Shown here: piece after piece, positions 1 through 25,645 of the stretch
How positions within the stretch are numbered: position 1 is the stretch's first letter
Layout: each line of letters begins with the position of its first letter
Virus record (IMG/VR): IMGVR_UViG_3300028176_000217
Coordinates: 1 to 25,645 of that record
DNA length: 25,645 nt
Direction: 5' to 3' (one strand)
DNA from: a virus
Program-made: the position numbers and the translations under genes
The notes under the pieces: model-generated
The model's input: the letters and a program-made list of their open reading frames with translations, nothing else
Database searches by the model: none
Told to the model about the DNA's origin: nothing

Positions 1-1
1 T

Positions 2-136
2 TATGATTATGAACATGGAATAAAACCAAATCCTGCTGAATTAGAAGAAAAGATAGGAGATGAGATAAATTATCTTTTATTACTTCGGGGTCTTTTCGTA
101 GATGATGGAATACTTCCTTTAATCCCTAAAAAATAA
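2..136 (+). CDS. C-terminal end of an unidentified protein (5' partial)
   Basis: An open frame enters from the left edge and stops at TAA 134-136, giving 44 visible residues that end in PLIPKK. The visible part is acidic then hydrophobic (EEKIGDEINYLLLL, then GLFVDDGILPL) and looks like the end of a helical domain. No motif identifies it. The next gene's ribosome binding site begins right after the stop, so it belongs to the same operon. Its start lies outside the window. Confidence 0.6.
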   Translation, partial: YDYEHGIKPNPAELEEKIGDEINYLLLLRGLFVDDGILPLIPKK

Positions 137-147
137 AAGGAGAAGTG

Positions 148-711
148 ATGGGAAACTCAAAAGCTAAAGGTGGAAATTTTGAAAGAGAAGTAGCCAGAGA
201 ATTGAGCCTTTGGTGGACTGCGGGAAAAAGAGAAGATGTCTTTTATAGAACAAACTCAAGTGGCGGCAGATTTACTATGAGAAGAAAATCAGGTAAAGAT
301 ACTTCTAGTCAGGGAGGAGATATAGGATTTACAGACCCTATAGGTAAACCACTCACAGATAAATGGTCAATAGAAGTAAAGACTGGATATGGCACTAAAA
401 CAAAATCAGGAATAGTAAGATGGGATGTTCTTGATTTCCTTGATTCATCACAAAAAGAAATAGTATTAGAAAAAATGTGGAAGCAATCTGAAAGAGATGC
501 AGAATTAACAGAAAGAGAACCCATACTTATTTTTAGAAGAAACGGTAGAAAAGCTTGTATTATGATGAGATGGATATGTTGGCAATTACTTCCTCATATA
601 TATGAACCAGGAAGTATAAAGAGTATAATATGGGAAGGAAATATAATTCTTCTTTTAAAAGATTTTTTTGAATATGTTGATGTGAAGAAATTCAAAAAAA
701 AAGTAATATAA
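148..711 (+). CDS. PDDEXK-type phage endonuclease / Holliday-junction-resolvase-like protein
   Basis: A 187-residue protein. The layout fits the PDDEXK nuclease fold: an early Glu in KGGNFEREVARE (Glu12 or Glu14), GGDIGF with Asp58, then WSIEVKTG with Glu76 and Lys78 forming the E-x-K pair. Archaeal Hjc-like resolvases and many small phage nucleases share this order. The likely role is cutting branched or damaged phage DNA in the cytoplasm, but the substrate cannot be read from sequence. I chose ATG 148 over GTG 145 because AAAGGAGA at 136-143 then has usual spacing. It sits just upstream of PP-loop, Rad50-like and SbcD-like genes, which supports a DNA-processing role. The family call is good; resolvase versus other nuclease is open. 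Confidence 0.72.
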   Translation: MGNSKAKGGNFEREVARELSLWWTAGKREDVFYRTNSSGGRFTMRRKSGKDTSSQGGDIGFTDPIGKPLTDKWSIEVKTGYGTKTKSGIVRWDVLDFLDSSQKEIVLEKMWKQSERDAELTEREPILIFRRNGRKACIMMRWICWQLLPHIYEPGSIKSIIWEGNIILLLKDFFEYVDVKKFKKKVI

Positions 712-725
712 TAAGGAGAATTAAA

Positions 726-986
726 ATGCAAAGAACAGTATATAAAATAAATCCAATGACAGTTTCTTATTTGATGAAGTTTATAAAGAAAATAAAGAAA
801 GTAGCAAAAGAAAGTAATATGAAAATTGTTTCTTGGATAGAAGAATCAGAATTTTCCAATGGAGAATATGGCCAAATTTTATATTGGTATACTACCCCGG
901 CAGGTAAAGGATATTCAAGAAAAAGATTTATTGAAGGTGGTTATCCAAATATAATTACTACAATAATATTAGAAGAAAAAGGATAA
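726..986 (+). CDS. Small hypothetical protein (86 aa)
   Basis: I do not recognise this protein. It follows the nuclease by 14 bases with an AAGGAG site just before ATG 726. The N-terminal third is basic and helical (FIKKIKKVAKES). The rest looks like a small beta domain rich in aromatic residues (YGQILYWYTTPAGKGYSRKRF). No Cys pair, membrane segment or catalytic motif is visible. Its place between a nuclease and a PP-loop enzyme suggests the same early operon and nothing more specific. Confidence 0.65.
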   Translation: MQRTVYKINPMTVSYLMKFIKKIKKVAKESNMKIVSWIEESEFSNGEYGQILYWYTTPAGKGYSRKRFIEGGYPNIITTIILEEKG

Positions 987-989
987 ATC

Positions 990-1799
990 ATGAAACAAGA
1001 AAAAGAAAATGTTGTTCTTTTTAGTGGAGGGAAAGATTCAACAGCATTACTTCTAATGGCTTTAGAAAAAGGAATAAAAATAAGTAGAGCAGTTAATGTT
1101 GATACAGGAAAAGAATTTCCTCAAATGTATAAACATATTGAGAAAGTAAAAAGATATATTGCTCCTATAAAAATAATGACATTAAAAATGGATTATGATT
1201 TTTGGTTTGGAGAGCATATTATGCAGAGAGGAGATAGGGAAGGAGAAAAAGGATATGGTTGGCCTCATCCTAGAATGAGATGGTGTACCGGATTAAAGAT
1301 AGAAGCAATGAGATATATGATTTATAATAATAAAAAGAATTACTTTCCACAAAAAAGAAGTAAAGCACCAATATTGAATATGAATAATATTACTGAGTTT
1401 CATGGAATAGCATATGATGAAAAACATAGATTAGTTTCTTTAAATCCCAATATGGAGAAATGGACTCTACAAGTAAGAGCGCCATTAGTAGAATGGAAAA
1501 TAACAGAGAAGGAAGCATTAGAATATTGCTTTTCTAAAGGATTTGATTTTGGTGGCTTATACGATAAAATGAAAAGAGTATCTTGTTTTTGTTGTCCTTT
1601 ACAAAAGATGAACTCATTAAGAATCATATATAATGATTATCCAGAACAATGGGAAGCAATAAAAGAAATGGATAAAAAATCTCATCGGCAGTTTAGATAT
1701 AATTATTCGGTTGATGATTTAGCAAAAAAATTTTTGAACGAAAATAATAGGAAAAAGAATACTTTCTCTTATAAAAGATTATTGGCAAAGAAGAAATAA
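990..1799 (+). CDS. PP-loop ATPase of the PAPS-reductase / DndC-like family
   Basis: A 269-residue protein. FSGGKDST at residues 11-18 is the PP-loop of adenine-nucleotide alpha hydrolases, which activate a substrate with ATP before sulfur or amide transfer. Two Cys clusters follow, RMRWCTGLK and VSCFCCPLQ. The spacing resembles PAPS-reductase-like and DndC-type proteins, where cysteines bind an iron-sulfur cluster or metal. Phages often carry such proteins of uncertain role; possibilities include sulfur modification of nucleic acid or assimilatory chemistry. No other dnd genes are visible, so I do not claim phosphorothioation. ATG 990 lies 4 bases after the previous stop, with an AAAAAGGA site. 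The family call is firm and the substrate unknown. Confidence 0.8.
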   Translation: MKQEKENVVLFSGGKDSTALLLMALEKGIKISRAVNVDTGKEFPQMYKHIEKVKRYIAPIKIMTLKMDYDFWFGEHIMQRGDREGEKGYGWPHPRMRWCTGLKIEAMRYMIYNNKKNYFPQKRSKAPILNMNNITEFHGIAYDEKHRLVSLNPNMEKWTLQVRAPLVEWKITEKEALEYCFSKGFDFGGLYDKMKRVSCFCCPLQKMNSLRIIYNDYPEQWEAIKEMDKKSHRQFRYNYSVDDLAKKFLNENNRKKNTFSYKRLLAKKK

Positions 1800-1808
1800 G
1801 GGGCAATT

Positions 1809-2879
1809 ATGTTACAAAAATTATTTATAAAAAATTTTCAAATTCATAGAGATATTTCATTTCTATTTCATAAAGGAGTAAATGTAATTTCTGGAACTTC
1901 TGGTTCTGGAAAATCGGCATGTATAAGAGCTATTCAATGGGTGTTAAAAAATAGGCCATCTGGTAATAGTATTAAAAATACAGATAGTAAAGATGAAAAG
2001 GTAGAGGTGGAAATATCTCTGATTGATAATCAGATAGTATCAAAAGAAAGAAAAAATGATAAAGCGAAGTATATAATTAATGATGATGCTAAAAATTCAT
2101 TGGATGCCATAGGAAGGGATGTTCCGTCAGAGGTAAGTAGTATTTTAAATATATCTGATTATAATATTCAAGGACAGCATGACCAATATTTTCTTGTTCA
2201 AGATTCTCCTGGAGAAAGAGCGAAGCAATTAAACATCTTTACTGGTATGGAGGTAATAGATACATTATATTTTAATTTAAATAGTCAGATAAATACTACT
2301 CAAAAAGAATTAAAAAAATCAGAAACTAGTAAAAAAGAAATAGAAATAGATTTAGAAAAATATTCTAACTTAGAAGAAATTGAAGCAATAATAAATTCTC
2401 TAAAACTTTCATTTGCCTTGTGCGAAAAATATGAAGGTATAGTTTCCGGTATTAATGCAAGTATGGATGAAATATTTAAAACAGAAGTACAGCTTCAAGA
2501 AACTAAAGATTTTCTTTCTTTAGAAAAAGAAGTAAATAAAATAATAGAATTAATTTCTGAAGTAAAAGAGAATGATGAGCTACAAACAAGAATTATAACA
2601 TCTATATCTCTTATAGAAGAGGATGAAGATAGATTAAGAGAATATGAAAAGATATTAGTTCCTGAAAAAGAGGTTGAGTTGTTTCTTAATTCTGTTGATA
2701 AATATATAGAAATTGTAGAAGAAAAAGAAGCATTAACTACCTCTATTAATTTATTAGAAGAAGCAGAAGTAGAATTGCAAGAGATAGATGATGATTTAAG
2801 GATAATGGAAAAAAGAAATAATTATCTTTTAAAAGAATTGGGCATGTGCCCATTTTGTGGAAATAAAATAAAGGAGTAG
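1809..2879 (+). CDS. N-terminal half of a split Rad50/SbcC-type ATPase, ending at a zinc-hook CxxC
   Basis: A 356-residue protein. Walker A is GTSGSGKS at residues 29-36, in the SMC/Rad50 N-terminal context (LFIKNFQIHRDISF). A Q-loop region follows near 118-130 (NIQGQHDQYF). From about residue 150 onward it is coiled coil rich in Glu, Lys and Leu. It ends at MCPFCGNKIKE, with Cys347 and Cys350 forming a zinc-hook-like CxxC only six residues from the stop. A complete Rad50/SbcC would return through a second coiled coil to signature, Walker B and H-loop motifs; none are present here. They are found in the gene at 5658. The SbcD/Mre11 gene starts 2 bases after this stop, as expected for the nuclease partner. 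The likely role is ATP-dependent DNA-end processing during phage replication or recombination. Confidence 0.85.
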   Translation: MLQKLFIKNFQIHRDISFLFHKGVNVISGTSGSGKSACIRAIQWVLKNRPSGNSIKNTDSKDEKVEVEISLIDNQIVSKERKNDKAKYIINDDAKNSLDAIGRDVPSEVSSILNISDYNIQGQHDQYFLVQDSPGERAKQLNIFTGMEVIDTLYFNLNSQINTTQKELKKSETSKKEIEIDLEKYSNLEEIEAIINSLKLSFALCEKYEGIVSGINASMDEIFKTEVQLQETKDFLSLEKEVNKIIELISEVKENDELQTRIITSISLIEEDEDRLREYEKILVPEKEVELFLNSVDKYIEIVEEKEALTTSINLLEEAEVELQEIDDDLRIMEKRNNYLLKELGMCPFCGNKIKE

Positions 2880-2881
2880 TT

Positions 2882-3811
2882 ATGAAAATTATATGTTCCG
2901 GTGATTGGCATATAAGTGAAAAAACACCAGAGAATAGAACAGATAATTTTGAGGCAGAGGGATTAAGAAAAGCAGAATATATTTTTGAATATGCAGTAGA
3001 AAATAAAATAGAATTAATACTTCAGCCTGGGGATTTAACTGATAGTCCATTCATACCATATTCTCTATTTGTAAAATTAAGCAATCTTTTTAAAACCTAT
3101 AATGATATAAGTTTAATTACTATCTTTGGGCAACATGATTTAAGATATAGAAGAAAAGAAAAAACTCCTTTATATTCTTTAAAAAATATGGCTGATTTAA
3201 AAATTTTTTTAATAGGAGAAAAAGGTATCAGTTATGAATCAAGAAATGAAAGGGTCAATATTTATGGAAGTCATTTTGGGGAAGAAATCCCAGAAATAAT
3301 ATCAAAAGGATTTAATATTCTTCTGATACATAAAATGATTATTCAAGATAAGCTTTGGTCAGCACAAGAAGATTATACTACTGCTAAAAAAATGTTAAGA
3401 ACTACTGATTTTGATTTAATAGTATCGGGAGATAACCACCAAACATTTACTGAAACTTTTCGAGGAAAGACATTAATAAATGCCGGTACTCTTATGAGAA
3501 GTAAAATAAATCAATTAGACCATAAACCTTGTTTTATGATTTATGACACAAATACAAGAGATTTTAAAATAGAGTATATTCCAATTACTTCTTCAAAAAT
3601 AGTATTTAAATATGAGCAAGTAGCAAAAGAAAAAGAAAGGGATAGTCAATTAAAAGAATATGTATCTGCATTAAATCAAGAGGAAGATATGGGGGTAGAT
3701 TTTGTTTTGAATTTGATTAATTATGTTGATGACAATAATATTGATAAGGATATATCAAAAATATTAATAGATAATTTGCCAAGTGCTGCTTTGGAGGGAT
3801 TAAGAGAATGA
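2882..3811 (+). CDS. SbcD/Mre11-type metallophosphoesterase nuclease
   Basis: A 309-residue protein with calcineurin-like metal motifs in order: GDWH (7-10), PGDLTD (49-54, Asp51), GQHD (83-86), IH at 149-150 and GDNH (183-186). The order and spacing match the SbcD/Mre11 nuclease that pairs with Rad50/SbcC to trim DNA ends. One departure is that the third motif is normally GNHD, and the metal-binding Asn is Gln84 here. The C-terminal part is shorter than in many bacterial SbcD proteins. ATG 2882 follows AAGGAGTAGTT and the previous stop by 2 bases. The last codon overlaps the next gene (ATGA). The two ATPase halves flank it at 1809 and 5658, so the three genes probably form one complex. Confidence 0.88.
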   Translation: MKIICSGDWHISEKTPENRTDNFEAEGLRKAEYIFEYAVENKIELILQPGDLTDSPFIPYSLFVKLSNLFKTYNDISLITIFGQHDLRYRRKEKTPLYSLKNMADLKIFLIGEKGISYESRNERVNIYGSHFGEEIPEIISKGFNILLIHKMIIQDKLWSAQEDYTTAKKMLRTTDFDLIVSGDNHQTFTETFRGKTLINAGTLMRSKINQLDHKPCFMIYDTNTRDFKIEYIPITSSKIVFKYEQVAKEKERDSQLKEYVSALNQEEDMGVDFVLNLINYVDDNNIDKDISKILIDNLPSAALEGLRE

Positions 3812-3993
3812 AATCTGATAAATTTAAAAAAGTATTAAAGGATGGTGTTTCTTGTGGCCATAAAGGATGTTTATTACATTTTAAGCATCCTTGTGAATAT
3901 TGTGGTCGAATAGCTGGAAGAAATAAATCTTCTATTAATATTGAAACAGCTAAAGCAGAAGGTTTTGCTAAAAGATATAATTTACGGCCATAA
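3808..3993 (+). CDS. Small zinc-binding-like protein (61 aa)
   Basis: Four cysteines are arranged as CGHKGC and CEYCGR near residues 16-34, with nearby His residues. This looks like a small zinc ribbon or knuckle. The rest is basic and probably helical. It starts with a 4-base ATGA overlap with the SbcD-like gene, so translation is probably coupled. No named family is recognised; metal binding is inferred from Cys spacing only. Confidence 0.7.
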   Translation: MKSDKFKKVLKDGVSCGHKGCLLHFKHPCEYCGRIAGRNKSSINIETAKAEGFAKRYNLRP

Positions 3994-4007
3994 AAAGGAG
4001 AAGTAAT

Positions 4008-4250
4008 ATGAATCAAAAAATGATAGATGAAGTAACAAAATTACAGGCAAAAATTGTAGAAGTAAAACCAAAGAAAAGCAAACTTGAAGGAAGTCTTGAA
4101 GAGCAATATAAAATTTTCTTTAAGACCTATGGAGTAAAAACAATAGAACAAGGTGAAGAGAAAATAAAGAAATTAAAAAAAGAGAAAAAGATAGCTGAAG
4201 AAAAAATAGATACATTATATACTTCTCTTCAAAAGAAGTTCAAATGGTAA
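4008..4250 (+). CDS. Small coiled-coil protein (80 aa)
   Basis: A highly charged Lys/Glu-rich helical protein, with heptad-like stretches at residues 1-25 and 48-77 (EEKIKKLKKEKKIAEEKI) around a short linker. There are no catalytic motifs, Cys pairs or membrane segments. It has an AAAAGGAGAAG site before ATG 4008. It lies between the halves of the split Rad50-like ATPase, so it could be a coiled-coil partner of that complex, but the sequence does not show this directly. Confidence 0.7.
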   Translation: MNQKMIDEVTKLQAKIVEVKPKKSKLEGSLEEQYKIFFKTYGVKTIEQGEEKIKKLKKEKKIAEEKIDTLYTSLQKKFKW

Positions 4251-4372
4251 GGAGAAGATTAAGGTGTTGGCTCTTTCCGCACGGCTGGCTTTATGATGGG
4301 AATATTAGAATGTGTTTCCATTGTGGAGAAGTGCAGTTAAATCTAAATGGATGGTGGTATACTTTAAAATAG
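4244..4372 (+). CDS. Very small Cys-rich protein (42 aa)
   Basis: ATG 4244 overlaps the end of the previous gene by 7 bases, and the frame stops at TAG 4370-4372. The product is basic at the start (MVRRRLRCW) and contains MCFHCGE, then WWY near the end. One CxxC plus an earlier Cys suggests an incomplete or dimeric zinc site. The best purine-rich site (GGAGAAG at 4251-4257) is inside this frame, and the only start it could serve (GTG 4264) is in another frame that stops quickly. The start is therefore uncertain, but the coding appearance is good. Confidence 0.45.
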   Translation: MVRRRLRCWLFPHGWLYDGNIRMCFHCGEVQLNLNGWWYTLK

Positions 4373-4383
4373 AAGGAGGTTTT

Positions 4384-4584
4384 ATGACAGAAGATGAAAA
4401 GAAAATATGTGAATGGGAATCAGAGGACGATGATGGAACATTTTCAAGTGATTGGCAAACAGGTTGTAATAATATATTTGAGTTTTCAGAAGGTAATCCT
4501 AAAGATAATAATTTTAAATTCTGTCCATTTTGTGGAAAAGAAATTGTTATTATATCTTCTATAATAGATGAAGAAGAGGAGTAA
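4384..4584 (+). CDS. Zinc-ribbon-like acidic protein (66 aa)
   Basis: The ATG at 4384 follows AAGGAGG at 4374-4380, so I prefer it to the upstream ATG at 4312 that would overlap the previous gene. The protein is acidic, with Cys9 and Cys28 followed by FCPFCGKEI. This matches the layout of phage Lar-like or rubredoxin-type zinc ribbons, where two separated Cys and a final CPxCG bind one zinc. Lar-type proteins can blunt host restriction, but that role is not demonstrated by this sequence. It ends with a run of acidic residues. Confidence 0.68.
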   Translation: MTEDEKKICEWESEDDDGTFSSDWQTGCNNIFEFSEGNPKDNNFKFCPFCGKEIVIISSIIDEEEE

Positions 4585-4586
4585 TT

Positions 4587-5387
4587 ATGATTCTTCAAAG
4601 AAGAAAACAAATAAAAGTAAATACAGTAACAATGGCAGATTGCTTAGAAGCTATGAGGTTTATTACAGACAAAAGTATTGATATGATTTTGTGCGATTTG
4701 CCCTATGGAACTACAGCTTGCAAGTGGGATGTTGTTATTCCCTTTGAACCTCTCTGGGCGCAATACAAACGGCTGATAAAAGAGAACGGGGCGATAGTCC
4801 TGTTTGGTAGTGAGCCGTTTAGTAGTTATTTAAGGTTAAGTAATTTGGTGTGGTTCAAATATGACTGGATATGGGATAAAAAGATTCCGGCAGGGATGAG
4901 TTATGCCAAACATAGGCCAATGGCGCAAACCGAAATAATATCTGTTTTTTGTAGTGGTAAGCATAGATATAATCCGCAGATGCTTAAACGAACAGTCCCT
5001 ATTTATGAAACAACCGGAAGCACCAAAACCGACCACAGAGGAGGGAATGCTCCTGCATATCTTGGCGGAAAGATTTACACTGAGAAAAATCCAACAACAC
5101 TGTTGACTTTTCCGAAGGTGCCTAATTGTCTTGGGACGCTCCACCCCACCCAAAAGCCCGTTACCCTCTTTGAATACCTTATCCGCACCTACACTAATGA
5201 AGGCGATACGGTGCTTGATAACTGTGCGGGTTCAGGAACAACAGCGATAGCTTGTATCAGAACAAACAGGAAATATATTTTAATAGAGAAAGAGCAGAAG
5301 TATTTTGATATTATAAATCAAAGAATTAAGATTGAGTTGAAAAAAAGTAAAAGTACTTTTTTTCATAAATATAAATTTGAGGAGTAA
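4587..5387 (+). CDS. DNA methyltransferase, N6-adenine/N4-cytosine type (beta-class order)
   Basis: A 266-residue enzyme of the N6_N4_Mtase family. The catalytic motif IV is DLPYG (37-41) and the SAM-binding motif I is NCAGSGTT (212-219), followed by RKYILIEKE. Having the catalytic motif before the SAM motif is the beta-class arrangement. It would methylate a short DNA site using SAM, protecting phage DNA or marking it; no matching restriction enzyme gene is recognised nearby. The middle (about 4700-5265) uses CTG, CGG, CCC and GCG codons and is visibly GC-rich. The first 35 and last 40 codons look like the AT-rich neighbours. The start at 4587 has a GAGGAG site. The N-terminus MILQRRKQ resembles a basic motif seen in other proteins here. 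Confidence 0.9.
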   Translation: MILQRRKQIKVNTVTMADCLEAMRFITDKSIDMILCDLPYGTTACKWDVVIPFEPLWAQYKRLIKENGAIVLFGSEPFSSYLRLSNLVWFKYDWIWDKKIPAGMSYAKHRPMAQTEIISVFCSGKHRYNPQMLKRTVPIYETTGSTKTDHRGGNAPAYLGGKIYTEKNPTTLLTFPKVPNCLGTLHPTQKPVTLFEYLIRTYTNEGDTVLDNCAGSGTTAIACIRTNRKYILIEKEQKYFDIINQRIKIELKKSKSTFFHKYKFEE

Positions 5388-5389
5388 TT

Positions 5390-5680
5390 ATGATAAATAG
5401 ATTTGATGTAGAAAAATATCTTGGTGAAGACTGGAAGAAATTTAGAAATGGAGAGACATGGGATGATGTCGGTTTATTCAAAGAATTGCTGGATAAAGAA
5501 AATAAATTTTTAGATTTTGAAAAATGGTGTTTTGATAATTGGGTAGATAAATTTATTAATATAGAAGATACCGATAATCAAAGCTTTACTTCTTGGTTTT
5601 TTACTCCTATAAGATTTTGTAAACTGGCAATTAAGTTTCTAGAGAAGGAGAAGAATAATGAACAAGACACAACTTCTTAA
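5390..5680 (+). CDS. Hypothetical acidic/aromatic protein (96 aa)
   Basis: Not recognised. It is rich in Trp, Phe, Asp and Glu (DVEKYLGEDWKKFRNGE, then FEKWCFDNWVDKF), and probably all helical and soluble. It starts 2 bases after the methyltransferase stop with a GAGGAG site. Its end overlaps the start of the Rad50 C-half gene by 23 bases, tying the two together translationally. Its first 20 residues are faintly like those of the small protein at 17406 (V-x-x-Y-L and W-(R/K)-K), but this may be chance. Confidence 0.68.
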   Translation: MINRFDVEKYLGEDWKKFRNGETWDDVGLFKELLDKENKFLDFEKWCFDNWVDKFINIEDTDNQSFTSWFFTPIRFCKLAIKFLEKEKNNEQDTTS

Positions 5681-6290
5681 ATTAGAAGAAAGACTTCAAG
5701 AAGAAAAAATAGAAAAATTATTACTTGAAAGAAATTTTCAAAAGGAAGAAGCCCTTATTAAATCAAATAATTTATATTTAGATAATTTAATTAAAGCCAG
5801 AAGTATAGCACAATTAGTAGCAAAGAAAACACAACAAAGAATAGAGTATCGAATAGGTACTCTTGTTACGATGGCCTTATCAGCTATCTTTAAAGAAGAT
5901 TATGAATTTAATATTCGATTTGTTGAAAGAAGAAATAAGACAGAACTTGACTTTATACTTATTAAAAATAATCAAGAATCGGATGATATAATTTCTTCTT
6001 CTGGTGGAGGAGTAATTGATGTTATTTCTTTTGCTTTAAGATGTGCTGTTTGGGCTTTAAAAAAGAAGTCAAGAAATGTATTTATTCTTGACGAACCTTT
6101 TAAATTTCTCTCAAGAGATTTACAAAGCAAAGCATCCTCCATGATAAAAGCAGTTTCGGATGAATTGAAATTGCAATTTATTATTGTATCTCATATTAAA
6201 GAAGTAATTGAATGTGCTGATAAAGTATTTGAAATAGAAAATAAAGTAATCGAAAATGCTCCTATTCTTTTGAAAAGAAGGAAAAAATAA
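5658..6290 (+). CDS. C-terminal half of the split Rad50/SbcC-type ATPase
   Basis: A 210-residue protein. Residues 1-65 are coiled coil. Then come the ABC/SMC signature SSSGGG (113-118), Walker B VFILDEP (141-147), a D-loop (FLSRDL) and the H-loop His in IVSHI (His179). There is no Walker A and no CxxC, so it cannot act alone as an ATPase. The N-terminal half with Walker A, Q-loop and a terminal CxxC is the gene at 1809, with about 2.8 kb between them. In Rad50-like ATPases the signature and Walker A motifs of opposing heads form the active site, so the two products probably assemble. The protein ends APILLKRRKK, almost the same short motif as near the start of the terminase large subunit. GGAGAAG precedes ATG 5658. 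Confidence 0.85.
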   Translation: MNKTQLLKLEERLQEEKIEKLLLERNFQKEEALIKSNNLYLDNLIKARSIAQLVAKKTQQRIEYRIGTLVTMALSAIFKEDYEFNIRFVERRNKTELDFILIKNNQESDDIISSSGGGVIDVISFALRCAVWALKKKSRNVFILDEPFKFLSRDLQSKASSMIKAVSDELKLQFIIVSHIKEVIECADKVFEIENKVIENAPILLKRRKK

Positions 6291-6321
6291 AAGACAGGTT
6301 TTCATTTCAATGTGATATAAT
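6291..6321 (+). promoter_or_regulatory. Possible extended -10 promoter
   Basis: TG-A-TATAAT at 6313-6321 is a perfect extended -10. The candidate -35 (AAGACA at 6291-6296) is weak and 19 bases away. It lies in a 49-base intergenic gap, one of the larger ones before the terminase genes. The predicted start point falls very close to the ribosome binding site of the next gene, and TATAAT is common by chance in AT-rich DNA, so this is tentative. Confidence 0.28.
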
Positions 6322-6339
6322 ATAATAAAGGAGATAAAT

Positions 6340-6597
6340 ATGTCGATATGGAGTTTATTAGGATATGTTATATGTGTTGTTGTAATAGTATATAGTATTG
6401 CCGTAACATATTGTTGGATATCTTTTAAAAGACAATCAAAAATATATAATGATGGGATTGCCCCAAGTGGAAGTTATTGGGAGATATATAATGTTAATAG
6501 TAAAGGAGATAGATATTATAAAGACCATAAGGGAGATAATCTTTGTTGTATTACTTGGAGAGAAATAGATAAGGAATTAACAGGGTATCAAAAATAA
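6340..6597 (+). CDS. Small single-span membrane protein (85 aa)
   Basis: Residues 4-27 are a continuous hydrophobic segment (LLGYVICVVVIVYSIAVTY). A basic turn (FKRQSK) and a soluble tail with two adjacent Cys follow. The charge pattern suggests the N-terminus outside and the tail in the cytoplasm. AAAGGAG precedes ATG 6340. The family is not recognised. Small phage membrane proteins can act in superinfection exclusion or lysis, but nothing here decides that. Confidence 0.65.
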   Translation: MSIWSLLGYVICVVVIVYSIAVTYCWISFKRQSKIYNDGIAPSGSYWEIYNVNSKGDRYYKDHKGDNLCCITWREIDKELTGYQK

Positions 6598-6606
6598 GGA
6601 GTAGTT

Positions 6607-7056
6607 ATGACTTTATTGAAGAGAAGACAAAAGGGAGAAGAGCCTGCAATTAGAAGAAGAAAGAAAGTAAAATTTACTCCAGAAGAAGAACAGAAGATTC
6701 TCAAAAAAAGAAAGCCAAAAGAAGAAGAAAAATTTAGTGGGTTAATAATTAGAAGGAGAAATCATGATGAGTCAGGCAAAAAAAGAACCTGTAATGAACA
6801 TAAAGATGCAAAGATAATTTATACTTCTTCTGAATGTCCGATGTGTGATAATAGAAAACTTGTTAGTGCTTTATGTCAAACAATAGATGAACAAAGGCAA
6901 ACTATAAAGAAAGGTTTTGATGCAGTATATGAAAAACTTCTTCTGAAGCCGGAAGATAGATTTGAAAAGAAAGAACATAAAGAAGAGATTCATACTGATG
7001 ATGGAATCTCTATAAAAAGAACTCCTACAAAAATAAAAAGAAGAAAGAGAAAATGA
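6607..7056 (+). CDS. Basic protein with repeated KRRK-like motifs and a zinc-ribbon-like Cys cluster (149 aa)
   Basis: The first 60 residues are strongly basic and contain repeated short motifs: LLKRRQK, AIRRRKK, ILKKRKPK and LIIRRRN. The C-terminus repeats the theme (SIKRTP, IKRRKRK). Between them is a Cys cluster (TCNEH, then ECPMCDN) that could bind zinc, and a helical stretch. The protein is likely to bind nucleic acid or to carry many copies of an interaction motif that occurs once in several other proteins here. The start follows GGAGTAGTT. The stop overlaps the next gene by ATGA. No family is recognised. Confidence 0.65.
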   Translation: MTLLKRRQKGEEPAIRRRKKVKFTPEEEQKILKKRKPKEEEKFSGLIIRRRNHDESGKKRTCNEHKDAKIIYTSSECPMCDNRKLVSALCQTIDEQRQTIKKGFDAVYEKLLLKPEDRFEKKEHKEEIHTDDGISIKRTPTKIKRRKRK

Positions 7057-7244
7057 AAATACATGAAGTGTCTATTTGTCCTGATTTAAATTGTAATGAA
7101 GTATTTGTTGATGATGGAACTGGATGTCCAAGATGCTTATCTCCAGAAGGAATATCTTTAAGTAAAATATTATCTTCTATAGAAGAATTAGGGAAGATTA
7201 CTTTTAAAAGATATTCACCTGTTGTTTATAAGGAGTATATGTAA
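7053..7244 (+). CDS. Small zinc-ribbon-like protein (63 aa)
   Basis: CPDLNC and CPRC near residues 9-28 form a four-Cys zinc ribbon of about 30 residues, followed by a helical segment (ISLSKILSSIEEL). It starts inside an ATGA overlap with the previous gene. Small phage ribbons of this shape are common and mostly uncharacterised; the function is unknown. Confidence 0.7.
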   Translation: MKIHEVSICPDLNCNEVFVDDGTGCPRCLSPEGISLSKILSSIEELGKITFKRYSPVVYKEYM

Positions 7245-7246
7245 TT

Positions 7247-7510
7247 ATGAAAGTATATTGTAAGGATTGCCGATATTTCAAAATATATGATGCACCAAGA
7301 TATTTATACTATATGGAAAAATGTGAAGCCCCTACAGGAAAAATAATAAAAGACTATATTCATGGAGATTATAAAGAAAAAATAAATAAAAGTCCCGGAT
7401 ATAATAACTATCCAAATAATATAGATACTAATGGATGTTCTTTTTATAAAAGAAAATGGTGGAAATTTTGGATTAAAGAGGAAAATTATGGAGTGGAAAA
7501 AAGTAGATAA
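7247..7510 (+). CDS. Phage Cys-containing protein with CxxC start and WWKFW tail (87 aa)
   Basis: It begins MKVYCKDCRYF and later has Cys residues in EKCEAP and NGCSFY. The four Cys would suit one zinc. The end KRKWWKFW is a basic aromatic patch seen in similar small phage proteins as I recall them. The start follows GGAGTATATGTAATT at usual spacing. Its last 23 bases overlap the DUF551-like gene. The role is unknown. Confidence 0.68.
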   Translation: MKVYCKDCRYFKIYDAPRYLYYMEKCEAPTGKIIKDYIHGDYKEKINKSPGYNNYPNNIDTNGCSFYKRKWWKFWIKEENYGVEKSR

Positions 7511-7709
7511 AGATTTACCGCAAAGTGATACTTTTATTCTTGTAATGCTTTTTGAAAAAGTTATTGCTACAGCATATTATTATGAAGATAGTTTTGGCAA
7601 ATGGTTCAGTCCTGCAAGAAGTATATGGGATAGAACATACACTTCTCAAGTAACTCATTGGATGGAATTACCTAAATTTAAAAGGAAGGATATTATACAA
7701 GCTAATTAG
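7488..7709 (+). CDS. DUF551-like protein (73 aa)
   Basis: The sequence starts MEWKKVDKDLPQSD, has a central strand pattern (FILVMLFEKVIATAYYY) and ends with QVTHWMELPKFK. The W-x-x-V-x-x-x-L-P opening and the VTHWMELP ending are the hallmarks of the DUF551 family, small phage proteins of unknown function. I chose ATG 7488 because AGAGGA at 7477-7482 precedes it; a frame start at 7431 would extend further into the previous gene without a better site. Confidence 0.75.
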   Translation: MEWKKVDKDLPQSDTFILVMLFEKVIATAYYYEDSFGKWFSPARSIWDRTYTSQVTHWMELPKFKRKDIIQAN

Positions 7710-7726
7710 TTTAGAGGAGAGATATT

Positions 7727-7906
7727 ATGACTTTTAATATTATAGGAATAGATATTTATTTTAAAGAAGATTTATATGGTTTTTGGATAGGTGCTATTAA
7801 AACAGAGGATATTCACAGAGCTTTATTTTCTATCTATTATGATAGAGGATGGAGATTATATTTATTTTGGTTCACACCTATTTATTTTTGGGAGAAGGAG
7901 AAATAA
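7727..7906 (+). CDS. Small aromatic-rich protein (59 aa)
   Basis: ATG 7727 is preceded by GAGGAGAGATATT and the frame stops at TAA 7904-7906. The product is very rich in Tyr, Trp, Phe and Ile (LYGFWIGAI, then LYLFWFTPIYFW). It may contact membrane or form a compact beta unit. The next gene begins one base after the stop. No family is recognised. Confidence 0.55.
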   Translation: MTFNIIGIDIYFKEDLYGFWIGAIKTEDIHRALFSIYYDRGWRLYLFWFTPIYFWEKEK

Positions 7907-7907
7907 T

Positions 7908-8108
7908 ATGGTTATATCTAATGACAAGTCAATCATAGATTTATTTGGAACGACTCTTTATGAAACAGATGAGGCAGTTATGATTGATTTTGGAACAGGC
8001 AAGGGAGATTGAATTCCTAAATCTCAAATGGAAGATTGGCCTAATGTTGGAGATTCAGGAGAAGTACTAATGCAAGAATGGTTTGCAATCAAAAAAGGAA
8101 TTATTTAA
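7908..8108 (+). pseudogene. Small phage protein interrupted by an in-frame TGA where Trp is expected
   Basis: The frame from ATG 7908 reads to GTGKGD and meets TGA at 8010-8012. The same frame then continues with IPKSQMEDWP, GDSGEV and WFAIKKGII, stopping at TAA 8106-8108, directly before the next ATG. The two parts together match a small phage protein type I recall, with a central W-I-P-K-S motif and a terminal EWxAxxKG. The expected Trp codon TGG is TGA here, a single-base difference. A nonsense mutation or a base error is the simplest reading. Recoding is unlikely because TGG is the normal Trp codon and TGA ends many other genes. If truncated, the product is 34 residues. Confidence 0.6.
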
Positions 8109-8702
8109 ATGGAAGATATTCCAATAAAAAAAATCTTTACAAAAAGAGTATTATATGAACTTTTTATAGCAACTATAATTATTTTATTAATGATAGTTGT
8201 CTTTATATTAAAATCAGATATTAGAAAACAACAACAAGAAAAAATTAATATAAGTAATGCTATTAGAGAAAAAAATATCTCTATAGCAAAAATATATATT
8301 CTAATGCATTCAAATAGAATTTCAAATAAGATGGTAGAAGAAATTGCTGTAGAAGCAATGAATACAAATATTCCTATAGTAATACTTGCTATTATAAAAA
8401 TAGAATCATCATATAATCCTACCTCTGTATCGAATATGGGAGCAATTGGGTTGATGCAAGTTATGGAGGTACATATCCCTCTATTAATAAAAGAAGGGAT
8501 AATAAAGGAGAAGAGAGACCTATTTGATATAGGTATGAATATCAAAGCAGGTCTTTTTATTTGGAGTAATATGTGGATAAAAAATAAAGGAGATATTTAT
8601 AAAACTTTTATAAATTACTATGGCAAGCATGATGGAGATTACTTCATTAAATTCAGTAAGTCATATTTTGAATTAAAGTATTCATTTAATCAATCATTAT
8701 AA
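8109..8702 (+). CDS. Membrane-anchored lytic transglycosylase (SLT domain)
   Basis: A 197-residue protein. Residues 14-36 form a single hydrophobic anchor (IATIIILLMIVVFIL). The C-terminal domain has the SLT pattern: IKIESSYNP with the probable catalytic Glu99, then GAIGLMQV near 111-118, then a run of helices with NYYGK near 180. It would cleave peptidoglycan glycan strands outside the membrane, either for lysis or local wall opening. Its position among small accessory genes, far from the structural module, means it might instead aid host takeover. It starts at ATG 8109, directly after TAA, with AAAAAAGGA upstream. Confidence 0.8.
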   Translation: MEDIPIKKIFTKRVLYELFIATIIILLMIVVFILKSDIRKQQQEKINISNAIREKNISIAKIYILMHSNRISNKMVEEIAVEAMNTNIPIVILAIIKIESSYNPTSVSNMGAIGLMQVMEVHIPLLIKEGIIKEKRDLFDIGMNIKAGLFIWSNMWIKNKGDIYKTFINYYGKHDGDYFIKFSKSYFELKYSFNQSL

Positions 8703-8714
8703 GGAGAAGCAATA

Positions 8715-9044
8715 ATGCCTATGACGATTAATCCAGAGAAAGCATATAATAAAGCTTGTAATGAATACTTTACTCTTTTTAAAAGAACTGATTTAACTCA
8801 AAAAGAAAAGGCAAGAGTATATTATCTTTTTAATAGAATTGATGAATTAGAAGCAGTATATTTTGGAAATCCTAAAGGATTAAAAATTTGTAAGGCTTGT
8901 AAAAGAAAAGTAGTTAAAGAGGATAGTATTGCTGGGGTATCATTAAAAGATATTTGCTCTTATTGTTATAGAAATGGAGGTTCTGGAATAGATGAAGGAA
9001 GAATTAATTTAGGAATAGGAAATAGATGCGGAGCAAAATCATGA
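8715..9044 (+). CDS. Zinc-finger-like protein (109 aa)
   Basis: An N-terminal helical segment (about residues 8-50) is followed by CKAC and CSYC separated by about 22 residues, a four-Cys zinc finger or ribbon, then a Gly-rich tail. ATAAGGAGAAG precedes ATG 8715. The end overlaps the DUF4326-like gene by ATGA. The arrangement resembles small transcription-factor-type fingers in phages, but no DNA-binding helix is evident and the role is unknown. Confidence 0.68.
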   Translation: MPMTINPEKAYNKACNEYFTLFKRTDLTQKEKARVYYLFNRIDELEAVYFGNPKGLKICKACKRKVVKEDSIAGVSLKDICSYCYRNGGSGIDEGRINLGIGNRCGAKS

Positions 9045-9304
9045 AAGTAGTTCATTGTAAGAGAGAGAAATATGATGTCTATATAGGAAGACCGTCTAAA
9101 TGGGGTAATCCTTTTACTATCGGCAAGGATGGAACAAGAGAAGAAGTAATCTCTAAATATGAGATGTATATAATGTCAAGACCTGATTTAATACTTCAAC
9201 TTGAAGAACTTAAGGGAAAAATCCTTGGCTGCTGGTGTTCTCCAAGGGCTTGTCATGGAGATATTTTGCTTCGTATGGTAGAAGATGAAATTTGGAATAA
9301 ATGA
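9041..9304 (+). CDS. DUF4326-like protein (87 aa)
   Basis: The sequence YIGRPSKWGNPF, then GTREEVISKYEMY, then ELKGKILGCWCSPRACHGD matches the DUF4326 family. Its conserved ending C-x-C-x(4)-CHGD suggests a small metal or cofactor site. These proteins are frequent in phages and actinobacteria and have no assigned reaction that I know of. I chose ATG 9041 (4-base overlap, GGAG at 9030-9033) over the earlier frame start at 9026. Confidence 0.85.
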   Translation: MKVVHCKREKYDVYIGRPSKWGNPFTIGKDGTREEVISKYEMYIMSRPDLILQLEELKGKILGCWCSPRACHGDILLRMVEDEIWNK

Positions 9305-9311
9305 GGATAAT

Positions 9312-9728
9312 ATGAAGACTATAACAATGAAAGCGGATATATTAAATTTACTTCCTGAAGGATTAAATATATTTGAAGAAATATCAAGATTCTTTTCTCC
9401 AGATTGGTTATTAATTTCAATAAATATGGAATATGATAATAGTAAAATGATATCTCTTTTAATAGCAGAACTAAAGTCTTGTTCTAATAATCCAGAAAAA
9501 TCAGAGAAGTATGAATATTTAAAAAATACAGGAAGAATACTTAATATGACTTGTACAAGTAATCTGGGAGAATATACTTTTCAATATCCTTATAAAAATC
9601 AATTAGAGAGAATAGTAGATGATGGGCCTTCTCATACTCATGGGAATATTTTTCTAGATATGAGTTATCAAATAAATACTAAAAAAATAATTAAGAAGAA
9701 AATATTAACAAGGTCTATCGAAATATAA
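9312..9728 (+). CDS. Hypothetical protein (138 aa)
   Basis: Not recognised. ATG 9312 with GAGGA at 9303-9307 is preferred over 9285, which would lie inside the previous gene. The protein appears mixed alpha/beta with an acidic first half, one Cys in each of two segments (KSCSN, MTCTS), and a central DDGPSHTHGN stretch that could coordinate a metal. The C-terminus is Lys/Ile-rich. Confidence 0.6.
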   Translation: MKTITMKADILNLLPEGLNIFEEISRFFSPDWLLISINMEYDNSKMISLLIAELKSCSNNPEKSEKYEYLKNTGRILNMTCTSNLGEYTFQYPYKNQLERIVDDGPSHTHGNIFLDMSYQINTKKIIKKKILTRSIEI

Positions 9729-9740
9729 AGGAGAAGTAAA

Positions 9741-9941
9741 ATGTCTAAAATGATAATTAATGAAGAAAAGAATAGTCTTGGAGTAATTACTTATTCTATA
9801 TCCGGGAAAGCGGGAAGACATGAATTTTATAGATTTGGTAATTATCTAAATATAGAAAGAGCGGGAGAAGTAGCAAAGGATTTAAAACTTTATGCTATTG
9901 GAGCACCATTAGAAATTAAAAAGAAAAAGGAGAAGAAGTAA
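9741..9941 (+). CDS. Small basic protein (66 aa)
   Basis: AAAGGAGAAG precedes ATG 9741. There is a beta-like first half (LGVITYSISGKAGRHEFYRFG), a short helix (IERAGEVAKDL) and a poly-Lys tail (KKKKEKK). The stop TAA overlaps the next ATG by one base (TAATG). No family is recognised. The Lys-rich tail resembles that of the portal protein in composition only. Confidence 0.62.
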   Translation: MSKMIINEEKNSLGVITYSISGKAGRHEFYRFGNYLNIERAGEVAKDLKLYAIGAPLEIKKKKEKK

Positions 9942-10213
9942 TGATTGATATAGAAAGACTAAAAGAGAAATTATTGATAGTTACTTTTAATTCTGAACTT
10001 CGTTTTTTAAAAGGAGAAAGAGATTTATTATTAACAGATGCTGAAATGGCAGTTAATAGATTATACCAACAAGGTTTAAATCATATAAATATTCAAAATG
10101 CTTTAAGAAAAGTAAATGAAAGTTTATATGATGCATTGACTATTCAAGAACATTTAACAAGTAAAGAGAAACAAATAAAAGAATTAAAAGAAGTATTAAA
10201 AATAAAGGAGTAA
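9941..10213 (+). CDS. Helical hypothetical protein (90 aa)
   Basis: The sequence is almost entirely amphipathic helix, ending in a Lys/Glu-rich coil (SKEKQIKELKEVLKIKE). There are no Cys residues or catalytic motifs. It is coupled to the preceding gene by TAATG, with AAGGAGAAG upstream. The role is unknown. Confidence 0.62.
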   Translation: MIDIERLKEKLLIVTFNSELRFLKGERDLLLTDAEMAVNRLYQQGLNHINIQNALRKVNESLYDALTIQEHLTSKEKQIKELKEVLKIKE

Positions 10214-10215
10214 TT

Positions 10216-10378
10216 ATGAAAGGAAGAGTAACATTTGATTTAAATGGGGGGAAGACAAGAAGGTGAAATTATAAAAGTTAATAGTAAAACAGCTATCATT
10301 AAATTAGATTCAGGAAAAATAATAGGAAGAAGAATAAAAAGAGATAGGGTAGAATTTCTAAAACTGGTTCTAAAATAA
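10216..10378 (+). pseudogene. Small SH3/KOW-like protein gene frameshifted at a G6 run
   Basis: AAGGAG precedes ATG 10216. The frame reads MKGRVTFDLNGG and then fails at TGA shortly after a run of six G at 10246-10251. The frame one base further on continues cleanly as EGEIIKVNSKTAIIKLDSG and RRIKRDRVEF to TAA 10376-10378. Removing one G restores a 53-residue protein with short beta strands around a GEIIKVN turn, as in small SH3- or KOW-like barrels. A homopolymer indel, real or technical, explains this best. Slippage on the G run is possible but would have to be +1 or -2. Confidence 0.55.
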
Positions 10379-10390
10379 AGGAGAAGTAAA

Positions 10391-10900
10391 ATGGCAAACA
10401 AAGAAATAGCAATAGGACAGGCGGTATTAGATTTACGATATAGTAAATTTTCTAAAGAAGCAATTGCAGAAGAAATTGGAAGTCGTTGGTCAGAAATTAA
10501 AAAGGATAGAAAAGAGGAGATTATAAGAAAGTCAACTAGAGGAGTTGATTCTTTAATAAATGCAATAGAGAAGGCAGGAGGAGACCCAACATTTATAAAA
10601 GAACAGAGATATTTTATGTCAGCTTCTGAATTTATTGCTTATCTATCTTTAAATGATATATTATTCACTTATACTCCTAAAGAAGAAAACATTATTAGAA
10701 CTATAAATATATCAGATGAAAATAAAGAAGTTTTGGTGGATGCAAGTAAGGAAGTAAATAAAATAAAAAAAGAGTATGAAAAACAACCAAAAGATTGGGA
10801 TAGTAAATTAGTAGAAAATGATATTTTTGGGAATAAGAAAGAAATAACAGGAACAGTCAAATCTATAAATGATAAAGAAATAGAAGATGAGATAGCATAA
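10391..10900 (+). CDS. Hypothetical helical acidic protein (169 aa)
   Basis: Not recognised. It starts with a helix-turn-helix-like stretch (YSKFSKEAIAEEIGSRWSEI) followed by basic and acidic helices and a charged C-terminal third (KKEYEKQPKDWD, then KEIEDEIA). AAAGGAGAAG precedes ATG 10391. The first 60 residues could be DNA-binding, but there is no clear recognition-helix match. Confidence 0.62.
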   Translation: MANKEIAIGQAVLDLRYSKFSKEAIAEEIGSRWSEIKKDRKEEIIRKSTRGVDSLINAIEKAGGDPTFIKEQRYFMSASEFIAYLSLNDILFTYTPKEENIIRTINISDENKEVLVDASKEVNKIKKEYEKQPKDWDSKLVENDIFGNKKEITGTVKSINDKEIEDEIA

Positions 10901-10910
10901 AGGAGAAGAT

Positions 10911-11120
10911 ATGAAAGTAATTCTTATTGAGGAATATCATTTTAAAACTTGCAGAGATATGCTGGAACAGAATGCTCTTAAACTTAAATTTGATTCTAGT
11001 ACTCCAGATAGATGTGGAATAAATAAAGAAATATGGGATATGGCAATAGATGAAGTTTATAGAAGTATGAATTATCAGTTTGTAATATGGGCAAAAAATC
11101 ATGGAGCAAATTGCATATGA
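10911..11120 (+). CDS. Small hypothetical protein (69 aa)
   Basis: Not recognised. It is a mixed-charge helical protein with Cys residues at TCRD, RCGI and the penultimate position (ANCI). AAAGGAGAAG precedes ATG 10911. Its stop TGA overlaps the start of the next gene in an ATGA, suggesting coupled translation with the cysteine-peptidase-like protein. Confidence 0.6.
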   Translation: MKVILIEEYHFKTCRDMLEQNALKLKFDSSTPDRCGINKEIWDMAIDEVYRSMNYQFVIWAKNHGANCI

Positions 11121-11506
11121 TTCCAGTAAAGCAAACCAGATATGACGAAATGGGAAATTGCATGGAGGCATGCATTGCTTCTTTACTTCATTTAAAAATA
11201 GAAGAAGTTCCAAAATTATTTTCATATAAAACAGATGGGTCATGGATAATAAAACTAAATAATTGGCTTAATAAAAAAGGATTGGTTTATATAGAAATGA
11301 TTGTTCCAGAAGAACAATCAGAAGTTTTTTTTAAAGATAAAGATTTTTACTATATCCTTATCGGCCAAACAAGAAAAAACTTAAATATTCATCATGCGGT
11401 AATTGGTAGAAAAGGAGAAATTATTCATGACCCATTTCCTGTTAAGACAAAATTTATAGAAGAAAAAAATCCAACAATAGGAGTAATAGTACTACAATGT
11501 AAATGA
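11117..11506 (+). CDS. C39-like cysteine peptidase candidate (129 aa)
   Basis: A Cys-His-Asp layout of a papain-like fold is visible: GNCMEAC (Cys15, the probable nucleophile, with Cys19), HHAVIG (His92/93) and IIHDPFP (Asp105). The opening MIPVKQT and the HAV...HDP ending are features I associate with a widespread phage/bacterial C39-like peptidase family. It could cut or transfer on small peptides in the cytoplasm; the substrate is unknown. I chose ATG 11117 (ATGA overlap with the previous gene) over the frame start at 11087, because the conserved part begins there. The next frame downstream is in the same register after two TGA codons. Confidence 0.7.
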   Translation: MIPVKQTRYDEMGNCMEACIASLLHLKIEEVPKLFSYKTDGSWIIKLNNWLNKKGLVYIEMIVPEEQSEVFFKDKDFYYILIGQTRKNLNIHHAVIGRKGEIIHDPFPVKTKFIEEKNPTIGVIVLQCK

Positions 11507-11515
11507 AATACATGA

Positions 11516-11737
11516 ATGGGAAAATGTGAAAGTACCATAAAGAAAGTTTTATTTGTAATTGAAGACGAAATGACACATTGTTATGTTGCTGTTGAAGCAA
11601 AAGGAGATTGTCCTATTGGTGTCCAAGGATGGCATCATAAATCTTTTCCTGCTTCAATATCTGTAGAAGATATTTTAAAAAAATATTTTGACTATTTGCT
11701 TTGGCCTTTAAATGCTCCGATAATAACAAAAATTTAA
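11516..11737 (+). CDS. Small hypothetical protein (73 aa)
   Basis: Not recognised. The protein has a beta-rich core (VLFVIEDEMTHCYVAVEA), a GVQGWHHKSFP segment and a helical end. No good ribosome binding site lies before ATG 11516. It is in the same frame as the preceding peptidase-like gene, separated by TGA-Asn-Thr-TGA, so it may rely on coupled translation or its start may be wrong. Confidence 0.55.
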   Translation: MGKCESTIKKVLFVIEDEMTHCYVAVEAKGDCPIGVQGWHHKSFPASISVEDILKKYFDYLLWPLNAPIITKI

Positions 11738-11779
11738 TAATACTAATATTGATATTAAGAACTTACAAAAGGAAGCAAT

Positions 11780-12172
11780 ATGAAAAAACTATTATTTAGT
11801 ATTACTAAAAAAGATTTTGATGTCCAGACTTTTTGTTCTGGAGGGCCAGGTGGTCAACATCAAAATAAAACACAATCAGGAGTAAGAATAGTCCATAAAG
11901 AATCCGGGGCTGTTGGAGAAAGTAGAACTGATAAAAGTCAATACCATAATAAAAAGAATGCTTTAAAAAGACTAGTAGAAAGTGCCAGATTTAAATTATG
12001 GATAAATAGAAAAGTATTTGAAATCAATCAAGTAAAAACTCTTGATGAAAGAGTTAATGAAGCATTAGATAAAAAGAATTTAAAATTAGAAGTAAAAGAT
12101 GAAAAAGGAAGATGGATAAAAACAGAAGAAATAGATAAGAAAAATTGGAATCCATTTGAAGCAATGAAATGA
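11780..12172 (+). CDS. Release-factor-like GGQ domain protein (130 aa)
   Basis: CSGGPGGQHQNKT at residues 19-31 contains the catalytic GGQ (24-26) of class-I peptide chain release factors. Continuing residues (SGVRIVHKESGAVGES) match the RF-1 domain, and a basic helix region (KNALKRL) follows. There is no stop-codon recognition domain, so it is more like ArfB/PrfH-type stand-alone peptidyl-tRNA hydrolases that release stalled ribosomes. The Gln-His-Gln after GG replaces the usual Gln-His-Val, a minor change. A phage copy could rescue stalled ribosomes or release peptides when host translation is disturbed. AAAAGGAAG precedes ATG 11780. Confidence 0.85.
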   Translation: MKKLLFSITKKDFDVQTFCSGGPGGQHQNKTQSGVRIVHKESGAVGESRTDKSQYHNKKNALKRLVESARFKLWINRKVFEINQVKTLDERVNEALDKKNLKLEVKDEKGRWIKTEEIDKKNWNPFEAMK

Positions 12173-12181
12173 GGAGATACA

Positions 12182-12472
12182 ATGTTTACTTTTAAGACAA
12201 ATAAACCAACAGGAAGATATAAGTCATTTTTTAAAGCAACTTATGATATAAAATTAAAAGGGAAAGTAGTCGGAGCCATTACTTCAAAAGCTCCTCATCG
12301 AATAAGGTTAGAAATTATAAAAAAAGATATTATGGAAGATAAGAATCCAAATTGTCTTTGGAAGTGGACAACTTTAAAAAAAGAATTCAATTCTGTTGAT
12401 GAAGCAAAAGCTTTCTTAAAAGAGAATTATGAGAGAATAGTAAATCAATTAAATTTATATCAAGGAGATTAA
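12182..12472 (+). CDS. Hypothetical alpha/beta protein (96 aa)
   Basis: Not recognised. An N-terminal beta region (SFFKATYDIKLKGKVVGAI) is followed by a helix pattern (SVDEAKAFLKENYERIV). Lys-rich and Trp-containing (CLWKWTTL). GAGGAG lies at 12171-12176, just after the previous stop. It may be an accessory protein; no motif indicates function. Confidence 0.6.
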   Translation: MFTFKTNKPTGRYKSFFKATYDIKLKGKVVGAITSKAPHRIRLEIIKKDIMEDKNPNCLWKWTTLKKEFNSVDEAKAFLKENYERIVNQLNLYQGD

Positions 12473-12475
12473 AAT

Positions 12476-12646
12476 ATGAGTTATGCACACACGCAAAGAC
12501 GAAAATTAATAAAATCTATTAAAAGAGAATTTCCGAAAAATTGGTATAAAGTATTTAGGGATAAAGTTGATGCTGATGTAAAAGAACGACTTGGATTAGG
12601 AATTACTCTTGAAGATTTAAAGGAGGAAAGTGAAAATAACCATTAA
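12476..12646 (+). CDS. Small basic hypothetical protein (56 aa)
   Basis: AAGGAG at 12462-12467 precedes ATG 12476, and the frame stops at TAA 12644-12646. The start is basic (AHTQRRKLIKSIKREF) and the end acidic (ITLEDLKEESENNH). It is probably helical. Its tail overlaps the start of the next gene by 17 bases. Too short for a family call. Confidence 0.5.
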   Translation: MSYAHTQRRKLIKSIKREFPKNWYKVFRDKVDADVKERLGLGITLEDLKEESENNH

Positions 12647-12806
12647 AAATTTACTCCATTATTTTTGGGATTCTCCAGGATTAGGATTTAGAATCAAAAT
12701 AAAAAATAGTTCATATGTAAAAGTATATAAAATCCCTTATTGGTTAGCAATGTTAATTTGCAAAACATCCGATTTATTTAGATTACATAAAGGAGTAGTA
12801 AAATGA
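12630..12806 (+). CDS. Small basic protein with GTG start (58 aa)
   Basis: GTG 12630 is placed 4 bases after AAGGAGGA, and the frame ends at TGA 12804-12806 in an ATGA overlap with the next gene. The start is chosen from that site. The protein is basic, with an aromatic patch (LLHYFWDSPGLGF) and a hydrophobic stretch (IPYWLAMLICKTS) that could be a short membrane-contacting helix. No family is recognised. Confidence 0.5.
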   Translation: MKITIKNLLHYFWDSPGLGFRIKIKNSSYVKVYKIPYWLAMLICKTSDLFRLHKGVVK

Positions 12807-13024
12807 AAGACAATGTAGATATAGATATTTATATTGACAAATATAGGGTACTAGTTATTGCAATAATAAAAAAGAAAGCATCTATTATAAAACAAAAATA
12901 TTTTTCTATGAAAGTATTTAATAGTGATAATTGGAGAAAAATTTTAGATAAAGAAGATTTCTTATTATGGGAAGATATTTCTGAAAAAAATAAACAATTA
13001 ATGGAAGATAATGAAGCAGTATAA
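12803..13024 (+). CDS. Small hypothetical protein (73 aa)
   Basis: It starts in an ATGA overlap with an AAAGGAG site upstream. A beta-like N-terminus (DIDIYIDKYRVLVIAIIKKK) is followed by a charged helical region (EDISEKNKQLMEDNEAV). Not recognised. Confidence 0.55.
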   Translation: MKDNVDIDIYIDKYRVLVIAIIKKKASIIKQKYFSMKVFNSDNWRKILDKEDFLLWEDISEKNKQLMEDNEAV

Positions 13025-13045
13025 AATCTAACAAAGGAGAAGGAA

Positions 13046-13199
13046 ATGAGAGATAAGTTTAGGGAAATAAAAATTCTTATGGAACATGCTTGTTATTTTT
13101 CCAAATAATCCTCTCCCTAATTCTTTTTGGATGGTAGGTATAAAGGATTTAATAAATGAAATAACTAATTTAAGGCAAATAACAAAGGAGAAAATTAAT
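13046..13199 (+). pseudogene. Probable frameshifted small gene at a T5 run
   Basis: AAAGGAGAAGG precedes ATG 13046, but the frame stops at TAA 13106-13108 after 20 residues. Skipping one T of the run at 13096-13100 moves into a frame that reads on as PNNPLPNSFWMVGIKDL and then, without a stop, straight into the next coding region at 13200. Either the intact gene was longer than the current 13200 gene or this is the remnant of a separate gene. A 1-base indel is the simplest cause. Confidence 0.4.
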
Positions 13200-13430
13200 A
13201 TGAGAGAAGAAAAAGAAATAAAAGAAAAAACAGAGGAAGAACGAAAACAAAAAGAATTCAATAAAGCATTAATTCAAACGGTTGAGGAACTAATTTCTAT
13301 AAATAAAAGAAATATATCTGATTTATGCTCCCAAAGAATTATTACATCATATAATATAGATAACTTTTTAACAAATATCAAAAATAATTTACTAACAATC
13401 AAATTCCTCAAACAAAACATCAATCAATAA
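13200..13430 (+). CDS. Helical hypothetical protein (76 aa)
   Basis: AAAGGAG at 13184-13190 precedes ATG 13200, so I prefer this start to the upstream ATG at 13086. The N-terminal 25 residues are almost all Glu and Lys (EEKEIKEKTEEERKQKEF) and the rest is amphipathic helix. It may be a coiled-coil protein. It is the last gene before the gap preceding the terminase genes. Confidence 0.55.
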   Translation: MREEKEIKEKTEEERKQKEFNKALIQTVEELISINKRNISDLCSQRIITSYNIDNFLTNIKNNLLTIKFLKQNINQ

Positions 13431-13477
13431 TAAGGACAAATAATTAATAATAAAAATCAATAAAAAAGCTTTATATA

Positions 13478-13506
13478 GTATAGAATAAAGAATAAGTACA
13501 CTATAC
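13478..13506 (+). promoter_or_regulatory. Inverted GTATAG/CTATAC pair in the gap before the terminase genes
   Basis: This lies in the longest gap of the window (13431-13528, about 98 bases). GTATAG at 13478-13483 is matched by its reverse complement CTATAC at 13501-13506, with TATA-rich sequence around both. It may be an operator or part of a promoter for the packaging genes. AT-rich DNA produces such pairs by chance, so the call is weak. No convincing -35/-10 pair is seen. Confidence 0.25.
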
Positions 13507-13528
13507 ATATAAAGGAAAAATAAACAAA

Positions 13529-14143
13529 ATGGCTAAAAAGAAAACAACTAATAAAGGTAATGTAATAAACAAAGGTAATAAGATATCTAATAAGGGGGAT
13601 AAACAGCAAAAAACGCTTTCTGATTCTCCAAAAACGCAGAAAACGCTAAAAACGCTTTCTTCCCGTAATAATTCTACTGCAACAGAGGATATAATTATAG
13701 ATAACGATAAAGCAATAGAAGAACTTATCAAAAGAAGAGGACTTCCTGAAGGTGAAGAACCAAAGAAGGAAGAAGAAGTATTCATCATAGGAAAAGTAAA
13801 GAAGACATATCTCAAAGAATCAGAAATATTGAGAGCATTAGAATTAAATGCAGGAGTACTTTCTGAAACTGCAAAGATGCTTCGCACTTCATATGCCAGA
13901 TTAAAAGAATTTATAGAAAGCAATCCTTCTCTCAAGCAAGCTGCTGATGATGTATTAGAAGTAAAAAAAGATTTGGCAGAATCAGAACTCAATAAACATA
14001 TCAGAAAAGGAAATCTTACTGCAATAATATTCTTCTTAAAGACAAGAGCAAAGGATAGAGGATATGTTGAAACAATGGATTTAACTCTTCCTAACAAACC
14101 CATCTATTTCGTATATAAAGAAGTGCAACCTGAAAAGAAATAA
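13529..14143 (+). CDS. terS: Terminase small subunit (TerS)-like protein
   Basis: A 204-residue protein directly upstream of the large subunit. Residues 1-55 are low-complexity and basic, with repeated NKG (NKGN, NKGD) and QKTL/KTL units. From about residue 95, the sequence ILRALELNAGVLSETAK, then RLKEFIESNPSLKQAADDVLE, is a helix-turn-helix followed by coiled helices, as in phage TerS proteins that recognise the packaging site. The C-terminal tail (YFVYKEVQPEKK) may contact TerL. A weak AAAGGA precedes ATG 13529. The terS stop lies within the AAGGAG site of the next gene. Confidence 0.75.
   Translation: MAKKKTTNKGNVINKGNKISNKGDKQQKTLSDSPKTQKTLKTLSSRNNSTATEDIIIDNDKAIEELIKRRGLPEGEEPKKEEEVFIIGKVKKTYLKESEILRALELNAGVLSETAKMLRTSYARLKEFIESNPSLKQAADDVLEVKKDLAESELNKHIRKGNLTAIIFFLKTRAKDRGYVETMDLTLPNKPIYFVYKEVQPEKK
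13610..13655 (+). repeat. Four AAAACGC direct repeats within terS
   Basis: AAAACGC occurs at 13610, 13631, 13640 and 13649, with spacings of 21, 9 and 9 bases. They encode part of the KTL/QKT low-complexity segment of TerS. Repeats inside the terS gene are a known place for packaging (pac) sites in some phages, but here they may only reflect repetitive protein sequence. Confidence 0.45.
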
Positions 14144-14155
14144 GGAGTGTTATCT

Positions 14156-16363
14156 ATGAAGGCCAAAGATGATGCTCCTATCATTTTAAAGAGAAGAAAA
14201 CCATATTTCCCACCAAAGCCAAAACTAGTGAAAGAAAAGAAAAGAGGATGGAAAGCTACTGGTCGCCCTAAAGGTAGTAAAAACAAGAAGACTCTTATAA
14301 AAGAACAAAACAAAAGATTCAAAAAGATTCAGAAGAACATTACTGAAAAAGAAATTCTCATCACTCCATTATTTTCTAAAATAAAAGAAGTTGACTCACT
14401 TGTTATTGCATTAAGAGGTGGTGCTCGTAGCAGCAAGTCATATTCTCTTGCTCAATTAATGACAGAAAGGTTTTTTGGTTGTCCAGGGAGAAGAATATTA
14501 ATTTTGAGAAAAACACTTCCTTCTCTCAGAGTGACAACATTAGCATTAATGAAAGAATATATGTCATTAATTGGAATGTTCCCTTTCATAAAAGAAAGTA
14601 AGCAAACATTAGATTGGAAGTATGGAAATACATTATTGCATTTTGGTTCACTTGATGACCCTGAAAAAATAAAGTCCTCAGACTGGAATGACATCTGGAT
14701 GGAAGAAGCAACAGAATTTTCCTACAGAGATTTTATGATTCTCAAAACAAGACTTTCCTCACCTATATGCGGCAATCTTCCCAATCAATTATTTATGTCA
14801 TTTAACCCAGAAGATGAATACTGCTGGATAAAAGAAAAAGTAATTGATGCTGATACAGATTGCACAGAAATTCCTTCTTCATATAAAGACAATCCTTTTC
14901 TATCAGATGAATATAGGAAGATACTTGAAGATTTAGAAAAGCAAGATATCAATTACTGGAGAATATATGGATTAGGACAATGGGGAAAGTTAACCAATTT
15001 AGTTTATTCTAATTGGAAGATAGTAGAAGACTTTCCCATTCAAAGAAGCAATGTCATATATGGTCTTGACTTTGGATTCAACAATCCTTCTGCATTACTC
15101 AAGTTGTATTTGGATGGTAGTGAATGCGGTGTAGAAGAAAAGATATATGAAACAGGATTAACAACAACAGATTTGATAAGTAAGATGGAAGAAGCAATTC
15201 CATTAGAACATAGACAAAGTCATCCTATATATGCTGATAATGCAGAACCAGATAGAATACTCGAAATCAATAATGCAGGCTTCTGGTGCTTACCATGTCA
15301 TAAGGTATCAGTGACAGAAGGCATAGATGATGTGAAGCAATTTCAGATATACTCGCTATCAACAAATACACAATACAATAAAGAAGTCAAGACATACAGT
15401 TGGAGACAAGATAAGAATGACCGCATACTTGATGAGCCGGTGAAGTATAATGACCATTACTGTCTTGTTGGTGATACAAAGATATTAATGGCAAATAATA
15501 CTGAGAAGAAAATAAAAGATATTCTTCCGGAAGAATTAATTCAGACGGCAACTGGAATCAATAAGGTATTGCTATCTAAATTAACAAAAAGAAAAGCAAC
15601 GATATATCAAATCAATTTATCTAATGGGTCTTTTTTAAAAGGAACAGGGGATCATCCAATATATACTCTTGATGGGTTAGTAAAAATAAAAGATTTAAAT
15701 AGTCAAAAGATAATTGTTTGGGAGGAGTTATGCAGAAGCAAATTATATTTAGAAAAAGAAAATACAATTGGGATGGAAGATATTATTCTCCAGTTGGTGG
15801 ATGTTTTAATGGAAGAAAAAGATTACATTGCGCTAAATGGATATTCTGTAATGGAGAAATCCCAAAAGGATATGAGATTCATCATAAAGATAAAGATGGA
15901 AGAAATAACCGAATGGATAATTTGGAACTTATCGAGGTTGGCAAGCATAGATCAAAACATCTTAAAGAAAAATGGACATCAAAAGAATTTAGAGAAAGAG
16001 GTAAAAAACATCTTCTGGCAATTAATTCTCTTGCAAAAGAATGGCATGCATCAAAAGAAGGAGAGGAATGGCATAGACAACATGCAAAAGATATCTGGAA
16101 GAATAGAATGTCTTTCACAAAAAATTGTGAAGTTTGTGGAAAAGAATATAAAACATACTTCCCTACAAAATCAAAATACTGCCATGCTAATTGCAAGCAA
16201 AAAGCTCTTGGAAAAAGAAGACGTATACAACTTAACCGTAGAAAATGATCATAATTATTATGCAAATAAAATATTAGTAAAGAATTGTGATGCCATGAGA
16301 TATGCTCTATCAACTTATGTTCGTCAAAATTTAATGGGAAGACCAAGAATAAGGGAATTATAG
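14156..16363 (+). CDS. terL: Terminase large subunit (TerL) interrupted in frame by an intein
   Basis: The 735-residue precursor contains Walker A GGARSSKS (88-95), Walker B DIWMEEATE (179-187), then the RNase-H-like nuclease with GLDFGF (Asp305) and YADNAEPD (Asp361). The third nuclease acid motif, DH-Y-CDAMRYAL, is split: Tyr435 is followed by an intein of 275 residues, and the remaining CDAMRYALSTYV follows it. Splicing would restore a protein of about 460 residues, usual for TerL, which cuts and pumps phage DNA into the prohead. The N-terminus has an added basic tail with APIILKRRKPYF and GRPKGSKNKK. I chose ATG 14156 over GTG 14147, which lies inside the AAGGAG site. If the intein failed to splice, the nuclease active site would be broken. 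Confidence 0.93.
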   Translation: MKAKDDAPIILKRRKPYFPPKPKLVKEKKRGWKATGRPKGSKNKKTLIKEQNKRFKKIQKNITEKEILITPLFSKIKEVDSLVIALRGGARSSKSYSLAQLMTERFFGCPGRRILILRKTLPSLRVTTLALMKEYMSLIGMFPFIKESKQTLDWKYGNTLLHFGSLDDPEKIKSSDWNDIWMEEATEFSYRDFMILKTRLSSPICGNLPNQLFMSFNPEDEYCWIKEKVIDADTDCTEIPSSYKDNPFLSDEYRKILEDLEKQDINYWRIYGLGQWGKLTNLVYSNWKIVEDFPIQRSNVIYGLDFGFNNPSALLKLYLDGSECGVEEKIYETGLTTTDLISKMEEAIPLEHRQSHPIYADNAEPDRILEINNAGFWCLPCHKVSVTEGIDDVKQFQIYSLSTNTQYNKEVKTYSWRQDKNDRILDEPVKYNDHYCLVGDTKILMANNTEKKIKDILPEELIQTATGINKVLLSKLTKRKATIYQINLSNGSFLKGTGDHPIYTLDGLVKIKDLNSQKIIVWEELCRSKLYLEKENTIGMEDIILQLVDVLMEEKDYIALNGYSVMEKSQKDMRFIIKIKMEEITEWIIWNLSRLASIDQNILKKNGHQKNLEKEVKNIFWQLILLQKNGMHQKKERNGIDNMQKISGRIECLSQKIVKFVEKNIKHTSLQNQNTAMLIASKKLLEKEDVYNLTVENDHNYYANKILVKNCDAMRYALSTYVRQNLMGRPRIREL
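15721..15727 (+). promoter_or_regulatory. Internal ribosome binding site for the nested HNH gene
   Basis: GGAGGAG ends 2 bases before ATG 15730, inside the terL/intein coding sequence. It looks like other sites in this window (GAGGAGTAATT-ATG, AAGGAGTAGTT-ATG), though the spacing is shorter. It fixes the nested start at 15730 and not at the in-frame TTG 15718, and implies independent translation of the endonuclease. Confidence 0.7.
15730..16248 (+). CDS. HNH homing endonuclease nested in the intein in an alternative frame (172 aa)
   Basis: The domain has the HNH layout of the HNH_3 type: RLHCAKWIFCNGEIPKG, then IHHKDKDGRNNRMDNLELI with His51/His52 and Asn64, followed by a basic helical region. 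A four-Cys zinc finger sits near the end (Cys133, 136, 151, 155). It would cut an intein-less terL copy and promote spread of the element. The frame differs from that of terL, so it is a free-standing protein made from its own GGAGGAG site. Its last nine or so codons (RRIQLNRRK) overlap intein block F (VYNLTVEN) in the other frame. The stop is TGA 16246-16248. Both overlapping frames are open throughout, which is rare in such AT-rich DNA. Confidence 0.85.
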   Translation: MQKQIIFRKRKYNWDGRYYSPVGGCFNGRKRLHCAKWIFCNGEIPKGYEIHHKDKDGRNNRMDNLELIEVGKHRSKHLKEKWTSKEFRERGKKHLLAINSLAKEWHASKEGEEWHRQHAKDIWKNRMSFTKNCEVCGKEYKTYFPTKSKYCHANCKQKALGKRRRIQLNRRK

Positions 16364-16372
16364 GAGGAAACT

Positions 16373-16585
16373 ATGAATACTTCTAATATAACATTAGGAT
16401 TAAAAAGAACAGAAAGAATAGGTAAAGACATTATAAAAGAATACTTATGGTCAGGCATTAAAGTAGTATATATTAATAATGATGTAACAAAAGAAACATA
16501 TGAAGAAGCAATCAAAAGACTAAACAATATAGATTTACCTATAAAAAGAGAGATAAACAGTGTAGCAAGCTCTCAGCTAGCATAA
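16373..16585 (+). CDS. Small hypothetical protein (70 aa)
   Basis: AGGAGG at 16362-16367 precedes ATG 16373. It is a basic mixed alpha/beta protein (IKVVYINNDVTKETYEEAI). Not recognised. It follows terL directly and may be part of the late operon. Confidence 0.55.
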   Translation: MNTSNITLGLKRTERIGKDIIKEYLWSGIKVVYINNDVTKETYEEAIKRLNNIDLPIKREINSVASSQLA

Positions 16586-16607
16586 ATTAAAGAATATAAG
16601 GGATATT

Positions 16608-16682
16608 ATGGGCTATATAATCAACATATCAATCATATTAATAGTAATCATATCAATAATAGAGATAAGAAGGAATATATGA
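16608..16682 (+). CDS. Possible 24-residue membrane peptide
   Basis: ATG 16608 follows AAGGGATATT. The peptide is nearly all Ile, Val, Ser and Leu (IINISIILIVIISII) with a basic end (EIRRNI), consistent with one short membrane span. It ends in an ATGA overlap with the next frame. So short a hydrophobic frame can occur by chance in this low-complexity stretch, so the call is tentative. Confidence 0.35.
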   Translation: MGYIINISIILIVIISIIEIRRNI

Positions 16683-16891
16683 AGAATAATATAACAATAC
16701 AAGATGTATTGTTTATTGATATGAATATGGATAGTAATGATGATATGAGAAGTAATGATTCATACATAAGAACATTACTATTCATTCATAACAACAAGAG
16801 AAGTACTACTCATATCAACACTAACACTAACACTAACAAGAAAGTACTACTGATGATGGAAAGGGGGGAGGGGGAGTGTTTTTATTGTTAG
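16679..16891 (+). CDS. Low-complexity hypothetical frame (70 aa)
   Basis: The frame opens with an ATGA overlap after GAAGG. The product has an Asn/Asp/Met-rich first half (DMNMDSNDDMRSND) and a repeated TN stretch (INTNTNTNKK). It ends MERGEGECFYC over a purine tract of six and five G. Coding status is doubtful because the sequence follows nucleotide repeats. Confidence 0.35.
   Translation: MKNNITIQDVLFIDMNMDSNDDMRSNDSYIRTLLFIHNNKRSTTHINTNTNTNKKVLLMMERGEGECFYC
16801..16876 (+). repeat. Repeat patch: flanking 10-mers, AACACT tandem and a G-rich purine tract
   Basis: AAGTACTACT occurs at 16801-16810 and 16842-16851. Between them AACACT is repeated three times in tandem (16817-16834) plus a partial copy. 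A purine tract with runs of six and five G follows (16861-16876). The cluster lies 440 bases after terL. It could be a packaging, initiation or regulatory site, or simple low-complexity sequence. Confidence 0.5.
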
Positions 16892-16965
16892 ATACTCTTT
16901 TAGTAGTAATGGATATTGGTGTTTCTATAAGTTTTTTGAGGTTTTGATATATAATTAAATATAAC

Positions 16966-16974
16966 GGAGGAGGT
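16966..16974 (+). promoter_or_regulatory. Very strong ribosome binding site
   Basis: GGAGGAGGT lies 3 bases before ATG 16978, an extended Shine-Dalgarno match. It is among the strongest in the window and fixes the start of the next gene. The preceding 74 bases are a gap with a TATAAT at 16950-16955 but no convincing -35. Confidence 0.55.
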
Positions 16975-16977
16975 AGA

Positions 16978-17172
16978 ATGAGGACATTAGAGGATTATTT
17001 CAAAACAAATGGTATAGACCATGTTATACGATGCTTTATACATAACGACAAAGTAAGTTTTTATATTCACCCTGCAAACATAGATGGGGAGACATTAGAC
17101 TTCTTTGTTTCTGGGAATACTTTAACTCCTGTTTTTGAAACAAAAGTAAATACTGAGATTCCAAAAAACTAA
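16978..17172 (+). CDS. Small hypothetical protein (64 aa)
   Basis: Beta-rich small protein (DHVIRCFIHNDKVSFYIHP, then GETLDFFVSGNTL), probably a compact soluble fold. The start is set by GGAGGAGGT. Not recognised. It opens a small gene run leading to the portal. Confidence 0.62.
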   Translation: MRTLEDYFKTNGIDHVIRCFIHNDKVSFYIHPANIDGETLDFFVSGNTLTPVFETKVNTEIPKN

Positions 17173-17181
17173 AAACAGAAG

Positions 17182-17409
17182 TTGAAAAAATACTGGCCGA
17201 TTTTTGAGGATATAATTATATATAATGGGAAATTTATTATGACAGAAGAATTTGCTTTTGCTATTCATAAAAAATTAGGATGCATTAAAAGAATACCTAT
17301 TCATGCAGTAGGATGGATTAATAAAACTGAATGGGTTGTTTATGAAAAATTTCCTACTGAAGAAATCTACTTTAGTGAATTTACTTATATTATGGAAAAA
17401 TTAATATGA
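17182..17409 (+). CDS. Small hypothetical protein (75 aa, start uncertain)
   Basis: The frame can begin at TTG 17182 (weak CAGAAG site) or at ATG 17239-17241 (weak). The stronger coding part is TEEFAFAIHKKLGCIKRIP, then AVGWINKTEWVVYEKFP. It ends in an ATGA overlap with the next small gene. Not recognised. Confidence 0.5.
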   Translation: MKKYWPIFEDIIIYNGKFIMTEEFAFAIHKKLGCIKRIPIHAVGWINKTEWVVYEKFPTEEIYFSEFTYIMEKLI

Positions 17410-17579
17410 TTCCTTTTAAAGAAAAAGATGTAAAAAATTATTTAGATATAAATATTGCTAATTGGAGAAAAAAGAAAAATGAAGCTGATATATCAAAAAC
17501 CACAAGAGATTTGTCCATTTGCTATATTGATGCTTATCAAACTGTGAGAATAGCTTTATTTGGAGAAATGCTGAATTAA
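17406..17579 (+). CDS. Small helical protein (57 aa)
   Basis: ATG 17406 overlaps the previous stop (ATGA), and the frame ends at TAA 17577-17579. Residues 5-26 (KEKDVKNYLDINIANWRKKK) are helical and faintly like the start of the 96-residue protein at 5390. The rest is helical (LSICYIDAYQTVRIALFGE). Not recognised. Confidence 0.5.
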   Translation: MIPFKEKDVKNYLDINIANWRKKKNEADISKTTRDLSICYIDAYQTVRIALFGEMLN

Positions 17580-17593
17580 GGAGGAAAAAGTAA

Positions 17594-17788
17594 ATGATTG
17601 ATTTTAAAACTATTCAGGTAGGAGAAAAAGTTAAGGTAGTTGGAATGGGGGCACCGGGATTTGCAAAACTTGGGGATATACTGGAAATTACCAATGTTGA
17701 ACAAAATAAAGTCTGTGCAAAAAGAGATGATGGAGAAGAAGTCTTTTTTGCATTAACCTGTGGGGCTTCCAGATTGGAGAAGATATGA
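17594..17788 (+). CDS. Small SH3/KOW-like barrel protein (64 aa)
   Basis: The pattern QVGEKVKVVGMGAPGFAKLGDILEI, then KVCAKRDDGEEVFF, is typical of a small beta-barrel of SH3/KOW type. Such domains bind nucleic acid or protein, but which one is not clear. GGAGG precedes ATG 17594. It overlaps the next gene by ATGA. Confidence 0.58.
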   Translation: MIDFKTIQVGEKVKVVGMGAPGFAKLGDILEITNVEQNKVCAKRDDGEEVFFALTCGASRLEKI

Positions 17789-18117
17789 TAAAAAATATAT
17801 GTGCCGGAATACTAACTTTGTTTGCTTTGGTTGGTGGAATATGGGGAGCAAGAAGTATGTTGGCAACTGCTGGTGATTTAGAGAAGACAAAACAGGAAAT
17901 TACTGAGCAGTCAATACAAACATTTGACAAGATGCAAGTGTATATTGATAAGAGATTTGCTTTGCAGGAATTGACAGAATTAAAAAACAGGGAAGATGTT
18001 CTTATAGAAGCATTAGAGAAAAGTCCTAATAGCACAAAAAAACAAAAAGAATATGATAAAGTTGCAAGACAGATTGAAGTTGTAGAAAAAGAACTGAAAA
18101 CATTAAAGAGTAAATAG
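17785..18117 (+). CDS. Membrane-anchored coiled-coil protein (110 aa)
   Basis: Residues 4-26 form a membrane segment or signal anchor (ICAGILTLFALVGGIWGARS), followed by charged coiled-coil helices from about residue 30 to the end. The layout resembles small phage membrane proteins often placed near lysis genes, such as inner-membrane spanin-like or XhlA-like proteins. No holin or endolysin is adjacent, so lysis is only one option. It is coupled to the previous gene by ATGA. Confidence 0.62.
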   Translation: MIKNICAGILTLFALVGGIWGARSMLATAGDLEKTKQEITEQSIQTFDKMQVYIDKRFALQELTELKNREDVLIEALEKSPNSTKKQKEYDKVARQIEVVEKELKTLKSK

Positions 18118-18166
18118 GAATTTGAGAGAAAGTATTTATGAATTTGTATATTGAGGAATTATAATT

Positions 18167-19621
18167 ATGAATATTTTTGGATTTGACATATCATTAAAAC
18201 GAAGTAGTAAAGGGGAACCGGATTGGAATAGGGGAGCAGATAATAAAATAAAGGATAGCTATATACTTCCCTGGGAACAAAGTCGACCATTATCACAAAC
18301 AGCCAACTATGCAGCTATGATTGGGGCATATAAAAGCTGGGTTTATATTTGTGCTAATAAAAATGCTACTGCTGTAGCAAATGCCAATTTAAAAGTTTAT
18401 GTTAAGAAAAAAAATAAAGACCAGAAAACACATTTTACTACCAAGGCTGTAGATAGAAGTACATTAGCAAGATTCCAGAAAAATGCTGCTTTTAATAGAA
18501 TTCTTACAAAAAATTCTTCTATAGAAGAAGTAGAAGAGCATCCTTTGTATGATTTGTTTGCAAAAGTAAATCCCTTTATAAGCAGATTTGATTTGTGGGA
18601 GTTGACTACTTTATATTTGGAGATGACAGGAAATGCTTATTGGTATGTTGTAAGAGATGAGACATTCGGAATACCAATTCAACTATGGGTTATGCCATCA
18701 CAGTATATGCAGGTAGTAGTTTCAAGAGATAGATTTATTTCTGGATATGTTTTTACAAGAGGAGTAGAAAAGATTCCTTTTGAAGAAGCAGAAATTATTC
18801 ATTTTAAATATCCTTCTTTGTCTTCCATATTTTATGGACAAGGTTGTTTACTAGCGGCAATGGATGCTTATGATTTTGAGCAGAGTGCAAAAAGTTTTGA
18901 AACTACTCTTATGAAAAATCAAGGAAGACCAGAAGGAATACTTCAGACAGACCAAGGATTGACCGACCCAGAATTTGAAAGACTGAGAACTCAGTTTGAA
19001 AATAAATATGGTCAGCAAGGAAGAAAAGGGAAACCATTACTTCTTGAAAAAGGATTGAAATATACTCCTTTAACAATGACACCAAAAGAAATAAATTTTA
19101 TAGTTGGTAGAAAATTATCAAGAGAAGAAATTGCAGCTGTATTCGGAGTTCCTATTTCAAAGCTTACAACTGAGAAAGTAAATCTTGCAAATGCTTTTAT
19201 TGGCGAAAGACAATACATGGCAGATACAATTTCTCCTAGATTAAAAAGAATAGAAGAAAAGATAAATGAGAGATTGATGCCAATGTATGATGATAATCTA
19301 TTTGTAGTTTATGATGAAGTAGTTCCAGAAGACAAAGAGTTTGTAATTAAGGAAAGAGAAAGTAATTTGAAAACAATGATGACTACTATTAATCAGGAAA
19401 GAGAAAAAATAAATCTTGATTCTGTTAAGTGGGGGGATATTCCTTTCGTTCCTGCCGGAGTAGCTCCTTTGGGAAGTCCTCAGCAACAAGCAAATGGTTC
19501 TATGCAGAATGCTGGTGCTGATGGAGTTGGAGATGAAGAAAATCCTGTAGCAATTGCAGAAGACATGGCGAAGGCAGTAGTAGAAGCAATAAGAGGAAAA
19601 AAGAAAAAGGAGAAAAAGTAA
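18167..19621 (+). CDS. HK97-family portal protein
   Basis: A 484-residue protein with the HK97-type portal pattern: MIGAYKSWVYICANKNATAV near the start, the HPLYDLFAKVNP and YLEMTGNAYW segments, the VMPSQYMQVV strand, and IIHFKYPS followed by YGQGCL. Later LSREEIAAVFGVP and then ERQYMADTISPRLKRIEEKI are hallmark portal helices. It would form the dodecameric ring at one vertex through which TerL packages DNA. The C-terminus has a flexible Gly/Gln region and a poly-Lys tail (GKKKKEKK). GAGGAATTATAATT precedes ATG 18167. The next gene begins directly after the stop. Confidence 0.93.
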   Translation: MNIFGFDISLKRSSKGEPDWNRGADNKIKDSYILPWEQSRPLSQTANYAAMIGAYKSWVYICANKNATAVANANLKVYVKKKNKDQKTHFTTKAVDRSTLARFQKNAAFNRILTKNSSIEEVEEHPLYDLFAKVNPFISRFDLWELTTLYLEMTGNAYWYVVRDETFGIPIQLWVMPSQYMQVVVSRDRFISGYVFTRGVEKIPFEEAEIIHFKYPSLSSIFYGQGCLLAAMDAYDFEQSAKSFETTLMKNQGRPEGILQTDQGLTDPEFERLRTQFENKYGQQGRKGKPLLLEKGLKYTPLTMTPKEINFIVGRKLSREEIAAVFGVPISKLTTEKVNLANAFIGERQYMADTISPRLKRIEEKINERLMPMYDDNLFVVYDEVVPEDKEFVIKERESNLKTMMTTINQEREKINLDSVKWGDIPFVPAGVAPLGSPQQQANGSMQNAGADGVGDEENPVAIAEDMAKAVVEAIRGKKKKEKK

Positions 19622-19840
19622 ATGCTATCAACACCAAAATGTTATGAGAGACATTGTAAGAATTATTTAGGAGTAATTCAATCGGATGGAACAGAGTTGA
19701 CAGAAACAAATTACTGTAAAGCATTTCCTGATGGGATACCTAGAGAGATTGCTTATGGAGATAATAAACATACAGGAGCAATTGTTGGCCAAGAGAATAG
19801 TTTTGTTTTTGAAAAAGGCAAATTTGAATGGGAAGACTAA
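19622..19840 (+). CDS. Small Cys-containing phage protein (72 aa)
   Basis: The protein starts with Cys residues (KCYERHCKNYLG), then NYCKAFPDGIPREIAYGDNKH and ends FVFEKGKFEWED. The C-x-A-F-P-D-G-I-P motif is one I recognise from small phage proteins near portal and MuF genes; the role is unknown. The four Cys may bind a metal. AAAGGAGAAAAAGTAA lies upstream. Confidence 0.68.
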   Translation: MLSTPKCYERHCKNYLGVIQSDGTELTETNYCKAFPDGIPREIAYGDNKHTGAIVGQENSFVFEKGKFEWED

Positions 19841-19841
19841 T

Positions 19842-21362
19842 ATGAAAAATATAAGTTTATTACTTCTAAAAGTTGGTAATGCTAATAGTGGCAACTGGGA
19901 ATCTCCTGGCAATCCAAGATATGCTCATAATAGTAGAAAACCTTCAAAAGAAAGTGTGGTTATCTCTGTTGATACAGATAGCTGGAGAGGAAAAACAGCA
20001 GAAATAATTATAAAAAGAGAGCTCAATAGATTGCAGAAAAATACTCCTAATGTTATAGAGATATTAAATAATAGTCCTGTTAAAATTTCTATAACAACAG
20101 ATATTGATATAAAAAAAAGTTCAGGTATATATGAAGATGGATTAATTAGAATGCACCCGAAAGGAAGTAATTTTCCAGGGAAGTATTTTATTGGAAATTT
20201 TAACGTAGATAGTTCAGTGGAAGGAGTTTTTAGGCATGAATTAGGCCATCATATAGACCATGTAACTAACATAGCAGATGGAAAGTTTACCGCTGCTATA
20301 TTTGAAGGGATGAAAAAACAAAATTTAGATCCTAGTAAAACAAAAGAGAGAAGAAAATATATTTCTGACATCATTTCATCCTATGGTTCTATTAATATGG
20401 GAGAAGCTTTTGCTGAAGCTTTTACTGCCTATACTCATTCTAAATATAACGAGAAGGGAAGGCCAAGGCTTCCTATTAGTGTTGAAAAAGTATTTGATGA
20501 ATTATTAAAAGTAAAAGAGAAATCTCTTGCTGAATATTTAATAGAAGTAAAAGGCGGTTCTGGCTCCGGTAACTTTGGTCATGCCGGCAGACCAGGTCAA
20601 ATTGGCGGAAGTGGCGGCGGTGGAGGCACTTTAAGAGAAAGTAGAAATCCTTTTTCAGAAGCAATTGAAACTTTAAGAAAGCCAGAAAGTCATCCTAATA
20701 TAAAACTTTGGAGTGAAGCAAGAAAAGATATGCATGATTTTGCTAAATCAAAAGATGGCCAGAAAAGAGAAGAAGCAATATTGACTGTCGGTAAAAAGAA
20801 TATGAGGATTAAGGGTAAAAAACATGAAGTGACTCTTCCAACTTCTTTACTTCAAAAAATAGATTATCTTATTCACAATCATGATAATGGTTCTGCTCCT
20901 TCTCCACAGGATATAGCTTTGTTTATGAGCTGCGATAAAATGAATAGAATGGAAGTTGCTACTGCTAATGGAGTAATATTTTCTTTAACTAAAAAAACTA
21001 TGTCTAGGTCTTCTCCAAAAGAGAGATTTAAAACAAAAGTGAAAATATTAAAATCTTGGATAGAAGAACAAGATAAAATGATTCCTATATTTCAAAAGAA
21101 AGTAGATAAAGGCATGGATGGGACTAAAGCTTTTATAAAGCTGAGTGAAGAGGTTAATGTTATTATGGCAGAAAAGTTAGGATATAAATATGAAAAGAAA
21201 GCATATACCGAAATGAAATCTAAATCCAGTAAAATAGAATATTATGAGATAGGAAAAGATGAAGAAGTATTTATTCTTGATGATAGTTGGATTCATCAAA
21301 ATCCTTTTAAAGAAAAAGCAAAATCACTATCGAAAGCAATATTTGAAAAGGCAAGGAGATAA
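19842..21362 (+). CDS. Two-domain head-module effector: zinc metallopeptidase plus JAB-like domain
   Basis: A 506-residue protein. A short Gly/Asn-rich start (NANSGNWESPGNPRYAHNSR) is a degenerate linker. Domain 1 has HELGHH (His132, Glu133, His136) and GEAFAEAF (Glu188/Glu192), the ligands of a zincin metallopeptidase similar in layout to lethal-factor-like toxins. A linker SGSGNFGHAGRPGQ (240s-250s) then leads to domain 2. Domain 2 contains LIHNHDNGSAPSPQDI (His345, His347), close to the JAB/JAMM HxH...S..D motif but one residue shorter and with Asp for the usual Pro. It lies between portal and MuF, so it may be packaged in the virion or processed during assembly. I chose ATG 19842 over 19731 because the upstream part would overlap the Cys gene. 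Confidence 0.78.
   Translation: MKNISLLLLKVGNANSGNWESPGNPRYAHNSRKPSKESVVISVDTDSWRGKTAEIIIKRELNRLQKNTPNVIEILNNSPVKISITTDIDIKKSSGIYEDGLIRMHPKGSNFPGKYFIGNFNVDSSVEGVFRHELGHHIDHVTNIADGKFTAAIFEGMKKQNLDPSKTKERRKYISDIISSYGSINMGEAFAEAFTAYTHSKYNEKGRPRLPISVEKVFDELLKVKEKSLAEYLIEVKGGSGSGNFGHAGRPGQIGGSGGGGGTLRESRNPFSEAIETLRKPESHPNIKLWSEARKDMHDFAKSKDGQKREEAILTVGKKNMRIKGKKHEVTLPTSLLQKIDYLIHNHDNGSAPSPQDIALFMSCDKMNRMEVATANGVIFSLTKKTMSRSSPKERFKTKVKILKSWIEEQDKMIPIFQKKVDKGMDGTKAFIKLSEEVNVIMAEKLGYKYEKKAYTEMKSKSSKIEYYEIGKDEEVFILDDSWIHQNPFKEKAKSLSKAIFEKARR
20553..20627 (+). repeat. Linker repeat copy 1 (SGNFGHAGRPGQIGGS type)
   Basis: It encodes a Gly/Ser/His/Arg-rich linker between the metallopeptidase and the JAB-like domain, followed by GGGGGT and TLRESRNPF. 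The DNA is noticeably richer in GGC/GGT codons than the neighbouring coding sequence. Confidence 0.85.
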
Positions 21363-21363
21363 T

Positions 21364-21810
21364 ATGACAACAATATGGGACGTGATATTTAAAGGTGGCC
21401 CTGGTAGTGGAAGAAAACCAATTGGTAGAAAACCTAAAGAGCAAATTTCTACAGGAAAACCAAAAGTACAAACTTCTTCTGCTTCTACAGGAAAATTTAA
21501 TTTTAAAAAATATAGAACTTTAGATGCAAAAGCAAGAGTTACTATGTCGGCAACATTTTTGAATAAGTATAAAAATAAATATATAGTAAAAGCACAACAA
21601 GAAAAAGCAACTGCAAAATTAACTCCTGCAAAAAAGAAATTATGGATGCAGTATAATAAAAATGCAGGGGCATTAGAAGGAGCGAGAAAAGCAACTATAG
21701 TAAAAGGAAATAAAGCTCAGGGAAAAGAAAGAAGAAAATGGTATTGTATGGCAATTTCATATCAGCAACATGCTAGTTCTTCAGTAGCAGAAAGGAATAA
21801 AATAAAATGA
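21364..21810 (+). CDS. Basic protein with a GGPGSGR linker start (148 aa)
   Basis: The protein opens MTTIWDVIFKGGPGSGRKP, a variant of the Gly-rich linker seen in neighbours, and continues as a strongly basic, helical protein (AKARVTMSATFLNKYKNKYIV, KKKLWMQYNKN). It has no catalytic motif. It may bind DNA or head proteins, or be a small effector marked for incorporation by the linker. AAGGAG precedes ATG 21364. The upstream frame start at 21259 overlaps the previous gene and is not used. Confidence 0.65.
   Translation: MTTIWDVIFKGGPGSGRKPIGRKPKEQISTGKPKVQTSSASTGKFNFKKYRTLDAKARVTMSATFLNKYKNKYIVKAQQEKATAKLTPAKKKLWMQYNKNAGALEGARKATIVKGNKAQGKERRKWYCMAISYQQHASSSVAERNKIK
21394..21420 (+). repeat. 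Linker variant GGPGSGRKP
   Basis: This is the related Gly-rich tag near the start of the basic protein, shorter than the SGNFGH form but sharing the GxGSG core. Confidence 0.5.
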
Positions 21811-21926
21811 CATTCATAACTGAGGTAGAAGATATTTTAAATAGCACTCCTGATGAATTTGAAGATGAGTTAAGAAAAGAAGCAGAGATGATAGAAATAA
21901 TGGAGAACAAACTGGGAGACGAATGA
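21807..21926 (+). CDS. Acidic mini-protein (39 aa)
   Basis: ATG 21807 overlaps the basic protein's stop (ATGA) and its own TGA overlaps the MuF start (ATGA). It is very acidic (NSTPDEFEDELRKEAEMIE) and helical. It could partner the basic protein upstream. No family is recognised, but the tight coupling on both sides supports it as a gene. Confidence 0.6.
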   Translation: MTFITEVEDILNSTPDEFEDELRKEAEMIEIMENKLGDE

Positions 21927-22831
21927 AAAAGAAAACAGCAAAAATATTAAAATCTCCAGAAGTAATTGATGCTCTTGCAGATTTAACTATAAAAACTATG
22001 AAGGACAAGGAAGTAGAAGAACATCATAAAAAGTTTCGTGATTTTACTGAGAAGTGGGAAAAGAAATTTTTAGTAAAAATAAGAAAGTATTTAGGTGAAA
22101 GAGAAAATCAAGTTTTAAATAAACTAAATAATATTAAAAGGAAGTATTGGATTGAACAAAAAGATGAATCTGTTTTCTTTGGATGGTCATTCCCAAATAA
22201 AGAATGGAATCGAATGTTGCAAGAGATAGGCTCCGACTTTTTTACTACTTTATATGATGTATATGGCAAAGAGATATTCAAAGAGTTGGAATATGCTGTA
22301 GGAGAAAGTCTTTCTGCTTCCTTTGATGTCACCCCAAAATATTTGAAAGAAAAAATAGAAGAACTTGCTTTGCAGTTTGCAGAAAACCTGAATGATAATA
22401 TGATTGAGAAATTAAGAGGAGTATTATCAGAAGGAATGATGGAAGGCGAATCAATGGTGGATATTGCCTCTAGAATAAAAGATATTTATGGAAGTCTTTC
22501 TGAATATGATGCTGAGAGAATAGCAAGAACAGAAGTGATAAGAATAAGTAACTCAGCCGCAGATGAAGCATATAAACAAAGTGGGGTAGTTGATTATAAA
22601 GAGTGGAGCACTGCCGTTGATGAACGAGTATGCCCCTTTTGTTCTTTAATGAATGGAAGAATAATAGAAGTAGGAAAGAATTTTTTCAAAAAAGGTGAAT
22701 CTGTAGTAGCAAAAGATGGAGAAGGTGAAGAGATTTATTTAGACTTGGATTATGAAGCAGTAAAACATCCACCCTTACATCCAATGTGTAGATGTTGTCT
22801 ACTTCCAGTAGTAAATGAGGAGTATTTATAA
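21923..22831 (+). CDS. MuF-type phage head morphogenesis protein
   Basis: A 302-residue protein. The C-terminal half has the Mu F signature: RIARTEVIRISNSAADEAY, then KEWSTAVDERVCPFCSLMNG (Cys237, Cys240), then HPPLHPMCRCC with a closing LPVVNEEYL. The Cys/His set suggests a zinc site. The N-terminal half is helical. MuF-type minor head proteins are needed for head assembly and are thought to sit inside the head near the portal. In other phages they can carry toxin domains fused to them. The stop overlaps the next ATG by one base, so the following effector array is translationally linked to MuF. Confidence 0.92.
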   Translation: MKKKTAKILKSPEVIDALADLTIKTMKDKEVEEHHKKFRDFTEKWEKKFLVKIRKYLGERENQVLNKLNNIKRKYWIEQKDESVFFGWSFPNKEWNRMLQEIGSDFFTTLYDVYGKEIFKELEYAVGESLSASFDVTPKYLKEKIEELALQFAENLNDNMIEKLRGVLSEGMMEGESMVDIASRIKDIYGSLSEYDAERIARTEVIRISNSAADEAYKQSGVVDYKEWSTAVDERVCPFCSLMNGRIIEVGKNFFKKGESVVAKDGEGEEIYLDLDYEAVKHPPLHPMCRCCLLPVVNEEYL

Positions 22832-25645
22832 TGAAATTATTTAATCTTTTATATAAACACCTCCCCGGTCAGCATGATCAGAGCACTCATGGTAGAACTG
22901 GGGTGGGTAGTACTTTGAGAGAAGGAAAGAATCCTTTAAAAGAAAATGATTCAAGAGCAATTACTATAAGAGATTATAATAAAGATAAAAGCGAATCTCT
23001 TTATGAAGATATTTTATTTTCTGGAGATATAAATGATTCTTATGCAGAGAATAATAAAATTACTTCTACTTATGCTTTAGTAGAAAAATTAAAAGGGAAT
23101 AAAGATTGGGAAAAATTTTGTAGTGATTGGGGAGGAGATAATAGTTCATATTTCCAAGTTCATAATCTTATAAAATTATGGTCGACTACAAGTGGGGATA
23201 CTCATCCTCCAGCTGTAGCAATGCAAATAGCAGTTGCCAAAGAATTTGGATTAAAAGGAGGAATATCTCATCTTATAAAAAATAAAGATAATTATTCTTA
23301 TGGGGGAAAAATAAGTTTTATTAAGAAAGTGATGTCAGATTACAAGAAAAATGGAGGGGCTTATAGAGCTTTTGCTAGAGCTCAATATGATGAAACTCAA
23401 GAAGTATTTAAAAAAGCAAAGATAAAAGAGATTATGCTTTTTAGAGGAGTTGCTGAAAGAGAAAGAGAAATAGATAGAAATAATACTGGTGTTTTAATAG
23501 GAATGGAGGTAAAATTACAGCCAGCATCTTCTTTTTCTACAAGATTTTCTAGTGCGACAAACTTTTCAAATATTAAAGGAACTGTATATGCAACAATAGT
23601 TTCAACAAAAAGAATTTTATCGACTCCTGTTTCTGGAATAGGGTGTACTAATGAAAGAGAAGTAGTAGTTTTAGGAGGGAAATCAATTAAGGCAACTGGG
23701 ATAGTGGATAATCAAAAATTAAGAACATTAATGCTTGTAGATATAGTTACTGCATTGGAAGCTGAAGATAAAAGAAAAAAGAAATCTATTAAGAAAGAAA
23801 AAGTAATTGATATTGATAAAGAACTTATTGATGCTGACTGGACTAAGCAGTCGTGGGATGTTGATATTCCTAAGTATGGTACAGAAGAATTCAATCAGTA
23901 TTTAAAAGAGATGGATATTACTTTAGAAGATTTTAAACATCTTCCAGTTTACTATTTGAACTATAATGATAATGGGAAAAAATCAGTAGTATATAAAGTT
24001 GGAACATCTACTTCTGGCAACTTTGGTCATTCTGGCAGACCTGGACAAGTAGGCGGAAGTAGTACTACTGGCAGTATGATTGCTGGTTATCCTAAAGATG
24101 CAAAAGATATTACTTCTGAGCAAGCAATGGCTCAAGCTAATTATACCGATATAAAATCTCAAATGAAAAAGAATCTCTCTGAGATTAAAAAAGAAGATTC
24201 AAAACAAATAATAGTAAAAGGAGAGTTAAATAATAGAGCTGCTTCTGATATAGAGAAGAATATGAAATCAGAATTATCATTATATAGTAATTATCTTGCA
24301 GGAGATACAAATAATGCAGCAAGAGATTACATAGATGCATTTAGGGAGACAGTAAATAAAGGAATTCAAGATGGTTCATTAAAAGATATAAAAGCAGAAG
24401 ATTTAAATAAACTTGCGATTGATAATGTTCAAAAGTTAATTTATCAGGAAGTAGAATCAAATAGACAGCAATTTACTGACCATGGGATTAGACATATTAC
24501 AGGAGATATTGCTCGTCAAAGAGAAATAATGAGAGAGCTAAATCCTAATACTACTGGAAAAGAAGAATTGATGGGGGATACAATATTAATTAATCATGAT
24601 ATAGGATATACAACTCCTCTTATTCGAGAAGGTGGAGAAAGAGGAGTAATGATGACTAAACAACATCAATTATTTTCAGAGAAGATAATGCAACAGCAAA
24701 AATCTATTTGGAATGAAGATAAAATATTTTCTTCTAAAGAATATAATAAAATAACAAATGCAATAAAAACTCATGATAGTACAAAAATAGATAAGAATGA
24801 TGCCTTAACTACTTCTGTAAGATTATCAGACAATTTGTCTCTTTTTTCAAAAGAGAAACTTCCTGGAGTATTCAAATATGTTTCTGGTGGAGAAACATAT
24901 TTAATGAATATGGGAATAGCGGCAAAGAATAATGATACTATTGCTTTTGAAAAGCATAGGAAAGATTTATATAATAAAATTAACGATGCTAATATATCTC
25001 CTGCATTAAAAAGAGATTTAAAAGCAGCTACAAAAGAAATAAGTTATTTGACTCCTAAATTTTCTATGGGTGTTTTGGCAGGAGAAATTAGTAGTATTAA
25101 AAAAGATAGTAAATCAGGAAAAGTAAATATAGGGATTCAATATAATGATTATGATGCTAAGATGCAAAAACTTTTTGATATGGGTCAGAAGCAAACAAAG
25201 AAATTTTTTGAAGATTATGGAATAACAGATTATAGTAAAACAGAATATGATATTGGAGATTTTCTTCGCATAAAGGTTGATGGATATTCAGAAGGAAAGA
25301 AAATTACTTCTCTCTTTGATATAGTATATAAAGGAAATTCTCAATCTGGCAACTTTGGTCATTCTGGCAGACCAGGACTAGTTGGCGGGAGTGGAGGTGG
25401 AGGGAGTACTGTTGGTTCTAATGAAGAATCATTTGAAGCATTTCATGGTACTCATAATGGAGCATTAGAAAGTATTTTAAAAAATGGAATAGTTGCAGGT
25501 AAAGGTTCCGAAGGCAGGGGAAGAAATTGGCCAGCCCATTACTATCAAGGAGGAAGGACAAAATCTGTTTTTATTGCTTCTGATAAAGATTTGGCAATTC
25601 ATTTTTCAAAAGAAGCCTTAGAAGTATCAGGAGATGATTATGCAG
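22831..25645 (+). CDS. Giant multi-domain effector protein: ART, HD domain, second ART-like domain (3' partial)
   Basis: The frame runs from ATG 22831 (TAATG overlap with MuF, GAGGAG upstream) to the window end, 938 residues without a stop. After HLPGQHDQSTHG (10-21) comes domain A, an R-S-E ADP-ribosyltransferase: LFRG (Arg205), SFST (about 235-237) and NEREVVV (Glu275, Glu277). The linker TSGNFGHSGRPG then leads to domain B, an HD-type metal hydrolase: DHGIRH (His551, His555), NHD (589-590), THD (His648) and RLSDN (Asp667). A third linker (SQSGNFGHSGRPG) leads to domain C, which begins FHGTHNGALESIL (His872), like the H-G-T start of PARP/KptA-type ARTs. The frame is then cut off. It resembles polyvalent effector proteins of phages. 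Substrates are unknown. Confidence 0.82.
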   Translation, partial: MKLFNLLYKHLPGQHDQSTHGRTGVGSTLREGKNPLKENDSRAITIRDYNKDKSESLYEDILFSGDINDSYAENNKITSTYALVEKLKGNKDWEKFCSDWGGDNSSYFQVHNLIKLWSTTSGDTHPPAVAMQIAVAKEFGLKGGISHLIKNKDNYSYGGKISFIKKVMSDYKKNGGAYRAFARAQYDETQEVFKKAKIKEIMLFRGVAEREREIDRNNTGVLIGMEVKLQPASSFSTRFSSATNFSNIKGTVYATIVSTKRILSTPVSGIGCTNEREVVVLGGKSIKATGIVDNQKLRTLMLVDIVTALEAEDKRKKKSIKKEKVIDIDKELIDADWTKQSWDVDIPKYGTEEFNQYLKEMDITLEDFKHLPVYYLNYNDNGKKSVVYKVGTSTSGNFGHSGRPGQVGGSSTTGSMIAGYPKDAKDITSEQAMAQANYTDIKSQMKKNLSEIKKEDSKQIIVKGELNNRAASDIEKNMKSELSLYSNYLAGDTNNAARDYIDAFRETVNKGIQDGSLKDIKAEDLNKLAIDNVQKLIYQEVESNRQQFTDHGIRHITGDIARQREIMRELNPNTTGKEELMGDTILINHDIGYTTPLIREGGERGVMMTKQHQLFSEKIMQQQKSIWNEDKIFSSKEYNKITNAIKTHDSTKIDKNDALTTSVRLSDNLSLFSKEKLPGVFKYVSGGETYLMNMGIAAKNNDTIAFEKHRKDLYNKINDANISPALKRDLKAATKEISYLTPKFSMGVLAGEISSIKKDSKSGKVNIGIQYNDYDAKMQKLFDMGQKQTKKFFEDYGITDYSKTEYDIGDFLRIKVDGYSEGKKITSLFDIVYKGNSQSGNFGHSGRPGLVGGSGGGGSTVGSNEESFEAFHGTHNGALESILKNGIVAGKGSEGRGRNWPAHYYQGGRTKSVFIASDKDLAIHFSKEALEVSGDDYA
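22858..22893 (+). repeat. HLPGQHDQSTHG linker
   Basis: A 12-residue His/Gln/Gly-rich motif near the start of the giant protein, followed by GVGSTLREGKNP, which matches TLRESRNP after the linker at 20553. As I recall it, this GQHDQ-type motif occurs near the ends of other phage head proteins; its role is not established to my knowledge. Confidence 0.65.
24013..24060 (+). repeat. Linker repeat copy 2 (SGNFGHSGRPGQVGGS)
   Basis: It lies between the ART and HD domains of the giant protein. It is nearly identical in DNA to the copy at 25345, including the shared stretch TCTGGCAACTTTGG, which suggests recent duplication or recombination. Confidence 0.88.
25345..25392 (+). repeat. Linker repeat copy 3 (SGNFGHSGRPGLVGGS)
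   Basis: It lies between the HD and second ART-like domains and continues into GGGG. It differs from copy 2 at only a few bases. Confidence 0.88.

What the first reader, a model, noticed from the sequence alone, without database searches (positions are those of the whole stretch)
15730..16248. HNH endonuclease encoded out of frame inside an intein while both frames stay open
The terL/intein frame reads from block A to block F without a stop, yet within it a different frame encodes a complete HNH protein with its own GGAGGAG and ATG. Endonucleases of inteins are normally fused in frame. Here it looks like an independent gene overlapping the intein for about 172 codons. With base composition like this, I estimate roughly a dozen stops would be expected by chance in such a non-coding frame (hand estimate, independence assumed), so both frames seem constrained. 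This may be an intermediate between fused inteins and fractured ones with free-standing endonucleases, or true dual coding.
Basis: partly seen in the sequence, partly recalled or inferred. Interest (0 to 1): 0.92.

Follow-up and report, generated by a model that had tools for sequence, protein, structure and literature searches.

The report
Hidden HNH gene overlapping a terminase intein
A phage DNA-packaging gene carries a self-splicing intein whose spacer is read in a second frame as a DNA-cutting HNH enzyme, and at least 113 related loci, mostly phage, keep the same arrangement, so it is a real and common way to build a mobile intein.

Summary
Confirmed. The terL/intein frame (14147-16363) is open throughout, and a complete HNH_3 zinc-ribbon nuclease (15730-16248, GGGAGGAG, ATG) lies inside it in another frame. 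Of 166 distinct HNH relatives, 113 have the same layout: a continuous TerL+intein ORF with no stop across the HNH gene (5.3 expected per locus; the 53 other loci average 6.0). Two loci use the other frame and then avoid stops only there. Selection is lopsided: the HNH protein is conserved, while the overlapped intein stretch is unconstrained in amino acids and only kept stop-free. It is a spacer between the two halves of a Hint fold. The inteins sit in the TerL nuclease motif, are patchily distributed (77 of 80 close relatives of one TerL are intein-free) and are more alike than their host genes (98% against 75% DNA identity in one pair). This fits homing driven by the overlapping HNH gene. 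At the same site and with the same HNH family, about 20 loci have split (fractured) inteins and others free-standing HNH genes, so the 'intermediate' idea is plausible, but direction is unproven. The layout was noted once before, in brucellaphages (2015). Splicing, HNH translation and cutting are untested.

The parts
14147..15460 (+). TerL N-extein (PBSX-type/Terminase_3 large terminase), ending ...VKYNDHY just before the intein
   Evidence: PF04466 E 5e-32, TIGR01547 E 1e-32; junction by alignment with over 100 loci
15461..15730 (+). Intein N-terminal splicing half (block A CLVGDTKILM with C1; block B TGDHPIYT)
   Evidence: TIGR01445; C1/T62/H65 invariant in 46 inteins; AlphaFold2 pLDDT 87-98 for residues 1-90
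15720..15727 (+). Shine-Dalgarno-like GGGAGGAG before the HNH ATG
   Evidence: sequence
15730..16248 (+). HNH_3 homing-type endonuclease gene, 172 aa, out of frame with terL (HNH codon positions 2,3,1 form the terL codons); C-terminal zinc ribbon (C133, C136, C151, C155)
   Evidence: PF13392 E 3.7e-11; HNH residues and Cys invariant in 24-35 relatives; AF2 pLDDT 95; I-HmuI profile match E 7e-5
15731..16186 (+). terL-frame reading of the same DNA: stop-free intein spacer, no amino-acid constraint detected, low-confidence model
16187..16285 (+). Intein C-terminal splicing half (block F/G EDVYNLTVENDHNYYANKILVKN); its first ~20 codons also overlap the end of the HNH gene
   Evidence: TIGR01443 E 7e-7; pLDDT 83-98 by block
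16286..16363 (+). TerL C-extein starting with +1 Cys (CDAMRYAL...), carrying the conserved nuclease-motif Asp, and stop
   Evidence: junction alignment; intein-free relatives read NH-xx-DAxRY

Best explanation
This is a class 1, cis-splicing intein in the TerL nuclease motif whose homing endonuclease is not an in-frame domain but a separate HNH gene overlapping the intein's spacer in another frame. Proposed working: (1) ribosomes reading terL make TerL-N / Hint-N / spacer / Hint-C / TerL-C, the Hint halves fold together with the ~150-residue spacer looped out, and splicing yields working TerL [inferred from motifs, fold and the essential host gene]. (2) The same mRNA is initiated inside, at the GGGAGGAG-ATG of 15730, giving a free HNH nuclease [inferred]. 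(3) The HNH cuts intein-free terL alleles of co-infecting phages at the NH-xx-DAxRY codons, and repair copies the intein with its HNH gene [inferred; patchy presence and excess intein similarity are shown in related phages]. (4) Selection keeps the HNH protein for homing and keeps only stop codons out of the spacer frame because terL must be read through [shown comparatively].
For: Splicing motifs and Hint fold in the terL frame: PF14890, TIGR01443/1445, AF2 pLDDT about 95-98 for most of both halves, Foldseek best hit gp41-1 intein (TM 0.86 by target, 1.9 A). HNH: catalytic and Zn residues invariant, AF2 pLDDT 95, homing endonuclease I-HmuI the only PDB profile hit. Architecture in 113 of 166 distinct relatives with 0 stops in the carrier frame against 5.3 expected; 53 non-nested loci show 6.0 against 5.6-5.7 expected. 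L124 and L191 nest in the other frame and show 0 stops there against 9.5 and 11.8 expected, with 8 and 10 stops in the usual frame. Imprint on the HNH protein: Met followed by K/N/T/I/M is 0 of 142 in nested against 34 of 121 in others, p 2e-13. HNH purifying selection, spacer unconstrained. Empty sites in 77 of 80 close relatives of one TerL. IntN more similar than the host gene in all 18 pairs compared, HNH part in 17 of 18, e.g. 98.2% against 74.9%.
Against: No splicing, translation or cleavage was measured. A Shine-Dalgarno of 5 or more bases is seen in only 16% of nested HNH genes (7% by chance) against 43-47% of free or split ones, so how the HNH is translated in most relatives is unclear, although the window's own signal is strong. 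No near-identical intein-free sister of the window's own phage was found (only a ~30% identical TerL with an empty site, L004). Stop counts are not independent samples because loci share ancestry.
Confidence: 0.85

Rival explanations
1. True dual coding: the intein-frame spacer is itself a functional domain and both proteins are under sequence selection.
For: Spacer is stop-free in all 113 nested loci; some motifs (e.g. QKNGT) recur in the spacer.
Against: dNN/dNS in the spacer is 1.02 (0.88-1.18), the same as non-nested controls. Spacer identity in pairs is 69% against 82-86% for the Hint halves and 83% for HNH. Recurrent motifs are frame-shadows of conserved HNH codons such as EWH. Model confidence in the spacer is low.
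Confidence: 0.06
2. The HNH is a packaging accessory of the terminase (like HK97 gp74, reported to act with terminase) that happens to be stored inside the intein, not a homing enzyme.
For: HNH genes often sit beside terL, and HNH-terminase cooperation is reported for HK97 (cited in PMC10448857). Relatives of this HNH also occur as free genes after terL.
Against: The HNH moves with the intein and is absent from the terL of 77 of 80 near relatives of one nested locus. Family is HNH_3 with I-HmuI as only PDB profile match. The intein is more similar than its host gene.
Confidence: 0.08
3. The HNH is made as a fusion by -1 ribosomal frameshifting from the TerL-IntN frame rather than by internal initiation.
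For: HNH frame is -1 relative to terL in the window and most relatives; weak SD in many relatives.
Against: Usable slippery heptamers in only 6 of 113 and none in the window. In L025 a stop codon abuts the HNH ATG. L124 and L191 are in the other frame.
Confidence: 0.05
4. Group I intron or assembly artefact: the insert is removed as RNA, or an indel hides an in-frame HNH.
For: HNH_3 enzymes are common in group I introns (general knowledge).
Against: No Rfam intron match; intein blocks A, B, F, G and +1 Cys/Ser present in over 100 loci; the same frames in 113 loci.
Confidence: 0.01

Closest known systems
Brucellaphage TerL intein with out-of-frame HNH (PMC4422536, 2015)
   Same: HNH gene out of frame inside an intein-bearing terL; the same architecture as described in that paper
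   Different: Reported in one passage for near-identical phages; sequence not in the collections here, so site, frame and homology were not checked
ShiLan domain and Pacc40 insertion in phage DNA methylases (PMC11855218, 2025)
   Same: Mobile insert, stop-free in the host frame, hiding an out-of-frame HNH gene
   Different: No intein splicing domains were found there; here all splicing blocks and the Hint fold are present, in terL
Gosselin et al. 2025 preprint on actinobacteriophage inteins with 'non-canonical architecture' (cited in PMC11855218)
   Same: By its title may describe related architectures
   Different: Not held; content not read, so overlap in claims is unknown
Fractured genes with split inteins and an intervening endonuclease (Dassa et al. 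2009, not held; AceL NrdHF in PMC7891396)
   Same: Endonuclease at the same break between Hint-N and Hint-C; the same HNH family occurs in such split TerL loci here
   Different: The window's intein is one continuous ORF
gp41-1 and NrdJ-1 split inteins
   Same: Closest solved structures to the Hint part
   Different: Split, different host genes, no nested gene in the solved constructs
I-HmuI (1U3E)
   Same: HNH core, only PDB profile match to the HNH
   Different: Intron-encoded; whole-model fold match is weak
Mycobacteriophage TerL inteins (PMC5050341)
   Same: Inteins in phage large terminase
   Different: All in the ATPase domain; here in the nuclease motif with out-of-frame HNH

Membership tests
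Class 1 intein | Cys/Ser at position 1, block B TxxH, C-terminal Asn, +1 Cys/Ser/Thr | tested here: met
   C1, T62, H65, N275 invariant in 46 aligned inteins; +1 Cys in the window; penultimate residue is K, not H
Class 1 intein | Hint fold | tested here: met
   AF2 and Foldseek to gp41-1
Class 1 intein | Continuous reading frame with the host protein | tested here: met
Class 1 intein | Protein splicing activity | not testable with these tools
   Needs expression
Intein with in-frame endonuclease domain (canonical) | Endonuclease fused in frame between the Hint halves | tested here: not met
   HNH is in another frame in the window and in all nested relatives
HNH homing endonuclease (HNH_3) | HNH catalytic residues and zinc ribbon | tested here: met
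HNH homing endonuclease (HNH_3) | Patchy, mobile at a fixed site | tested here: met
   In relatives; not shown for the window's own phage
HNH homing endonuclease (HNH_3) | Cuts the intein-free allele | not testable with these tools
   Needs cleavage assay
Fractured gene / split intein | Host gene broken into two ORFs with IntN and IntC | tested here: not met
   Window ORF is continuous; about 20 relatives have the split layout
Dual-coding overlapping genes (both under protein selection) | Purifying selection on both proteins in the overlap | tested here: not met
   HNH yes, spacer no
ShiLan-type insertion | Hidden HNH without splicing domains | tested here: not met
   Splicing domains present

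The most novel reading that the evidence does not exclude
Overlapping an endonuclease gene out of frame inside the spacer is a general, repeatedly adopted way to make an intein mobile, and it is a path by which split inteins arise: with the nuclease already translated on its own, one stop in the unconstrained spacer plus a start before Hint-C turns a cis-splicing terL into a fractured, trans-splicing one.
Probability: 0.35. Interest if true: 0.85.

Novelty: new member of a known kind. Interest (0 to 1): 0.68.

Why it matters
Intein endonucleases are normally thought of as in-frame domains. Here the mobility gene and the splicing element share DNA in different frames, and gene callers miss the HNH: it is unannotated in Tetrasphaera phage TJE1, Acinetobacter phage Highwayman and Rhodobacteraceae phage LS06-2018-MD07. 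The overlap should protect the nuclease, because most frame-breaking changes in the nuclease gene also break the essential terminase. Nested, split and free-standing versions of one HNH family at one site make the origin of split inteins directly testable.

Tried and rejected
RNA intron: no Rfam match. Internal promoter: no excess of promoter-like sites. Frameshift to reach the HNH: slippery heptamers in 6 of 113. Spacer as a second selected protein: rejected by the overlap-aware substitution test. In that test, stop-creating differences in divergent pairs are unreliable (single changes judged on one background), so only close pairs were read for stops. Brucellaphage records were not found in the collections, and a distant protein search did not list them. 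The wide HNH alignment A1 was too diverged to seed a scan. The Gosselin preprint and Dassa 2009 are not held. Foldseek of the whole HNH model gave only weak matches.

Full report
1. Observation. The window is a 25.6-kb virus record. ORF 14147-16363 encodes a large terminase (PF04466, TIGR01547) interrupted by an intein (PF14890, TIGR01445, TIGR01443). A second ORF, 15730-16248, in the frame one base back, encodes a 172-aa HNH_3 nuclease with a C-terminal zinc ribbon. Its ATG is preceded by GGGAGGAG. Intein junctions from alignment are NDHY|CLVGDT... and ...ILVKN|CDAMRYAL, i.e. intein 15461-16285.

2. Chance. Holding the HNH protein fixed and redrawing synonymous codons at local base composition, 7.1 stops are expected in the TerL frame; none of 20,000 redraws had zero. 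Permuting the gene's own codons gives 2.4 and P = 0.02. The unused frame has 21 stops, as expected.

3. The same layout elsewhere. Scans with the HNH and phage records gave 166 distinct HNH loci. In 109 of them intein N and C blocks lie in one ORF at frame +1 to the HNH; four more (L121, L146, L148, L215) are open across the HNH but had a weak or missing C-block profile hit (the C block was seen by eye in three of them, not in L215). These 113 nested loci have zero stops in the carrier frame (5.3 expected by redrawing), against 21.7 in the third frame. The 53 non-nested loci have 6.0 against 5.6-5.7 expected. Two loci (L124, L191) nest in the opposite frame and there it is that frame that is stop-free (0 against 9.5 and 11.8 expected) while the usual one has 8 and 10 stops. 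Loci share ancestry, so these are not 113 independent draws, but HNH identity to the window is mostly 30-47%, far beyond what would keep a frame open by chance. The HNH proteins bear the imprint: Met followed by K/N/T/I/M, which forces TGA in the carrier frame, is 0 of 142 against 34 of 121 in non-nested relatives; ATA, TTA/CTA, TTG/CTG and GTA/GTG are depleted.

4. Selection. With an overlap-aware count on 20 pairs, changes nonsynonymous in HNH are 0.40 times as frequent as synonymous ones (0.31-0.48; 0.15 in close pairs), whereas in the spacer frame the ratio is 1.02 (0.88-1.18), as in non-nested controls, 1.12. Identity pooled over 18 pairs: Hint-N 82%, Hint-C 86%, HNH 83%, spacer 69%. So the terL frame is constrained to stay open, not to encode a given spacer.

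5. Structure. AlphaFold2 puts Hint residues 1-90 and about 243-275 at high confidence (mostly 87-98; 83 in the ten-residue block that holds the second boundary), with the spacer between at 42-79. The HNH start codon falls at intein residue 90-91, at the end of the ordered N half; its 3' end overlaps the first ~20 codons of Hint-C. Foldseek's best match is the gp41-1 intein, as is the profile search. The HNH model is confident (95.1); I-HmuI is its only PDB profile match (E 7e-5), though whole-model fold matches are weak.

6. Mobility. Inteins sit within a few residues of one another in the TerL nuclease motif (NH|xxDAxRY and neighbours; also what looks like the corresponding motif of Terminase_6 proteins). 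Among the 80 closest relatives of one nested TerL (L062), 3 carry the intein and 77 have an uninterrupted site such as NHNH|LIDALRY (54 called automatically, 23 with DPLRY read by eye). In all 18 pairs compared the IntN part is more similar than the TerL N-extein, and in 17 of 18 the HNH part is too (L062/L081 is the exception); in L081/L083 it is 98% against 75%. This is what homing predicts. The window's own TerL has only a distant empty-site relative here (L004).

7. Split and free-standing relatives. About 20 loci (e.g. L018, L047 = Lactobacillus phage CL2, L113, L116, L117, L154, L184, L211) have TerL-N+IntN ending 30-85 bases after the IntN block, a separate HNH gene, and a short ORF with its own start encoding IntC+TerL-C at the same motif. 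L213 is cut off before its C half. L172 has a complete intein with the HNH downstream; L067 an intein-free TerL with the HNH downstream. On the HNH tree the states need at least 22 changes (minimum possible 3), with several forced by well-supported branches; the tree is a quick one and unrooted, and most deep forks are weak.

8. Translation of the HNH. The window has a strong Shine-Dalgarno, but only 16% of nested HNH genes have five or more matching bases (7% by chance) against 43-47% in free or split genes. Frameshifting is unlikely: slippery heptamers in 6 of 113, none in the window, and in L025 a stop abuts the ATG. Internal initiation is therefore inferred, and its efficiency in most relatives is an open question.

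9. Known or new. A 2015 brucellaphage paper states that an intein-encoded HNH gene lies out of frame within terL (PMC4422536), so the kind is known, if barely described. ShiLan-type inserts hide an HNH but lack an intein (PMC11855218). A 2025 preprint on 'non-canonical' phage inteins could not be read. The breadth, the frame-choice control, the one-sided selection and the nested/split/free series at one site are not in the papers read here.

Noticed in passing
L124:1-3210: TerL ORF also carries a LAGLIDADG domain before the terminase domain (Pfam), suggesting a second, canonical intein in the same gene as the nested-HNH intein.
   Followed up: no
L036, L037, L038 (Rhodobacteraceae phage MD07, Acinetobacter phage Highwayman, Tetrasphaera phage TJE1): Public annotations show one long terL and miss the overlapping HNH gene.
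   Followed up: partly
L218, L219 (Planctomycetota MAGs): Distant HNH_3 appears in the same frame as an intein N block in a ~1,500-aa ORF; possible canonical in-frame fusion outside terL.
   Followed up: no
113 nested loci: Nested HNH genes have much weaker Shine-Dalgarno signals than free or split ones; perhaps low dosage or SD-independent hosts.
   Followed up: partly
L172 and L067: L172: complete TerL intein with HNH just downstream; L067: intein-free TerL with HNH downstream, inside a nested clade; possible collaborative homing or loss states.
   Followed up: partly
window 15882-16346, - strand: A 154-aa antisense ORF also spans the overlap; probably a by-product of codon composition.
   Followed up: no
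window 990-3811 and 4587-5387: Phage carries a PAPS reductase-like gene, SbcC/SbcD-like genes and an N6_N4 DNA methylase.
   Followed up: no
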